This document shows, in pieces, positions 1 to 64,000 of a DNA stretch of 64,000 nt. Origin of the DNA: an uncultured Phycisphaeraceae bacterium (lineage in GTDB: Bacteria; Planctomycetota; Phycisphaerae; Phycisphaerales; UBA1924). The stretch lies in assembly GCA_937899905.1 (NCBI GenBank), contig CALCCF010000049.1, forward strand, positions 1-64,000, in the 5' to 3' direction. Within the stretch, counting starts at the first letter, position 1. Every line of letters starts with the position of its first letter. Under the pieces are notes generated by a model that saw only the letters and a list, made by a program, of their open reading frames with translations, searched no databases and was not told the origin of the DNA. The translations under genes and the position numbers were made by a program.

Positions 1-1260
1 TACGACCTCGACGTCGAGTCCACGAGCTACCTCGCCGGCCACCCCGACACCGGCGATCGCTGGACGCTCAACTTCGGCCCCCAGCACCCCGCGACCCACA
101 CCACGCTCCGGCTCGTCCTCGAGCTGGATGGCGAACGCGTCGCCCGATGCACACCCCACATCGGGTACCTCCACAGCGGCTTCGAGAAGCTGGGCGAGAC
201 GCTCGATTACAACCAATACGTGACCATCGTGTCGCGCATGAACTACCTGAGCCCCATCGCCAACGACATCGCCTGGCACCACGCCGTCGAGACGCTCTTT
301 GGCATCGAGATCACGCCCCGCTGCAAGGTCCTCCGAACGATCCTGGCCGAACTCGCACGCATCCAGGACCACTTGCTGTGCGTTGGCGCCGCCGCGCTCG
401 ATCTTGGCGCTATCACCGGCTTCCTCTACGGCTTCAACCCACGCGAGAAGATCTACGACATCATGGACTTCGTCTCCGGCCAGCGGTACCACCCCGACTG
501 GACCCGCGTCGGCGGCGCGATGCAGGACCTGCCCGACCAGGAGACCTTCCAGCGGATGGTCAAGAGCTTCTGCCACGACGACTGCCTCGTGGCGATCGGC
601 GAGATCGAGAACCTCATCGAGCGCAACCGCATCTTCATGGACCGCACCCGCGGCATCGGCATCCTCTCCAAAGAAGACGCCATCGCCTGGTCCATCTCCG
701 GCCCGCTCGCCCGCTCGGCCGGCGTCGCCCGCGACCTACGCAAGGACGCCCCCTACCTCTGCTTCGAGGACAACTGGGACGGCCAGGGGGCCGAGGCCGT
801 ACGTTTCCAGGTGCCCGTTGCCGACCAGGGCGACGTCTACACCCGCGTGCTCGTCCGCGTCGAGGAGATCAAGCAGAGCGTCAAGATCATCGATCAGCTG
901 ATTGACAACATCCCCGACGGCCCGCTCGACGCGTTCAGCGACTCGAAGATGGTCAAGCCGCCCAAGAACGAGGTCTACGGCTCCATCGAGGGCCTCATCC
1001 AGCACTTCGAGCTCATCATGAGCAACCGCGGCTGGAAGCCTCCCGTCGCCGAGGCCTACGGCGCGAACGAGACCGCCAACGGCGAGCTGGGCTACTTCAT
1101 CGTCAGCGACGGCGGCCCCCGGGCCTTCCGGGCCCGCACGCGCCCGCCGACCTTCATGAACTACGCCATCATGGCCATGATGACCGAGGGCCACATGCTG
1201 GCCGACGTCGTCGCGATCCTGGGCAGCATCAACGTGGTGGCGGCCGAGCTGGATCGGTAA
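1..1260 (+). CDS. nuoD: NADH-quinone oxidoreductase subunit D, 5'-truncated
   Basis: This is the 49-kDa-type subunit of respiratory complex I, which helps form the quinone-binding site in the peripheral arm at the inner membrane. The frame is open from the first base, so the start lies upstream; 419 residues are present. Near the visible N-terminus stand FGPQHPATH and HIGYLHSGFEK, two hallmarks of NuoD. The C-terminal part reads ELGYFIVSDGG and RARTRPPTF and ends in ELDR, the usual family end, so only the beginning is missing. The next gene is not a nuo gene, so this is probably the last nuo gene on this side of its cluster. Confidence 0.95.
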   Translation, partial: YDLDVESTSYLAGHPDTGDRWTLNFGPQHPATHTTLRLVLELDGERVARCTPHIGYLHSGFEKLGETLDYNQYVTIVSRMNYLSPIANDIAWHHAVETLFGIEITPRCKVLRTILAELARIQDHLLCVGAAALDLGAITGFLYGFNPREKIYDIMDFVSGQRYHPDWTRVGGAMQDLPDQETFQRMVKSFCHDDCLVAIGEIENLIERNRIFMDRTRGIGILSKEDAIAWSISGPLARSAGVARDLRKDAPYLCFEDNWDGQGAEAVRFQVPVADQGDVYTRVLVRVEEIKQSVKIIDQLIDNIPDGPLDAFSDSKMVKPPKNEVYGSIEGLIQHFELIMSNRGWKPPVAEAYGANETANGELGYFIVSDGGPRAFRARTRPPTFMNYAIMAMMTEGHMLADVVAILGSINVVAAELDR

Positions 1261-1296
1261 GCCGATTCGAGACAACGAATGGAGAGGGGGCTCGCG

Positions 1297-2538
1297 ATGG
1301 CTCTGGTCCGGTCGTTTGCTTTTGCTCTCGCACTGACCTTGTGCTTCTCGGCCCTCACCGGCTGCGTCTCGCATCGCCTCTACAACCAAGAGCCCGACCA
1401 GTACATCCTGACGCTCACCGCCGAAGCGGCATCGACCGAGTCGACCGAGTCTGCGGGCGCCATCGAGTACGACCTGGCCATCATCGAATTCGACGATCAC
1501 GGCACGTTCTGGAAGCGCGACCAGCTCGAGGCGGCGGTTGCGCTCATCGAGCTGCGCAACGCCGAGTCGCCCGGTGGCGTGCTCGTCATCCCCTTCGTCC
1601 ATGGCTGGAAGAACAACGCCGACCCCGAGGATCCCGACGGCGACCTCGCGCGCTTCCGCCGCCAGCTCGCCAACATCGCCGCCAGCCAGGTCGGCGACGA
1701 CGAGAAGCCCGATCGCGTGGTGGGCGTCTTCTTCGGCTGGCGCGGCGCGACGTCACGCGTCTGGCTCCAGGAGCAGCTGACCTTCTGGGACCGCCGCCGC
1801 ACCGCCGAGCGGCTGGTCTCGCTGAGCATGCGTGAGGCCATGTTCCGCATCATGTCGACCGCGCGCCAGAACCCGCGTTCGAAGTGCTTCGTCGTCGGCC
1901 ACTCGATGGGCGGCATGATCGTCGGCAAGACGCTGGCCCCCTCGCTCACGACGCTCCTCTTAGCTGGCGGCGAGGAAGGCGTGTTGATGCCCGCGGACCT
2001 CGTCGTGCTCCTCAACCCCGCGCTCGACGCGCTCGCGTCGTGGCAGTTCGTCGATCTGCTCAAGCGTTCGGGGGCGCGCCTCGAGCTGCGAGACAACGAC
2101 GGCGGCGCACGTCCCGCGCCCGGCCCGATCATCGTCTCGATCACCTCCGAGTCCGATCGAGCGACCGGCACCGCCTACCCACTGGGGCGGACGGTCTCCA
2201 GTTTGATGACCGCCTTCCGCGGCGACCACGAGGACCCCCAGCCGAGCCAGCGCTACCTCGCGACGCGTGCCGAGGGCCACGTCGACGCCCTGATCAGCCA
2301 CCGCGCGTGGGTCGGCGACGACGGCGAGGTCGTGCTCGAGCGCGTGCCCGACGCGTGGAACGACACGCCCTTCTGGATCATCCGGGTCAGCCGCGAGATC
2401 TCCGACGGCCACAGCGACCTCAACAACCCCCGCCTGGCCATCCTTATCGATCGCCTCACGCGGATGAACGACGTGTACGCGGCGGGCGTCGATACGTGGA
2501 TGATGACGGGCGACGCTTCCACAGCCGACGAGCGTTAG
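1297..2538 (+). CDS. lipoprotein with alpha/beta-hydrolase fold
   Basis: A 413-residue secreted lipoprotein. It starts with a positively charged hydrophobic signal peptide and an LTGC lipobox about 23 residues in. The middle carries GHSMGG, the nucleophile elbow of serine alpha/beta hydrolases, after a segment (FVHGWKNN) that resembles the oxyanion-hole region. An ATG at 1279 is also in frame. I chose 1297 because GAGAGGGGG ends 6 bases before it and the signal peptide then has a normal length. The substrate cannot be told; lipase, esterase and peptidase are all possible. It begins 36 bases after nuoD but has no visible link to respiration. Confidence 0.75.
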   Translation: MALVRSFAFALALTLCFSALTGCVSHRLYNQEPDQYILTLTAEAASTESTESAGAIEYDLAIIEFDDHGTFWKRDQLEAAVALIELRNAESPGGVLVIPFVHGWKNNADPEDPDGDLARFRRQLANIAASQVGDDEKPDRVVGVFFGWRGATSRVWLQEQLTFWDRRRTAERLVSLSMREAMFRIMSTARQNPRSKCFVVGHSMGGMIVGKTLAPSLTTLLLAGGEEGVLMPADLVVLLNPALDALASWQFVDLLKRSGARLELRDNDGGARPAPGPIIVSITSESDRATGTAYPLGRTVSSLMTAFRGDHEDPQPSQRYLATRAEGHVDALISHRAWVGDDGEVVLERVPDAWNDTPFWIIRVSREISDGHSDLNNPRLAILIDRLTRMNDVYAAGVDTWMMTGDASTADER

Positions 2539-2578
2539 CCGAAGCATCCCAGCACCCATCGCCGCGGTACCGTTCCCG

Positions 2579-3925
2579 GTGGGCGACTGGATCTTCACCG
2601 TCCTGACTTGGCTCCTGCTCGCCGTCGGCGTGCTCGGTCTCGCGTGGGCCCTCTTCTGGGATCGATCCCGCGGCCGCAAGCGATGCCCGAAGTGCTGGTA
2701 CGGGCTCGATGGCGTGCCGGCCGTTGGGGGCGTGACGACCTGCCCCGAGTGCGGCACGGTCGCTCGCAAGCCAAGGCAACTGCACAAGACCCGTCGGAGG
2801 CGGCGCCTCGCCCTGCTCGCGATCGTGCCGCTCGCCGGGGCGTACGCGAGCCACGCATACCCGATCGTGCGCGACCACGGCTGGTGGCGGCTAGCCCCCG
2901 ACATCGTGCTCATCGCGGCCCTGCCGCCGCACATTCCACCACCGCAGACGCCGTTCTCGCTCGTGCCACAGCGGAGCGTGAACCCTCTATTCGCCGAGGC
3001 CGAGCGCCGTTCGGGGTGTCGATCTCGCAGCGGCGGCTGGGCCGACGGCATGTGGCCGTGGGAACGCGCGCTCCTGGCACCGCGCGCCGCACGCGGACTG
3101 GAGAACGCCCAGCGCCCCGATGAGCTCCGGCTCTACGCCTGGCTCCTCGTCCTCGCCAGCGACGAACCGATCGATGCCGTCATCGATCCGAAGGACAAGC
3201 CATTGGTCATCCTGCTCGCGTCGGTGCACGCCTACGCCACCATGGACGCGTACGTCGACTTCGGCTTCAAGCAGCCGCTGGCGTCGACGTGGCCGGTTTC
3301 CGGCTCGTACTTCACAACCTCGATGCGCCGCGGCGCGGGGCTGCGGTACGACGAGCGGAAGATCGACCATTCGAGCGCGGGCACCCCGGTCGTCTACTGG
3401 CTCGCCGGCGGCATCGATCCGCAAGGCGACGCGTGGCGGTACCACTCGCTGCATTCGCTCGAGGCCAAGCCATCCAAGAACGTCGCCGAGTCGCTGGCCA
3501 ACGCGGCGAGCAAGGTCGGCCTCGACCTCTGGCCGAGCGAGCAGACGCGCTCGAACCTGCTCTTCATGAGGGATGGTTTGTCGCTGTGGGGCGTCCGGAA
3601 CGACCGGGATCGCGAGGTCTATGTGATCGAGTCTCGCCGCGCCGCGCACATGGCCGAGACGATCTACATCGATACCCAGACGCTCATGGTCCGCTACGTC
3701 CGGAACATCTACGACGAAACGACCTACTGGCCCCTCGTCGGCAAGGAGGCGGACGCCGTCATCGGTGCGTCCTGGTGGACACTCCATCCCTCCGAACCAC
3801 ATGACGCCCCGATCGTCCACATGATGCGCCGCCACGAGCCCGACCGCATCGACGACATCCGCCCGACGGACTTCACCGCGTACATCCGCCAGCAGCGTGC
3901 CAGGCAAACGCAACCGGGCGGCTGA
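2579..3925 (+). CDS. membrane protein with N-terminal zinc ribbon
   Basis: A 448-residue protein of unknown function. Residues 5-27 form a membrane helix. It is followed by a zinc ribbon of two pairs (CPKC and CPEC about 24 residues apart), then by a basic stretch and a second hydrophobic helix near residues 76-92. The long C-terminal part has no motif I recognise. Short zinc ribbons next to a membrane helix are common in planctomycete hypothetical proteins. The start is GTG with no Shine-Dalgarno sequence. TACCGT ends 5 bases before it, so the transcript may be leaderless. Confidence 0.65.
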   Translation: MGDWIFTVLTWLLLAVGVLGLAWALFWDRSRGRKRCPKCWYGLDGVPAVGGVTTCPECGTVARKPRQLHKTRRRRRLALLAIVPLAGAYASHAYPIVRDHGWWRLAPDIVLIAALPPHIPPPQTPFSLVPQRSVNPLFAEAERRSGCRSRSGGWADGMWPWERALLAPRAARGLENAQRPDELRLYAWLLVLASDEPIDAVIDPKDKPLVILLASVHAYATMDAYVDFGFKQPLASTWPVSGSYFTTSMRRGAGLRYDERKIDHSSAGTPVVYWLAGGIDPQGDAWRYHSLHSLEAKPSKNVAESLANAASKVGLDLWPSEQTRSNLLFMRDGLSLWGVRNDRDREVYVIESRRAAHMAETIYIDTQTLMVRYVRNIYDETTYWPLVGKEADAVIGASWWTLHPSEPHDAPIVHMMRRHEPDRIDDIRPTDFTAYIRQQRARQTQPGG

Positions 3926-3993
3926 GCCCCCATCCCGGAGGGCCCACCCGCCCGCGTCGTCGTGACGTGTCCTGGTGTGCTGGTGTGGCCGTC

Positions 3994-4713
3994 TCACGCA
4001 GCCTTGAGGTTGTCCGTCGGCGTGTCGTCGCCGGTGACGGTCGCCGTCTGCTGCCCCACACCCCCACCAACACCATTCCCAACCCCGAACCGCACGTTAA
4101 ACTCCGCCGCGTCGCCGCGCTGGGTGCTGCGGAAGGCGGTGATGCGGTAGGTTGCGGTGTTCAGGCCGCCGGGGATCGTCGCGTCGGTGAACTCTCGCTC
4201 GCCGGCGTTGAGGACGAAGCTGAACGCGCCCGTGCCGTCGTCCTGGCGGCTTACCTCGTAGCTCACGCCGCCGGCCGTGCCGCCCTGCGCGCCCGGGTTG
4301 TCGCACTTGAAGCGCACGCGCAGCGCGCCGGTCTGCAGGATCTCGGTCACGAACTCATACGGCGTGCCGGGCGCGGGCGTCGGCGCGGGCGCAGCTGGCT
4401 CGGGGATCTGGGCCAGCGCATAGACACTGGGATCGCCGGTGGTCTCGGCGTAGGCCTTAATGGTGGCGACGAGGCTGGTGCCCAGCTCGCGCATGGCGTC
4501 GGTGTCGGTGTGGAAGGTCAGCGTCGCCGCCTTGCTCTGGGCGCGCTGCTGGTTCGCGTCTTGCAGCGAGTTCGAGGCCGTCTGCGTGAGTCCGGTAAGG
4601 CTCGTGACCTGGGCTTCCTCTAAGCCGATCTGCGCAGCGTTGGCCTGCCAGAGGGCCAGGCGGTCGGTGAACCAGGTGATGGACTGCGCACGGCTGTTGG
4701 GGACGATCGACAT
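3994..4713 (-). CDS. hypothetical protein, possible fibronectin-III-like C-terminus
   Basis: A 239-residue protein I do not recognise by function. The N-terminal half is helical and polar, with many Gln, Ala and Asn residues and no signal peptide. An Ala-Pro-rich linker (PAAPAPTPAPG) near residue 110 leads to a beta-rich segment with YEVSRQDDG and TATYRITAFRS, which looks like a fibronectin type III fold. The start at 4713 is chosen because AAAGGA lies 8 bases upstream; the longer frame starting at 4809 lacks such a site. It stands alone between two genes on the other strand. Confidence 0.55.
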   Translation of the reverse strand: MSIVPNSRAQSITWFTDRLALWQANAAQIGLEEAQVTSLTGLTQTASNSLQDANQQRAQSKAATLTFHTDTDAMRELGTSLVATIKAYAETTGDPSVYALAQIPEPAAPAPTPAPGTPYEFVTEILQTGALRVRFKCDNPGAQGGTAGGVSYEVSRQDDGTGAFSFVLNAGEREFTDATIPGGLNTATYRITAFRSTQRGDAAEFNVRFGVGNGVGGGVGQQTATVTGDDTPTDNLKAA

Positions 4714-4972
4714 AACGGGATTCCTTTCGGTTCGGGCCGCTCGGCCCTTCGCGATGCGTACCGGCGGCGGCCCATCCGTCGCCACCGTCGTCGTCGGCAC
4801 GATCCGCACAGCCGTCGCATCGCGCCACGCCGCACAAACCTAAGAACGGTGCCAGACCGACCTTACAATCCGCACGATCGCGCCAGATAGAACGCCCGCA
4901 CGCCCACCCGCGTCCCGAAACCTCGCGCCTCGGTGGAGCCACGCGACGCGCCACGTCCGCGAACCCGGCGCC

Positions 4973-5004
4973 GATGCTCCATCAGCGCTGCCTGATGGAG
5001 CATC
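4973..5004. repeat. perfect 12-bp inverted repeat
   Basis: GATGCTCCATCA at 4973-4984 is the exact reverse complement of TGATGGAGCATC at 4993-5004, with an 8-base loop. The right arm is also the first part of tandem unit 1. No T-run follows on either side, so this is not a standard intrinsic terminator. Confidence 0.75.
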
Positions 5005-5160
5005 AGCCAGCGCTGATGGAAGGTTTGGGGCCCCTAATGGAGCATTAGGCAGCGCTAATAGAAGGTCTGGCATGCCTGATCGAGCATGAGGCAACGCGAA
5101 CATCGTGTCCGGGATGCCTGATGGAGCATCCGCGGCCGCGGATGGCGTGTCTGGGGCCGC
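4993..5160. repeat. four 42-bp tandem units, each with a small palindrome
   Basis: Units start at 4993, 5035, 5077 and 5119, exactly 42 bases apart. Each begins tNATNgagCATN. Units 1 and 4 read GATG-gag-CATC, while unit 2 reads AATG-gag-CATT, so both sides of the stem changed together. A third copy of the left arm sits about 15 bases later in units 1 and 2 (GATG, then AATA) and again follows the change. Unit 3 is the most degenerate and its stem does not pair fully. The minus frame would read as a 14-residue repeat (APSGIPD, ARSGMPD, APLGAPN), so a decayed coding repeat is an alternative. Confidence 0.7.
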
Positions 5161-5180
5161 GGGCAGAGCCCGAAATGCCC

Positions 5181-5209
5181 TTGTCATACGCCAAGGGGTC
5201 CAGTATGCT
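5181..5209 (+). promoter_or_regulatory. sigma-70-type promoter of the FG-GAP gene
   Basis: TTGTCA (5181-5186) and TATGCT (5204-5209) are separated by 17 bases. The start codon follows 22 bases later, with AGGAG in between. The next secreted-protein gene has the same -10 box and the same spacing. Confidence 0.65.
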
Positions 5210-5230
5210 GTGGCGGATAGGAGCGCCGAG

Positions 5231-6502
5231 ATGTTCTGGAGTCGTTGCGTTATAGCCGTGCCAGTCGTTGCGATCGTCGTCGTCCAGGCTTCGAGCGCCG
5301 TGGCCCAGGATTGCGACCCGGCGTCGCTCTATGGGCCCGGCGAGGGATACAGCATCAATGGCGAGCCTCGTGGCGTCGCCATCGGCGACCTTGACGGTGA
5401 TGGGCAGCCGGACGTCTTTGCGGTCGGAGACCCCTTTAGAGCGGCAGTTTTGCTCAATGATGGCGCGGGCAGGTTCGTGCTCTCGTCCACGCCGCCCGGT
5501 GGCAATCGCCCCGACGATGTGGAACTCGTGGACATCGATGGCGATGGTGACCTGGATGCGATCGCCACTTCGCTCGGGGGACAGAGCCTTGGGTTCTACC
5601 GCAATCGCGGCGATGGGACGTTCGAGGCGCCCATCTCGATCCCCAATGCCCGGAGCCCCAGAGATTTGGACATCGGTGACATTGACGGGGATGGGGATGT
5701 CGACGTCGTCGTGGCCAACTTCGTCGACGCCACGATCACCGTGCTCATCAATCTCGGCGGCGGCGTGTTCGCACCACCCAAGGCCATCCCCGTGCCCCGT
5801 GGGCCGCTCGCGATCTGTCTTGGCGACTTTGATCGTGATGGCACTCTTGATATCGCTGCGGCGGACACCGACGCCTTCATCCTCCCAGGCCTGGGAGGGG
5901 GCTTGTTTGGAGCACCCGTGGTGTACGGCATCCTCCGGGGCGTCGGAGTTATCCAAGCGGTCGACTTGAATGACGACGGATGGGCCGACCTCGCCGCCAC
6001 CGAGGTTAACGGCGTGGCGGTTCTGCTGAATGCCGGAGATGGCACCCTGCTCCGTGAGATTCGGTTCGAGGCGGGGTTTCCGGGTCGTGGCCTGGCCGTG
6101 ACCGATGCCAACGGCGATGGAACGGCCGACTTGGTTACGTCTGATCGTGAAGGCGTGAGCGTGTTCCTTAATGATGGCACCGGCTCGTTCGACCTGCCGG
6201 CTCGGGTGTATGGGTCGTTGCGCAACCCGGCGCGCATGGCCGCGGCGGATCTGGACCGAAACGGCCTCGACGAAGTCGTCGTCGCAGACTTCGGCGACTT
6301 CAGCGTTTTCGTGTTCGAGAGCCTGTGCGTGCCATGCCCGGCCGACCTTGACGGCGACGGCGAGCTGACGCTGTTCGACTTCTTGGCCTTCCAAAACCTC
6401 TTCGACGCCGGTGATCCCGCCGCCGACTTCGACGGCGATGGCCGCCTCACCCTCTTCGACTTCCTCGCCTTCCAGAACGCCTTCGACGCCGGCTGCCCGT
6501 AG
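5231..6502 (+). CDS. secreted FG-GAP beta-propeller with dockerin-like tail
   Basis: A 423-residue exported protein. Residues 1-26 are a signal peptide ending near SSAVAQD. The body holds seven calcium-loop repeats of the FG-GAP/VCBS kind (for example DLDGDGQPDVFAVGD, DIDGDGDVDVVVANF, DFDRDGTLDIAAAD, DANGDGTADLVTSD), enough for one seven-bladed propeller. The last 56 residues start CPADLDGDG, hold two DxDGDG-x-LTxFDFLAFQN repeats and end in Gly-Cys-Pro. This resembles type I dockerin repeats and probably serves attachment or sorting at the cell surface. The start at 5231 is set by AGGAG upstream and the signal peptide. Its ligand is unknown. Confidence 0.85.
   Translation: MFWSRCVIAVPVVAIVVVQASSAVAQDCDPASLYGPGEGYSINGEPRGVAIGDLDGDGQPDVFAVGDPFRAAVLLNDGAGRFVLSSTPPGGNRPDDVELVDIDGDGDLDAIATSLGGQSLGFYRNRGDGTFEAPISIPNARSPRDLDIGDIDGDGDVDVVVANFVDATITVLINLGGGVFAPPKAIPVPRGPLAICLGDFDRDGTLDIAAADTDAFILPGLGGGLFGAPVVYGILRGVGVIQAVDLNDDGWADLAATEVNGVAVLLNAGDGTLLREIRFEAGFPGRGLAVTDANGDGTADLVTSDREGVSVFLNDGTGSFDLPARVYGSLRNPARMAAADLDRNGLDEVVVADFGDFSVFVFESLCVPCPADLDGDGELTLFDFLAFQNLFDAGDPAADFDGDGRLTLFDFLAFQNAFDAGCP
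6335..6502 (+). repeat. dockerin-like tail cassette, copy 1
   Basis: This 168-base segment codes for the last 55 residues and the stop of the FG-GAP protein. It matches 7315-7482 in length and closely in sequence, including the final bases around the TAG stop. Inside each copy the two 27-residue calcium-binding repeats also resemble one another. Confidence 0.8.
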
Positions 6503-6538
6503 CACTTCCGTTGCAGCGGCTCGCGCACCCGATTGCCC

Positions 6539-6567
6539 TTGCACCGCCTCGCGGATTCCGGTATGCT
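6539..6567 (+). promoter_or_regulatory. sigma-70-type promoter of the LamG-like gene
   Basis: TTGCAC (6539-6544) and TATGCT (6562-6567) are 17 bases apart, the same layout as the promoter at 5181. AGAGGAG then precedes the ATG at 6589. Confidence 0.65.
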
Positions 6568-6588
6568 GGAGCCGAGAGGAGACCCAAG

Positions 6589-7482
6589 ATGCCCGAGATC
6601 CGCACCCGCGCGGCCCTGATCGCCGCCGCCGCGCTCATGCCGGCCACTGCGCTCGCCCAGCCGGCCGAGCCCATCCTGCACTACGACTTCGACGACGCCT
6701 CGAACCCCACGGCCAATAGCGGCACGCTCGGATCGGCCTACGACGGCGTCCTGGGCGCGGGCATCGCCTTCACGCCCTTCATGGGCGGGTTCGCCGTCAA
6801 CTTCGACGGCGTCTCGGACGAGCAGGTCCGCCCGCTCGGCGACGAGGACGCCTTCGACCTGGCCGACGGCGACTTCTCCGTCGCGGCGATCGTCGTCACG
6901 GACAACAGCGAGCCGGGCGAACCCGGCGGCCGCTTCGTCATCAACAAGGAGAAGCTCGGCAGCGAGGACGGCTGGGCCATGACGGTCCGCCGCGACGACG
7001 GCGCCGTGATCTTCGCCATCTCCGCCGACGGCGCCCTGAGCGTTGGCCTCGCGAGCGTGACTCCCGTCAACGACGGGCAGCCCCACGAGATCGTGGCCGC
7101 GCGCTCGGGCGACTTCCTCGTCCTCGCGGTCGACGGCATCGTCGAGGCGGCCGAGCCCATCCCCGCCGGCCTGGGCTCGACGGCCCAGAACAACTTCGAG
7201 CTCTCCATCGGCGGCCGCGGCCGGTTTACCGGCGGCTCAACGTCCGGGCCCAACGACGAGTTCCTGGGCACGATCGACGACGTGCGGGTCTACGACGTGG
7301 CGATCATCTCGCCGTGCCGGGCCGACCTCGACGGCGATGGCGCGCTGACCATCTTCGACTTCCTGGAGTTCCAGAACCTCTTCGACACGGGCGACCCGCG
7401 TGCCGACTTCGACGGCGATGGTGAGTTCACCATCTTCGACTTCCTGGCCTTCCAGAACGCCTTCGACGCCGGCTGCCCGTAG
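6589..7482 (+). CDS. secreted LamG-like protein with dockerin-like tail
   Basis: A 297-residue exported protein. A signal peptide of about 23 residues ends at ATALAQ. Residues about 27-240 look like a concanavalin-type LamG jelly roll: LHYDFDDASNP at the start, WAMTVRRDDG in the middle and GTIDDVRVYDVAI at the end are typical of the family. The tail is nearly identical to that of the preceding gene, with two DxDGDG loops and a terminal Gly-Cys-Pro. LamG domains often bind carbohydrate, so a surface or extracellular glycan-binding role is likely but unproven. The start is supported by AGAGGAG and by the signal peptide. Confidence 0.85.
   Translation: MPEIRTRAALIAAAALMPATALAQPAEPILHYDFDDASNPTANSGTLGSAYDGVLGAGIAFTPFMGGFAVNFDGVSDEQVRPLGDEDAFDLADGDFSVAAIVVTDNSEPGEPGGRFVINKEKLGSEDGWAMTVRRDDGAVIFAISADGALSVGLASVTPVNDGQPHEIVAARSGDFLVLAVDGIVEAAEPIPAGLGSTAQNNFELSIGGRGRFTGGSTSGPNDEFLGTIDDVRVYDVAIISPCRADLDGDGALTIFDFLEFQNLFDTGDPRADFDGDGEFTIFDFLAFQNAFDAGCP
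7315..7482 (+). repeat. dockerin-like tail cassette, copy 2
   Basis: This is the second copy of the 168-base tail-coding segment at 6335-6502. It starts at the conserved Cys codon and ends at the TAG stop. Confidence 0.8.
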
Positions 7483-7511
7483 CAGGTTGGTGAGCGTAAA
7501 CCGCTCGGGTC

Positions 7512-8279
7512 CTACGGCGTCATGCCCGCCATCGCTTCGTTCAATCCCTCGAACGTTGGCGTGTACGCCCCGCGCTGGGCCGCGAACCGCAGCGGCTCGC
7601 AGTGACTCACGATCACCTCGCCCGACTCGGGCTGCGACTCGAGGATTTGCATCGCCTCGGCGATGAACTCGTCCAGCGGCATGGCCCGTGGGTCGCTCGC
7701 TTGCGACTCGCCCGTGAGGTGCGTCTGGACGTAGGGCGGGGCCAGCTCGATGACCTCGATGTTCGAGCCCCGCAGCTGGTAGCGCATCGACTCGGTGTAC
7801 GAGTGTAGCGCGGCCTTAGTCGCCGAATACGTCGGCGCGTTGGTCAGCGGCACGAACGCGAGGCCGCTGGTCACGTTCATGACCACCGCCTTCTCCTGCT
7901 TGCGCAGCGTTGGCAACAGCGCGTCGGTCAGGCGGATCGGCCCGAGCAGGTTCGTCGTGATCGTGTCCTCGGCGGCCTGCGTACCCCCACCACCATCGAA
8001 GCTCTCCCAGCCCATGATGCCCGCGTTGTTGATCAGGACGTTCACGGCCGGTTGCTTAGTGACCAGCTCATCCGTGAATCGCTGGATGTCTGCGGGATCG
8101 GCAACATCCAGGGTCATCGCCTCGATGCCCGGGTTCGCCGCGACCGTGCCCTCCAGCCGCTCGCGCGACCGCCCGGAGATGATGACCGTGTTTCCAAGCT
8201 TGTGGAAGGCCTCGGCCAGCCCTCGGCCGATGCCCGAGCCGCCGCCGGTGATGAGGATGGTGTTTCCGGTCATGTCCAT
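7512..8279 (-). CDS. short-chain dehydrogenase/reductase, DltE-like
   Basis: A 255-residue cytosolic NAD(P)-dependent oxidoreductase of the classical SDR family. It shows the Rossmann glycine motif TGGGSGIGRG near residue 12, the structural NNAG motif, the catalytic Ser in VVMNVTSG and the YSATK catalytic pair. The N-terminal sequence resembles the DltE group, but no dlt genes are nearby, so a role in D-alanylation is not supported. I chose the start at 8279 because GGGAGAG lies about 6 bases upstream. It is transcribed away from tpiA, and the 133 bases between them must hold both promoters. Confidence 0.85.
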   Translation of the reverse strand: MDMTGNTILITGGGSGIGRGLAEAFHKLGNTVIISGRSRERLEGTVAANPGIEAMTLDVADPADIQRFTDELVTKQPAVNVLINNAGIMGWESFDGGGGTQAAEDTITTNLLGPIRLTDALLPTLRKQEKAVVMNVTSGLAFVPLTNAPTYSATKAALHSYTESMRYQLRGSNIEVIELAPPYVQTHLTGESQASDPRAMPLDEFIAEAMQILESQPESGEVIVSHCEPLRFAAQRGAYTPTFEGLNEAMAGMTP

Positions 8280-8412
8280 GGTGTGCTCTCCCTGCAGTGT
8301 GTAGACCTTCGATCCGCGGACGCGATGGCAGGCAAAGCTGCCGCGACCCAGCACTATTCAATGCACTGGGCCTCGGAGCGAACTTCGCGGCCGAATCCGC
8401 GTAGGGTTGCCC

Positions 8413-9186
8413 ATGCCTACCTCGACCCGTACTCCGTTCATTGGCGGCAACTGGAAGATGAACACCACCAGGGGCCAGGCCCTCGAACTGGCCGCCGACG
8501 TCGCGCGTGCGGCGGCCGAGAAGGCAGTCGGTCCACAAGTGGCCGTCTACCCGCCCTACGTCTGGCTCGAGACCATCCGCGCCACCGTCGGCGGCGTCAG
8601 CCTCATGCTCGGGGCCCAGGACTGCTCGCCCGAGGCCAACGGGGCATTCACCGGCGACGTCTCGCTTGACATGCTTACCGAGTGCGGCGTGAGCACCGTA
8701 CTCGTCGGCCACAGCGAGCGGCGCCACGGCCTGCGCGAGCCCGAGGAGCGCATCGCCGCCAAGCTCAAGGCCGTGCTCGGCCGGTCGATGACCGGCGTGC
8801 TGTGCATCGGCGAGACGCTCGACGAGCGCGAGACCGGCGCGACCGACACCGTCAACGAGATGCAGCTCCGCTCGGCACTGGATGGACTGAAAGTGAGAGA
8901 CCCGGGCAAGCTCGTCATCGCCTACGAGCCCGTCTGGGCCATCGGCACCGGCAAGACCGCTAGCAGTGATGACGCCCAGGCTGCCCATGCCGCGATCCGC
9001 ACCGTCCTCGTGTCGATCCTTGGCGATGCGCACGCCCAGGCCATCCGCATCATCTACGGCGGCTCGATGAAGCCCGCCAACGCGGCCGAGCTCATGGCCC
9101 AGCCCGACATCGACGGCGGACTCATCGGTGGCGCCTCGCTTAAGGCAGAGGACTTCACCGCCATCGTCGACGCAGCGCGAGCATAA
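8413..9186 (+). CDS. tpiA: triosephosphate isomerase
   Basis: This enzyme interconverts dihydroxyacetone phosphate and glyceraldehyde 3-phosphate in glycolysis and gluconeogenesis. Its 257 residues fit the family. The substrate lysine lies in GGNWKMN, the catalytic His in VLVGHSERR and the catalytic Glu in AYEPVWAIGTGK, while GGSMKPANA and GGASLKAEDF bind phosphate. The ATG at 8413 follows TAGGG by 6 bases and gives the normal family N-terminus; a TTG two codons earlier is less likely. It stands as a single gene followed by a hairpin shared with ahcY. Confidence 0.97.
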   Translation: MPTSTRTPFIGGNWKMNTTRGQALELAADVARAAAEKAVGPQVAVYPPYVWLETIRATVGGVSLMLGAQDCSPEANGAFTGDVSLDMLTECGVSTVLVGHSERRHGLREPEERIAAKLKAVLGRSMTGVLCIGETLDERETGATDTVNEMQLRSALDGLKVRDPGKLVIAYEPVWAIGTGKTASSDDAQAAHAAIRTVLVSILGDAHAQAIRIIYGGSMKPANAAELMAQPDIDGGLIGGASLKAEDFTAIVDAARA

Positions 9187-9187
9187 G

Positions 9188-9214
9188 AAAAGACCACGTG
9201 CAATGTGCACGTGG
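9188..9214 (-). terminator. intrinsic terminator of ahcY, possibly bidirectional
   Basis: CCACGTGC and GCACGTGG form a perfect 8-bp stem (9194-9214) around a 5-base loop. On the minus strand it is followed by TCTTTTCTT, as expected for ahcY, which ends 66 bases earlier. On the plus strand the hairpin lies just after tpiA but lacks a T-run. Confidence 0.75.
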
Positions 9215-9279
9215 CCTCGCTTCAACTCAAATTGCAAGGAGCGAGTGTCGGCCCGGAGGGCCGTACGGAGCGCTCAAGC

Positions 9280-10770
<1,491 letters not shown>

Positions 10771-10847
10771 GCCTTCGTTCCTCATTCCTTGGCTGGTGTG
10801 TTGGTTCGTTGGGTCAATGGCTCGGCCGTGCATGCGGTCGAGCGGGA

Positions 10848-11819
10848 TTAGTTCGTTATCGATTCCTGCCGCGGCCGGATCGCCGTCGCGGCAAACACCT
10901 CTGGTCCTCTCGCCTGTGGAGTACTCGGCAAAGGCCGGTGGCCAATCCACTCGAGTCCGGCCTCACTGCACCACGCCGCGAGTTGCTCGGCGGAGATACC
11001 CGGCCATGCATGGCCCATCTCTAGCCGGAACTCCTCACGCTGATGCGGGAGCATGTCCACGATCAGTGCCCGCCCATTGGGCCGAAGCACCCGCGCCACC
11101 TCACGCAGAGCCAATACCGGCTCCTCGAGGTGGTGCAAGATCAGTCCGAGAACGGCAAGGTCGACGCTCGAGTCGTCGAGCGGGAGCGACTCGGCTCCAC
11201 CCTGCCGAAGCTCAACATTGGCGGGGTTACCAAGTCGTGACCGCGCCGCATCGAGCATCGTCGGCTCGCGATCAATCCCGATCACACTGCTCGCGATCGG
11301 CGAGAGCATCTCAGTGAATACGCCCGTGCCGCAGCCGATGTCAGCCGCAACAAGGCCCTGCGGCAGCAAGGAGGCGATCGCTTCGCCGGCGTACCGCTCG
11401 CCGTATAGCTCACGGCTCACATCGTCCCACTGGGCCCCCACCCGCCCGAAGAACGCTGCCGATCCTGGCTTCCGAGCGGCGATCACCGCGCGGAGCCGGC
11501 GGAGGTCCGCCTCGGCCTCGTCGCCGCTCTCAGCCGCAGCTCGCACCTGCGTCCACACACCGCGAAGTTCTGGCGGGAGGTCGTCGCTCAAACAGCGGTA
11601 GAGCGTGGCCGTGCCCACGGCGCGTCGCTGGATCCAGCCGTGCTCGGCCAGCAGCTTCAGCCGGCGGCTCACGGTCGACTGCGGAAGCTGGACGATCTGA
11701 GCGATCTCGCCGACCGCCAGTTCCTCGGCCTCGAGCACGCGGACGATGCGCAGCCTCGTCGCATCGGCGAGAGCCGAAAGAGCCGCAGCAAGATCCGTGA
11801 GGGTTTCGGCCGTATTCAT
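10848..11819 (-). CDS. ArsR-family regulator fused to a SAM methyltransferase domain
   Basis: A 323-residue fusion. Residues about 1-95 are a winged-helix ArsR domain ([14 protein letters not shown], then [18 protein letters not shown] as recognition helix). No metal-binding ELCVCDL-type Cys motif is present. Residues about 140-315 are a class I methyltransferase with motif [13 protein letters not shown] and a later [15 protein letters not shown] motif. Its position just before ahcY suggests that it senses SAM or SAH and controls the operon; ArsR-type SAH-responsive regulators (SahR) are known in Proteobacteria, usually without this extra domain. Whether the methyltransferase part is catalytic or only a sensor cannot be told. 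Confidence 0.85.
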
Positions 11820-11836
11820 CCGTTCAACCGGATGAA
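11815..11836. promoter_or_regulatory. inverted repeat over the regulator start, candidate operator
   Basis: TTCATCCG (11815-11822) and CGGATGAA (11829-11836) are exact reverse complements with a 6-base spacer. The repeat covers the start codon of the ArsR-methyltransferase gene, a good place for self-repression by a dimeric winged-helix protein. I see no second copy just before ahcY. Confidence 0.5.
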
Positions 11837-11885
11837 GTGTACAAATCCGATCCTGTGAAGCAACCGAACGCGTCAGAAATTGGGA

Positions 11886-12629
11886 TTACCCGCGCTCTTC
11901 GGGCTCCGGCGGAGCCGCGTCAGGGGCGAGGATGCCCTCTTCCACCGCCTCACGCGGCACCCGAACGAAGGTCCGGCCCGGAGTCTCCCCCAGGGTGCGG
12001 ATCCGCTGGGAGATCTGCTCGTTGGTGTAGTCGAACCACAGGGCCATGGCGTAGCGCTCCAGAGCGTTCGCTTCGTCCCCCAAGCCGTGGTAGAACTCGG
12101 CGAGCTTGAGCTGCGGCTCCACGCTCAGGCCCCGATCCACCCGGGCCGCGGCGAGCAGGGCCCGCTCCGCCTCGTCAGGATCGCCAATCTCCTGGGCGTA
12201 TTGGCCGAGGCGTAGGAACTCCTCCACCGTCCCTGGCTGGCGGGTCCGATCACGGAGCAGCGAAATCAGCCGCTCGTGCTCGCCGGCTCCATATAGCGCG
12301 CTGATCAGCAACTGCAGCTTCTCGTCATCGCGTGGATCGTCGCGATACACGCGCTCCAGCGGGATGATGGCCTCACCAGGGCGCTCGAGGGCGAGCAGTG
12401 CCTTCCCTCGACCCAGATCCGAAGCCAGCGGCACCGGGTAGACGCGGGCGTACTCGTCCCACTCGGAGAGCGCCGTCTGGTAGTCGCCGCGGTCATAGGC
12501 CTTGTTGGCCGACTCACGGATCTCCCCGGCCGAGCGCTCCCGCTTGGCGCAGCCGCTCAGCGACATCGGGAGCAGGGCGAGGATCACCAGGAGGGCGGTG
12601 AGAAACGCGATATTCTGGTTCCGTGGCAT
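11886..12629 (-). CDS. TPR-containing lipoprotein
   Basis: A 247-residue lipoprotein with a hydrophobic signal peptide and the lipobox LSGC at about residue 27. The mature part is helical and fits about four tetratricopeptide repeats (for example ANKAYDRGDYQTALSEWDEYARVYP and ALERYAMALWFDY). TPR lipoproteins usually act as scaffolds for cell-envelope complexes; no partner is evident here. The ATG is preceded by GATAAT seven bases upstream and has no clear ribosome binding site, so a very short leader is possible. Confidence 0.75.
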   Translation of the reverse strand: MPRNQNIAFLTALLVILALLPMSLSGCAKRERSAGEIRESANKAYDRGDYQTALSEWDEYARVYPVPLASDLGRGKALLALERPGEAIIPLERVYRDDPRDDEKLQLLISALYGAGEHERLISLLRDRTRQPGTVEEFLRLGQYAQEIGDPDEAERALLAAARVDRGLSVEPQLKLAEFYHGLGDEANALERYAMALWFDYTNEQISQRIRTLGETPGRTFVRVPREAVEEGILAPDAAPPEPEERG

Positions 12630-12734
12630 AGGCTGGATTATCGGCGCTCAGACGCGGCCTTGGCTACCCGGCCAGCCCCCAATCGCTCCGATTACCCAAC
12701 TTCCACGTGCGCCTTGTGAATCACGCCCTCGACC

Positions 12735-13100
12735 ATGCCCGGCACCCACCCCACCGTGTTGCTTCGCCACAGCCTGCCAGATGGCTCCCACCACTTCGAT
12801 TGGATGCTCGCGCGCGACGACTCCGGGTCGCTCCTTACCTTCCGGCTCGACGAGGACATCAGCCTTGGCTGTCAGCGCTTTTCTGGGCCACGCCTGCCCG
12901 ATCACCGCCGGCGATACCTCGAATACGAAGGCCCCGTCTCCGGCGACCGCGGCCGGGTAGATCGCGTGGCCCGCGGCGATTGCGAGATCTTGCTCGAGAG
13001 CCACGAAGAGGTGCTCGTGCGCGTTGCTCTGGGCTCCCTGAGCGGCGAGATTCATGGCACGGCGATCGAAGACGGCCTGTTTTTGTTTGGATTCCAATAA
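12735..13100 (+). CDS. stand-alone LigD N-terminal-like (3'-phosphoesterase) domain
   Basis: A 121-residue protein. The opening VLLRHSLPDGSHHFDWMLARDD and the later YLEYEGPVSGDRGRV resemble the phosphoesterase domain found at the N-terminus of the repair ligase LigD, which trims 3' ends of DNA and RNA. Here it is a single-domain protein with no ligase or Ku gene nearby. The His-x-Asp-x-x-Leu pattern (HFDWML) matches the family's metal-binding region, but not all active-site residues can be checked by eye. Stand-alone versions may work in DNA repair or have lost activity. Confidence 0.6.
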   Translation: MPGTHPTVLLRHSLPDGSHHFDWMLARDDSGSLLTFRLDEDISLGCQRFSGPRLPDHRRRYLEYEGPVSGDRGRVDRVARGDCEILLESHEEVLVRVALGSLSGEIHGTAIEDGLFLFGFQ

Positions 13101-13107
13101 AATCACC

Positions 13108-13136
13108 TTCGGATTCGCACCCGCTTGTGGTATTCT
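13108..13136 (+). promoter_or_regulatory. candidate promoter of the 104-residue protein
   Basis: TTCGGA (13108-13113) and TATTCT (13131-13136) are 17 bases apart. The -10 box is good and the -35 box weak. The gene starts 118 bases later, so the transcript would have a long leader. Confidence 0.4.
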
Positions 13137-13154
13137 GAAAGGGACCCGCTGATA

Positions 13155-13174
13155 GGAAGCCACGGTCGGCTTCC
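13155..13174 (+). other. hairpin in the leader of the small-protein gene
   Basis: GGAAGCC and GGCTTCC form a perfect 7-bp stem with a 6-base loop (ACGGTC), about 20 bases after the candidate -10 box and 80 bases before the start codon. It does not end in a T-run, so it may be a leader structure, not a terminator. Confidence 0.45.
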
Positions 13175-13254
13175 CATCGATCGGCCGCGTGGGGTAGCCG
13201 ATCTGGGCCAGCCGGGATCGTGGCAGGCGGGTGACGATTCCTCGGAGCATGGCG

Positions 13255-13569
13255 ATGCTCGAGCAGAACCAAATCAAGCACGACAACGACAGCAAGCCCA
13301 AGATCCGCACGCTTGCGAGTCTGGGCTCGGCCCCCGAGGACGAGTCCGGTTGGCAGCGGCACGCGAAAATGACGGGCCAGGGCGCCACCCATGTCAAGAG
13401 CTTCCACTGCAAGCTGCAGGGCGACGCGCTCAAACACCTCGACCAGCAGATCAACGATTGGCTAGAGGGCCATGAGGACTGCGAGATCAAGCTCGTGACA
13501 ACCCAGGTGGGTGAGTGGAGCGACAACCTCGGCAAGGCCTGCCACCTGATCGTCCAGGTCTGGGTGTAG
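13255..13569 (+). CDS. conserved-looking small protein of unknown function
   Basis: A 104-residue soluble protein with no signal peptide or membrane segment. It has a basic N-terminal third and a second half with alternating polar and hydrophobic residues (HVKSFHCKLQGDALKHLDQQINDWLEGH, then EIKLVTTQVGEW and LIVQVWV) that suggests an alpha-beta fold. I do not recognise the family. The start at 13255 is chosen because CGGAG lies 7 bases before it; the ATG at 13249 is too close to that site. Confidence 0.6.
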   Translation: MLEQNQIKHDNDSKPKIRTLASLGSAPEDESGWQRHAKMTGQGATHVKSFHCKLQGDALKHLDQQINDWLEGHEDCEIKLVTTQVGEWSDNLGKACHLIVQVWV

Positions 13570-13639
13570 CGCAGGAGCGAGAACTCGGTTGGCTGGGCTT
13601 CGCTGACGCTTAACGCCCGTGCCGACCGATATCCCACGC

Positions 13640-15439
13640 GTGTGCGGCATCGTCGCAATTGCGCGAGGGGGACGCGTGCCGTGCTCGGTCTCCGAGCGGC
13701 AGGCGATCAAGATGCGCGACGCGCTCGCGCACCGAGGACCCGATGGCGCCGGGGTGTGGTCGGCGCCAGGGGTCTTCCTTGGGCAGCGCAGGCTGGAGGT
13801 CATCGCGCCCGGCGAGCCCGGCCACCAACCCATGCTGTCGCGCGATGGCCGGTGGGCCCTCGTCTACAACGGCGAGCTTTACAACGATGCCGAACTGCGC
13901 ACCGAGCTCGCGCGTACCGGGCACGAGCCCGATTGCGAGAGCGACACCGCCACGGTTTGCCAAGTCCTGAGCGCCTGGGGCCCGCGTGGCCTCGAGCGTT
14001 GCCGCGGGATGTTCGCCATCGCCGCCTTCGACACGCAGGAGCAGAGACTCGTCCTCGCCCGAGACCCGCTGGGCATCAAGCCCTTGTACTATGCGCTGGC
14101 CCAGCCCCCAGGTGGCGGTGGTCCGGAATTGGTCGTTGCGAGCGAAGTGACGGCGATCTTCGAGCACCCAGCGATCTCGCCGCAGATCGATCCGATCGGG
14201 CTTGCCGCATACCTGACGACCATCCGCGTGTCGACTGAGGGCCGAACGCTCTTTGATGGCGTGAGCATGCTGATGCCGGGCCGAGTCGAAGAGCTCGACC
14301 TGCGCAACGCGGAACTCTCGAGCGAGTCTTGGGACCTGCCGATCGAGGCGGACACTGGCACTGATGTTCGGGCATGCCTCGAAGACTCCGTCGTCCGGCA
14401 TCTGAGATCCGACGTGCCCGTGTGCGTGCTCCTCAGCGGCGGCTTGGACAGCACCATCATCGCCGGGCTGACCCAAGAGCATCGCATACGTCTCCCCACG
14501 TTCGGCGCAGGGGATCAATCGAACGCGGCCGATGGTGACCTGGCCCACGCCCGCGAACTGGCTGCGCAATGGGGCCTGCCGCACCACGCAATCCGCATGA
14601 GCCAGACTCGGTTCACGCGAGGCGTCCGCACGCTCATCGAGCGAACGGGCCAGCCGGTCAGCACGCCCAACGAGACGGCGATCCATGCCCTTGGCTGCGC
14701 GATCAGGGCCGGAGGCTGCAAGGTCGCGCTCACAGGTGAGGGCGCCGACGAACTCTTCGGCGGCTACCACGCCCCGTTGACGCGCGCGGCCGCATACATC
14801 GAGAGCGACGGCAACGACCCTGCCATCGACTTCCTGGTCGGGCACGCGTGGGTTCCCCCACCGGCGATGCCCAAGCTGCTCAGCCCGAAGCTCGCGCGGC
14901 TCGGCGACTTCTCACAGTGGCTCGCCGACGCCTACCGCCACGCGTACGAGCAGGAACTCGGCCGCCCCGGACCATCGGTTTCGCCGGCGGACGAGGCCAT
15001 GCGCGGGCACATGCGTCTGGTCCGTCGCATCAACCTCACGGGCCTGTTGCAACGCGTCGACAGCGCACTCTCGCAATCGGGTGTGGAAGGACGCACACCG
15101 TTCGCCGACCGTATCGTGGCCTCGCTGGCCGATCGCCTGCCGATGGATCGCAAGTTCGACGGCTCGCTGCCACCGCACGAGGGCACGAAGATCGCCCTGC
15201 GCGATTCGTTCGACGGCATCGTTCCCGACAAGATCCGCGCTCGCCCGAAGGCAAGCTTCCCGCTGCCGTTCCAGGATTGGCTCGCGCCGCTATTCGCCGA
15301 CCTCGATGGTGAACCGCTCATCGACGAGCTGTTCAGCCGCGAGGCGTGGGAGTTGGTGCGTAGCGCACCACACCAGCACTGGTCGCTTGCCTGGCCCATG
15401 ATCAATGTTGGGCTGTGGGCGCGTCGCTGGTTCGCGTGA
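13640..15439 (+). CDS. asnB: asparagine synthetase, glutamine-hydrolysing
   Basis: The enzyme transfers ammonia from glutamine to aspartate with ATP. Residues 2-220 form the class II glutaminase domain. The synthetase domain has the PP-loop SGGLDST near residue 275 and GEGADELFGGYH further on. I placed the start at GTG 13640 because Cys then becomes residue 2 (CGIVAIA), as needed for the N-terminal nucleophile after Met removal; an in-frame GTG at 13619 would bury it. The sequence also fits asparagine-synthetase-like enzymes of polysaccharide loci, but no such genes are near. It has 599 residues. Confidence 0.9.
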   Translation: MCGIVAIARGGRVPCSVSERQAIKMRDALAHRGPDGAGVWSAPGVFLGQRRLEVIAPGEPGHQPMLSRDGRWALVYNGELYNDAELRTELARTGHEPDCESDTATVCQVLSAWGPRGLERCRGMFAIAAFDTQEQRLVLARDPLGIKPLYYALAQPPGGGGPELVVASEVTAIFEHPAISPQIDPIGLAAYLTTIRVSTEGRTLFDGVSMLMPGRVEELDLRNAELSSESWDLPIEADTGTDVRACLEDSVVRHLRSDVPVCVLLSGGLDSTIIAGLTQEHRIRLPTFGAGDQSNAADGDLAHARELAAQWGLPHHAIRMSQTRFTRGVRTLIERTGQPVSTPNETAIHALGCAIRAGGCKVALTGEGADELFGGYHAPLTRAAAYIESDGNDPAIDFLVGHAWVPPPAMPKLLSPKLARLGDFSQWLADAYRHAYEQELGRPGPSVSPADEAMRGHMRLVRRINLTGLLQRVDSALSQSGVEGRTPFADRIVASLADRLPMDRKFDGSLPPHEGTKIALRDSFDGIVPDKIRARPKASFPLPFQDWLAPLFADLDGEPLIDELFSREAWELVRSAPHQHWSLAWPMINVGLWARRWFA

Positions 15440-15460
15440 GGGCTCAAGACGGCTCGCGGC

Positions 15461-15823
15461 CTAGCCCGCTCGCTTCGTGTGCACGTCTCGGCACGCGGCG
15501 AAAAGGCCCGCGAGCGCGTGTTCTGCATGCTCGCTCAGATCGACAAACGCCAGCCCGATCTCGCGAGTGAGCACGCCGGGCCGCGTCGACCACGCCACCG
15601 TGACCTTGAGCGGCAGTACTTCGGGCATGCCGTGCAGCTCGACCTCGAACGCCCCATAGGTATCTAGTGCCGGCCACGGCACGCCGCGCAGGCGCATGCC
15701 GCCTGGCCCGATATCAACCACGCGACCGAGCCTCGTGCGCAGGTGTCGGACCTCGAGCCGGCCGAGGTTTCGGCGTTCGGTCTCGAGCTTCCAGGCCGCC
15801 GGTGGTGCAAGCGTCTCACTCAT
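15461..15823 (-). CDS. PilZ-like domain protein
   Basis: A 120-residue protein. The pattern ERRNLGRLEVRHLRTRLGRVVDIGPGGMRLRG fits the PilZ c-di-GMP-binding domain, with a basic N-terminal stretch followed by a D-x-G-x-G-G turn. The canonical RxxxR and DxSxxG motifs are only partly kept, so ligand binding is uncertain. The start at 15823 removes a 49-residue low-complexity extension of the longer frame. An HD-GYP c-di-GMP phosphodiesterase candidate lies about 30 kb away. Confidence 0.55.
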   Translation of the reverse strand: MSETLAPPAAWKLETERRNLGRLEVRHLRTRLGRVVDIGPGGMRLRGVPWPALDTYGAFEVELHGMPEVLPLKVTVAWSTRPGVLTREIGLAFVDLSEHAEHALAGLFAACRDVHTKRAG

Positions 15824-15923
15824 GATTCCCGAGCATCGGCCCGTCGCTGTTGGCCATCGACGCCCATCGCGCGACCGACGCCTTACGGACCGCCAAAGCT
15901 CCGGTCCTAGGGCCTGTACGGGC

Positions 15924-15952
15924 TTGATCGGTCCCGATGTGCGGTCTATGAC
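15924..15952 (+). promoter_or_regulatory. promoter of queF, likely leaderless
   Basis: TTGATC (15924-15929) and TATGAC (15947-15952) are 17 bases apart. The queF ATG begins 5 bases after the -10 box, so transcription would start at or next to the start codon. Confidence 0.5.
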
Positions 15953-15957
15953 AGGCG

Positions 15958-16335
15958 ATGCCCGACGCAAGCCTGCTAGAGACGTTCGAGACGCCGGTCG
16001 ACACGCCGTTCATGATCGAGCACGTGGCCGAGGAGTTCACCTCGCTGTGCCCAAAGACTGGCCATCCCGATTTTGGTGAGGTCCGAGTTGTGTATGAGCC
16101 CAAGCCCGCGAACGCCGGAGGGCAGTGCGTCGAGCTCAAGAGCCTGAAGATGTACTTCCAGTCGTTCCGCGACGAGGGCATTTTTTACGAAGCGGTGACC
16201 AACAAGATCCGCGATGACCTTGCTGCGCTCATGGAGCCCACCTGGATGCGCGTGACCACCGACTGGAAGGGCCGCGGCGGCATCCGATCGGTGATCCGGG
16301 CCGATCATGGTCCGGTGCCCGGGCACGTACACTAA
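15958..16335 (+). CDS. queF: NADPH-dependent 7-cyano-7-deazaguanine reductase
   Basis: QueF reduces preQ0 to preQ1, the last step before the modified base is inserted into tRNA in queuosine synthesis. The 125 residues match the short, YkvM-type form. The nucleophile Cys lies in SLCPKTGHPDFG at about residue 31, and ECxELKSLKMYFQSFRDEGIFYE-type residues, here CVELKSLKMY, follow as in the family. There is no clear ribosome binding site, and the ATG is 5 bases after a -10 box. The partner genes queE and queC lie at 33976-35399. Confidence 0.95.
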   Translation: MPDASLLETFETPVDTPFMIEHVAEEFTSLCPKTGHPDFGEVRVVYEPKPANAGGQCVELKSLKMYFQSFRDEGIFYEAVTNKIRDDLAALMEPTWMRVTTDWKGRGGIRSVIRADHGPVPGHVH

Positions 16336-16370
16336 CGGGCGCGCCCCCAAGACCACCGAAAGGCCCATGC

Positions 16371-16613
16371 ATGGCTGCGACCTCCAATCGAACGCTCATC
16401 ACCGACCTCGGCGAGGGGGAGCACGTCAGCGGCCCGTTCGCCATCATCAATGCCCAGCTCGGCAAGACACGCACCGACAAGCTGTACCTGCGGTGCCTGC
16501 TGTCCGATCGCTCCGGTACGGCCCCCGCTCGCATGTGGTCGATCGATGAGGTGATGTTCAATCGCCTGCCCGCCGAGGGGTTCGTGTGGATCGAGGGCGT
16601 CGCACAATCATAA
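16371..16613 (+). CDS. OB-fold half of a split YhaM-type exoribonuclease
   Basis: An 80-residue protein that matches the N-terminal nucleic-acid-binding OB domain of YhaM-family 3'-5' exoribonucleases (KTRTDKLYLRCLLSDRSGTAPARMW, then FVWIEG). The family normally continues into an HD nuclease domain. Here the frame stops at TAA 16611-16613, just where family members have an aromatic residue, and the rest follows in the same frame after nine further A. GAAAGG 7 bases upstream sets the start. It may act in complex with the next protein, or the stop may be a mutation or sequence error. Confidence 0.75.
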   Translation: MAATSNRTLITDLGEGEHVSGPFAIINAQLGKTRTDKLYLRCLLSDRSGTAPARMWSIDEVMFNRLPAEGFVWIEGVAQS

Positions 16614-16623
16614 AAAAAAAAAA
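16612..16623 (+). repeat. run of 12 A at the break in the exoribonuclease frame
   Basis: Twelve consecutive A form the last two bases of the TAA stop, three AAA codons and the A of the next ATG. Such a run is very unusual in this GC-rich sequence, where Lys is normally AAG. Confidence 0.9.
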
Positions 16624-17369
16624 TGCAGATCATCATCCAGTCGATCGATCCGTTCGATCAGTACGAGGAGATGATCCGCGAGCTGCTGCCGGCCTCCAAG
16701 CGCAACCCAGAGGAGATGTTCCAGGAGCTGCGCACGCTCTTCGAGTCGCTCACGCACCCCGCCGCGGGTCGGCTTGCCAAGGCGTTCTTCGACGATGACG
16801 CGTTGATGTCCGCGTTCCGCTCCGCGCCTGCGGCCAAGGTCCTGCACCACGCCTACTTGGGCGGTTTGCTCGAGCACACGCTGCAGCTTTGTAATCTTGC
16901 CGATCGCATGCTGCCGCTGTATCCGCTGCTCAATCGCGACCTCGTGCTCCTGGGGTTGCTGCTCCACGACATGGCCAAGACGCGTGAGCTCATGTACGAC
17001 CGCGCGTTCGACTACACCGAGCGCGGCCTGCTGGTCGGCCACATCGTCGACGGCGTGATCCTGCTGCGAGAGAAGGTCTACCAGCCCGGCATCGAGATGC
17101 CGCCCGAAGCGATCATGGTCCTCGAGCACATCATCCTGTCGCACCACGGCGTGCCCGAGTTCGGCGCTGCCAAGGTGCCCAGCACGCCTGAGGCGATCTT
17201 CGTCTCGAACCTCGACGATCTGGACGCCAAGACCGAGATGGCGCTCGTGGCGTCGAAGCGGGACAAGCCGGTTGGTGCCGACCTTCGTGGGGCGTTCACC
17301 GAGAAGCACTGGGCGCTGAATACCCGTGTATATCGCCCGGATCCCCTTTCGAGCGGTGGCGGCTCGTAG
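16623..17369 (+). CDS. HD-domain half of a split YhaM-type exoribonuclease
   Basis: A 248-residue protein. MQIIIQSIDPFD corresponds to the last strands of the OB domain in intact relatives, so the family N-terminus is missing. The HD nuclease domain follows, with LLEHTLQLCNLAD, LLLHDMAKTREL, HIILSHHG and DDLDAKTEM as the metal-binding residues. YhaM-type enzymes degrade RNA from the 3' end in the cytoplasm. The frame equals that of the OB gene. The only ATG directly follows the A-run, and no Shine-Dalgarno site precedes it, so translation would depend on readthrough or on re-initiation after the TAA nine bases earlier. Confidence 0.8.
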   Translation: MQIIIQSIDPFDQYEEMIRELLPASKRNPEEMFQELRTLFESLTHPAAGRLAKAFFDDDALMSAFRSAPAAKVLHHAYLGGLLEHTLQLCNLADRMLPLYPLLNRDLVLLGLLLHDMAKTRELMYDRAFDYTERGLLVGHIVDGVILLREKVYQPGIEMPPEAIMVLEHIILSHHGVPEFGAAKVPSTPEAIFVSNLDDLDAKTEMALVASKRDKPVGADLRGAFTEKHWALNTRVYRPDPLSSGGGS

Positions 17370-17398
17370 CCCTTGGGACAGGCGATCTAGAGTTCTTC

Positions 17399-18112
17399 AT
17401 GAGTGACGAAGTTGCCATCCAGGTGAACTTTGGCAAGCCCATGCCGCTCTTCCCGCTCGGCGTGGTCGCGCTCATGCCCCAGCAGGTCGCGCCGTTCCAC
17501 ATCTTCGAGATGCGGTACCGCCAGATGATCGAAGAAGCGCTCGATGGGTCCGGCCAGATCGCCATGGCGACCTACGACACCAGCGAGATGGAGAGCTTTG
17601 ACTACACGGGCGACACCGTGCCGCTCAGGCCGGCCGTCTGCGTGGGCCAGGTCTTCCAGCACGAGAAGCTGCCCGATGGCCATTACAACATCCTGCTCCA
17701 AGGCATCTGCCGCGCTCGCATCGTCGATGAGGACGAGCCCGAAGACGGCCGCCTGTATCGCGCCGCGTTCCTCGAGCCGCTCGATCTCCCCGGCCAGCAC
17801 GAGCAAGACCTCAGCGACGCCCGCCAGAAGCTGACGCGCAATCTGACGGCATGGCCGCTCCAGCAGCTGCGTACGGCCTCATGGGTCGTCGAGCGGCTGC
17901 AGAACCACCAGATCCCGGACTCGGCCGCACTCGAGCTGGTGTGCTTCTCGCTCTTCACCGATCCCGAGCTGCGATACCAACTCTTGGCCGAAGCCGACGC
18001 CGACCGTCGGGTGAAGCTCGTCGAGCTGGCGCTGGGCGACATGGCCCGCGTCATCCGCCACGCCGCCGCCCAGCACCCCGAGCGCTGGCCTAAGGGCGTG
18101 AGCTGGAACTAA
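17399..18112 (+). CDS. Lon N-terminal-domain (substrate-binding) protein
   Basis: A 237-residue protein that consists of the LON substrate-binding domain alone: PMPLFPLGVVALMPQQVAPFHIFEMRYRQM is the typical opening. The AAA and protease domains of Lon are absent. Stand-alone LON-domain proteins are widespread; their role is not settled, but protein recognition is likely. The ATG lies 5 bases after TAGAGT and has no ribosome binding site, so the transcript may be leaderless. It is 29 bases downstream of the HD-domain gene. Confidence 0.85.
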   Translation: MSDEVAIQVNFGKPMPLFPLGVVALMPQQVAPFHIFEMRYRQMIEEALDGSGQIAMATYDTSEMESFDYTGDTVPLRPAVCVGQVFQHEKLPDGHYNILLQGICRARIVDEDEPEDGRLYRAAFLEPLDLPGQHEQDLSDARQKLTRNLTAWPLQQLRTASWVVERLQNHQIPDSAALELVCFSLFTDPELRYQLLAEADADRRVKLVELALGDMARVIRHAAAQHPERWPKGVSWN

Positions 18113-18134
18113 GCCGTCACCGTTCTGTACGAAT

Positions 18135-19244
18135 CTAGACGTTGAACAGGAAGTGGCACACGTCGCCGTCTTGCATGGCGTAGTCCTTGCCCTCGACGCG
18201 GAGCTTGCCCGCTTCCTTGATGGCCTTCTCGCTGCCGAACTCGTCGAGCTCATCCACGCCGTAGATATTGGCGCGAATGAACCCACGCTCGAAGTCGGTG
18301 TGGATCACGCCCGCGGCCTGTGGCGCGGTGGCGCCCTGCCGAACGGTCCACGCGCGGATTTCCTTCTCGCCCGCGGTGTAGAAGCTCTGGAGCCCCAGCA
18401 GGCGGTAGGCCTCGTTGGCCAGTTTGTTGAGCGCCGGCTCGTCCATGCCGTAGTCGGCGAGCATCTCGGCCTTGTCCTCGGGATCCAGCTCGGCCAGCTC
18501 GCTCTCGATCTTCGCGCACACGGGCACGAACGCGTTGCCCTCGGCCCCGGCATGCGCCCGGACCTTCGCGGCCAGCTCGCCCTCGCCGTTGGAATCGCTC
18601 TCGTCCACGTTGGCAATGTACAGGATGGGCTTGGCGGTGATCAGCCCCAGACCGCGCCAGGCCTTGCTCTGTTCGGCGTCGATAATTTCGCCCGCGATGA
18701 CGCGCGCCGGCTTGCCCTCCTCAAGCACGGGCTTGATCTTCTGTAGCACCGCGAACCGCGCAACGGCCTCGGGTTCGCGGCTCTTCGCGGCCCGCTCGGC
18801 CTTGGAGAGCGCGCTCTCGACGGTCTGCAGATCCGCCAGCAGCAGCTCGCTGTTGATCGTCTCGATGTCGCGGATCGGATCGACCGAGCCGTCCACGTGC
18901 AGGATCTCCTCGCCCCCTGGCGCCTTCTCGAAGCACCGGACAACCTGGGCGATCGCGTCGACCTCGCGGATGTTGCTCAGGAACGCGTTGCCCTTGCCGG
19001 CACCCTCGCTTGCGCCACGCACCAGGCCGGCGATGTCGACAAGCCGCATCGATGCTGGGATGACCTTCTGGGTCTCGATGTGCGCGTTGATGCGGGCCAG
19101 ATTGCCATCGGGAATGGGCACGATGCCCACGTTCGGCTCGATCGTGGCGAACGGGTAGTTCGCGGCCAGCGCGCCCGCGTTGGTCAGTGCGTTGAAGAGG
19201 GTCGACTTGCCGACGTTGGGCAGCCCGACGATGCCTGCATCCAT
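18135..19244 (-). CDS. ychF: ribosome-associated ATPase YchF
   Basis: YchF (Ola1) is a universally conserved Obg-family P-loop NTPase that prefers ATP and binds ribosomes. The 369 residues fit the family. It opens [17 protein letters not shown] (G1). [20 protein letters not shown] carries G3, and YIANVDES is the altered G4 motif that explains the ATP preference. The C-terminal TGS domain ends [17 protein letters not shown]. The gene converges on the Lon-domain gene with 22 bases between stops and no obvious terminator. Confidence 0.97.
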
Positions 19245-19395
19245 GGGAGAATTTCCGTTACGGTCGTGCGTGGGATGGTCTGGAGCGGGCCAAATGTATG
19301 CGCGCGGCCGTCCATCCAGGGTTATCTGGGGCGGCTTCTGCCCGGGCCGCTGGCGTTCGCGGAAAGCCGTGATCTACTTGGTTCCAGGCCCGGGG

Positions 19396-19401
19396 TACAC
19401 T
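19396..19401 (+). promoter_or_regulatory. candidate -10 box of the tRNA-Arg gene
   Basis: TACACT lies 21 bases before the mature tRNA 5' end. No good -35 box is visible at the usual distance. Confidence 0.35.
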
Positions 19402-19422
19402 GTCGCCTGACAACCAGCAAGA

Positions 19423-19805
19423 GCGCTCGTAGCTCAGCAGGACAGAGCAACGGTTTCCTTCGTCAAAGAGGGGCCCGGCCCGGAAACGGGCCGAGGCGAA
19501 CCGGGTGAACTCGGGGAACCCCCACCCACTCTCGCAGTGGCGGGCGATCCCGAGCCGAGCCGCCGACGGGGCGGGCCTCGAACCCTCGAGGCGCGGTCGG
19601 CGGAAGGTGTAGAGACCAGCGGGTGAGCCGCCCCGGCAATACCCCCGCACCCGCATTGGCCGGTGCCAACGCGGGAAGCGCCCGGCACCCTACCCACGCA
19701 CTCCGATACGGAGCTGCCTGGCGGGTGAAGAGATGGTCCGGTCCGCGGCGGAAGCCGTGGGTTTGCCGAAACCGTAGGTCGGAGGTTCGAGTCCTCCCGG
19801 GCGCG
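19423..19805 (+). tRNA. tRNA-Arg(CCU), interrupted by an intron
   Basis: The exons are 19423-19459 and 19769-19805. Acceptor GCGCTCG pairs with CGGGCGC (19798-19804), and the D-stem GCTC pairs with GAGC. The anticodon stem ACGGT (19450-19454) pairs with ACCGT (19771-19775), and the T-arm is GGAGG-TTCGAGT-CCTCC. The rejoined anticodon loop reads TT-CCT-AA, giving anticodon CCU for the AGG arginine codon. The intron lies after the third anticodon base. The discriminator is G (19805) and CCA is not encoded. Each part pairs only if the middle segment is removed. Confidence 0.9.
19460..19768 (+). ncRNA. group I intron in the anticodon loop of tRNA-Arg
   Basis: This 309-base insert follows the U of the CCU anticodon and ends in G, as group I introns do. 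P7 can be formed by GACCA (19614-19618) and TGGTC (19734-19738). The latter sits in GAAGAGATGGTCC, which matches the conserved J8/7-P7 region. Near the 5' end CGGCCCG-GAAA-CGGGCCG (19476-19493) is a perfect hairpin with a GAAA tetraloop, a usual docking element. No homing-endonuclease gene is present. It most resembles the small tRNA introns of class IC3; the exact pairing of P1 is not clear from reading alone. Confidence 0.85.
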
Positions 19806-19885
19806 TTGGAAGGGATCGGAGAGCACGCGGGCGAACGGAGCGCTCGCGCACACCCGGACGGAGCCACGGACTCGCGGAGGCGAGC

Positions 19886-20305
19886 ATGGCACGAATCCAT
19901 CACGTATCGACCGTTGCACTCGCACTCTGCGGCATCGTGTTTCTGACGGGTTGCTCAACGGCCACGCCACACGCACGGACGATCGCACCCACGTTCGCGA
20001 GCGCGGCACCTGCGCACAGCACCGAGTCGTGGGCGTCCGTCATGCCAAATCCCGGCGTCGGCTCGTCGGGCCTTGCGATGGCGCGCCGGGATCAGAGCCT
20101 CGGCATGCCCGCTCCCGGGTACGTGCAGGCCGCGGGCGCATGGCGTGGGATCGAGCGGCCGTCCATCGATCGATACCTGCTCATCACCGTGCCACGCACC
20201 GAGCGCACGTTCCTGTTCTTCAGCGGCTCGCCAAGCTCACCATACAACGAACGCCGTGCGCCACGGGTCCCCAGAAGGGCCCATCCGTGGCACACGGCGT
20301 GGTAG
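19886..20305 (+). CDS. small lipoprotein of unknown function
   Basis: A 139-residue protein with a signal peptide and the lipobox LTGC near residue 23. The mature part is rich in Ala, Pro and Ser, with one more ordered segment (RPSIDRYLLITVPRTERTFLFFSGS). The last 20 residues are encoded inside a strong inverted repeat and are rich in Arg and Pro, so the functional part may end before it. I do not recognise the family. Confidence 0.55.
   Translation: MARIHHVSTVALALCGIVFLTGCSTATPHARTIAPTFASAAPAHSTESWASVMPNPGVGSSGLAMARRDQSLGMPAPGYVQAAGAWRGIERPSIDRYLLITVPRTERTFLFFSGSPSSPYNERRAPRVPRRAHPWHTAW
20251..20300. repeat. 16-bp inverted repeat at the end of the small lipoprotein gene
   Basis: Bases 20251-20266 and 20285-20300 are reverse complements at 15 of 16 positions, around an 18-base loop. 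The arms lie inside the coding frame just before the stop. The repeat is between two convergent genes and could act as a transcript-end structure. Confidence 0.65.
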
Positions 20306-20307
20306 AG

Positions 20308-20327
20308 CGGGCTTTCGGACAAGCCCG
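20308..20327. terminator. terminator-like hairpin between convergent genes
   Basis: CGGGCTT and AAGCCCG form a perfect 7-bp stem with a 6-base loop. It lies between the stop codons of the small lipoprotein and fibro-slime gene 1. A T-run is lacking, so its strength as an intrinsic terminator is uncertain. Confidence 0.45.
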
Positions 20328-20339
20328 GGGAGGCGTGGG

Positions 20340-21293
20340 TTAGTCGAACGCCGCGCTGTTGCTGGGCACCTCAACCGAGCGCAGCCTCAGCGTGGTTTCG
20401 ATCCGGAAGTTGGACCGGCTGTAGTGCCGCTCGGCGAAGAACACCTTCAGCTCGTACTCACCGCCGTCTTCCAGGAAGTTCAGGCGGCTCAGGTCAACGG
20501 TCTGGCTGCTCGCGCCGTGCACGCCGCCCAGATCGATGACCATCTTGCCGTCGATGAACACCCAGACGTCGTCATCGCCGTAGAAGGTGAACACGTTGTC
20601 AGCCGACGCGTCGTAGATGAACTCGGTCGCCAGCTCGTACGTGAAGTGGTAGTTGTGCGGCTTGGTGCCGCCCGCCGAGTTGCCGTACAGCTCGTTGTTG
20701 ATCGGGAAGAACCCCTCGATCTCGCTGGTGCCGCCGATGTCGTGCGCGTGGAACACGTACCGGTTGGTTCCCGGCTCGCGCTCCAGCGTGATCGACACGG
20801 GCTTGGCCAGGTTCACACCCGGAACCGTGCGGAACCACTGGCTGAAGGTATCGGCGTCGGTGACCACGCTGCCGCTCTGGGCGTTCAGGCTACCCGTCTG
20901 ATCGCCCTCGCGGCTGTCCATGTAGTCCACCTCGGACGCCATCGGGAACATGGCGCGGCCCCGGCTGTCCTTGAAGCTGCCACTGGGCTTGAACCCCTTG
21001 GGCGCTTCACCCAGCGCCGGCTTGCCGTCTTCATCCAACTCAAAACCGACCCAACCGACGCGCAGGCCCGTCAGGTACCGCTGGAAGTCCGGATGCCCGC
21101 CCTCGCCATGCGGACGGAAGTCACGGACCGTGCCGGTCAGCTGCAGCTGGCTTGGCAGATCCCCATACTGGTCCATGGACTGGCCGTCCTGGGCCCAAGC
21201 CACGGTAGTGCCGCCACTCAGCGCGACGATGCCGGCCACGCCGACCGCGCCTGCGGCCCGCACGATCCGGCGAGTAGTTTGACCATTTCGCAT
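20340..21293 (-). CDS. secreted fibro-slime domain protein, paralogue 1
   Basis: A 317-residue exported protein. The N-terminus (MRNGQTTRRIVRAAGAVGVAGIVAL in short form) is a signal peptide cut near AWAQ. The rest matches the fibro-slime domain first seen in Dictyostelium and found in several bacteria: LTGTVRDFRPHGEGGHPDFQ at the start, GFFPINNELYGN in the middle, FTYELATEFIYD and then GDDDVWVFIDGKMVIDLGGVH. The last part is a PA14-like beta fold with a calcium-type loop. The start at 21293 is set by GGAGG 5 bases upstream. It is a close paralogue of the next gene. Confidence 0.85.
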   Translation of the reverse strand: MRNGQTTRRIVRAAGAVGVAGIVALSGGTTVAWAQDGQSMDQYGDLPSQLQLTGTVRDFRPHGEGGHPDFQRYLTGLRVGWVGFELDEDGKPALGEAPKGFKPSGSFKDSRGRAMFPMASEVDYMDSREGDQTGSLNAQSGSVVTDADTFSQWFRTVPGVNLAKPVSITLEREPGTNRYVFHAHDIGGTSEIEGFFPINNELYGNSAGGTKPHNYHFTYELATEFIYDASADNVFTFYGDDDVWVFIDGKMVIDLGGVHGASSQTVDLSRLNFLEDGGEYELKVFFAERHYSRSNFRIETTLRLRSVEVPSNSAAFD

Positions 21294-21347
21294 CGTTGCC
21301 TCCAAACTGCCGACCATCGGCATCTATCCCGGATCCACCGGGCGAAA

Positions 21348-21368
21348 GGCATGGCAACACGCCATGCC
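21348..21368. other. perfect 8-bp hairpin upstream of fibro-slime gene 1
   Basis: GGCATGGC (21348-21355) and GCCATGCC (21361-21368) surround a 5-base loop. On the minus strand it lies about 55 bases before the start codon and is followed by TTTCGCCC, so it would sit in the leader as a stability or attenuation element. Confidence 0.5.
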
Positions 21369-21507
21369 ATATTTAGACCTTCGATTTCCTGTGCGAGAGT
21401 GCCACCAATCCGTGTTCACGCGGGGTAAATCGAGTGGGTACTGCGGGCTGTGGCGCGTGTGGGCCTCGAACGGGCCGTGAGGAGAGGAATGCCTGAGCAC
21501 GACGAGA

Positions 21508-21537
21508 AACACGCCGCGACCGGGATCGCGGCGTGTT
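21508..21537 (-). terminator. intrinsic terminator of fibro-slime gene 2
   Basis: AACACGCCGCGA and TCGCGGCGTGTT form a perfect 12-bp stem with a 6-base loop. On the minus strand TTTCTCG follows the stem, 40 bases after the stop codon of the gene. Confidence 0.75.
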
Positions 21538-21576
21538 CGATGTGTGCCTTCGGAGTGTGCCGGTCGTCGATGCGAA

Positions 21577-22527
21577 TCAGTCGAACGAACCCGCGACAGT
21601 CGGAATGTCAACGCTGCGGAGCGTCAGCGTGGTCTCGATCCGGAAGTTCGACTGGCTCGTGCGCCGCTCGGCATGGAAGATCTTGAGGTTGTACTCCTCA
21701 CCATCCTCCAGCCAGTCCAGACGGCTCAGGTCCAGGAACTGCTCGCGACGCGGGTGCAGGCCGCCCAGGTCAACGACGAGCTTGCCATCGATGAACACCC
21801 ACACGTCATCGTCGCCGGTGAATTTGAACACCGGGTTTGAGTCGGCGTCGTAGATGAACTCGGTGTCGATCATCGTGGTGAAGTGGAAGTTCTTGCCACC
21901 CGAGTAATCGCCGTAGCCCTCGCCGTTGATCGGGAAGAAGCCGCCCGACGACTTGAAAGGCTCGTCTTGAGCAGAGTCGAACACGTAGGTGTTCGTGCCC
22001 GGCTTGCGCTTGAGCGTGATCGGCTTGGCCATGCGAACGTTCACGCCTGGAGTATCGCGGTACCACTGCGCGAAGCTCTCCTCGGACGCGAATCCGTTGC
22101 TCGACGGGCCGCTCGAGAGCGAACCCTCCTGATCACCGAGGTCGGGGTTGAACAGCGCGGGATTGATGTTCCGCCCCTGGGAGTCCTTGTACTCCTTGGA
22201 GATCTTCATGCCGCGGAGGCTCTTGACGACTGGGAGGCCGTCTTCATCGAGGTGGTCCTCGACGAGTCCGACGGTCGTGTTGCCGCTAAATGCCTGGAAG
22301 TCGGGGTGGCCGCCGTCGCCCTTGGCGCGGAAGTCACGGATTACCGCCGTGAGGCTCAGCTCGGACGGAAGATCGGCGTGGGGATCCGACGAGGAGCCGC
22401 CAATGCCGTCTTGCGTCGATGACGCGCCCGAAGCCACCGCGGTGCCGCCAGCAAGGGCGACGATGCCGGCCACGCCGACCGCGCTCGCGGCCCGGACGAT
22501 CCGGCGAGTTTTATGACCATTTCGCAT
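21577..22527 (-). CDS. secreted fibro-slime domain protein, paralogue 2
   Basis: A 316-residue exported protein with the same architecture as the preceding paralogue. The signal region (MRNGHKTRRIVRAA) and the start site with its GGAGG are almost the same as in gene 1. The domain shows LTAVIRDFRAKGDGGHPDFQ, GGFFPINGEGYGDY, DTEFIYDADSNPVF and GDDDVWVFIDGKLVVDLGGLH, and both end RIETTLxLRSVxxP. The two genes arose by tandem duplication and have since diverged in the middle. A surface or matrix role is likely from the domain, but no partner is known. Confidence 0.85.
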   Translation of the reverse strand: MRNGHKTRRIVRAASAVGVAGIVALAGGTAVASGASSTQDGIGGSSSDPHADLPSELSLTAVIRDFRAKGDGGHPDFQAFSGNTTVGLVEDHLDEDGLPVVKSLRGMKISKEYKDSQGRNINPALFNPDLGDQEGSLSSGPSSNGFASEESFAQWYRDTPGVNVRMAKPITLKRKPGTNTYVFDSAQDEPFKSSGGFFPINGEGYGDYSGGKNFHFTTMIDTEFIYDADSNPVFKFTGDDDVWVFIDGKLVVDLGGLHPRREQFLDLSRLDWLEDGEEYNLKIFHAERRTSQSNFRIETTLTLRSVDIPTVAGSFD

Positions 22528-22830
22528 CGCTGCCTCCAATGCCGGCCCTGCCGGCCTCGCTCGCGGCTTGCCCCAACGCGGAGCGCCGCCAGTACCCGTA
22601 CAGCCTCGATTGCGGTTCATCCCCATGCCAGCCAAGGCAAGCCCGATGCGCGGATTTCTGGGCCGGATGTGCAGGGTGGAGAAGCGCAAACGACAGCGCG
22701 GGGCCGATTCCAACGCTGCTGGGCCCCTGCCGCCGATGAATCCGCTGACGGCGGGAGGTACTCGGACCCTTCGCCGGCGTACGCTGGACGAAGCGTCGGC
22801 CCAAGGCTCGGGCGACACGGAGAAGCACGC
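22528..22830. other. 303-base divergent intergenic region
   Basis: It separates fibro-slime gene 2 (leftward) from murA (rightward) and must hold both promoters. TACGCT at about 22786 is a possible -10 box for murA, but no matching -35 box is visible. I see no gene or RNA structure here. Confidence 0.4.
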
Positions 22831-24195
22831 ATGGACGCGTTTGTGATCGAGGGCGGCAGGCCCGTCTCAGGCCGATTCGAGGTGCATGGGTCCAAGAACG
22901 CGGCGCTGCCGATGCTGGCCGCCGCCCTGCTGACCGATGGGCCCCTCGAGCTTTCGGACGTCCCCAAACTCCAGGACATCCAGAACATGCTCCGCCTGCT
23001 CGCCGAGCTGGGCGTCGAGATCGACGAGCCGGACGATGGCCCAGGCCTACGAGCCGGCGGGCGGACGATCCGAACACGCGTGACCGACGCGAGCCAGAGC
23101 CATGCCCGGTACGACATCGTGCGGACCATGCGCGCGGGCGTGTGCGTGCTCGGGCCAATGCTGGCTCGTCGAGGTGAGGCGCGTATCTCCATGCCCGGCG
23201 GCTGCGCCATCGGTCCACGCCCCATTGACCTGCACCTGAAGGGCTTGGCCGCGCTTGGCGCGTCCGTGAGCCTCTCCAACGGCGACGTTATCGCCAAGGC
23301 CCCCGCTGGCGGCCTGCGCGGCGCCACGGTCTTCCTGGGCGGGCCGTTCGGGTCGACGGTCCTGGGTACCGCCAACATCATGAGCGCCGCCACCTTGGCT
23401 CGCGGCCGGACGGTCATCGAGTCGGCCGCTTGCGAGCCCGAGATCGTCGACCTTGGCCGGTTGCTGATTTCGATGGGCGCGCGAATCTCGGGCCTCGGCA
23501 CGCCGCGCATCGTCGTCGACGGTGTGGCGGAGCTTGGCGGGGCAACGCGGCGCATCATGCCCGACCGCATCGAGGCGGGGACCTATGCCATGGCAGCGGC
23601 GATGACCGGCGGCGAACTGACCATCGCGAACTGGCCGGTCGATGCGCTGCTCGGGCCTTTCGAGATGCTCCGGGCCGCGGGGCTCGAAGTCGAGCTCGGC
23701 GAGCACGAGCCGCTCGATACGCCCGGCGGCGACCCGATCCGCACCACCGCCTTCGTGCGCCGAACCGAGCGCCTTCGTCCGATCGAGTTGACGACGCAAC
23801 CCTTCCCCGGCTTCCCGACCGATCTCCAAGCCCAGGCGCTCGCCATGCTGACCCTCGCCGACGGCAACTCGATCATCACCGAGAAGATCTTCCCCGAGCG
23901 ATTCCTGCACGTGGCCGAGTTGATGCGCATGGGGGCGCGGATCATCCGCCACGGCCCCACCGCCGTTGTCAGCGGTGTGCCCAAGCTCGTGGGCGCCCCG
24001 GTGATGGCCAGCGATCTGCGCGCCTCGGCGGGCCTCGTGCTTGCAGGGTTGGCTGCGCGCGGCCAGACGGTCGTCCGCCGCGTCTATCACCTGGACCGCG
24101 GGTACCAGCGGATGGACGAGTATCTCACGGGCCTGGGCGCCAAGATCGAACGCGTGAAGGAAGAGGCGCTTGAGGAGCTCGCGGTCCCGGTCTAA
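22831..24195 (+). CDS. murA: UDP-N-acetylglucosamine 1-carboxyvinyltransferase
   Basis: MurA adds enolpyruvate from PEP to UDP-GlcNAc, the first committed step of peptidoglycan synthesis. The 454 residues form the usual pair of EPSP-synthase-like domains. GSKNAALPML is the N-terminal signature. The catalytic Cys is present in MPGGCAIGPRPIDLH, the residue attacked by fosfomycin. The later motifs EAGTYAMAAAMTGG and FPGFPTDLQAQ also fit. GGAGAAGC lies just before the ATG. The presence of murA agrees with current evidence that planctomycetes of this class make peptidoglycan. Confidence 0.96.
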   Translation: MDAFVIEGGRPVSGRFEVHGSKNAALPMLAAALLTDGPLELSDVPKLQDIQNMLRLLAELGVEIDEPDDGPGLRAGGRTIRTRVTDASQSHARYDIVRTMRAGVCVLGPMLARRGEARISMPGGCAIGPRPIDLHLKGLAALGASVSLSNGDVIAKAPAGGLRGATVFLGGPFGSTVLGTANIMSAATLARGRTVIESAACEPEIVDLGRLLISMGARISGLGTPRIVVDGVAELGGATRRIMPDRIEAGTYAMAAAMTGGELTIANWPVDALLGPFEMLRAAGLEVELGEHEPLDTPGGDPIRTTAFVRRTERLRPIELTTQPFPGFPTDLQAQALAMLTLADGNSIITEKIFPERFLHVAELMRMGARIIRHGPTAVVSGVPKLVGAPVMASDLRASAGLVLAGLAARGQTVVRRVYHLDRGYQRMDEYLTGLGAKIERVKEEALEELAVPV

Positions 24196-24201
24196 CGGAC
24201 C

Positions 24202-24402
24202 TCAGCCCGTCGACCCCGATCCGTCTTCGACAGGCTGCGCCGCGCTCGCCACGAGCACCGGGATTCCGCCGCGGATTGGGTACCGGTACGGCTGCCCCAC
24301 CGCGCGGACCCACTCGCGATCGGGCTCCAACTCGAGCTTGGCGCCCGTGATCGGGCACCGAAGCGCATCGGGCAGCTGGACGCTCCCAGGCTCACTCTTC
24401 AT
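24202..24402 (-). CDS. Trm112-like (UPF0434) small protein
   Basis: A 66-residue protein. LPDALRCPITGAKLELEPD followed by PYRYPIRGGIPVLV is the Trm112 family pattern. The zinc-binding Cys pair is reduced to a single Cys, as in many bacterial members. Eukaryotic Trm112 activates methyltransferases; the bacterial role is poorly known. The start overlaps the end of the HPr gene by 11 bases, which suggests translational coupling in the hpf-ptsN-HPr operon. Confidence 0.8.
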   Translation of the reverse strand: MKSEPGSVQLPDALRCPITGAKLELEPDREWVRAVGQPYRYPIRGGIPVLVASAAQPVEDGSGSTG

Positions 24403-24667
24403 CGAAGCCCCTCGCGAAGAGATCGGCGAGGGCCTGGCAGGCGGCGTCGGCGTCGTCTCCGCGTGCGATGACCTCCAGCTCAACCCCCTGCGTCGCGGCC
24501 AGCAGCATGATCTGCATAATCGACTTGCCGTCGATCTCTTCCTCGTCTCGCCGAAGGCTGATGGCGCTGGTAAATCGCTGGGCAAGGTCGGCCACGGCCG
24601 TCGCCGGCCGGGCGTGCAAGCCCAGCCTGTTCACAACGGTTACCTTGGCGGCACATTCCTTGGCCAC
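24392..24667 (-). CDS. HPr-type phosphocarrier protein
   Basis: A 91-residue HPr. The phosphoacceptor His is in NRLGLHARPAT, and the regulatory Ser region reads DGKSIMQIMLLAA, so both known phosphorylation sites have a candidate. HPr carries phosphate from enzyme I to EIIA proteins. The GTG at 24667 is chosen because GGAGGAA lies 6 bases upstream; the ATG at 24682 sits before that site. Its partner is probably the EIIA encoded 30 bases upstream. No enzyme I or HPr kinase gene lies in this window. Confidence 0.88.
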   Translation of the reverse strand: MAKECAAKVTVVNRLGLHARPATAVADLAQRFTSAISLRRDEEEIDGKSIMQIMLLAATQGVELEVIARGDDADAACQALADLFARGFDEE

Positions 24668-24697
24668 GCCCGATTCCTCCATGCGCTCGTGTTCGTA

Positions 24698-25180
24698 TCA
24701 GCCCGGGAGCTTTTGGTGGTCGGCCTCGTGGAGGAGTTCCACGATCTCGTCTCGGGTGGTGGCCTGACGCAGGAAGCGGCGGAACGTCTCGTTGCCCAGG
24801 CTCTTGAAGATGACCTCCATGGCCTTGAGGTGGTCCTCGGGGTTCGTGTCCGGGCTGAGCAACAGCACGACCGAGTACACGGGCTGGCGATCGAGCGCGC
24901 TGAAATCGATTCCAGGGCTGCTCCGACCAACGGCAGCGGTCATGGTCTTCACACCGCTGTGCTTTACGTGCGGCACGGCGACGCCGCGACCGAAACCCGT
25001 CGAGCCCTTGTGCTCACGCTCGAGCACGGCGGCGACGAGCGCGTCGCGATGCTCGGCGTCGGCGGCACCCGACTGGACGAGCGCATCGATCAACTCCGCG
25101 ATGACATCGTCCCGCTCGGTCGACTGCAAGTCGGCGACGATGGCCTCGGTGGCCACGATCTCGGTGAGCTTCAGTGCCAT
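24698..25180 (-). CDS. ptsN: PTS EIIA domain protein, PtsN-like
   Basis: A 160-residue EIIA of the fructose/nitrogen class. The phosphorylated His is in GRGVAVPHVKH near residue 70. No sugar-transport EIIB or EIIC gene is near, and hpf and HPr genes flank it, as in the nitrogen-PTS clusters of Proteobacteria. It therefore probably has a regulatory role, with phosphate from HPr as the signal. It starts 3 bases after the hpf stop. Confidence 0.88.
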   Translation of the reverse strand: MALKLTEIVATEAIVADLQSTERDDVIAELIDALVQSGAADAEHRDALVAAVLEREHKGSTGFGRGVAVPHVKHSGVKTMTAAVGRSSPGIDFSALDRQPVYSVVLLLSPDTNPEDHLKAMEVIFKSLGNETFRRFLRQATTRDEIVELLHEADHQKLPG

Positions 25181-25183
25181 GGA

Positions 25184-25501
25184 TTAGTGCCCTTGCCGCT
25201 TGTGCAGCTTGACCTTGTCGTGGAGATCCGAGAGCTGGCGGATGCCCTTGCGATGCACGCCGTCGATCACGCCATAGAGATCGCTGCCGTCGTCCTTCGA
25301 AACCAAGTCGTCGTGGTGCTCGACATCGACGAGCAGTTCGACTTGGTATGACCCACCGGAGGCCACGTTGTGGTGCTCGATCGTCCAGGTCACGGCGAGG
25401 ATGCGGTCATAAAAGCGGGTGAGCTTCTCGGCCTTTTCTTCCGCGTGCTGGCGGATGGCATCGGTGATGTCCAGGTGCCGTCCCACGACCTCGATCCGCA
25501 T
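25184..25501 (-). CDS. hpf: ribosome hibernation-promoting factor, short form
   Basis: A 105-residue protein of the HPF/RaiA (S30AE) family, which binds the 30S decoding centre and silences ribosomes in resting cells. It opens IEVVGRHLDITDAIRQHAEEKAEKL and has the conserved SYQVELLVDVEHHD and DLYGVIDGVHRK regions. It lacks the C-terminal dimerisation domain of long HPF. The ATG at 25501 has AAGGGA at a normal distance, while the GTG at 25507 is too close to it. It is the first gene of the four-gene operon. Confidence 0.93.
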   Translation of the reverse strand: MRIEVVGRHLDITDAIRQHAEEKAEKLTRFYDRILAVTWTIEHHNVASGGSYQVELLVDVEHHDDLVSKDDGSDLYGVIDGVHRKGIRQLSDLHDKVKLHKRQGH

Positions 25502-25562
25502 GGTCACGTTCCCTTTCTGGCCGGGGTCAATCGCCGGCTTCTATAGCATACCCACCGGGCGC

Positions 25563-26495
25563 TCAGGGGTTTGGCGGGCGGCTGGTCCCGTTCGTCGCGG
25601 GGGCGACGTCAAAGCCGGAGGCACTGGGTGCTGGCACCATCTGGGGCTTCAGGGGCTCGCCCTGCGGGGTGGCGGCGAACCGGTCGGGCACGAGCGTGCC
25701 ACCGGTAATGAAGAATCGGATCGCTTCATCGATGGACATCGGCACGTCGATCGCCTCGTCCCTGGGCACCGTGATCGTGAAACCCGTAAACGGCGTGGGC
25801 GTCGACGGGATGAAAACGGCCAGGCAGGGCGTGCCGGTGGCCTCGACGGCCTGAACGAACGAGTCGCTGGTCACGAGCCCCAGCGTCCAGATGCCTCGGC
25901 GAGGGTATTGCACCATCACCACACGACGGAAGGCCGCCTTGCGGTCGCCCATGATGAGCTCGACAAGCTGCTTGACGTGCGGGTAGACCTGCTTGAAGCC
26001 CGGTATCTGGGCGATCAGACGCTCGATGCGCGAGTACACGCGCCGGCCGAGGTAGTTGCCCAGCAGCAGGCCGGCCAGGTAGATCAGCATGATGGCCACG
26101 ACGAGGCCGGCACCCTGAAGGTACCAGTGCTGGTTCCAGAATTCGCCCAGCTGCTCGCGTACGAGATGCTGGCGTACGACCGCCTGTGGCCGATCTCGGA
26201 ACTGCCGGCCTTCGGGAGCGGCCAGGAATTCGTCGACCTGCGCCCCGGTGACCTGCATGAACTCGGGTTGCTGGTTCTCCGGCCAGACTCGAGGCGTGAC
26301 CTCAACGACGACGACGCGAATGCCGCGATTGATCGGCTCGGCCACGTTGTTGAACAGGAAGACGAATGCCTGCCAGAGCAGCCATAGCGTCAGGATTGAC
26401 GGCAGCAACACTGCAAGCCCACGGCCAAAGAAGCGACGGAAGTCTTCCATGAAGCTGTCTGGGCGCTTGGCCTGGGTTTTTTCGTTGCGTGCCAC
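25563..26495 (-). CDS. DUF502 family membrane protein
   Basis: A 310-residue inner-membrane protein. One membrane helix lies near residues 25-50 (AVLLPSILTLWLLWQAFVFLF) and another near 128-150. The signature GRRVYSRIERLIAQIPGFKQVYPHVKQLVELI and the later VFIPSTPTPFTGFTITVPRDE are typical of DUF502. Its molecular role is unknown. The insert between the helices is longer than usual. The gene starts with GTG and lies 61 bases upstream of hpf on the same strand. Confidence 0.85.
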   Translation of the reverse strand: MARNEKTQAKRPDSFMEDFRRFFGRGLAVLLPSILTLWLLWQAFVFLFNNVAEPINRGIRVVVVEVTPRVWPENQQPEFMQVTGAQVDEFLAAPEGRQFRDRPQAVVRQHLVREQLGEFWNQHWYLQGAGLVVAIMLIYLAGLLLGNYLGRRVYSRIERLIAQIPGFKQVYPHVKQLVELIMGDRKAAFRRVVMVQYPRRGIWTLGLVTSDSFVQAVEATGTPCLAVFIPSTPTPFTGFTITVPRDEAIDVPMSIDEAIRFFITGGTLVPDRFAATPQGEPLKPQMVPAPSASGFDVAPATNGTSRPPNP

Positions 26496-26633
26496 GCGAC
26501 CGGGATCCCTTCAGGCAGAAGTCCGGCCGGGCAGAGCAGGAGATCGGGCTCGGGCTCGGCCGAACTCGGAGCCGCGTTCACGCGAACCGGCTCATCGAGC
26601 GGGACTGCCCGAAGCCACCCGCGTGTGCGGGAA

Positions 26634-26707
26634 TGGGCCTGACAGGATTCGAACCTGTGACCTCACCGTTATCAGCGGTGCGCTCTGACCAACTGAGCTA
26701 CAAGCCC
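26634..26707 (-). tRNA. tRNA-Ile(GAU)
   Basis: On the minus strand GGGCTTG pairs with CAGGCCC, and the D-arm is GCTC-AGTTGGTCA-GAGC. The anticodon arm is CACCG-CTGATAA-CGGTG with anticodon GAT, and the T-loop is TTCGAAT. The discriminator is A and CCA is not encoded. No rRNA gene is near. Confidence 0.95.
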
Positions 26708-26818
26708 GGACCGGCCAGTGTATCGGTCCGATTGGGAGAGTCAACGAACGGAAAGGCCCTGGGGCACCGCGAGGCGTACGCTTTCTACCCAAGGAGGGGC
26801 GTCTTCGCGCCCGAGTAC

Positions 26819-28183
26819 ATGCCAAACACCCACCTCAGCCGTCTGCGGCGGGCCCTCCCACTCATCAGCAGGATGCTGTTCGGACTCTTCTTGCTCGGTG
26901 CGGCCACAGGGCTCTACCAGATCCTCAGCGCCACCAAGGCGGAACCCACTCTGACGCAGGATGCAGGCCAGGCCCCGTTGGTCCGTGCGGTCGCCGTGTT
27001 ACAAGTCGACCTCGCGCGCCCCTGGACCGGCTACGGCACCGTGCGTGCCATGGACACGGCCCAGGTTGGTGTCCAGGTCACGGGCCGTGTTGTTGAGCGC
27101 CCAGGCGATATCGAGGCCGGGCTTTCGGTTGCGCAGGACGACGTCCTGCTCCTCATCGATCCCTCGGACTTTGAGCGTCGCGTCGCGTCGCTCTCGGCGC
27201 TCGTCGCCGCATTGGTCGCCGAGCGTGAGCAACTGGATGTCGAGGCGTCGTCGCTCGATCGCCAGCTGACGCTGGCGCTCGAGGAGGCCGAGATCGCCGA
27301 GCGGGAGTACACGCGGGCGAAGCGAGCACTCGAGGAACAGGGCGCCGGCAGCCGGACGGAAGTCGACCAGCGCTTGTCGACGCTTCGGCGTACCGAACGC
27401 GAGGCGGCGGCGCTCGATCAGCGTTCGCGCTCGATCCCCTCGCGTCGGGCGGCGCTGGAGGCAAACCTTGACTCACGGCGTGCGGAGCTCAGGCTCGCCG
27501 AGCAGGACCTTGATCGCGCCACCGTTCGCGCGCCCATCGACGGCGTGCTGCAGGAAGTCATGCTCGACGCCGGCGATCTGGCCCAGGCCGGCATGGTGGC
27601 GACGCAGATCATCGATCTTCGCCGGCTCGAGGTGCCGCTCTCATTGCCAGCCTCGGCGCTCTCGGATGTCGCTGTGGGTGATCCGGTAGAGGTGTTCCTT
27701 GAGTCCGGGAGCGATCGTCGCTGGAGCGGTACGGTGGTACGAATTGCGCCCGAAGCCGACTCGGGCACGCGGTCAATCCGTGTGTTCGTCGAGATCGTGC
27801 AGGATCTGAGCATTGATCCCGATGGCTCGGTTCGAAGCGTCGACGGCGACCTTCTCCGCCCGGGCATGTTCGTCATTGGGAGTGTGCAGCCCAGCCGGAC
27901 CTCGCCGTACCTGATGGTGCCTCGCCGCTCCGTTGTGCAGCGTGGCGTGCTCGTTGCCGAGCGGAATTCGCCGACGCGGGCCAGACGCGTCGAGGTGAAC
28001 ACGCTCTTCGCGTATGAGGGCACATTCCCCGGAGCGCCGGCCGACGAGACCCAGTGGTTTGCCGTCGCCCAAGGTTTGGAGGCGGGCGAGCTCGTCCTCG
28101 TGAGCAACCTTGACGACCTCGAAGATGGTTCGCCGATCCGTGTGGGCGGCCAGGCCGACATTGGCTCGAAAGGGACGCCATGA
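26819..28183 (+). CDS. RND efflux periplasmic adaptor (membrane fusion protein)
   Basis: A 454-residue HlyD/AcrA-like adaptor. A membrane anchor lies near residues 15-38. Two lipoyl half-motifs (VGVQVTGRVVERPGDIEAGLSV and APIDGVLQEVMLDAGDLAQAG) flank a coiled-coil hairpin of about 110 residues rich in Leu, Glu and Arg. It should link the inner-membrane pump encoded next to an outer-membrane channel. The ATG at 26819 is the only good start; AAGGAGGGG lies 19 bases upstream, with a 5-bp hairpin in between that could shorten the distance. The stop overlaps the pump start by 4 bases. Confidence 0.88.
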   Translation: MPNTHLSRLRRALPLISRMLFGLFLLGAATGLYQILSATKAEPTLTQDAGQAPLVRAVAVLQVDLARPWTGYGTVRAMDTAQVGVQVTGRVVERPGDIEAGLSVAQDDVLLLIDPSDFERRVASLSALVAALVAEREQLDVEASSLDRQLTLALEEAEIAEREYTRAKRALEEQGAGSRTEVDQRLSTLRRTEREAAALDQRSRSIPSRRAALEANLDSRRAELRLAEQDLDRATVRAPIDGVLQEVMLDAGDLAQAGMVATQIIDLRRLEVPLSLPASALSDVAVGDPVEVFLESGSDRRWSGTVVRIAPEADSGTRSIRVFVEIVQDLSIDPDGSVRSVDGDLLRPGMFVIGSVQPSRTSPYLMVPRRSVVQRGVLVAERNSPTRARRVEVNTLFAYEGTFPGAPADETQWFAVAQGLEAGELVLVSNLDDLEDGSPIRVGGQADIGSKGTP

Positions 28184-31100
28184 GCCTCCCGGCCTTTGGC
28201 GTCCGCAAGCCCGTTGTCGCCAATCTCGTGATGTTCGCGATCATCGGCGCGGGCATCCTGCTCGGGCTCGGGCTCCGCCGAGAGTTCTTTCCCGAGGTCA
28301 CGCCGAATCGTGTCGTGGTTGCCGCCCCGTATCCGGGAGCGTCACCCGACGAGATCGAGCGCGCGCTCGCGATCAAGATCGAGGATCGCATTGCCGACCT
28401 GCGTGATGTCGTTGAGATCAATACGACGGTCACCGAGGGCAGCGCGCAGCTGATTGTCGAATTCGACGATTCCGTCGATATCGACGAGGCCGTCAGCGAT
28501 GTGAAGCGCGAGGTTGACGCGCTGCAAGATCTTCCAGAGCAGTCCGAACGCATCGTTGTCGACAAGCTCGAGCCCAATCTGCCCGCGGTGATCCTCTCGA
28601 TCTTTGGAGATACGAGCGAGCGTGCGCTCAAGGAAGCGGCGCTTGCGATCCGAGACGATCTACGCGCTCTGCCGGGCATGGCAGATGTCACGGTCGATGG
28701 CATCCGAACAGACGAGATCCGTGTCGAAGTCCGGCCGCAAGCCATGATCGAGCACGGCTTGAGCTTACCCGCGGTCTCCGAGCGTGTTCGTGCGGCGATG
28801 CGCGAGCTCCCGGGCGGGACGGTCCGTACCGGCACGCAGACCCTCTCGGTTCGGACCGTTCGGGTCGAAGAAGACGCCCAACTGGTCGCGGACATCGTCG
28901 TGAAGGGCGACGGCGGCCGCGTGCTGCGGCTGTCGGACATCGCCGATGTCACGTACGGCTTTCGTGACACCGACCTCATCACCCGCTTGGAGGGCAAGCC
29001 GGCGGTCTCGCTGACGTGCTTCCAGGTGGGCGACACGGATGTGGTCAAGATCGCGGAGTTGACCAAGGCCTACAAGGCCGGCATGCGCGGCGAGCCGCTC
29101 GACCTTACGATTGGCGAGCGTTTCGCGGTGTTCATGAAGGACATGCGGAACAAGCAGCTCGAGTCACAGGGCAAGCCGCTCGATCTTTCGCCCGCGACCG
29201 ATCGACTCGAGGCGTACGAGGCCGGCCAGAAGTGGTACGGCCGGCTGCCCGGCGAGGTCCGCATCACGACCGATCTCGCGCGTTTTGTCACCGGCCGCCT
29301 GGAATTGCTCACCCGCAACGCGCTCCAGGGTGGCGCGCTGGTGTTCTTGGTTCTCGTGCTTCTGCTGAATTGGCGCGTTTCCTTCTGGGTGGCGATTGGC
29401 CTGATTATCTCCCTCGCGGGCACGATCGCGATGATGCGCATGACCGGCATCACACTGAACCTTCTCACGATGTTTGGTCTCATCGTGGTCATCGGCATCT
29501 TGGTTGACGACGCAATTGTGGTCGCGGAGAACATCGTCGCACGCCACGAGGAGGGCATGTCGCCGACTCAGGCGGCCATCGAAGGCGCGGGCCAGGTGTC
29601 GTGGCCCGTGGTGACGACCGTCCTGACGACCGTCTTCGCGTTCTTGCCGCTCGCACTGATCGAGGGCCAGATCGGCGACTTCCTGGCGGCGCTGCCCGTC
29701 GTCGTTGCCGTGGCGCTTCTTGTTTCCCTGATCGAGTGCCTCTTCATCCTGCCTAGCCACATGGCTCACACGCTGAAGGCGACCGACGACGCAGAAGCCG
29801 CCGGAACGGTCTCCAGGCTCTCGCGTATCGAGGCTCGCTTCGACCACTGGCGGGATCGCCTGTTCACCCATCTGCTCATCCCCCACTACACGCGGATGCT
29901 CGTGCGTTGTCTGCGGCATCGTTATCTCACGCTGACGGCAGCGATCTCGATCGTCATCGCGTCTGCGGCGATGGTTGCAGGCGGCCAGCTCGAGTTCATC
30001 TTCTTCGAGACCGAGGACGCCGAGTCGGTCAACGTCACGCTGCGCATGCCGATTGGGACACCCGTCGACGAGACCAACGTCATTGTGGATCGCATCGAGC
30101 GCGCTTCGCTTGCACAGCCAGAGGTTGCCAGCGTATATGCATCGGTCGGCGCCATTGGCGATGTCGAGGGCGAGGGTGGAGACATCAGCCAGCCACATCT
30201 CGGACAGCTGTTCCTCGAACTGAACCCAGTCGAAGAGCGCGACCGCACGAGCAACGACGTCATCCTGGCCATCCGTGCAGAACTGGGAGAACTCTCCGGC
30301 GTGAAGAGCCTTCGCTTTGAGCCTATTGGCGGCGGCCCGGGTGGTGTGGCTATCAGCCTCGGCGTCGTCGGTGGAACCAGCGAACGCTCGCAGATGGTTG
30401 TCGATCGCATCAAGTCCATGCTCGATGAGATCGAGGCCGTGTTCGACATCGAGGATGACTCGGACGCCGGACAGCGAGAGCTGCGTTTCGACCTAAAGGA
30501 TGGCGCAACCGAGCTCGGTTTTACGCGCGCATCGCTGGGCGAACAGGTCCGAGGGGCCGTGTTCGGGCTCGAGCCGCACACCTTCGCGGGGAATCGCGAG
30601 GACGTCAAGGTGCGTGTGACGCTGCCGAAAGACGTGCGTTCGAGCCCGGTGGCCCTGGAGCAGACGTATGTCTTCACGCCCGATGGCCGGGCCGTGCCGC
30701 TGGTCGAGGTCGCGACGATCGAAGAGGGCCGGGGTTTTGCGACCGTGCGCCGGCTCGATCGCGAGCGGATCATCACGGTCTCGGCGGACGTGAATCGCCA
30801 GCTCGGTAACCCGGAAGAGATCGTTTCGTCGCTCGATGAGAAGCTCACCGAGCTGGAGCGCGAATTCCCTGGCGTGCGCATCATCGAGCGTGGCCGCCAG
30901 AAAGAGGTCTCGGATAGCTTCTCGACGCTGCCGCTGGGCATGGCGGTGGCCTTTGGGCTGATCTTCGTAACCTTGGCGTGGCTCTTCTCGAGCTATTCGC
31001 AGCCGCTCATTGTCATGGCGGCGATCCCATTCGCCACGGTTGGCATGATCTGGGGGCACATCGCGCTCGGCTTCGCGATGACGTTCCTCTCGCTGATCGG

Positions 31101-31506
31101 GTTCGTCGCGCTCTCAGGCATCGTGGTGAACGACTCACTGATCTTCATGGAGTTCTTCAACGAGCGCAAGCGGCGGGTGTCCAGCCTCCCGCTGGCGTTG
31201 GTCCGAGCGGGCCGCGCACGCCTTCGCCCGATCCTCCTCACAACGATCACCACCGTGCTCGGCCTCACGCCGTTGATGCTCGAGCAGTCGTTCCAAGCCA
31301 GGTTCCTCATCCCGATGGCCATCACGATCGCCTGCGGGCTGATCTCGGCGACGGCCATCATCCTGCTCGTGCTCCCGGCGATGCTGGCGATCCTCAGCGA
31401 CATCAATGCGCTGCTCCGCTTCGCGTGGTCGGGCAGCATGGACCCGGAGGGAGACCGTGGAATCCCACAAGCGGGCGAGCCCGTCAAGCCCATCAAGAAC
31501 TCGTAG
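28180..31506 (+). CDS. RND-family efflux pump, AcrB-like
   Basis: An 1108-residue inner-membrane proton antiporter with the 12-helix, two-porter-domain layout of the HAE family. The paired Asp of helix 4 are kept (MFGLIVVIGILVDDAIVVAENIV), and helices 10-12 contain FVALSGIVVNDSLIF and TTITTVLGLTPLML. The loop after helix 1 (FFPEVTPNRVVVAAPYPGASPDEIE) is typical. It probably exports drugs, lipids or other toxic compounds with the adaptor encoded just before. No outer-membrane channel gene lies in the cluster. The substrate is not evident. Confidence 0.93.
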   Translation: MSLPAFGVRKPVVANLVMFAIIGAGILLGLGLRREFFPEVTPNRVVVAAPYPGASPDEIERALAIKIEDRIADLRDVVEINTTVTEGSAQLIVEFDDSVDIDEAVSDVKREVDALQDLPEQSERIVVDKLEPNLPAVILSIFGDTSERALKEAALAIRDDLRALPGMADVTVDGIRTDEIRVEVRPQAMIEHGLSLPAVSERVRAAMRELPGGTVRTGTQTLSVRTVRVEEDAQLVADIVVKGDGGRVLRLSDIADVTYGFRDTDLITRLEGKPAVSLTCFQVGDTDVVKIAELTKAYKAGMRGEPLDLTIGERFAVFMKDMRNKQLESQGKPLDLSPATDRLEAYEAGQKWYGRLPGEVRITTDLARFVTGRLELLTRNALQGGALVFLVLVLLLNWRVSFWVAIGLIISLAGTIAMMRMTGITLNLLTMFGLIVVIGILVDDAIVVAENIVARHEEGMSPTQAAIEGAGQVSWPVVTTVLTTVFAFLPLALIEGQIGDFLAALPVVVAVALLVSLIECLFILPSHMAHTLKATDDAEAAGTVSRLSRIEARFDHWRDRLFTHLLIPHYTRMLVRCLRHRYLTLTAAISIVIASAAMVAGGQLEFIFFETEDAESVNVTLRMPIGTPVDETNVIVDRIERASLAQPEVASVYASVGAIGDVEGEGGDISQPHLGQLFLELNPVEERDRTSNDVILAIRAELGELSGVKSLRFEPIGGGPGGVAISLGVVGGTSERSQMVVDRIKSMLDEIEAVFDIEDDSDAGQRELRFDLKDGATELGFTRASLGEQVRGAVFGLEPHTFAGNREDVKVRVTLPKDVRSSPVALEQTYVFTPDGRAVPLVEVATIEEGRGFATVRRLDRERIITVSADVNRQLGNPEEIVSSLDEKLTELEREFPGVRIIERGRQKEVSDSFSTLPLGMAVAFGLIFVTLAWLFSSYSQPLIVMAAIPFATVGMIWGHIALGFAMTFLSLIGFVALSGIVVNDSLIFMEFFNERKRRVSSLPLALVRAGRARLRPILLTTITTVLGLTPLMLEQSFQARFLIPMAITIACGLISATAIILLVLPAMLAILSDINALLRFAWSGSMDPEGDRGIPQAGEPVKPIKNS

Positions 31507-32359
31507 AGCCGCTCGAGCGATCGCGCGTGTTGTGGCCACCGTTGCCATTGTCGGAGCGCTCGCCGTGACGCTGGGTCTTACGTTCTCGCTAGATCGCGCC
31601 ATGATGTTCCCGGCGAAGTTCGCCGGCGCTCTGCCGCCGCCCCCACCGGACGTCGAGGTCATCGACACGCCTTCGGGGCTCGCGTGGTTTGTTCCGGCCG
31701 AATCCGATATACCCGCGCCGGTCATCTTCCTATTCCACGGCAACGGTGAGCACATCGCCAACCGGCTGCCCGATGCGCGGGCGTACCAGTCCCGCGGGCT
31801 CTCGGTTGCCTTGGTCGAGTACCCCGGTTACGGCGGTACGGCTGGTTCGCCATCGCAGGCGTCGATCTCACGAACTGCCGAGGAAGCGTACGACGCGATT
31901 ACGGCTCGGTCGGATGTCGATGCCACTCGGGTGCTCGTCCACGGGTTTTCGATCGGAGGCGGTGTCGGTGCCCAGCTTGCCGACGCTCGCAAAGTGCACG
32001 CCTTGATCCTTGAATCGACGTTTCGGAGCATGGTGGCGATGTACCGCTCGATGCGCTTGCCCGGCTTCCTGTGCCGCGATCCGTTCCGGACGGATCGGGT
32101 ACTGGAAAGCTACGAAGGCCACGTGCTGCTCATCCACGGCCGACGCGACGATATCGTGCCCATCGAGCACTCGCGTCGCTTGCACGAGATCGTGCCCCAG
32201 GCCACCCTACTGGAACTGGACAACGGGCACAACGATGGGCCGTCCGACCCGGTGGCCTACTGGGCGGCAATCGACTCGGTCATCAACTCGATCGATGCTG
32301 CGACTGCGGGCCTCAGCTCCGAAGCCGTACAACCGCGCTCTGGCGACGGCCCCCGCTAA
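31457..32359 (+). CDS. membrane-anchored alpha/beta hydrolase
   Basis: A 300-residue protein. A membrane helix lies near residues 23-44. The hydrolase core has FHGNGEH (oxyanion loop), VEYPGYGG, the nucleophile elbow GFSIGGG, an Asp in HGRRDDIVP and a His in NGHNDGP, so the triad looks complete. It resembles the BEM46/ABHD13 group, whose substrates are mostly unknown. The GTG start lies 6 bases after GGAGG and inside the end of the pump gene, an overlap of 50 bases. Its 3' end also overlaps the convergent htrA gene by 47 bases. Confidence 0.78.
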   Translation: MESHKRASPSSPSRTRRAARAIARVVATVAIVGALAVTLGLTFSLDRAMMFPAKFAGALPPPPPDVEVIDTPSGLAWFVPAESDIPAPVIFLFHGNGEHIANRLPDARAYQSRGLSVALVEYPGYGGTAGSPSQASISRTAEEAYDAITARSDVDATRVLVHGFSIGGGVGAQLADARKVHALILESTFRSMVAMYRSMRLPGFLCRDPFRTDRVLESYEGHVLLIHGRRDDIVPIEHSRRLHEIVPQATLLELDNGHNDGPSDPVAYWAAIDSVINSIDAATAGLSSEAVQPRSGDGPR

Positions 32360-33854
32360 CAAAGTCAACGCGGACGCCGGTTCTGAAGTCGGCGCGTTCC
32401 ATCACGGCGATCAGCTCTTCGACGGTGCGCACGCTCCGGCTGTCGATGCCGAGTATCACGTCTCCCATCGAGATGCGCAGCTCGCTGGCCGGCGTGTCAG
32501 GCTCGACCTCGACCACGAGCACGCCCTCGCTGGGCATTCCGGGGAAGAGCATCGGCACGCGCTGATCGATTGTCAGACCCTGCACCCCGAGCGTCATGAC
32601 GCTGCGCGAGTTGTTCTCGATCGCATCTTCGAGCGCCTGCCTCTCGGCCTGGTGCCGCTGCTGCGTCGCGAGCCTTCGCAGCTCTTCTCCATCGGCCACC
32701 TCGGCAGTGAGTTCCTTCAGCTCGCCGTCGCGGATGACCTCCAGATCGATGGTGGTGCCCGGGCGAGTCAGGCCAACAAGATTGCGCAGGCGATTGAAGT
32801 TCTCCGTGCGTCGGCCGTTGATCGTCGTGATGATGTCCCCAGGGCGCATGCCCGCCGCATCGGCAGGGCCGCCCGCGATCACCGTCTGCACATACACGCC
32901 CAGAGGGAGCTCTTGGCCAAGCTCGGCGGCGATATCTGTCGTATTCACGAGGTCGTTCACGCCTAGGAAACCTTGCTCGAGGCGCCCGGTCTCTCGGATG
33001 TTCTCGAACACGCTGGTTGCCATCGCGCTCGGGATCGCAAAGCCGATGCCTACCGAGCCGCTGCCGCTGGTGGCGATCATCGAATTGATGCCGATGAGCT
33101 CACCATGCAGATTGACGAGCGGCCCACCGCTGTTGCCGGGGTTGATGGCCGCATCGGTCTGGATGAACTCCTCGAATCGGTCGACGCGCTGTCTTGAGCC
33201 GGCCTGCGCGCCGAGGCCGCTGCGACCCTTGGCGCTGACGATACCGGCGGTGACGGTGTGATCGAGGCCGAAGGGGCTGCCCACGGCGACGACCCAGTCG
33301 CCTACCTGAACCGCATCGCTATCGGCGATGCGGGCCGGCGTCAGGCCCGATGCGTCGAGCCTGAGCACAGCGAGATCGGTGCCGGCATCGGAGCCGATGA
33401 TCGTTGCCTCGACCTCGCGGCCATCGGCCAGTGTCACGAGCACGATGTCGGCGCCCTGCACCACATGCTGATTGGTGAGCGCGTACCCGTCGGCGGTCAC
33501 GATGACGCCCGAGCCAACGCCGGCGGGCATGGTCTCTTCCTGGCGAACCAATCGGCCGAAGCGATCGCGGACGGTGCGTGAGATCTGGCGTGCGGTTTGG
33601 ATGTGGATGACCGAGGGCTCAATCGTGCTCGACGCGTGGCGGAACACGCGGCTGAGGCTGCCCGCGAACGCGACGTCGGCCGCCATCTTTGACGGCAGTT
33701 CCTCGGCTTGGCCTTGCGGGTCCGCAAAGACGAGGCCGGAATCTTGCAGCCCCGTCCGCTGGATCGCGCTCGTGCCGCCGGGAAGCAGCGAGGCCGCAAG
33801 GGCCGTCACCGCGATGACGATGGCGACGCACAGCACGGTCATCCTGATCGACAT
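32313..33854 (-). CDS. HtrA/DegP-type serine protease with two PDZ domains
   Basis: A 513-residue envelope protease. A signal or membrane segment lies at residues 5-25. The trypsin-like domain has the catalytic His in TNQHVV, Asp in GTDLAVLRL and Ser in NPGNSGGPL. Two PDZ domains follow, the first near GVNDLVNTTDIAAEL and the second near VEVEPDTPASELRISMGDVI. Such proteins degrade or refold damaged proteins in the periplasm. AGGAGG lies 5 bases before the ATG. A candidate stress-type promoter lies just upstream (33881-33905). Confidence 0.92.
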   Translation of the reverse strand: MSIRMTVLCVAIVIAVTALAASLLPGGTSAIQRTGLQDSGLVFADPQGQAEELPSKMAADVAFAGSLSRVFRHASSTIEPSVIHIQTARQISRTVRDRFGRLVRQEETMPAGVGSGVIVTADGYALTNQHVVQGADIVLVTLADGREVEATIIGSDAGTDLAVLRLDASGLTPARIADSDAVQVGDWVVAVGSPFGLDHTVTAGIVSAKGRSGLGAQAGSRQRVDRFEEFIQTDAAINPGNSGGPLVNLHGELIGINSMIATSGSGSVGIGFAIPSAMATSVFENIRETGRLEQGFLGVNDLVNTTDIAAELGQELPLGVYVQTVIAGGPADAAGMRPGDIITTINGRRTENFNRLRNLVGLTRPGTTIDLEVIRDGELKELTAEVADGEELRRLATQQRHQAERQALEDAIENNSRSVMTLGVQGLTIDQRVPMLFPGMPSEGVLVVEVEPDTPASELRISMGDVILGIDSRSVRTVEELIAVMERADFRTGVRVDFVSGGRRQSAVVRLRS

Positions 33855-33880
33855 TCGCACCTCCTGTTGCTTGGGCACTG

Positions 33881-33905
33881 TACGGGCTCCCAGTCCGTCG
33901 GTTCA
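33881..33905 (-). promoter_or_regulatory. candidate ECF-type promoter of the HtrA gene
   Basis: On the minus strand TGAAC (33905-33901) is followed after 16 bases by CGTA (33884-33881). This fits the TGAAAC-N16-CGTA pattern of ECF sigma factors such as SigW. The same place also holds TACAGT, which could be a -10 box of the main sigma factor, so the call is uncertain. Confidence 0.35.
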
Positions 33906-33975
33906 CCCGTGTGTTGGGACGCGCCCCGGCCGCGTATCTGTCATTTTGCGCAGATCGTCGTCTGTTCGGTATGAA

Positions 33976-34686
33976 TCAGGTCCCACGCAGGTTGCCGAAG
34001 AGCTGGATGTGCAGCCGGTGGCAGTACCGCCAACCCCGATCGAGGCAGGCTTGGAGCAGCCAGGACTGGCTGCCCGGCTCCGGCGTCGTGACGCCTTCGG
34101 GCATGAGCAGCACATCCTCAGGGGCGACCTGTGGGAGGTAGTCCAGCAAGCCTTCGATCTCCGGCAGGTCGTCGGGTGAGGCCACGACGAACTTCAACTG
34201 CCGTTCGGCGTGATCGGCGAGCAGGGCCTGGAGCGCGTCCAGGTCCAGCCTGCGCTCTTCGTGCCTCTCGGCCCACACACCGCTCGCATCGCGCTCATCG
34301 TCGATCGGCGTGCTGTTGGCCAGCTTTGGGCTCAGGCTCAACAGGTCGCAGTGGATCGGCCGATAAACAGTACCCGCCGTCTCGATCGTGACGTGGACGC
34401 CCCGTTCGTGCAGCGCTCGGGCGAGATCCTCGATGGCATCGAAGATCATCGGTTCGCCGCCGGTGAGCACGGCGTGTCGCATGCCGTGGCCATCCAATTC
34501 AGCGAGCAGATCCTCAAGCGTCCGCTTATCGCCCTCGGGCGACCAACTGGCATAGGGCGTGTCGCACCAAGTGCATCGGAGGTTGCAGCCCGCGACACGC
34601 ACGAACCAGGATGGCGTGCCTGTGAGCTTTCCCTCACCCTGGATAGACACGAAAGTCTCGGAGATGGGCAGCGACCGATCACTCAT
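33976..34686 (-). CDS. queE: 7-carboxy-7-deazaguanine synthase
   Basis: QueE is a radical-SAM enzyme that contracts the ring of carboxy-tetrahydropterin to 7-carboxy-7-deazaguanine. The cluster-binding motif C-x3-C-x2-C is in AGCNLRCTWCDT. The N-terminal FVSIQGEGKLTGTPSWFVR and VLTGGEPM are family signatures. The 236-residue length is normal. The ATG at 34686 overlaps the queC stop by 4 bases, so the two are translationally coupled. Confidence 0.95.
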   Translation of the reverse strand: MSDRSLPISETFVSIQGEGKLTGTPSWFVRVAGCNLRCTWCDTPYASWSPEGDKRTLEDLLAELDGHGMRHAVLTGGEPMIFDAIEDLARALHERGVHVTIETAGTVYRPIHCDLLSLSPKLANSTPIDDERDASGVWAERHEERRLDLDALQALLADHAERQLKFVVASPDDLPEIEGLLDYLPQVAPEDVLLMPEGVTTPEPGSQSWLLQACLDRGWRYCHRLHIQLFGNLRGT

Positions 34687-35399
34687 CGGGGCACCGCTTC
34701 GGCGTACCGAGTCGGGTCGGGAGTGCCAGCCTCCTCGAAGCCGCGCCGGCGGAGGATGCACGCGTCGCAACGCCCACACGCGAGCGGTCCATGGTCGCCG
34801 GGCAAGGGGTCGTAGCACGAGGTCGTCAGCGAGAAGTCGACGCCGGCTTCCAGGCCTGCGCGCACGATGCCGGACTTGCTGAGCTTGAGCAGCGGCGTGT
34901 GGATGGTCAGCGGTAGCCCGCTCTCGGTGCCACGACGTGTCGCCAGCTTTGCCGACTGGGCGAAGGACTCGACGAACTCGGGCCTGCAGTCGGGGTATCC
35001 GGAATAGTCCACCGCGTTGACGCCGACGAAGATGTCGCCCGCGCCCAACACCTCGGCGTAGGCCGTCGCGATCGAGAGGAACACGAGGTTGCGCGCCGGC
35101 ACGTAGGTCGATGGGATCGCGCCCGAGCCGGGCTCGGGGCTGTCCTTAGGCACGTGGCCGCCCGTGGTTAGTGAAGAGCCGGCGAACGGCGTGACGTCGA
35201 GCGAATACACCGTGTGTGATTCGGCCCCGAGCGAATCGGCGACGCGGGCCGAGCACTCGATCTCTGCCTTGTGGCGCTGCCCATAGTCGAACGTCAGCGC
35301 GTGGCACCGGAAGCCATCGCGTCTCGCGAGCGCGAGGCACGTAGCGCTATCGAGCCCGCCACTGAGCAGCACGACCGCGGTGCGCTCCAAAGCGGTCAT
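34683..35399 (-). CDS. queC: 7-cyano-7-deazaguanine synthase
   Basis: QueC turns 7-carboxy-7-deazaguanine into preQ0 with ammonia and ATP. The 238 residues carry the PP-loop LLSGGLDSATCLA near residue 11, the family motifs FDYGQRHKAEIE and YVPARNLVFLSIA, and a C-terminal zinc site built by CYD, CGRCDAC. Its start overlaps the trmB stop by 4 bases. With QueE and QueF it makes preQ1; the QueD step is not encoded here. Confidence 0.96.
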   Translation of the reverse strand: MTALERTAVVLLSGGLDSATCLALARRDGFRCHALTFDYGQRHKAEIECSARVADSLGAESHTVYSLDVTPFAGSSLTTGGHVPKDSPEPGSGAIPSTYVPARNLVFLSIATAYAEVLGAGDIFVGVNAVDYSGYPDCRPEFVESFAQSAKLATRRGTESGLPLTIHTPLLKLSKSGIVRAGLEAGVDFSLTTSCYDPLPGDHGPLACGRCDACILRRRGFEEAGTPDPTRYAEAVPR

Positions 35400-36133
35400 C
35401 GAGCATCCCCTCGCTTGCGCAATACGGCGCCCTTCGGCGTGGCGCCCCGTTCGGCGAACTTCTTCTCGAAATTGCTGCCGATGAGCCCACCCTCGGGTGC
35501 CGACGGCAGCTTGGGCAACGGCCCGCGTTCGAACGGTGTCGACAAAAAACCACTTGGGGTACCGCCGCACCAGCGCTCGAACTGGACCTCATAAAACGCC
35601 CAGAGCTCCTCGTGGTCGGTGGCCAGCCTGAGCTCGCTGTCTGCTCTCAGCACTCGCCAGCAGTCGGCCAGGAACTCGTCCTGAAGCACCCGATTCTTGT
35701 GGTGCTTCCGTTTGGGCCAGGGATCGGAGTAGTACAGGTGGATGGTGTGGACGCAGGCGTCTTGTGTGCGCCACTTCAGGAATGCGACGGCGTCTCCACG
35801 CAGCACTCGCGCATTGCGCACGCCCGTGGACTCCTGCAAGCGGCGCACGCGGTCGGCCGTGTAGTAGTACACGTCCGGGTCCTGCTCGATAGCCAGGAAG
35901 TTGTGCGCCGGCCTCGCCCGCGCGGCTTCGACAAGGTACCCACCCTTGCCCGGCCCGACCTCGATCTCAAGGGGGCGATCCGGGTGCTGGAACCAGGCCG
36001 AGGGATCGCGGCGTGCGGCTTCCGGGCGATCGAGCAGGTCGTCGGGGAGCGTGCCAAGCTCGTCCTTGGTCACGCCTACCACGCCCGGCGCGTCGTCGAG
36101 TGTCTTTCCGCGTCCCAGGTCCGTGCCCATCAT
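35396..36133 (-). CDS. trmB: tRNA (guanine-N7-)-methyltransferase
   Basis: TrmB methylates N7 of G46 in the variable loop of tRNAs, with SAM as donor. The 245 residues have the SAM-binding IEVGPGKGGYLVEAA near residue 62 and the family hallmark YYSDPWPKRKHHKNR. Two ATG codons stand in tandem (36133 and 36130). I chose the first, which overlaps the TGA of the acetyltransferase gene; GGGGGG upstream may serve as ribosome site. It is the second gene of a four-gene operon with queC and queE. Confidence 0.93.
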   Translation of the reverse strand: MMGTDLGRGKTLDDAPGVVGVTKDELGTLPDDLLDRPEAARRDPSAWFQHPDRPLEIEVGPGKGGYLVEAARARPAHNFLAIEQDPDVYYYTADRVRRLQESTGVRNARVLRGDAVAFLKWRTQDACVHTIHLYYSDPWPKRKHHKNRVLQDEFLADCWRVLRADSELRLATDHEELWAFYEVQFERWCGGTPSGFLSTPFERGPLPKLPSAPEGGLIGSNFEKKFAERGATPKGAVLRKRGDAR

Positions 36134-36744
36134 GAGCCCCCCGCGGCCGCGGTGACGGGCTTGCTCATGATGAGGCTCAAGTAGTTGGTGTAGGGCCACT
36201 GCCACGTTTGCACGACGCGGTACCCCCGACGCTCGTAGTACGCGCGGAGCGGGGCGTCGGGCTCGGCCATGCTCAGGGCCAGCTCGGTGCACCCGAGCGA
36301 CACTGTTTCTTGCTCGACGCGATCCAGGAGTGCCCGCCCGACGCCAGAGCGTTGGAGCAGCGGGTCGACTGCGAACTGGGAGAAGTGCGTCACGCCGGTG
36401 CGCAGGAACCACGGCGGGAAGCCGGCGTCCTCGCGTTCTTGCAAGAGGATCGTGCCGAGCAGGCGGTCGGCGAAGTCCCCCGAGGGTGACCCGCGGCCCG
36501 GGCGGAGGGCGACGAAGGTCTGGCCTCGATAGCAGCGTTGGCGCGTGACTTCGATGCTCTGGCGACCCGCGAGCGGGGCCAGCCCCTGCTCCAGTTGGCC
36601 GGCATACGCCCGGTGGAGCAGGGCCGTGATAGGCGCGATCGGATCGGTCGCCAGAAGCGTGCGCACCTCGAACTCGACCGCCGCGGCTGGCGTGACTCGT
36701 GCTGCTAAGGGCGTGTGTGTCCGGGTTGTATCAGGGGTGTCCAT
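36130..36744 (-). CDS. GNAT-family N-acetyltransferase
   Basis: A 204-residue acetyltransferase with the acetyl-CoA-binding pattern FAVDPLLQRSGVGRALLDRVE and the following AYYERRGYRVV. The substrate is unknown. The start is uncertain: ATG 36744 gives a normal N-terminus, while an ATG at 36786 would add 14 residues. It opens the trmB-queC-queE operon, so a role with tRNA is possible but not shown by the sequence. It is transcribed away from the thioesterase gene. Confidence 0.75.
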   Translation of the reverse strand: MDTPDTTRTHTPLAARVTPAAAVEFEVRTLLATDPIAPITALLHRAYAGQLEQGLAPLAGRQSIEVTRQRCYRGQTFVALRPGRGSPSGDFADRLLGTILLQEREDAGFPPWFLRTGVTHFSQFAVDPLLQRSGVGRALLDRVEQETVSLGCTELALSMAEPDAPLRAYYERRGYRVVQTWQWPYTNYLSLIMSKPVTAAAGGS

Positions 36745-36802
36745 ACAACGGTCGATGGGGTGGCGGTGTGTCGGATTGGGAGGCAAACGCTAGACTCGCC
36801 GC

Positions 36803-37282
36803 GTGCCCGCAACGAGCCCACACGACCCATCCGGCCCATCCCAGGCCGCCTCGATCGACATTCGCGTCCGGTATTGCGAGTGTGATCCTATGGGCGTGGC
36901 GCACCACGCCAGCTTTGTGCCTTGGCTCGAGATGGCTCGTACCGAGGCCTTGAGGGCTTTGGGGCGTACCTATGCCCAGATGGAAGCCGATGGCGTGTAC
37001 CTCGTGGTCACCAATCTCGACATCCGGTACCGCCGGCCTGCGCGGTACGACGATGTTCTACGCGTCTCCTGTCGGGCCGAGATCGCCGGCCGCGCCCGCC
37101 TGCGGCACCACTACGTGGTCGAGCTGGTCGAGACCGGTGATCAGCGCACGAGTCGGCTGGATGATCAACCGCTGGCTACGGGAAGCACGGAGCTGGCGTG
37201 CGTCGACGGTCAGGGGAGGCCAGTCTCCATGCCCGCGTGGCTGAGCGAACTGATTCCCGATCGAGCGGGCGCGCGAGACTGA
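36803..37282 (+). CDS. acyl-CoA thioesterase, YbgC/4HBT family
   Basis: A 159-residue hot-dog-fold thioesterase. IDIRVRYCECDPMGVAHHASFVPWLEMARTEAL carries the catalytic Asp in the YxxCDxMGVAHHA pattern of the 4-hydroxybenzoyl-CoA/YbgC group. It should hydrolyse short acyl-CoA or acyl-ACP thioesters. The GTG start lies 6 bases after TAGACT and has no ribosome binding site, which suggests a leaderless transcript. The large AsmA-like gene begins 26 bases after its stop. Confidence 0.87.
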   Translation: MPATSPHDPSGPSQAASIDIRVRYCECDPMGVAHHASFVPWLEMARTEALRALGRTYAQMEADGVYLVVTNLDIRYRRPARYDDVLRVSCRAEIAGRARLRHHYVVELVETGDQRTSRLDDQPLATGSTELACVDGQGRPVSMPAWLSELIPDRAGARD

Positions 37283-37308
37283 TCCCCCACACGCACTCCG
37301 GAGAGCGC

Positions 37309-40300
37309 ATGCCCCAAGGCGAGGCGAAGAACTCCAAGGCTACCAAGCGCGGTCGGCTCCGCGGCCGGTGGTCGAAGCGCCTGGCGTTCGCGGCGATCGC
37401 GTGCCTCTTGCTTGCGCTGCTGGGCGCCGGGCTCGTGTTCACGCCTGTTGCCGGAGTGCTCATCCGGCCCAAGCTTGAACGGGAACTCGGCGTTGAGACC
37501 AGCGGCGGGTCACTTCGATTGGATCTCGGCGGCGACGTCATCATTCGTAACGTCACGTTCAGCGTGCCGGAGTCGACGAACGGCAATGGTCCGAAGGGTG
37601 ATGCCGCCCGGTTTCTGATCGTGAAGCGCGGCCAGGTGCTGCTGTGGTGGCGAGGCAAGGTCCGAGGCCAGAGCCTCGTGCGCCGGGTCGAGGTCTTCGA
37701 TGCCGATGTCGTTCTCAGCAAGCCGCTCGATGACTTCGACCTGAACATCTTGGGGATCGAGCCGCCAGCCCCGAAGCCGGGAACCACACCAGCGCCACTG
37801 CCGAGCATCGTCGTGCACAAGGCCAGCGTGCTGTTGGGCGAGCATAACGCTGACGGTGACGTGTTCGAGCTGAGGACGCTGCCGATGGTCGCGTCGCTGC
37901 GCGCTTCCCAGGAAGAGCTTGGTGCGTACGACGTGACGGCGTTCGAGGATCCGAGCCTGAGCACGAGCCGCAAGCCCCTTCGATTCCAAGGGCGTTTGAG
38001 CCCGACGGGTTTCTCGGGTGACCTTGGCGCGATCGACATGGCCGACTTTCCGCCGAGCACGATCCCGCAGCAGCTTCGCGAGGCGTATACGGAGCTGCGC
38101 GTCAGCGGCCGCACGCGCGGGGCGACGGTTCGCTATGACGAAGCGTTCGACGTGCTCGAGCTCGTGCTCGACGTCCAGGAGGCGTCATCGACTCCGGCCC
38201 CGTTCATGGACGACACGGACATCGATGCCCGGCTGAATCTGCGGATTCCCGTGCCCACGGACGAAGACGGCACGCTGCGACCACTCATTCCCGCCAGTGG
38301 CAGCGGCCTGGTTCGGCTGATCCAACGTCCGCTGCCTCGATTGGGCAACAGTGTTCCCTGGGAACGCATCCAGGCGCCGCCGGAACCCGGAGAGTCGGGC
38401 ATCGGCAAGCGTTCGCTCATGGTCGAGGGCGTGCTGCGCAGCACCATCGAGGACGCGTCGGCGTCCCTCGACGTCCGGCTGTGGCTCGGCGGCGGCGAGC
38501 CGCTCTACGAGTTTGAGGTCGCCACGACCGAGCCGTACCGAATCGATCAGGGCACGCCGTGGCTGGCTCGCCCCGCGCCGGTGCTCGAGAAGCTCTCGGA
38601 GCTACTCGACATGCTGGGGTCGGAGGGAACGGTTTCGTTGGCGGCCACGGTGTCACAGGTCGCCGAAGGCAACGGTGTCCGGCAGGTCGTCCAGGGATCG
38701 GGCTCCATTCGCGATGGCGCGATGCGGTTTCGCTACTTCCCGTATCCGGTCATGGGTGTCAACGGCTCGATCGAGATCGATGACGGGCAGATCCGCCTGA
38801 CGGGGCTTCGCGGCTCGACACCGTCGGGTAGCCCGGTGTTGGCTTCGACGGTTGTTTCCCTGGATCAGGTCGCGACTGGAGTGGATGTCGATGTGCGAGC
38901 ATTCGGTATCCCATATGACGAGGCCTTGCAAGACACTCTGGATGAGATTGCGCCCGAAATCCGAGAGATCATCCTGAACGAGCGCGAGTATGCGCGGCTC
39001 ATGGACGAGGGCTTGATCCGCTCGCCCGGAGGGGCCGGCCGAGCGCCATCATTTGCGCTTGGTGGTGAAGCCGATGCGAGGGTACGGGTCACGCGAACGC
39101 CAGGCGTCATGGGCAGCACGACGCTGGACATCGATGTACGCTCAACGCGGCTTGGGTTGCTACCCGAAGCGTTCCCCGTCCCGATCATCGGCACGGATGT
39201 CGATCTCAACATCTCCCTGCCTCCCGATCTGGAGACCACGTACAAGGGATTGCCGCGGCTGCTTCGAATCTCGACCGACGATGCGAGCGTGACTTCTCTC
39301 GCGGGCGGCGATGCTCGCGTTGCTGTGGACATCACGGTGCCCATCGATCGGACGACCAGTGCCGAACGATCGACCACCGTCGACGTTCAGATTGATGCGC
39401 GCGACGTGCCCATCCACCCGCCGTTGCTGGCGGCGGTTCCCGGTGCCGGCGATGGTGATCCGTCCGGGGCGCTGCCCCGAGGGCCTCGGGGGCTGTTGGA
39501 AGATCTCGGCCCGAGCGGTGAGATCGGGGCTCGTGTGAGCGTGGTTCGTGATGCAAACGGTGGTCTGGACTGGTCGGCCGAGATCTTGCCGAACAATGCG
39601 ACCTTCCAGCCAGCTGCGATCGAGGCCCGGCGACCGTTCCGTGTGCTTCGTGTCAACGGCACGGTCTACATCGATGGAGAGGGGCTGCGCGGCGAACTCG
39701 AAGGCCGAGCCGATCGCGGGGGTCAAATCCGTTCGACGTTCCGCTCGGACTTCGGCGAGGAGAGCGTGCTCGCGGTGGTTACGTCCGAGGCCCTCAATCT
39801 CGAGTCGAGGGTTGAGGATGCGGTCGCCGTTTTCGCGCCCGAAGTGGGCCGACAACTGGCGCTCGCACGATCGGAGTACGAGGTCGAAGGTGTGGCCAAT
39901 GTTGTGACTAGCGTGCAGATCCGAGATGGCACTACTACGGCCGAGGTTCGTGGCTCTGCTATCGACCGACTGCGCTTCAACTGGCTCGAGGGCCGCATGG
40001 GCATCGATGACGGCCGCGGCAGCGTGGTCGTCACGACAACGGATGCGGGACCGTTGATCACGTTTGACCGGATGGTTGCCAACGGCACGTACAACGAGGA
40101 GCCGTTTGGGCGTGTGCGGATGCGGGGCGAGATCCCGATGGATGCCCTCCGCGAGCGAGGGTCGACCTACGCGGATGCCACGGTCGTGGATCTCGAAATC
40201 CAGGGCGGCTCATTGGACTCTCCGTTGCTGCTTGCGCTCGCCTCGAATCGTGGTGGCGACGGCTTGGGTGCGTTGCTGGAGGCTTGGCAGGTTCGTGGGG

Positions 40301-41796
40301 AGTACGACGCGTTGGTCGCGATCGAGACCGTGGCGTACGGCGGCCACGGACCTGGCATCAAGCCGCTTCGCCACTTCGAACTCTCGCCCTATGACGCGTC
40401 CATCTTCCGGCATGGTGAGCGGTTTGTCGTGCCGTGGCTCAGCGGCGTGGTCAGCGGCCAAGAGATGCTCCCCAGTGAGGAGGGGCCCGGTGGCGCGACC
40501 ACCTACTCGGGAGAGCTTGATCACCTCACGCTTGGCGGTGACGACTGGTGGATTAGCCTGGACGGGTATTGGCGCTCCGATGGCTTCGGGCGCTCGGTCT
40601 TAGAAGCCGACCTCGATGGCGAGATCGACGCACCCGGTTCAACGCCCGATCGCCGCCACGGTGTACCGACACCCATCTTTGGCTTGGCCCCTGTCGCGAT
40701 CGTGCGTTCCTTCGACGCCCTGTCGTTGCAGAGCGATGGCCCGCTGGGCATCGAGAACGGTGTGCTGCGTCTGGTGAAGCGACCGCTCGAAGAACTCCAC
40801 ACGCGGTTCGAGTCGGAAGTGTCCTTCGGCAGCGCCCGCTTTGGGAGCCGGCCAGTTGCTAGCGGCACCGACTCTGAGGACGCGGTTCTCCAGGGTGGTG
40901 CGAGGTCCATCGTCGAGTTGCGTGACGGCGTGATCCGGCTGAACAGCGATACAGAGCACTTCACGCTGCTGGGCTCGGTCGGGGTCGAAGCCGAGGAGGG
41001 GAAGATCTGGGATCTCAGCTTCGAGGACGTCGGGCTCGACGCGCTGATCGGCCGTGATCGGGTCATCGAACTGGAGGATCTTCGGTTCGCCGTGGGAGGC
41101 GGGCGGATGGCCGGGCGTGGCCGCGTCATGCTTCCGGATTTGCCCCGGGACCCGGTTGGGTATGAGCTCGACCTCTCTGGTGCGGGGCTCGACACCGAAC
41201 GGTTCATTGCCGCCATTCAGGACCGCACTTTTGCTGGCGACCGCTCCGCGGGCGACCTCGATCTTTCGCTCGGGTTGGCCGGTAACTTCGGTGATGCGCA
41301 GAGCATGCGAGGACGAGGCTCGATGCGGATCCGCGAGGGCTCGCCGGTCGATCTGCCCGTGGCCATTCGTGCGGCGGTCGAGGCTCTGAACGTGAACTTT
41401 GGCGCCGAGCAGTATGACGCGATGAACGCCGAGTTCTTCGTCGTTGGCGAGACCGTGACCTTCACACGGCTCTCCGTGAGTTCACCGTCGGTTGTGCTCA
41501 ATGGTCTGGGCACGGTCGATGTGGCCGATGGAGGGCTGGACTTCGCGATCACGTCACGGTCAGCCAACGAGACCTCGGTGGGCAGTTTCTTCCGATTCCT
41601 CCGGGATGTCATCGTTGGGATCGAATTGCGCGGTACGCTTGACGCGCCCTCCCCCGCGCCACGGCCGCAGGCGTTGCTGGGCCCGTTTGACCGCTTGCGC
41701 CGAGTGATGCAGGGCGGCCTGACGTACGAGGAATGGGAGCGGGAACGCCTCCGCCGATACACGGACGCCCAGGGTGAGTCGCGCAGCGGTTGGTAG
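37309..41796 (+). CDS. very large AsmA-like envelope protein
   Basis: A 1495-residue protein with one membrane helix near residues 25-50 (AFAAIACLLLALLGAGLVF) and a long beta-rich periplasmic part. The repeated short strands, the motif LNGLGTVDVADGGLDF near the C-terminus and the end GIELRGTLDAPSPAP resemble the AsmA/YhdP/TamB superfamily. Such proteins form long grooves that carry phospholipids between inner and outer membrane. GGAGAG lies 4 bases before the ATG. The exact subfamily is unclear. It follows an acyl-thioesterase gene, which would fit a lipid theme. Confidence 0.75.
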   Translation: MPQGEAKNSKATKRGRLRGRWSKRLAFAAIACLLLALLGAGLVFTPVAGVLIRPKLERELGVETSGGSLRLDLGGDVIIRNVTFSVPESTNGNGPKGDAARFLIVKRGQVLLWWRGKVRGQSLVRRVEVFDADVVLSKPLDDFDLNILGIEPPAPKPGTTPAPLPSIVVHKASVLLGEHNADGDVFELRTLPMVASLRASQEELGAYDVTAFEDPSLSTSRKPLRFQGRLSPTGFSGDLGAIDMADFPPSTIPQQLREAYTELRVSGRTRGATVRYDEAFDVLELVLDVQEASSTPAPFMDDTDIDARLNLRIPVPTDEDGTLRPLIPASGSGLVRLIQRPLPRLGNSVPWERIQAPPEPGESGIGKRSLMVEGVLRSTIEDASASLDVRLWLGGGEPLYEFEVATTEPYRIDQGTPWLARPAPVLEKLSELLDMLGSEGTVSLAATVSQVAEGNGVRQVVQGSGSIRDGAMRFRYFPYPVMGVNGSIEIDDGQIRLTGLRGSTPSGSPVLASTVVSLDQVATGVDVDVRAFGIPYDEALQDTLDEIAPEIREIILNEREYARLMDEGLIRSPGGAGRAPSFALGGEADARVRVTRTPGVMGSTTLDIDVRSTRLGLLPEAFPVPIIGTDVDLNISLPPDLETTYKGLPRLLRISTDDASVTSLAGGDARVAVDITVPIDRTTSAERSTTVDVQIDARDVPIHPPLLAAVPGAGDGDPSGALPRGPRGLLEDLGPSGEIGARVSVVRDANGGLDWSAEILPNNATFQPAAIEARRPFRVLRVNGTVYIDGEGLRGELEGRADRGGQIRSTFRSDFGEESVLAVVTSEALNLESRVEDAVAVFAPEVGRQLALARSEYEVEGVANVVTSVQIRDGTTTAEVRGSAIDRLRFNWLEGRMGIDDGRGSVVVTTTDAGPLITFDRMVANGTYNEEPFGRVRMRGEIPMDALRERGSTYADATVVDLEIQGGSLDSPLLLALASNRGGDGLGALLEAWQVRGEYDALVAIETVAYGGHGPGIKPLRHFELSPYDASIFRHGERFVVPWLSGVVSGQEMLPSEEGPGGATTYSGELDHLTLGGDDWWISLDGYWRSDGFGRSVLEADLDGEIDAPGSTPDRRHGVPTPIFGLAPVAIVRSFDALSLQSDGPLGIENGVLRLVKRPLEELHTRFESEVSFGSARFGSRPVASGTDSEDAVLQGGARSIVELRDGVIRLNSDTEHFTLLGSVGVEAEEGKIWDLSFEDVGLDALIGRDRVIELEDLRFAVGGGRMAGRGRVMLPDLPRDPVGYELDLSGAGLDTERFIAAIQDRTFAGDRSAGDLDLSLGLAGNFGDAQSMRGRGSMRIREGSPVDLPVAIRAAVEALNVNFGAEQYDAMNAEFFVVGETVTFTRLSVSSPSVVLNGLGTVDVADGGLDFAITSRSANETSVGSFFRFLRDVIVGIELRGTLDAPSPAPRPQALLGPFDRLRRVMQGGLTYEEWERERLRRYTDAQGESRSGW

Positions 41797-41844
41797 GCTT
41801 GCGGCGCCCCTTGGAGGGCGACACCCCCGGCTATCCTTGGGCTC

Positions 41845-42927
41845 ATGCAAGAACACCAAGACGCAGATAGTTCCGAGCCGACGGCCACACCATCGCGCGG
41901 TCGCACCGACTGGAAGGAGATCGGGGCCCGGATCGATGATCTGGTGGACATGGTCGCGGCCGAGTCTACCGAAGCGTTCGATCGAAAGCTGGTCGCCGAC
42001 CTGCTGGCCTCTGGCCTGAAGCTGCTCCCCGACGGCCGCGACCGCGGCGAGCTCAAGCTGATGACCGCGGCGTTCAAGGAGCTGCGATACGCCTACCGGG
42101 TGTTCGGTCGGTACGCCCACGCCCACAAGGTCACGATCTTCGGCTCGGCGCGCACGCCAGAGGACCACCCGGATTACATCTCGTGCGTGGACTTCTCCAA
42201 GCGAATGGCCGAGGCCGGATGGATGGTGATCACCGGAGCCGGCGACGGCATCATGAAGGCCGGGCATGTCGGCCCGGGGAAGGCCGCCAGCTTCGGTGTT
42301 GCCATCCGGCTGCCGTTCGAGACCACGGCCAATACCGTGATTCACGGCGATGAGAAGCTCATCCACTTCCGTTACTTCTTCACGCGCAAGCTCATGTTCT
42401 TGTCCCAGGCCGAGGCGGTGGCGCTGTTCCCCGGCGGCTTCGGCACGATGGATGAGGCCTACGAGACGCTCACGCTGATCCAGACCGGTAAGAGCGGCAT
42501 GCTGCCCATCGTGATGCTCGAGGGTGAGGGCGGCGGATACTGGGACGAGTTCCACGCCTTCGCGCGCAACGCGTTGCTGAGCCGGCAGATGATCGGCGAG
42601 GACGACACGGCGCTGTACTACCACGCGAAGGATCCTCACGACGCGGTGCGACACGTCCTCGACTTCTACCGCAATTACCACAGTTCGCGGTATGTTGGCG
42701 ACGATCTCGTCATCCGGGTCCGCCGACGGCTCGAAGATGCCAACCTCGAGGTCCTCAACCAGGAATTCACCCGGTTGGTCAAGAGCGGGAAGATCCGCCA
42801 GGGCGGCCCGCTCGAACAGGAAGACGACCACTTAGACTATCCGAGGATCATTTTCACCCATACGCGACGGGACTTTGGCATGGTCCGCAAGCTCATCGAC
42901 CGGATCAACGAGCTCGACGCGTCGTAG
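41845..42927 (+). CDS. LOG-family nucleotide 5'-monophosphate nucleosidase-like protein
   Basis: A 360-residue protein. VTIFGSARTPEDHPDY, WMVITGAGDGIMKAG and the hallmark FPGGFGTMDEAYETL place it in the LOG/lysine-decarboxylase-like family, whose members split nucleoside monophosphates into base and ribose 5-phosphate (cytokinin activation in plants, PpnN in E. coli). About 90 residues precede the core and 100 follow it. The ATG lies 7 bases after TATCCT without a clear ribosome site, so it may be leaderless. The next gene starts 7 bases after its stop. Confidence 0.85.
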   Translation: MQEHQDADSSEPTATPSRGRTDWKEIGARIDDLVDMVAAESTEAFDRKLVADLLASGLKLLPDGRDRGELKLMTAAFKELRYAYRVFGRYAHAHKVTIFGSARTPEDHPDYISCVDFSKRMAEAGWMVITGAGDGIMKAGHVGPGKAASFGVAIRLPFETTANTVIHGDEKLIHFRYFFTRKLMFLSQAEAVALFPGGFGTMDEAYETLTLIQTGKSGMLPIVMLEGEGGGYWDEFHAFARNALLSRQMIGEDDTALYYHAKDPHDAVRHVLDFYRNYHSSRYVGDDLVIRVRRRLEDANLEVLNQEFTRLVKSGKIRQGGPLEQEDDHLDYPRIIFTHTRRDFGMVRKLIDRINELDAS

Positions 42928-42933
42928 ACAACC

Positions 42934-44046
42934 ATGACCTGCAGCCGCCGCAAGAGGTCGCACGCCTACATCCGTGGTCTCGCGCTCAGTGGATGCGCGT
43001 GCATTGCAGTGTGCGCGCTGATGGCTGGTTGCGGGACCAGCGTCCGGCTGCCCGACTCTCCCCCTCCGGTCGAAACCGATCCCGTGTTGCCCGTTGCGGG
43101 CTTCGGCATGGAACTTCGGTTGTGGGATCTCGACGCGTCGTCGTGGCGAAGGGCCCGCACGAACGCCCAGCTCGCGGAGCTGTATGAGCAGTGGCAGGAG
43201 ATTCTTGCGCAACGCGAGCAGAGCGCCGACGACGCAGCCGGACCGCAGCGTGATGCTGCACCGGATTCGGCGACAGCACCGGGAAGTACGTTTGGTCCGC
43301 CAAGCGATGAATCAGCGTCCGAACCCCAGACGTTTGAGGCATTTGTTGAGTCAAGCGGGGCCACCCTGCCCCAGCGGCCTGGGCGAGAGTCATTCGAGCG
43401 TTACGCGTCCCTGCGCGGATCGATTGAGTCCCAGTCAGAATCTGTCTGGCGTCGCAATGGCGTTGAGTTCGCACTGGTTCCGATCCAAGAACTGGCCCAG
43501 CTGCGGACCGAGATGGGTGTGCGCAGGCCGCTCGAGCGTACGTGGTGGGGATCGACCACAGAATGGTCTCGGATGCTCGGCAATCGGTGGATGGAAGCGC
43601 GGCGGTTCGAGACCGACGCCGGGCCGCTCGAACTCGGCGCGGGTCGCTTCGGCCTTGTTGGGCGGGCATGGGCCGCTCCGGGCCTCAGCGAGCCCGTGCT
43701 GCGCCTTGACCTCTGCCCGCAGTTCGTGCCCCAGCGCAGCCGCGCCGAGCGTCTGGAATCACGGCTCCAGTCTCGCCTGACTGATGATGCCGGGTTGGCC
43801 GATGCAATTTCTGAAGGCGCAGTGTTCGAGCGGCTCGCACTGCATGCTTCGGTGCCGCGTGGGTACGCCCTGGTCGTCGCGGCGACACCAACGGAGGCCA
43901 GCGGACCGCCCATTGGTCCGGCGATCGAGAGCTCAACGCTTGGGCAGGCGTTGTTTTCTCGCCCAGGCCCAGATGGACGGAGCAAGCCGCTCGCTCTTGT
44001 CATCGTCCCGGTGCTGCCGGAGTGGTACGGGCTGGATGGCGGCTGA
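42934..44046 (+). CDS. lipoprotein of unknown function
   Basis: A 370-residue exported protein with a long, Cys-containing signal peptide and the lipobox LMAGC near residue 33. The mature part is rich in Arg, Glu and Pro. A disordered-looking stretch near residues 90-140 (QQRDAAPDSATAPGSTFG-like) is followed by an ordered C-terminal half with LRLDLCPQFVPQRSR and ALVVAATPTEASGPP. I recognise no family. It starts 7 bases after the LOG-family gene, so the two are co-transcribed. Confidence 0.7.
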   Translation: MTCSRRKRSHAYIRGLALSGCACIAVCALMAGCGTSVRLPDSPPPVETDPVLPVAGFGMELRLWDLDASSWRRARTNAQLAELYEQWQEILAQREQSADDAAGPQRDAAPDSATAPGSTFGPPSDESASEPQTFEAFVESSGATLPQRPGRESFERYASLRGSIESQSESVWRRNGVEFALVPIQELAQLRTEMGVRRPLERTWWGSTTEWSRMLGNRWMEARRFETDAGPLELGAGRFGLVGRAWAAPGLSEPVLRLDLCPQFVPQRSRAERLESRLQSRLTDDAGLADAISEGAVFERLALHASVPRGYALVVAATPTEASGPPIGPAIESSTLGQALFSRPGPDGRSKPLALVIVPVLPEWYGLDGG

Positions 44047-44155
44047 CCCGCCTCTGGCATCACCCCCAGGGGGCTGAAGCACCCGCGCCGCTATCATCGA
44101 CACCTCGCTGGGCTGCGGCCTGGCTCCAAACGACCGTGCCGGAGCGTGCGTCCCG

Positions 44156-45142
44156 TTGCCACACGTGATTTCCTTGTTATGGCTGCTGCTCGGGCTCGCG
44201 TTGCTCGTTGTTGGGGCCGAGGTCATGATCCGTGGTGCGACGCAGCTCGCCAAGCGGCTGGGCGTGCCCACGTTCGTCATCGGGCTCACGGTCGTGGCCT
44301 TCGGCACCAGCATGCCCGAACTCGCGACCGGTGTCGGCGCGGTGCTCAAGGAAGAGAGCAACCTGATCGTTGGAGCCGTCGTTGGGTCGAACGTTGCGAA
44401 TATCGCACTGGTACTCGGCTTAGCCGCGCTCATCCGGCCGGCTCAGGTTCGCGGTGGGGTTGTTCGGCGCGAGGTCCCGATGCTCATCGCGATCACGGTG
44501 GCGTTCGTTGCCGTGCTCTTTGGGGGTGTCGTTCATCGTGTCGAGGCCGGCTTCTTGGCCGCGGGCTTTGTTGCGTTCATCATCTGGACGTTGTACGCCT
44601 CAAGGCATCTGAATCCCGAGGATTCCGCGCTCGTCATCGAGACCGAAGAAGAGTCCAAGGATGAAGACAGCAACGGGGCTACGAAGAGCCTGCCACTCGC
44701 GGGCGTGTTCATCGTGCTCGGGCTGGCGATGATGGTCCTGGGCTCGGACCGTGCGGTTGAGGGCGCCGAGCAACTCGCGACCGCCTTCGGCGTGCCCGCC
44801 TTCATCATCGGGCTCACGCTCGTGGCTTTCGGAACATCGCTTCCCGAGGTCGTGACCACGGGTGTCGCCGCGATTCGTGGCCACTCGGACCTGGCGGTAG
44901 GCAATGTGCTGGGGTCGAACATCTTCAACGTGCTCTGCGTGATCGGCATCAGCGGGCTTATCGGGCCGCTCGAAGTGCCCGAGATCGCCCTGCGGCGCGA
45001 TGCCTGGGTGATGCTCGCGCTCACGCTCATCCTGCTGCCGATCATGGCGACGCGGTTCACGATCTCCCGCAAGGAAGGGTGCGTCCTGCTGGCCGCATAT
45101 GCCGCATACATCACCGCGGTTGGCATGGGCTGGTCCATATAA
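44156..45142 (+). CDS. calcium/sodium (CaCA-type) antiporter, YrbG-like
   Basis: A 328-residue inner-membrane exchanger with about ten helices. The two inverted halves each hold an alpha-repeat: GLTVVAFGTSMPELATG with GAVVGSNVANI, and GLTLVAFGTSLPEVVTT with GNVLGSNIFNV. The acidic residues that bind cation are present in both. An acidic loop (ETEEESKDEDSN) joins the halves. It probably exports calcium against sodium or protons. The start is uncertain: TTG 44156 lies 11 bases after GGAG, and GTG 44165 is the alternative. Confidence 0.92.
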   Translation: MPHVISLLWLLLGLALLVVGAEVMIRGATQLAKRLGVPTFVIGLTVVAFGTSMPELATGVGAVLKEESNLIVGAVVGSNVANIALVLGLAALIRPAQVRGGVVRREVPMLIAITVAFVAVLFGGVVHRVEAGFLAAGFVAFIIWTLYASRHLNPEDSALVIETEEESKDEDSNGATKSLPLAGVFIVLGLAMMVLGSDRAVEGAEQLATAFGVPAFIIGLTLVAFGTSLPEVVTTGVAAIRGHSDLAVGNVLGSNIFNVLCVIGISGLIGPLEVPEIALRRDAWVMLALTLILLPIMATRFTISRKEGCVLLAAYAAYITAVGMGWSI

Positions 45143-45256
45143 GCGGCGGCGTCTTGTTTTGTCCGGCTGGGGGCCAAATCTGGCGATCGCCGGCGAATTT
45201 GCCGCGGCCTGCCTGCCGATTGTGTATCCGGGTAACGCCCGTTCCCGGAGAGCCGC

Positions 45257-46558
45257 ATGCTGCGTGTCGCCATCAAGGAAGCCGCACCGGGCATGCGCCT
45301 GGCCATGCCCGTGTACCACCCGCGTCGCGGCGGCCCGGTGCTGCTGAAGGCCGGTGTCTCGCTCGACGATCGCCTGATCGATCGTATGAAAGAGATCGAG
45401 CTGCGCGAGGTCTGGATCCGCTATCCCGGCATGGGATTCCTGGGCCGATACACCAGCCCCGCGATCACACAGGCCCGTGCGGAGCTCACCCATAGCGTGC
45501 TGAACGCGCTCGATTCCGTGGCTGTGAACGCCGAGGCCCGGCTGGACTTCTCGGAGTACAAGCGCGCCATCGTCTCGTTGGTAGAGCAGCTGATGCGGTC
45601 ACCCACTGCCGCGTACTACGTGGAGGAGCTCGCGGCACAGGACACGCCCCACGGCCGACACGCGAACAGCGTGTGCTTCCTGAGCCTGCTGATGGGCCTG
45701 AAGCTGGGCGACTACCTGATCGCCGAGCGATCGCGACTACACGCCACCCACGCGAAGGACGTGACATCGTTGGGTGTGGGCGCGATGCTGCACGATGTCG
45801 GAATGCTGCGCCTCTCTCCGGAGGCCCTGCGAAAGTGGAACAGCAAGCACGACGAGAACGACCCGCACTGGCAGAGCCATGTAAAGCTCGGATTCGAGAT
45901 GGTGCGCCAAGGTATCGACCCTTCTGCCGCGGCAATCGTGCTGCATCATCACCAGCAATACGACGGCTCAGGCTTCCCGCGTCGCAAGCTCATCGGCGGT
46001 GGTTCAGCGCCGCTCGAAGGCCAGGACATCCATGTCTTCGCGCGCATCGTCGCCGTTGCCGATGCGTTCGATCGGCTGCGCGATAGCGGGGATGCGCCGG
46101 GTTCGGATCGGGTCGCGCAGACGCGACGCCCCACCGTGGCGGCATTGCGCGAAGTCGCGCTCGGCGAGTCGTCGAAGCGATTCGACCCCATGGTGATCCG
46201 GGCTCTGATTGCTTCCGTGCCTGCATATGCGCCCGGTTCGGTAGTAAGGCTCAACGATGGCCGGGATGCGGTCGTGTGCAATTGGCGGCCGGACGATCCA
46301 TGCCGTCCGCGTGTGCTGCCCATCGAAGGCTTGTCCGCCGCGATCGACTCCGATGATGACGCGGAGCAGATCCTCGACGGCCACGAGATGCCCGCCAACG
46401 CGATCGATCTGAGCGCTTCGCCCGCGCTCTACATCGCGCGGGCCGAGGGCTTCGATGTCTCCGATGACAACTTCCTGCTGCCCGAAGCGTCGGCGTTCGA
46501 CCTGAAAAAGGCGGACCGCGATCGCATCAACCGGGCGGAAACCCTGGAAGCGTCGTAA
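45257..46558 (+). CDS. HD-GYP-like c-di-GMP phosphodiesterase
   Basis: A 433-residue cytoplasmic protein. The HD-GYP core lies near residues 135-270: HGRHANSVCFLSLLMG, the HD pair in AMLHDVGML, HVKLGFEMV, then HHHQQYDGSGFPRR with GFP in the GYP position, and VAVADAFDRL. This fits a c-di-GMP phosphodiesterase, though the GYP motif is changed. The N-terminal 100 residues resemble the DUF3391-type domain often seen before HD-GYP. The C-terminal 130 residues are not recognised. GGAGAG precedes the ATG by 5 bases. Confidence 0.85.
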   Translation: MLRVAIKEAAPGMRLAMPVYHPRRGGPVLLKAGVSLDDRLIDRMKEIELREVWIRYPGMGFLGRYTSPAITQARAELTHSVLNALDSVAVNAEARLDFSEYKRAIVSLVEQLMRSPTAAYYVEELAAQDTPHGRHANSVCFLSLLMGLKLGDYLIAERSRLHATHAKDVTSLGVGAMLHDVGMLRLSPEALRKWNSKHDENDPHWQSHVKLGFEMVRQGIDPSAAAIVLHHHQQYDGSGFPRRKLIGGGSAPLEGQDIHVFARIVAVADAFDRLRDSGDAPGSDRVAQTRRPTVAALREVALGESSKRFDPMVIRALIASVPAYAPGSVVRLNDGRDAVVCNWRPDDPCRPRVLPIEGLSAAIDSDDDAEQILDGHEMPANAIDLSASPALYIARAEGFDVSDDNFLLPEASAFDLKKADRDRINRAETLEAS

Positions 46559-46579
46559 TCGAGTTCTGTTCCAGCCGGA

Positions 46580-48331
46580 TCAGCCGGCGGCCGGAGTGCT
46601 CTGGCTGACCTTTTCGCCATCCGCGGTGGTCGAGACCGGGGTCGTTATGGTGTCGGCGTCGCCAACTGGGCCATCCGCGTCGGCATCGGCCGCGGCGACG
46701 GGAGTCTCTGACGTGGCTTCTTCGGCGGCGGACGCCTCGGTGGTGCGGGACGGGCGTCCGCGCGAGCCACGATCGGGCACTGGCTGGCCGTCCTCATCAA
46801 GCCGGTAGCCCACGGCCTGCAACCCGGCCTCATCCCAGCCGCCGGTGAGCACCTCGCCGGTGTCGGGCGTCCTGGTCAGCACGCGATCACCAGCCGCGAG
46901 CCCCGCAAGCACCTCGGCTTGTGTCTCGCTCCGCCGACCGAGTTGCACGGGAACACGCTGGAACCGGGGTCCGACGGGCCTGTACACGTACCGCAAGCGC
47001 CCATCGCTGAACACCGACTGGACGGGCACGGTGAGTGCTTCATCCACGCGGTCGAGCACGATTGTCGCCTCGGCGCGCATGGAGGGCTTGAGCTGCTTCG
47101 CGAGTTCGCCGGGCTCCAAGAGCACTCGGACGGTGTACTCGCGGAGGTTCGGGTCACGCCAATTGCCGCTCTCGGCGAGTACGCCGATCGACTCCACGGT
47201 CCCGGGAAGGCTCGCGGAATCCAGTGCTTCGATCTTGACCGTCGCACTCTGCCCCGGACGCAGGCGGCCCGCGAGGGACTCATGCACCCGAACCGATGCA
47301 ACCATCTCGCCGGTATCAGGAAGCACGATCACGACCTCGTTGGGGCGGATTTCCATGCCCGGCTCGGGGGTCTCGCTGTTCCAACGGCCGCGACGCGTGC
47401 TCGAGTTGTACACGACGAGGCCATCGTTTGGGGCCCGCACCTCGCAAAAGCTGAGCTGTTCATTGAGCTTGGCAAGGCGGTCCGTGCGGAGCTCGAGCTG
47501 TCGGCGAGCGTTCTTGCGGCTGGCGTCCTTGCTGGAGAGCTCGATCGCGTTCTGCTTGCGGACGCGTTCGACCTTGGCCTTTGCCTCTTCAACGTCGCTG
47601 CTGCGTTGCTTCTCGTCGCGAGGCCGCTGGTAGCTCTTGTACGTGTCGAGCGCGAGCTGGGCCTGCTTGACGCGTGATACCGCTTCGAGGAGCTGGATCT
47701 CCTCCTGCTCGTAATCATTGAGGCTCTTGAAATCTCTCTCGAACAGCGTCGTGCTTTGCTCGAACTTGCCGCTCAGACGCTTGTGGTTTCGCTGTGCGCT
47801 ATCGAGATCGGCCTGTAGCCTTTCCAGCTCTTTGGGATCGTCACCGTCTCTCCACTGCTGATAGGCTAGCTCGGCCAACTCCAGTTCGAGGTTGGCCGCA
47901 CGGAGGTTCGAGTCGTTGTCGCTGACTCGGATGAGGTAGGCATTCTCGGCGGCCTCGAGGTCGGCCCGGGCCGTCTCAACTCGACTCTCCTCTTCGGTGA
48001 TCTGTTCCTCGATCGACTCGCTGTTGAGCACGAAGAGCACGTCGCCTTCGGAGACGCGTGTGCCCTCCGCGATGATCGAGACCAGCGTGGCCCGGCTGTC
48101 GAGCTTGTTTCGGATCTCAACCTGCTGGCGAGCCTCGAGCTCACCGGTCGCGATGGTCTGGATATCAAAATCCTGCACCGATGCCGCGACGATGTCGTTC
48201 GTCGCGGTGGACTCGGTCAGGGTCACCTGGGTCGATCCATACCAGACCCCCCCGCCGATTACGGCGAGCGCGATGACCGACCCGACAACCTTGACGAGCG
48301 TCGAACCGCGGCGACAGTGGCGTTGATCCAC
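46580..48331 (-). CDS. HlyD-like membrane fusion protein without a partner transporter
   Basis: A 583-residue adaptor. A membrane helix lies near residues 13-30. Lipoyl halves (GELEARQQVEIRNKLDSRATLVSI and EVRAPNDGLVVYNSS) flank a coiled coil of about 200 residues, longer than in the other adaptor of this window. Beta-barrel and membrane-proximal domains follow, then a 90-residue Ala, Asp and Thr-rich tail. The usual ABC or RND partner gene is absent on both sides, so it may serve a transporter encoded elsewhere. GTG start with AAGGGA about 7 bases upstream. Confidence 0.85.
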   Translation of the reverse strand: MDQRHCRRGSTLVKVVGSVIALAVIGGGVWYGSTQVTLTESTATNDIVAASVQDFDIQTIATGELEARQQVEIRNKLDSRATLVSIIAEGTRVSEGDVLFVLNSESIEEQITEEESRVETARADLEAAENAYLIRVSDNDSNLRAANLELELAELAYQQWRDGDDPKELERLQADLDSAQRNHKRLSGKFEQSTTLFERDFKSLNDYEQEEIQLLEAVSRVKQAQLALDTYKSYQRPRDEKQRSSDVEEAKAKVERVRKQNAIELSSKDASRKNARRQLELRTDRLAKLNEQLSFCEVRAPNDGLVVYNSSTRRGRWNSETPEPGMEIRPNEVVIVLPDTGEMVASVRVHESLAGRLRPGQSATVKIEALDSASLPGTVESIGVLAESGNWRDPNLREYTVRVLLEPGELAKQLKPSMRAEATIVLDRVDEALTVPVQSVFSDGRLRYVYRPVGPRFQRVPVQLGRRSETQAEVLAGLAAGDRVLTRTPDTGEVLTGGWDEAGLQAVGYRLDEDGQPVPDRGSRGRPSRTTEASAAEEATSETPVAAADADADGPVGDADTITTPVSTTADGEKVSQSTPAAG

Positions 48332-48526
48332 GGATGAGTCCCTTCATGTGGGCTACGAATCCGGGGGCGGCCCGAACCCGATACCTTGGAGTGTGCGGCG
48401 CGTTGCACCGAGACCGGTTGAATCATCGGTCCCGCAGATGAGTCGACACTAGCGTTCAACCACCAAGAGCCCCGAAAGGTTCCGTTCCGTCGAAGGAAAC
48501 CCCGAAAAAACCCTGGATGATCCCTC

Positions 48527-49261
48527 GTGCATCGTGATCCCGACCAATCCGCCCGCGAAGAGCCCTCGGCCACAGCGCCCTGGCTCCTGACCGTCGCCGC
48601 CGCTGCTGAGGCCGAGGCCGTCTTGCAGGGGCTCGGTGTTGACGCCCCACTCCCCGCGGAGTGGCACCCGTTCGAGGCCAGCGATCGGCTCGTGGTCGTC
48701 GTGACCGGAATCGGGAAGTCGAACGCGGCGGCCGCGACAGCCGGAGCGTTGGGTTCTCGGACGTTTGGGGCCGTGCTGAACCTTGGCATTGCCGGTTCAT
48801 TGCCCGTCGCCACACCGCTGGACCTGGGCGATACGGTGATCGCGACACGATCGATCTATGCGGACGAGGGCCTCGTTCTGCCGGATGGCTCGTTTATCGG
48901 GTGCAGCGACATGGGCTTCCCGCTCGGCCCGTTCGATGACTGGGGCGTACGCGGCGATCCGAGCTTACTGGACGCACTGGCGGGACTCGCGACGGTGACC
49001 GCGCCGATTGCGACGGTCTCGACCTGCTCGGCGACGGATCCGCTGGCTCGGACGGTCGTCGAACGGACGTGGGCCGTGGCCGAAGCGATGGAGGGTGCCG
49101 CGGTCGGCCACGTGGCGGCCCGGCTCGGCGTGCCGTTCCTGGAACTGCGAGCCGTGAGCAACACGACCGGCGATCGCGGAAACCAGCGTTGGTCGATCCG
49201 GCTCGCGCTCGATCGCGTCCGGGAACTTGCTGCCGGCGTCGCGGCCGCAGCCGCCCGATAA
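48527..49261 (+). CDS. mqnB: futalosine hydrolase
   Basis: MqnB removes hypoxanthine from futalosine in the futalosine route to menaquinone. The 244 residues belong to the nucleoside phosphorylase family. VVVTGIGKSNAAAAT, LNLGIAGSLP and EAMEGAAVGHVAARLGVPFLELRAVSN are typical, and the last segment matches the MqnB version better than MTA/SAH nucleosidase. The presence of ahcY, which removes the need for SAH nucleosidase, agrees with this. The GTG start lacks a clear ribosome site. Other mqn genes are not in the window. Confidence 0.85.
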   Translation: MHRDPDQSAREEPSATAPWLLTVAAAAEAEAVLQGLGVDAPLPAEWHPFEASDRLVVVVTGIGKSNAAAATAGALGSRTFGAVLNLGIAGSLPVATPLDLGDTVIATRSIYADEGLVLPDGSFIGCSDMGFPLGPFDDWGVRGDPSLLDALAGLATVTAPIATVSTCSATDPLARTVVERTWAVAEAMEGAAVGHVAARLGVPFLELRAVSNTTGDRGNQRWSIRLALDRVRELAAGVAAAAAR

Positions 49262-49430
49262 ACGCGGGTGAGATTCCCAAGGTCCGGTTGTAACGCGTGG
49301 GCGGTCGAGGTCGGGCCCGATGGCCGCAGCGTCTGCTGGACCGATGCCTCGCACGGACCGATTTTCTGGCTGAATCGAGGGATTGCGCGGCCGTGCCGCG
49401 CTGGAACCGCGTGCAGGTCAGGGGGCCATT

Positions 49431-50720
49431 GTGGGCATCTCACTCAAGACACTCTCGGCTCTCGGTTCAGCCCGCCTCATGAGCGGTTCGGGATCCCCGA
49501 TCGCGTTCGAGTTTGGAACGTCCGAGCTCAAGGTGCTCCAGATCACGACCGGCCCGAACCCGCACCTCGTCGCAGCCGCTGCGCTGGAGATGCCCCCTCG
49601 GCTGCGTCGCGACGCGCAAGCGCGGCTGGCGTTCCAGATCGAGGCCCTGCCAAAGCTGGTCAAAGCCGGCGGCTTCAAGGGCAAGCGGGCCGTGTGCTCC
49701 ATGCCCAGCGCGATGTCCTTTTGCAAGCACCTCAAGATTGTCAAGGCCGACGGTGTATCGCTGGAAACGCTGGTTCGCGCGAAGCTGCAGTCGACGATGG
49801 GCTGTGATCCCAATGCCCTGGTCTATCGGTGGGTGCCTGTCGAGGGGGGCGCCGGAAGCCGTGATGAGGTCATCTGCATGGGCGCTGGCCGAGAGGTCAT
49901 CCAACGGCTGATGCGCGGCTTGAAGGCCGCCAAGCTCGAGCCTGTGGCGATGCACAGCGACTTCCAGGCCATCCTGACGGCCATGCACGCCTGCACCCGC
50001 CATCTCGATGATCACGAGGACAAGCCCACGCTGTATCTCGAGCTTGGGGCCGGTGGCTCCAGGGTGCTTGTTGGCGACGGCGAGCGTCTGGCGTTCGCGA
50101 AGTTCGTTGAGATCGGCGGACGCCACCTCGATGAGGCCATCGCTCGCGAGCAGAACATCGACCTCGAGCGTGCGCGGCACATCCGCCTGGACCTCGAGAC
50201 ACTCGTCCCGGAAACCGCGGATGCCGCGCCGGTCGAAGCGGTTGAGGCGGCAGCTGAGGACTCGGGCTCCGGATCGGGATTGGCCATGCTCGAGGCGGCT
50301 CTGAAGCGGTCTCGAGCCCGGCCGAACAACGAGGACAATGGCGGAAGCGCCGTGATGGCAGCTCTCGATGAGAGCGCGATGGGGATGGAGACGTTGGACG
50401 AGGCGATGTCCCGCACCGGCACCGATCTGTCCGAGCCGCTGGAGATCCTCACCGATGAGGTCCAGATGTGCGTCCGGTATTACAACGGGATGTGCCCGCA
50501 GCGTCGGATCGAGCGCGTCGTGTTCCTCGGCGGTGAGTGCCGCCAGATGGCGTTGTGCACCCACATCGCCAAGAGGCTGAACTTGCCGGCGCAGATCGCC
50601 GACCCGCTCGCTCGTGTTACTCGGACCGGCAACGAGCCCTGCATCGGCACGGACCTCAGCGGCAGCCAGCCCGGTTGGGCTGTGGCGCTTGGCTTGTGCC
50701 TTCGTCCAACCGATCTTTGA
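49431..50720 (+). CDS. pilM: PilM-like pilus/secretion platform protein
   Basis: A 429-residue actin-fold cytoplasmic protein. IAFEFGTSELKVLQI is the opening strand pair of PilM, LYLELGAGGSRVLVGDGERLAFAKFVEIGG is the central nucleotide-binding region, and RIERVVFLGGE follows. An Ala, Glu and Ser-rich insert of about 75 residues near 265-340 is unusual. PilM binds the N-terminus of PilN at the inner membrane. The GTG at 49431 is preferred because AGGGGG lies 5 bases upstream; the longer frame from TTG 49383 is unlikely. It is the first gene of a five-gene operon. Confidence 0.85.
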   Translation: MGISLKTLSALGSARLMSGSGSPIAFEFGTSELKVLQITTGPNPHLVAAAALEMPPRLRRDAQARLAFQIEALPKLVKAGGFKGKRAVCSMPSAMSFCKHLKIVKADGVSLETLVRAKLQSTMGCDPNALVYRWVPVEGGAGSRDEVICMGAGREVIQRLMRGLKAAKLEPVAMHSDFQAILTAMHACTRHLDDHEDKPTLYLELGAGGSRVLVGDGERLAFAKFVEIGGRHLDEAIAREQNIDLERARHIRLDLETLVPETADAAPVEAVEAAAEDSGSGSGLAMLEAALKRSRARPNNEDNGGSAVMAALDESAMGMETLDEAMSRTGTDLSEPLEILTDEVQMCVRYYNGMCPQRRIERVVFLGGECRQMALCTHIAKRLNLPAQIADPLARVTRTGNEPCIGTDLSGSQPGWAVALGLCLRPTDL

Positions 50721-50746
50721 AGAGGCCCATACCCCGGAGGATGGCG

Positions 50747-51631
50747 ATGCTCGGACCTTCCAATGACAATTCCCAGCAGGGCGGCGCCCTAGGCGGCGGC
50801 TTCCTGCCCGAGGACTATGTGCAGCGCAAGGCCGAGGGGCGGGCCAACATTATTGGGCTCACGCTCTTCTGCGCCGTGATGGGCACCGTGGTCGCCGCCT
50901 TCTTCGTGACCAATCGGAGTTGGAAGACCGTCCACGAGGAGCGGGAAGCCATCGCCGTGCAGTACACCGCGGCCGAGCCCGAGATCGAGCTGCTCATCAA
51001 GCTCGAGGAGCGCAAGGAGCAGATGCTCCAAAAGGCCGAGATCGTGACCGCGCTCATCGAGCCGGTACCACGCAGCATCCTGATGGCCGAACTCGTCACA
51101 CGCATGCCCGAGGACATGACGCTCTTGACTGTCGAGCTACAGGGCCGGCGTGTGGCCGATGCGGCACCGACCAAGGAAGACGATTCGCGTTCGAAGCGGT
51201 CGAGCGCTCGTGGTCGAAGGGCCGGCAGCCTCGGAGGGACGCGGACCGGGGCGAGCGCGGACGAGGCTGAGACCGCGAAGATCCTCCCGCCGCGGTACCA
51301 GTATTCGCTGACGCTCAACGGCGTCACGCCCGAGAACGGCGACATTGCCGACTACCTCGACGCGCTCAAGCTCTCGCCATTGCTGCGCAGGGTTGAGCTG
51401 CACTTCGCCGAGCCGCACAAGATGAACGACATCGAGCTGCGCAAGTTCGAGATCACCGCGGAGATCGATCCTCGGGCCGACGCGCGTGGCATCGATCCCC
51501 CCGATGCCGACAGCGCACTGGCGAACAACGGCACGCCACCCACCGAGGGTGCTGCTGAGGATGCAGGAGCAGGCCAGGCCGCCGAGGACGAGGCGTACGC
51601 CACCGTGAACGACGCCGGGGAGGGCCAGTAA
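50747..51631 (+). CDS. pilN: PilN-like inner-membrane protein
   Basis: A 294-residue protein with a cytoplasmic N-terminus containing FLPEDYVQRK, the segment that binds PilM, then one membrane helix (residues about 37-57) and a coiled-coil and ferredoxin-like periplasmic part. Two low-complexity insertions are present, one Arg and Ser-rich (residues about 145-180) and one at the C-terminus. GGAGG lies 6 bases before the ATG at 50747; the ATG at 50741 touches it directly and is rejected. The next gene follows after 1 base. Confidence 0.83.
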   Translation: MLGPSNDNSQQGGALGGGFLPEDYVQRKAEGRANIIGLTLFCAVMGTVVAAFFVTNRSWKTVHEEREAIAVQYTAAEPEIELLIKLEERKEQMLQKAEIVTALIEPVPRSILMAELVTRMPEDMTLLTVELQGRRVADAAPTKEDDSRSKRSSARGRRAGSLGGTRTGASADEAETAKILPPRYQYSLTLNGVTPENGDIADYLDALKLSPLLRRVELHFAEPHKMNDIELRKFEITAEIDPRADARGIDPPDADSALANNGTPPTEGAAEDAGAGQAAEDEAYATVNDAGEGQ

Positions 51632-51632
51632 C

Positions 51633-52169
51633 ATGAAGTTTGGCATCCGTGAATTCGTGCTGCTTCTTGTCCTGTTTGCCGTGCCACTGGCCAGCTATTG
51701 GTTTGTGTTCCGGCCGCAGAATGCGCAGATCGAGCGTGCGAAGGAAGAGATCGCGCTCCGCCGCGACAAGCTCGAGAAGCTGCAGCAGGAGAGCGCCCGT
51801 CGTGGTACGCTCGAGGCCGCGACCGATCAGATCGCCGAGCGCATCGAGTCGATCGAGGCCCGCCTGCCCACGAACAAGGAGCTCTCGGACGTGGTGCGGC
51901 AGGTGTCCGAACTCGCGGTCGAGGCGGGCTTGCAGCAGCCGTCGATTGTTGCCGAGAAGCCCGTGAAGGCGTCGCTCTACATGGAGCAGCCGCTCAAGAT
52001 CGAGATGGCCGGTGACTTCCGCGGGTTTTACAAGTTCCTGCTGGAACTCGAGCGTCTCGACCGCATCACGCGCTTGCCCGACATGACCGTGCGTCGCTCG
52101 GACAAGGTCGACGGCCACATGGTCGCCGAATTCACGCTGAGCATCTACTTCCAGGATGAGGAGGCCTGA
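51633..52169 (+). CDS. pilO: PilO-like inner-membrane protein
   Basis: A 178-residue protein with a membrane helix at residues 8-26, a coiled coil (residues 27-75) and a ferredoxin-like domain that ends ERLDRITRLPDM and FTLSIYFQDEE. This is the usual PilO/GspM-like layout, and PilO pairs with PilN in the periplasm. The stop overlaps the start of the next gene by 1 base (TGATG). Confidence 0.83.
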   Translation: MKFGIREFVLLLVLFAVPLASYWFVFRPQNAQIERAKEEIALRRDKLEKLQQESARRGTLEAATDQIAERIESIEARLPTNKELSDVVRQVSELAVEAGLQQPSIVAEKPVKASLYMEQPLKIEMAGDFRGFYKFLLELERLDRITRLPDMTVRRSDKVDGHMVAEFTLSIYFQDEEA

Positions 52170-52774
52170 TGAACGCCGACCCCTCAAATCTGCAAGAGCC
52201 AACGGGCGAGGACATCCAGCCCGTCGAGAGCTTCACGAGCGAGTCGAAGAAGCGCCTGCCGATGCAGGTTGGCATCGTCGCGGGCGTGCTGGTCGTAGCC
52301 GGTGGTGTGATCTTCTGGATGCACCACAAGGGCATCGCGCCGGGCAAGTTGCTCAAGCCGGTCGAAATGCGCTTCACGATCGAGCAGACCCAGGCACGGC
52401 ACTACGAGGGTGAGGAGCGCATTCTGCGCCAGCTTGCGCTCTCTGGCCCCCCGCCGCAGGTCCCGCTGACCGACATCGACGAGAACCCGTTCCGCCTCGA
52501 GCGGGCCCCCCAGCAAGAGGGCCCGACGATGCCGACCGAGGTCGGCCAGGTGCGCGACCAGACGCTGGTGCAGGCCGAGCAGATCCTGGGCTCGTTGAAG
52601 ATCGAGATGGTGCTCAACAGCGAGACCAACCCGCTGACGCGGATCAACGGCAAGGTCTACCGCGTTGGCGACAAGATCGACGGGGTGCTCGAGGTCGTGT
52701 CGATCTCGGGCCGCTCGGTGACCTTTCGTGCCAAGACGCTGATGCGAACGCTAGAGATGGACGGCAATCGCTGA
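52169..52774 (+). CDS. PilP-like periplasmic protein
   Basis: A 201-residue protein with one membrane helix near residues 34-51 and a C-terminal domain with the motif RINGKVYRVGDKIDGVLEVVSISGRSVTF, which fits the beta-sandwich of PilP/GspC. In known systems this domain contacts the secretin. The lipobox of classical PilP is absent and a membrane anchor takes its place, as in GspC. Its position after pilO supports the role. Confidence 0.7.
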   Translation: MNADPSNLQEPTGEDIQPVESFTSESKKRLPMQVGIVAGVLVVAGGVIFWMHHKGIAPGKLLKPVEMRFTIEQTQARHYEGEERILRQLALSGPPPQVPLTDIDENPFRLERAPQQEGPTMPTEVGQVRDQTLVQAEQILGSLKIEMVLNSETNPLTRINGKVYRVGDKIDGVLEVVSISGRSVTFRAKTLMRTLEMDGNR

Positions 52775-52816
52775 GTTGGATCGGCTGGGGTTGGATGGGC
52801 TGAGGGTGCGAGGCGG

Positions 52817-54823
52817 ATGAGCAAGTACAACATCGATGACATCCTCAGCGAGTTGTCCGATACGCCCGCGCCTGGGAAGCCAGCGGCCAAGGGCAAGGGC
52901 GCTCGGCACCGCATCGACGAGTCGGAGCAGTCCTTTAGCCCGCTGCCTTCGATGCCGGCCCACCAGGGCGACGCCGGCCGCGACGCGGCGGCCGACGATC
53001 CCGCCGTCAAGCAACGGCCGAAGCACGCGGCCGAGTCCAAGGTCGGCAAGGCGATCAGCGATGTCTTCGCCCCCGAGGAAGACAGCGTTGGCGATGAGTA
53101 CGACACGACCGAACTCGCCGAGCGGCTCGTCGAAGCCGAGGCCGTGTCGGCCGAGGACATGGCCCAGGCGCAGAACATCGTCAAGCAGACGCCCGGCCGT
53201 CGCTTGGTCGAGGTATTGCTGGAGCGCGGGGCCGATGAGGAAGCCGTCCAGCGTGTTGTGGCGACGAATGCCAGCCTCGTGTTCGAGCGCATCGATCTCG
53301 ATTCTGGTCTCGACGGCGGCTTCGATGGCACGATGCTCCAGCGGCTTGGCGGGGACTATTGCCGCGAGCACCAGGTCCTGCCGCTGAGGACCGAGGGGCA
53401 GCGCGCGGTCGTGGGTGTCGTCAGACCCGACGATGTCTTCTTGTTCGACGAGCTTCGTGAGCGGCTCGGAGTCGTCGGCGTCAAGATCGTGGTGGTCACG
53501 GGCTTTGACATCCGCGGCGCGCTCGAAGTCGCGGGCATGGGCGAGCACGCTGAGGAGCCCGAAGACGTCGACCTCAATGAGATCCTTGACCAGGTCGATG
53601 AGCAGGACGTTCAGGTCGAGAAGAGCGAGTCGCAAGAGGTCGACCTGGAGCAGAAGGCCGGCGAGAGCCCGGTCATCCGCTACGTGAACTACATCATCCA
53701 GCAGGCGATCAAGGACGGGGCTAGCGATATCCACATCGAGCCGGCCGACAAGAAGCTGAAGGTGCGATTCCGCATCGACGGCGTGTTGTTCGAGGCGATG
53801 AACCCGCCCGCGGCTATGTCTGCGGCCATCACCAGTCGCCTGAAGATCATGGCGAACCTGGACATCTCCGAGCGCCGCGTCCCACAGGACGGCCGCATCC
53901 GATGCGTGGTCGCTGGTCGCAAGCTCGATCTGCGTATGTCGACGCTTCCCAACACGTATGGCGAGAAGACCGTCATGCGTATCTTGGATACCAAGAGCAT
54001 CAACGTACAGCTCGAGGACCTGGGCTTCTCCGACGATGCCCTGGAGATCTGGCGGGGTTTGGTGACGGCACCTCACGGCATCACGCTCGTGACCGGCCCG
54101 ACCGGTTCGGGTAAGACGACCACGCTGTACGCCTCGCTGCGGACGCTGGACAAGAACAAGATGAACATCTCCACCGTCGAGGATCCGGTGGAGTACCACC
54201 TCGACGGCGTTACGCAGACCCAGACGCACGAGAAGATCGGGATGACCTTTGGCAAGGCCCTCAAGGCCCTGCTGCGTCAGGACCCCGACGTGATCATGCT
54301 GGGTGAGATTCGCGATATGGATACGGCCATGACGGCGGTTCAGGCCGCGCTCACGGGCCACCTCGTGCTCAGCACGTTGCACACGAACGATGCGCCGTCG
54401 AGCATCACGCGTCTGGTGAACATTGGCCTGGAGCCGTTCCTCGTCGGTGCGGCCGTGAACGGAGTGCTCGCCCAGCGTCTACTCCGCCGCCTGTGCAAGC
54501 ACTGCAAGGCCGAAGAGCGTCCGAGCCCAGAGATGGCCGAATACCTCGAGATGCAGGGCATGGCCACCGACAAGGTGTGGACACCAAAGGGATGCGAGCG
54601 GTGCCGCGGCACGGGGTACTCGGGCCGAGTTGGCATTTATGAGCTGCTCGCCGTGGACGACCGGCTGCGGGACGTCGTGGCCGGCAACCCCAACGTCAGC
54701 GAGTTCCGGCGGATGTGCCTCGAGCGGGGCATGGTCTCGCTCCGCATGGACGGCATCAACAAGGTTAAGCAGGGCTTGTCGACCGTCGAAGAAGTGCTCC
54801 GCGTCACGGACGGCAATCACTAG
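52817..54823 (+). CDS. pilB: type IV pilus/type II secretion assembly ATPase
   Basis: A 668-residue hexameric motor ATPase of the GspE/PilB family. An 80-residue disordered N-terminus is followed by the GSPII_E N-terminal domain (residues about 95-210) and the ATPase core. The core has Walker A GPTGSGKTTTL, the Asp box, Walker B VIMLGEIRD, the His box LSTLHTNDAPS, and a zinc site from CKHC and CERC. It drives pilin or pseudopilin assembly at the inner membrane. GAGGCGG lies 4 bases before the ATG. The PilC-type membrane protein and PilT are not in the window. Confidence 0.93.
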   Translation: MSKYNIDDILSELSDTPAPGKPAAKGKGARHRIDESEQSFSPLPSMPAHQGDAGRDAAADDPAVKQRPKHAAESKVGKAISDVFAPEEDSVGDEYDTTELAERLVEAEAVSAEDMAQAQNIVKQTPGRRLVEVLLERGADEEAVQRVVATNASLVFERIDLDSGLDGGFDGTMLQRLGGDYCREHQVLPLRTEGQRAVVGVVRPDDVFLFDELRERLGVVGVKIVVVTGFDIRGALEVAGMGEHAEEPEDVDLNEILDQVDEQDVQVEKSESQEVDLEQKAGESPVIRYVNYIIQQAIKDGASDIHIEPADKKLKVRFRIDGVLFEAMNPPAAMSAAITSRLKIMANLDISERRVPQDGRIRCVVAGRKLDLRMSTLPNTYGEKTVMRILDTKSINVQLEDLGFSDDALEIWRGLVTAPHGITLVTGPTGSGKTTTLYASLRTLDKNKMNISTVEDPVEYHLDGVTQTQTHEKIGMTFGKALKALLRQDPDVIMLGEIRDMDTAMTAVQAALTGHLVLSTLHTNDAPSSITRLVNIGLEPFLVGAAVNGVLAQRLLRRLCKHCKAEERPSPEMAEYLEMQGMATDKVWTPKGCERCRGTGYSGRVGIYELLAVDDRLRDVVAGNPNVSEFRRMCLERGMVSLRMDGINKVKQGLSTVEEVLRVTDGNH

Positions 54824-54838
54824 CTTATCGGTAGCCCA

Positions 54839-54868
54839 TTGACGGGGCGTTCCATGGTGCCATATACT
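54839..54868 (+). promoter_or_regulatory. promoter of the arsenic operon, leaderless
   Basis: TTGACG (54839-54844) and TATACT (54863-54868) are 18 bases apart, the best match to the sigma-70 consensus in the window. The arsR ATG starts 6 bases after the -10 box, so the mRNA should begin at the start codon. The arsR product would bind here; a loose ATAT-N18-ATAT symmetry spans the -10 box and the start codon. Confidence 0.7.
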
Positions 54869-54874
54869 GGCATT

Positions 54875-55270
54875 ATGGCGTCAATATCCCAACAAACAAA
54901 GCCAATCTCCCCACGCCAGGCGGCTAGGCGTCGCAGCCCAGTCGACAGTCTGCTCGACGTGGAGCTCTTCCGCGCCCTGGCCGACCCGACACGGCTCGAG
55001 TTGCTCCGATGCCTTCTCAAGTGCCGACGCGCGTGCTCGGTGAGCGAGGTGGCCGAGTGCTGCGATGTCGACTTCTCGGTGGTTGCGAGGCACCTCGGTA
55101 CGCTAGCTCGTGCGGGCGTGCTGGAATCTCGCAAGGAGGGGCGGACCGTGTGGTATTCGGCTCGGTATGACACACTGGCCGAGCGATTCCAGGGTTTGGC
55201 GGACACGCTCGCGGGCTTGTCGCCAGATGGCTCGTGCTGCGACGGCGTCTGCTGCGATGGGGGGCGATGA
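54875..55270 (+). CDS. arsR: ArsR-family arsenic-responsive repressor
   Basis: A 131-residue winged-helix regulator. LFRALADPTRLELLRCLL and CDVDFSVVARHLGTLARAGVLESRKEGRTVWY are the ArsR core. Cys residues are plentiful: CLLKCRRACSVSEVAECCDV in the core and CCDGVCC at the C-terminus, a pattern suited to bind As(III). The start at 54875 is set by the TATACT box 6 bases before it; a longer frame from 54839 would run through the promoter. It is the first gene of the operon, so it probably represses itself. Confidence 0.92.
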   Translation: MASISQQTKPISPRQAARRRSPVDSLLDVELFRALADPTRLELLRCLLKCRRACSVSEVAECCDVDFSVVARHLGTLARAGVLESRKEGRTVWYSARYDTLAERFQGLADTLAGLSPDGSCCDGVCCDGGR

Positions 55271-55271
55271 C

Positions 55272-55727
55272 ATGCCGACCCGCTCGATACCACGCATCTT
55301 GTTCTTGTGTACCGGCAATTCGTGCCGCAGCCAGATGGCCGAGGGCTGGGCCAACTCCTTGTTTCCGGATCGATTCGAGTGCGTGAGTGCGGGTACGGAT
55401 CCGCATGGCGTGAACGCCTTGGCCATACGGGCCATGGCCGAGGCCGGCGTAGATATCTCAGGCCATACAAGTAAATCGATCGCTGAGTGCGATCCAGATA
55501 CGCTCGACCTTGTCATTACGGTGTGTGATCACGCCAACGAGCACTGCCCGACGATGCCGGGAATGACGCGCTTCATCCACAAAGGCTTCGATGATCCGCC
55601 GCGGCTCGCTGCGGGTGCGAGCAGCGATGACGAGGCGCTGCCCCACTATCGCCGCGTTCGTGACGAGATCCGGGCGTATGTTGAGACGCTGCCGAGCTTG
55701 TTCCCAGACAACGGTTCGGTTCGATGA
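55272..55727 (+). CDS. arsC: arsenate reductase, thioredoxin-coupled type
   Basis: ArsC reduces As(V) to As(III). The 151 residues have the low-molecular-weight phosphatase fold. The P-loop reads [19 protein letters not shown] with the nucleophile Cys and its CX5R motif, and the two further redox Cys are in CDHANEHCP, as in thioredoxin-coupled enzymes. It starts one base after the arsR stop and overlaps acr3 by 4 bases. Its product is then exported by Acr3 or methylated by ArsM. Confidence 0.92.
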
Positions 55728-56824
55728 GCGACGCTCCATGCCTGAACAGCAAGCCTCGCTTGGGCTTCCTCGATCGCTTCCTAACGCTATGGATCTTCCT
55801 AGCCATGGCGGCCGGCGTGCTCATTGGTCGGTTCGTGGGTGGTGTGTCCGAAGCGCTCGACGGCATGGTCGTCGGCACCACGAACATCCCGATCGCTATT
55901 GGCCTGATATGCATGATGTACCCACCACTGGCCAAGGTGCGGTACGAGAAGCTGCCCGAGGTCTTCAAGGACTGGAAGGTCCTCGTGCTGTCGCTGGTGC
56001 AGAATTGGATCGTCGGCCCGGTGCTGATGTTTGTGCTGGCGGTTGTGTTCTTGCGCGACTATCCCGAGTACATGACGGGGCTCATCTTGGTGGGCTTGGC
56101 GCGGTGCATCGCGATGGTGTTGGTTTGGAACGAACTCGCGCGTTCAAGCAACGACTACGCTGCGGGCTTGGTCGCCTTCAACAGCATCTTCCAGGTGCTG
56201 TTCTTCGGTGTATATGCATGGCTCTTCATCACGTTCCTCCCTCCCTTGCTCGGGCTGGAGGGCAGTGTTGTTGACATCGCGATGGCCGACGTATTCAAGA
56301 GTGTCTTGGTCTACCTGGGCATCCCGTTCTTGGGTGGCATGCTCACGCGGGCCGTGCTCTTGCCAATCAAGGGCGAGGCGTGGTACAGCACTGTGTTCAT
56401 TCCGCGCATAGCGCCGATGACACTGATCGCGCTCCTCGCCACGATCGTGCTCATGTTCTCGCTCCAGGGCCAGCGGATCGTGGAGCTGCCTCTGGACATC
56501 GTTCGGATCGCGATACCGTTGACGATCTACTTCGTTGTGATGTTCCTGGTGAGCTTCTTGATGGCCCGGAAGGTCGGTGCCGACTACCCCAGGGCGGCCA
56601 CGCTGGCGTTCACGGCGAGCGGTAACAACTTCGAGCTCGCCATCGCGGTGGCGATCGCCGTATTCGGATTGGGCTCAGGTGTGGCATTCGCGACGGTCGT
56701 CGGGCCGCTTGTGGAAGTCCCCGTTCTCATCGGCTTGGTCAGCGTCTCGCTCTGGCTTGGTCGTCGCTTATACACAAAGTCGCCGGATTCAATGGCCATT
56801 CCCTCGGAAGGAGCCGCATCATGA
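55724..56824 (+). CDS. acr3: arsenite efflux transporter, Acr3 type
   Basis: A 366-residue inner-membrane transporter with about ten helices. The family motifs [17 protein letters not shown] (with the conserved Cys), [15 protein letters not shown] and [20 protein letters not shown] are present. It exports As(III) with the proton-motive force and needs no ATPase subunit. The gene overlaps both arsC and arsM by 4 bases, so the operon is tightly coupled. Confidence 0.94.
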
Positions 56825-57693
56825 CCAACACAACCAACGCTGACGCACTGCGTGAGAAGGTGCTCAAAGGCTACTCCAAGATCGCCAAGGACGGCCAGTG
56901 GTCGGGCGTGCAGGCCGACACCGACGGTTCGTGCTGCGGCGGGGGCGGCTGCTGCGGGCCCACGACGCTCACTGCAGAGCAGGTCGCCCAGGCGGTTGGC
57001 TATGGAAATCGAGACATCGAGTCGTTGCCGACGGGGGCGAACATGGGATTGTCGTGCGGCAATCCCACCGCCATCGCGGCTTTGCAAGCTGGGGAGGTTG
57101 TCGTAGACCTCGGCAGCGGCGGCGGTATGGACTGCTTCTTGGCCGGGCCACGCGTGGGAGCGAGTGGTCGCGTGATCGGAGTCGACATGACGCCGGACAT
57201 GCTGAGCAAGGCCCGGCGGAACATTGAGAGCTACACGCGACAGAGTGGGCTCAACAATGTCGAGTTCCGATTGGGCGAGATCGAGAGCCTTCCGCTGGCC
57301 GATGGCAGCGTCGACGTGGTGCTCAGCAACTGTGTGATCAACCTGTCGCCCGACAAGCGGCGCGTGTGGAACGAGGTCGCGCGTGTCTTGAAGCCCGGCG
57401 GAAGGGTGGCGATCAGTGACTTGGCCTTGCTCAAGCCCTTGCCTGAGCCCGTGCTCGCCGATCTGGAGGCGTTGGTCGGCTGCGTGGCCGGTGCAGACCT
57501 TATCGAGGACATCCGTGCCGACATGCAGGCTGCCGGATTGGCAGGCATCGAACTCACGCCGAAGCCGGAGTACGTCAAGGCGATGAGCGAGTGGCAGGAT
57601 CCGCTGTACAACAAGATCATCGACGCGTTGCCCCAGGGATCATCAATCGCGGACTTCGTGACAAGCTTGGATATCGCCGCGCGCAAGCCGTGA
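56821..57693 (+). CDS. arsM: arsenite S-adenosylmethionine methyltransferase
   Basis: A 290-residue enzyme that methylates As(III) to methylated and volatile forms. Motif I reads [15 protein letters not shown]. The As-binding Cys are found in the [11 protein letters not shown] region, [21 protein letters not shown] and VGCVAGA, as in the ArsM family. Having both Acr3 and ArsM in one operon gives two exits for As(III). The start overlaps acr3 by 4 bases. Confidence 0.93.
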
Positions 57694-57733
57694 CATCGGT
57701 CCCTAAGGAATGGCCGCGGGCTAGACTCCGCGA

Positions 57734-59286
57734 GTGAGATTCGACACCAGCCAGCACATGCGGCTTGGGCAGCAGATGAAGCTGTCTCCCAGGGTCATCC
57801 AGTCGATGGAGATCCTGCAGATGCCGCTGGCTGACCTCGAGCAACGCATCGAGGAAGAGCTTGAGGGCAATATGGCCCTCGAGATCGTCGAGCACAAGGC
57901 CGACAAGCAGAGCGAGAACCGCGACGAAGCCGATCGGCCGGATCGCGAGTTGACGATTGCCGAGGGCGGCGACGCGCAAGACGACTTCGCTCGGCTGGAT
58001 AGCTTCCAGGCCGATCAGCCCGACGCGGCCGACAACGCGTTCGATGGCCCGAACCGACCGAGCCTGGAACCACTCCCAGGGCATCGGGTCTCGGCGGGCG
58101 AGCGTGACGGCAAGATGGACGCCATGGCTGCCGCTCCTGCCCGGCAGGCGTCCGTGAGCGAGCAGCTTCTCGAGCAGTGGTCGCTCGCGGAGATGGATTC
58201 CGAACTGCGCGGCTTTGGGGCCTTCCTCATCTCGTTCATCGATGACGACGGGTACCTCCGGACGCCTCTCGAAGAGGTGGCGAACCAGGCCCCGGAGCCG
58301 CTGGCCGAAGCCGCCGGCGGACGGGAGAAGCTTGCTGAGCAGTTGCCCTGGGTGCTTGAAGAGGTGCAACTCGTCCTGGAGCCGACTGGCGTCGGAGCTC
58401 GCGACGCGCGCGAGTGTCTGCTCCTCCAACTCGATGCCGTGCAGGGCGATCCAGACTTTAACGAGGATCAGCAGACAGACGACGCGATCGAGTCGGCCCG
58501 ATGGCTCGTGGCCGACCACCTCGACGACCTCATGAACAACCGGCTGCCGAAGATTGCCGAGCGTACCACGCTGACGATCGACGAGATCAAGCACGGAGTG
58601 CAGCTCTTGCGTCGGCTAAGCCTGGCACCAGGCAAGCGGCTCGCACCAGATCGCAGCGAGCCGATTATTCCTGACGCGATCGTGGAGTACGACGAGGATA
58701 ACGATCGCTACGTCGCGTATCTCAACGATCGGAGTCTCATGAACCTGAGGATCAATCGTGAGTACGCGGAGATGGTGCGAGAGAAAGAGCTCGATAAGCA
58801 GGGGCGCGACTTCGTCCGCAAGAACCTCTCGAACGCGCAGTGGCTGGTTGATGCGATCGGCCAGCGACGCGACACGCTGCTTCGTGTGATCCATGCGGTG
58901 CTCGATGCGCAAAGGGAGTTCTTCGACTTCGGCCCAGAGAGCCTCCGGCCTCTGCCGATGACGCAGGTTGCCGATCAGTTGGGCATCCACGTGGCCACCG
59001 TCTCGCGCGCGGTGTCGGATAAGTACCTCCAGACGCCCAGAGGGGTCGTGGCCCTTCGGCGCTTCTTCACCGGCGGAACGCAGAATGATGCGGGAGATGA
59101 TGTCAGCTGGGCGGCCATCAAGGCGGCGATGCAGGACGTCATCGAAAAGGAAAACAAGGCCAAGCCGCTTAGCGACGAGGCGATCGTCCGCGAACTCAAG
59201 AAACGCGGCATCGAGATCGCTCGGCGGACGGTCGCGAAGTACCGCGACCAGCTGGGTATCCCTTCGGCCCGAATGCGCAAGACGTT

Positions 59287-59290
<4 letters not shown>
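57734..59290 (+). CDS. rpoN: RNA polymerase sigma-54 factor
   Basis: A 518-residue sigma-54. Region I is Gln and Leu-rich (LGQQMKLSPRVIQSMEILQMPL), region II is acidic, the core-binding region follows, a helix-turn-helix lies near PMTQVADQLGIHVATVSRAV, and the RpoN box ARRTVAKYRDQL ends the protein. It directs transcription from -24/-12 promoters with activator ATPases. The GTG start lies 6 bases after TAGACT with no ribosome site, so the transcript is probably leaderless. The hpf-ptsN genes that usually accompany rpoN in Proteobacteria lie at 24.7-25.5 kb instead. Confidence 0.96.
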
Positions 59291-61524
<2,234 letters not shown>

Positions 61525-61532
61525 GTTAGAGG

Positions 61533-62303
61533 TTAATCGCGCTCGGCGAGCACTTCTTCGAAGTGGGCGAATGCCGCGTCGATTCTCAGCCTCGAGCCAT
61601 CGGCCGTTTGGAGTACCAGGCGCCACTGCGCGTCGAGTTCCAGCACGGTGCCCTCCACCGACCGGTCTCCAACCCGGAACCGGCATAGGTAGCCCCGAAG
61701 GGTGCTGTGAGCGTGCCAGGACTCACGGATGTCGATCGCGTCTCCCTCGATCATCCTCGCGATGCCTTCGAGCACGGCCAAGGCGGTCTCTTGCCTCGAA
61801 GCCTTGACGCCGGCGTCCTCGATGCTCATGGCAGCCCGCGCGAGTCGGCCCTCGAAGCCGCTCCCACCTGCATGTACGTTGACCCCGACCCCCACGATGG
61901 CCAAGCCGTTTGCCGACTCGATCAACACGCCCGCGACCTTGCGGCCAGGCCCATTCCTGGATCGTTCGACAACATCGTTTGGCCACTTGATCGCGAGGTT
62001 GGATACACCCAGATTGGTGCAGCCATGGATCACGCCAAGACCAATGGCGATCGAAAGGCCAGTTGGCGGCAGGTGAGATCGCACGGCAAGGCTCATAGAG
62101 AGCGCCGCACCGTCGGCATCGAGCCAGGTTCGGCCCTGCCGACCGCGGCCCTTCACCTGGCGTTTCGCGATAACCACCCCTGGCTCGCCAGCGTCGGCGA
62201 GTCGGCGGGCTTCATCTTGCGTGGAATCCACGGTATCGAGCACGCAGACTCGGCCGAAGGGCGATTCCAGGCCGTCCACCTTCGACCACGGATCTTCGGT
62301 CAC
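61533..62303 (-). CDS. birA: biotin--[acetyl-CoA-carboxylase] ligase
   Basis: BirA attaches biotin to the biotin carboxyl carrier protein. The 256 residues have the biotin-binding TVDSTQDEARR and KGRGRQGRTW loops, and WPNDVV and KVAGVLIE in the core. The N-terminal DNA-binding domain of the E. coli protein is missing, so it is only an enzyme here. I chose the GTG at 62303, which overlaps the nadC stop as GTGA; an in-frame GTG at 62321 is the alternative. Confidence 0.93.
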   Translation of the reverse strand: MTEDPWSKVDGLESPFGRVCVLDTVDSTQDEARRLADAGEPGVVIAKRQVKGRGRQGRTWLDADGAALSMSLAVRSHLPPTGLSIAIGLGVIHGCTNLGVSNLAIKWPNDVVERSRNGPGRKVAGVLIESANGLAIVGVGVNVHAGGSGFEGRLARAAMSIEDAGVKASRQETALAVLEGIARMIEGDAIDIRESWHAHSTLRGYLCRFRVGDRSVEGTVLELDAQWRLVLQTADGSRLRIDAAFAHFEEVLAERD

Positions 62304-63265
62304 GTCGGCTGCTCGATTGACGGGCCGGCGTCGAGCCCGATGTCGAGCCACACTGCTTGGTGTGTGATCGCTCCAAGTGCGATTCGATCAACGCCGGATC
62401 GTGCGGCATCCCCGATCGAGTCGAGCGTGATGCCGCCAGAAGCTTCCAGCAACACACGCGACCCTGAACGATCGCGTAGCTCGACCGCCTTGGCAAGCAG
62501 CTCGGCGGGCATGTTGTCCAGCAGCACGATGTCGATGACACCTTCCTCAAGGCCAAGCATGGCTTCCAGCTGATCGAGCGTGTCGACTTCGACCTCGATG
62601 AATGCGGGCGCATACTCGGCCCGAGCCAGTTCGGCGACGCCGGCGACCTTGGCCGCAGCGTTGGCCGGGTTGAGTCCCGCGAGGTGGTTGTCCTTGACGA
62701 GCACCGCGTCGTACAGGCCCATGCGGTGGCTCCGACCCCCCCCGCACCGGACGGCGTACTTCTCGAGGTGGCGTAAGCCGGGGTTTGTCTTCCGTGTGTC
62801 GACGACCTGCGCTTTGCTGCCGGCAACCGCGTCAACGTACCGCTTCGTCAGCGTGGCAACGCCGCTGAGGCGGCCGAGCAGATTCAGGAGTGTGCGCTCC
62901 GCGGCAAGGATCTCGCGGCGGGGACCAAGCAGCGCACCTAAGCGCTGGCCGGGCTCGACAGCATCGCCGTCACGCACGAGGCCCCGGAACAACGTGGTGG
63001 TCGCGAATATATCGAGGATATCGCCGATTGCGGAGAGCCCGCACACGATGCCGGCTTCTCGGGTCACGATCCACGCTTCGCCGCGCTCGCTGCGGGCCAC
63101 CATGAGCGTTCCGGTGGTGTCTCGATGGTTGGGACCGAGATCCTCGTCGCGGCACAGTTCCAGCAATCGGCGGGTCAGCGCTGGGGAAACGAGGTCCTTG
63201 TACCACTGATCTGGGCCGTCGAGGTCAGGCATGCCCGCCTCGGTTGTCACGGATTCATCGTTCAC
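62300..63265 (-). CDS. nadC: nicotinate-nucleotide pyrophosphorylase (carboxylating)
   Basis: NadC (quinolinate phosphoribosyltransferase) makes nicotinate mononucleotide from quinolinate in NAD synthesis. AERTLLNLLGRLSGVAT, the DTRKTNPGLRHLEKYAVRCGGGRSHRMGLYDAVLVKDNH region, split here by its many charged substrate-binding residues, and EASGGITLDSI are diagnostic. The GTG at 63265 (321 residues) lies 5 bases after TACCAT and may be leaderless. The ATG at 63235 with GAGG upstream is the alternative start. Confidence 0.95.
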   Translation of the reverse strand: MNDESVTTEAGMPDLDGPDQWYKDLVSPALTRRLLELCRDEDLGPNHRDTTGTLMVARSERGEAWIVTREAGIVCGLSAIGDILDIFATTTLFRGLVRDGDAVEPGQRLGALLGPRREILAAERTLLNLLGRLSGVATLTKRYVDAVAGSKAQVVDTRKTNPGLRHLEKYAVRCGGGRSHRMGLYDAVLVKDNHLAGLNPANAAAKVAGVAELARAEYAPAFIEVEVDTLDQLEAMLGLEEGVIDIVLLDNMPAELLAKAVELRDRSGSRVLLEASGGITLDSIGDAARSGVDRIALGAITHQAVWLDIGLDAGPSIEQPT

Positions 63266-63301
63266 GCGAGATGGTACGACCACTCCGGCGGGCGCGGGCC
63301 G

Positions 63302-63307
63302 TACACT
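63302..63307 (+). promoter_or_regulatory. candidate -10 box of fabI
   Basis: TACACT lies 49 bases before the fabI start. No good -35 box is seen at 16-18 bases upstream. Confidence 0.35.
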
Positions 63308-63356
63308 GGCCCTCGCACAGTACCACCGCGGGCGCTTCGAGCCCCTGGGAGGCAAC

Positions 63357-64000
63357 ATGGGTCTACTGGACGGCAAGGTCGCCCTCATCGTCGGTATCGC
63401 AAACGAGCGTTCCTACGCGTGGCATATCGCGAAAGCCCTTATCGATCACGGTGCGACGTGTGCGTACACGTGCTTGCCCGGTGAAAAGAGCGAGCGTCGG
63501 CTGCGACGAGCGCTCGAAGCCCTACCCGGAGCCGGTGGTGAGAACCCGCTCGTCGTGCCAATGGATGCGGCGAGCGATGCGGACATCGACTCGGCGATCT
63601 CGGCGTTCGAGGTCAGCTACCAGTCGCTGCATGTGCTGGTGCACTCGATCGCGTTCGCCGCCCGCGAGTATTTGGCCAAGGACCGGTTCATCGACACGCC
63701 ACGTGACGCGTTCCTCAGCGCGGTAGACATCTCCGCCTACACGCTGCTCGGCCTCACCCGGCGTTGTCGCGAGTTGTTGGCGAAAGACGGCGGCTCGGTC
63801 ATGGCCATGAGCTATTACGGGGCGGAGAAGGTCGTGCCCGGCTACAACGTCATGGGTGTCGCCAAGGCCACGCTCGAAGCGACGGCCCGCTATCTCGCCG
63901 GCGAGATGGGGCAGCACAGCGTCCGGGTCAACACGATCTCGGGCGGCTATCTGCGGACGCTGGCCTCGAGCGCCGTGGGCGGCGCGGACAAGATCAGCGA
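63357..64000 (+). CDS. fabI: enoyl-ACP reductase, 3'-truncated
   Basis: FabI performs the last reduction of each fatty-acid elongation cycle. The 214 visible residues open GKVALIVGIANERSYAWHIAKAL, the family's NADH-binding loop, and continue with VHSIAFA and the catalytic region SYYGAEKVVPGYNVMGVAKA, where Tyr and Lys are spaced as in FabI. GGGAGG lies 5 bases before the ATG. The frame is open at the right edge, so about 40-50 residues are missing. It is transcribed away from nadC. Confidence 0.95.
   Translation, partial: MGLLDGKVALIVGIANERSYAWHIAKALIDHGATCAYTCLPGEKSERRLRRALEALPGAGGENPLVVPMDAASDADIDSAISAFEVSYQSLHVLVHSIAFAAREYLAKDRFIDTPRDAFLSAVDISAYTLLGLTRRCRELLAKDGGSVMAMSYYGAEKVVPGYNVMGVAKATLEATARYLAGEMGQHSVRVNTISGGYLRTLASSAVGGADKIS

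Follow-up and report, generated by a model that had tools for sequence, protein, structure and literature searches.

The stretch of DNA analysed here, designated the window, spans 64,000 bases of contig C49, which is 64,612 bases long and belongs to a planctomycete genome of 3.63 Mb and 113 contigs. A tRNA-Arg(CCU) gene is confirmed at positions 19423–19805 of the window, split behind U36 by a group I intron of 309 nt. With high confidence the insert is regarded as a group I ribozyme of the P7.1 (IA-like) class, which would remove itself to give a normal tRNA-Arg(CCU) and is resident beside the ychF gene in its genus; judged from its sequence and relatives, the intron is real and very probably active. 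This reading draws directly on the position of the insert, its fold as seen by covariation across the class, its conservation, the lack of a detectable intact copy of the gene, and a build unlike that of three alphaproteobacterial tRNA-Arg(CCU) introns. Group I introns of tRNA genes are already known; less expected are a second build at this bond and an island found in another genome of the family (G097).

Structure and recognition of the intron

When the exons 19423–19459 and 19769–19805 are joined, ARAGORN reports a single complete tRNA-Arg(CCT) of 74 nt, and a cloverleaf with the anticodon CCU is obtained once the insert is removed, as proposed in the initial annotation, whose coordinates and splice points proved correct to the base. 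The 5' exon ends in U36, which places the insertion behind the third anticodon base as described there, and the last base of the insert is G. The arms do pair after removal of the insert, but not "perfectly" as had been claimed, since the acceptor stem holds one U.G pair and is not all Watson-Crick. In the unjoined sequence ARAGORN at default settings did not call the split gene; with introns allowed it called 19423–19805, misplaced the intron and read the anticodon as cgg. No second copy of either exon was found within the window. The description as a compact intron without an endonuclease gene also agrees with the Pfam search, where none of the five ORFs overlapping the insert gave a match (0/5) and no endonuclease was found. 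Two PA14-domain proteins that look related are encoded side by side on the minus strand (20340–21323 and 21577–22818), immediately downstream of the tRNA gene.

Table 1. Features of the split tRNA-Arg(CCU) gene and its neighbour, in window positions.
Feature	Positions	Strand	Basis
ychF, adjoins split tRNA gene in 7/7 genus genomes	18135–19244	-	Pfam, neighbourhood comparison
5' exon of tRNA-Arg(CCU), ends in anticodon CCU (19457–19459)	19423–19459	+	sequence, ARAGORN on joined exons
P1: exon UCCU and intron UC with GAGGGG (19468–19473); U36 pairs with G19470	19456–19473	+	sequence; U.G in 10/10 aligned
309-nt group I intron with terminal G	19460–19768	+	R2 match 19499–19739, E 1.7e-17; relatives
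P2 hairpin, GAAA loop	19476–19493	+	sequence, alignment
P3 5' strand CCGGGUG, partner 19679–19685	19501–19507	+	covariation; compensating change in L092
P4 5' strand, partner 19549–19554	19510–19515	+	covariation
P4 3' strand	19549–19554	+	covariation
P6 5' strand, partner 19596–19603	19560–19567	+	covariation
GGGGC in P6 internal loop, proposed contact with GCCCC 19630–19634	19568–19572	+	complementary runs; weak by fixed columns
P6 3' strand	19596–19603	+	covariation
P7 5' strand GACCA, partner 19734–19738	19614–19618	+	covariation
P7.1 domain: GCGGG 19619–19623 with CCCGC 19644–19648, enclosing hairpin 19627–19637	19619–19648	+	covariation
Variable hairpin between P7.1 and P3 (P7.2-like)	19650–19675	+	sequence; absent in G022
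P3 3' strand CGCCCGG	19679–19685	+	covariation
P8: 19686–19690 with 19723–19727	19686–19727	+	covariation
J8/7 AAGAGA	19728–19733	+	sequence
P7 3' strand UGGUC	19734–19738	+	covariation
P9 hairpin, GGAA loop	19743–19760	+	sequence, alignment
3' exon of tRNA-Arg(CCU)	19769–19805	+	sequence, ARAGORN on joined exons

The fold in Table 1 has the P3–P8 core of group I introns with the P4, P6 and P7 pairings, and at the splice site the exon-end U pairs with G in P1 (10/10 aligned introns) and the intron ends in G. All 24 of 24 extracted introns likewise show the exon U and the terminal G, although both were required for extraction. Three elements named in the initial annotation find their place in this fold: the GACCA/TGGTC pair is P7, the GAAA-capped hairpin is P2, and the core motif GAAGAGA holds J8/7. 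Placement of P3 just after GACCA, as in IC3 introns, gave a poor helix only and was replaced by CCGGGUG/CGCCCGG. No P10 was found by eye.

Covariation was studied on 148 distinct introns with the R motif, of which 134 fit the P3 and S rules and were aligned and 14 were dropped. P3, P4, P6, P7 and P8 covary beyond shuffles across these 134 introns, the shuffles ignoring relatedness; for example, the first P3 pair is CG in 70, UA in 49 and GC in 8 of 131 introns, and the fourth P7 pair is UA in 109, CG in 24 and UG in 1 of 134. P7.1 covaries as well (second pair CG 65, GC 32, AU 22 and UA 8 of 134); among the 23 sequences of the window's family set it is nearly invariant, and thus its covariation support comes from the wider class. 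In L092 a compensating change in P3 gives UCGGGUG/CGCCCGA against CCGGGUG/CGCCCGG of the window. For the whole structure on 30 introns 95.3% of cells were paired, compared with 79.5% in shuffled and 30.7–47.0% in slid controls.

The loop of the P7.1 hairpin shows complementarity with the internal loop of P6: the longest complementary run averages 3.24 over 127 distinct pairs, compared with 2.64 for permuted loop pairs and a maximum of 2.81 in 1000 permutations, and the partners vary (GGTC/GACC, AGAT/ATCT, GCCAT/ATGGC). Counted in fixed columns the contact is weak, with 57.4% of cells paired, which speaks against the favoured explanation, though perhaps because the loops differ in length. In the window the proposed contact would join the GGGGC and GCCCC runs given in Table 1.

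Two covariance models were built, R1 from the window intron and nine relatives, and R2 from 30 introns that do not belong to the window's family and of which none was seen in tRNA-Arg(CCU); these came from scanning named genomes and viral contigs for motifs (the genome scan gave at least 117 stretches). The sole match of R2 in the 64-kb window up to E 10 spans 19499–19739 with 65.4 bits and a rough E-value of 1.7e-17, and together with the covarying core helices it bears out the assignment to compact group I introns. Moreover, in 10 of the 41 genomes searched (the window's own, 6 of the genus and 3 from other genera) the match extends over all or almost all of the 383 nt; with the single match of the held-out model, this means that the split gene is not due to chance, and its presence in the one-contig genome G004 shows that it is no assembly artefact. 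R2 matched all 31 loci of its test set, which includes P7.1-less introns, so that an R2 match stands for group I and not for the P7.1 class, and it aligns poorly to the window over the stretch that begins at P7.1 and ends at the P3 3' strand, which also counts against the favoured explanation.

The Rfam model RF00028, set beforehand as a test, failed to recognize the window copy: there was no match in the window at the gathering score (50 bits), none in the locus up to E 1 and none in the genome itself. A relaxed threshold run on 17 loci put four introns of the P7.1 class (L203, L164, L102, L119) and three P7.1-less ones (L322, L324, L293) at or above the gathering score, with L294 (44.8 bits), the sister copy L004 (31.3) and L303 (26.6) below it, and L295, L001, L009, L086, L136, L291 and L292 not listed at E 0.01. 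Because four introns of the same P7.1 class pass and the sister copy reaches 31.3 bits, the miss is read as a false negative; the gathering score is a library cut-off rather than a defining trait of group I introns. This agrees with an archaeal search summarized in PMC6125680, in which RF00028 gave no significant matches, yet IA3 and IB4 models found introns. The default settings of the standard tRNA finder and the Rfam model thus both miss the gene, and a genome can therefore look as if it lacked a tRNA. Among the papers searched, none dealt with both group I introns and Phycisphaer- lineages, and the sole match to group I intron, tRNA-Arg and Planctomycetes concerned Thiomargarita.

According to the chemistry expected for such a fold, the intron in the precursor tRNA would fold through P3–P8 with the guanosine site in P7, and P1 would hold the 5' exon through the U36.G wobble. 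Guanosine would then attack after U36, and U36 would in turn attack after the terminal G, giving the normal tRNA-Arg(CCU).

Use and history of the split gene

In its own genome 47 matches to RF00005 were obtained, and ARAGORN on these loci reported the arginine tRNAs TCT, ACG (two) and CCG but no intact CCT tRNA. With R1 the intron was found in 23 of 163 family genomes and in 16 of 74 genera, the G061 copy being cut by a contig end. None of these 23 genomes has an intact CCU gene by either the inclusive or the stricter pattern, while 126 of the 140 intron-free genomes of the family match the inclusive pattern and the stricter one finds 68 family genomes. The chance of 0 in 23 would be 1.1e-18 if genomes were independent, which they are not. 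Neither form was seen by these searches in 14 of 163 genomes, 10 of them less than 90% complete and 4 at least 90% complete, which counts against the favoured explanation. The intact tRNA-Arg(CCU) elsewhere, which the initial annotation had named as grounds for doubt, was thus found neither among the genome's own tRNA loci nor in the 23 intron genomes. Since intron and intact CCU gene exclude each other (0/23 vs 126/140), the split gene is probably spliced and used. In locus L061 (G000:C40:30094-30778) four tRNA-like calls are clustered, one without a readable anticodon, perhaps as a tRNA array on a mobile element.

The further claim that AGG, which makes up 14 of the 255 arginine codons in ten window ORFs, can be read only if this gene splices is not supported, because the genome has a tRNA-Arg(UCU) (L032), whose U34 can in principle read AGG. 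The presence of this tRNA, like the failure of RF00028 to reach the window copy, would suit a dead remnant whose insert no longer splices, AGG being left to tRNA-Arg(UCU). Such decay is very unlikely: all 7 of the 7 genus genomes retain the core, the exons and the U.G pair at the splice site, the helices are maintained by compensating changes throughout the class, and the intron and the intact CCU gene are mutually exclusive.

The initial annotation had left it undecided whether the intron was long settled or laterally acquired, and both appear to hold, in different parts of the family. In 7 of 7 genomes of the genus the split gene lies about 170–185 nt from ychF, and in G018 an intact CCU gene stands in the same divergent arrangement with ychF; in the window's genus the intron is a resident at a stable locus, where its descent may be vertical. 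Its occurrence at one locus in all seven genomes, together with the correlation of intron and YchF identities (r 0.59 over 231 pairs), would also fit purely vertical inheritance in the whole family with losses elsewhere. This is unlikely in view of G071 and G097, which belong to different genera and have YchF proteins only 59.9% identical, yet their exons do not differ at all and their introns agree at 88.6%, a value that ranks second among the 231 intron pairs. Their congeners (G111 and G133 for G071; G012 and G125 for G097) carry intact CCU genes with other exon sequences, and the G097 copy lies on an island that splits a resident gene. Pure vertical descent is therefore contradicted for this pair unless binning errors are assumed (contigs of 82.6 and 658 kb), and with a contig of 658 kb misbinning of G097 is unlikely. 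Exons are identical in G021 as well, and the 18-kb surroundings of the three copies share little beyond the tRNA gene (380–402 nt); comparison of the G111 locus with G071 gave no clear empty site. By these comparisons, transfer of the split gene from genus to genus appears to have taken place in other parts of the family.

An island carrying a split gene

The G097 island of about 15 kb (L355:1-10528 and L361:15456-20000; contig C2, about 401456–416527) carries the split tRNA gene, an adjoining tyrosine integrase (PF00589 and PF13356), a DNA methyltransferase, a Prim-Pol protein and an HATPase protein weakly similar to restriction enzymes. Next to the integrase lies the 5' half of the intact tRNA-Arg(CCU) gene of its congener G012 (44/44 nt), broken after TTTCCTAAACG, and the 3' half (50 nt, 98%) is found 14,978 bp away on the same contig; the two halves share query positions 33–44, i.e., the anticodon arm. 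Neither end yielded a restored CCU gene by ARAGORN. Our reading is that the island would have inserted into the resident anticodon arm and brought an intron-split replacement with an interrupted attachment core. No relatives of this integrase were found at E 1e-4 in the other loci examined, nor within the window, and the window locus, with no integrase relative and no tRNA fragment, does not resemble such an island.

In tRNA-integrating islands an attP fragment usually restores the tRNA gene. The island of G097 is alike in being an integrase island at an anticodon-arm site with broken tRNA halves at its ends; unlike them, both halves stay broken and a whole intron-split replacement lies inside. 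An anticodon-centred site is reported for 2083 of 3919 islands in PMC4383910, about half of those mapped there. The G097 island offers a testable reason why introns without an endonuclease sit in the anticodon loop.

The island also illustrates concretely how such introns could be moved, and a broader idea, tentative and rather improbable, is that tRNA introns lacking an endonuclease are carried along when a whole split tRNA gene spreads. The island integrase would target the anticodon arm, break the resident tRNA and supply the intron-split copy, which could not be attacked by the same integrase since the intron cuts the attachment core in two. If true, the intron would protect the tRNA gene against anticodon-targeted integration and make the island self-immune; that it protects the G097 copy is an inference from one case. 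The basis of the idea, suggestive only, is this one clear island and half-tRNA fragments near intron-bearing tRNA genes. Such fragments, broken near the anticodon, adjoin tRNA genes with introns in Betaproteobacteria, Rhodopila and Splendidivirga. Within 1.5 kb they were found for 10 of 65 named intron-tRNA genes, 8 of them tRNA-Ile2(CAU) of Burkholderiales or betaproteobacteria, the corresponding figures being 9 of 152 for the remaining tRNAs of those loci, 0 of 35 for the window's own genome and 0 of 19 for control loci; in the window's set the survey gave 0 of 23 and missed the known G097 fragment. The survey is weak: the fragments are suggestive, yet they come from few lineages, and islands commonly leave such debris. 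In L098, L099, L109, L117, L135, L158, L179 and L187, all from Burkholderiales or betaproteobacteria, a broken 5' half of the same tRNA was noted 130–264 nt upstream of intron-bearing tRNA-Ile2(CAU)-like genes.

Two builds at one bond and comparison with known introns

The tRNA-Arg(CCU) group I introns of Alphaproteobacteria are of the Agrobacterium type and belong to subgroup IC3, in which P3 directly follows P7 without P7.1. In the window P3 does not follow P7 directly: about 60 nt with a covarying P7.1 separate them. R1 matches 34 of 289 genomes of the class of Rhodopila (Alphaproteobacteria), and among the loci L296–L324 the host tRNA was assigned by the tRNA finder in 12 of 29, L310 being doubtful. 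Three loci, L303, L322 and L324, are tRNA-Arg(CCU) genes with an intron after U36 (253, 228 and 236 nt), where P7 runs straight into a 6-bp P3 and P7.1 is absent. Their P3 (CCGCTC/GGGCGG, CCGCTC/GGGTGG and CCACTC/GGGTGG, respectively) was read by eye at the homologous place, the longest-run search having returned other stretches. In another planctomycete family a P7.1-type intron occupies the same tRNA-Arg(CCU) bond (L295).

The kinship to proteobacterial tRNA-Arg(CCU) introns suggested in the initial annotation therefore stands as to tRNA and bond but is incomplete, the three alphaproteobacterial copies having another build. The shared tRNA and bond, as well as Q and R motifs so alike that R1 and R2 match both builds, could suggest that the window holds the same canonical (IC3-like) intron as this alphaproteobacterial site, acquired laterally; given the P7–P3 stretch with covarying P7.1 in the window against its absence from L303, L322 and L324, this origin has little probability. 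Group I introns of two builds occupy a single bond of a single tRNA in different groups of bacteria, and either separate arrival of the two builds or gain or loss of P7.1 in place may explain it.

Related introns were also noted in other hosts. A planctomycete tRNA-Asn(GUU) gene, identified by eye (L095 and L294, G346), is split by a group I intron that separates positions 35 and 36 and whose P7–P3 stretch differs from the TGAG type. P7.1-less introns occur in finder-assigned alphaproteobacterial tRNA-Lys (L300, L305, L311, L312, L316, L318) and tRNA-Thr(GGU) (L301, L309). Two Rhodopila genomes (G460, G461; L291 and L292 with L289 and L290) have introns of the two builds: the one in tRNA-Asn is of the P7.1 type, whereas that in a Leu-like tRNA gene, read by eye, lacks P7.1.

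As to known systems, the alphaproteobacterial tRNA-Arg(CCU) introns are alike in host tRNA, bond after U36, no need of an endonuclease and similar size (228–253 nt), and unlike in that P3 directly follows P7 without P7.1. Subgroup IA introns share P7.1, which in the window likewise lies between the P7 5' strand and the P3 3' strand; in IA its loop pairs with P6 to form P11, which the contact proposed for the window, positive by complementary runs and weak by fixed columns, resembles. The window intron is assigned to the P7.1 class and is IA-like, the exact subgroup name being a matter of inference; it differs in sitting in a tRNA. Both IA2 introns and an LSU rRNA intron are described as having P7.1/P7.2 (PMC4227781, PMC1995217). 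Group I introns are also reported in tRNA-Ile2 of Acidovorax and Burkholderia (PMC8450103). The P7.1 introns of bacterial tRNA-Ile2(CAU) (Burkholderiales) and tRNA-Asn(GUU) have the same core, P7.1 and proposed P6 contact, and members of this set pass RF00028; they differ in their host tRNAs, and in the window copy G+C is higher and P7.1 is separated from P3 by an additional hairpin.
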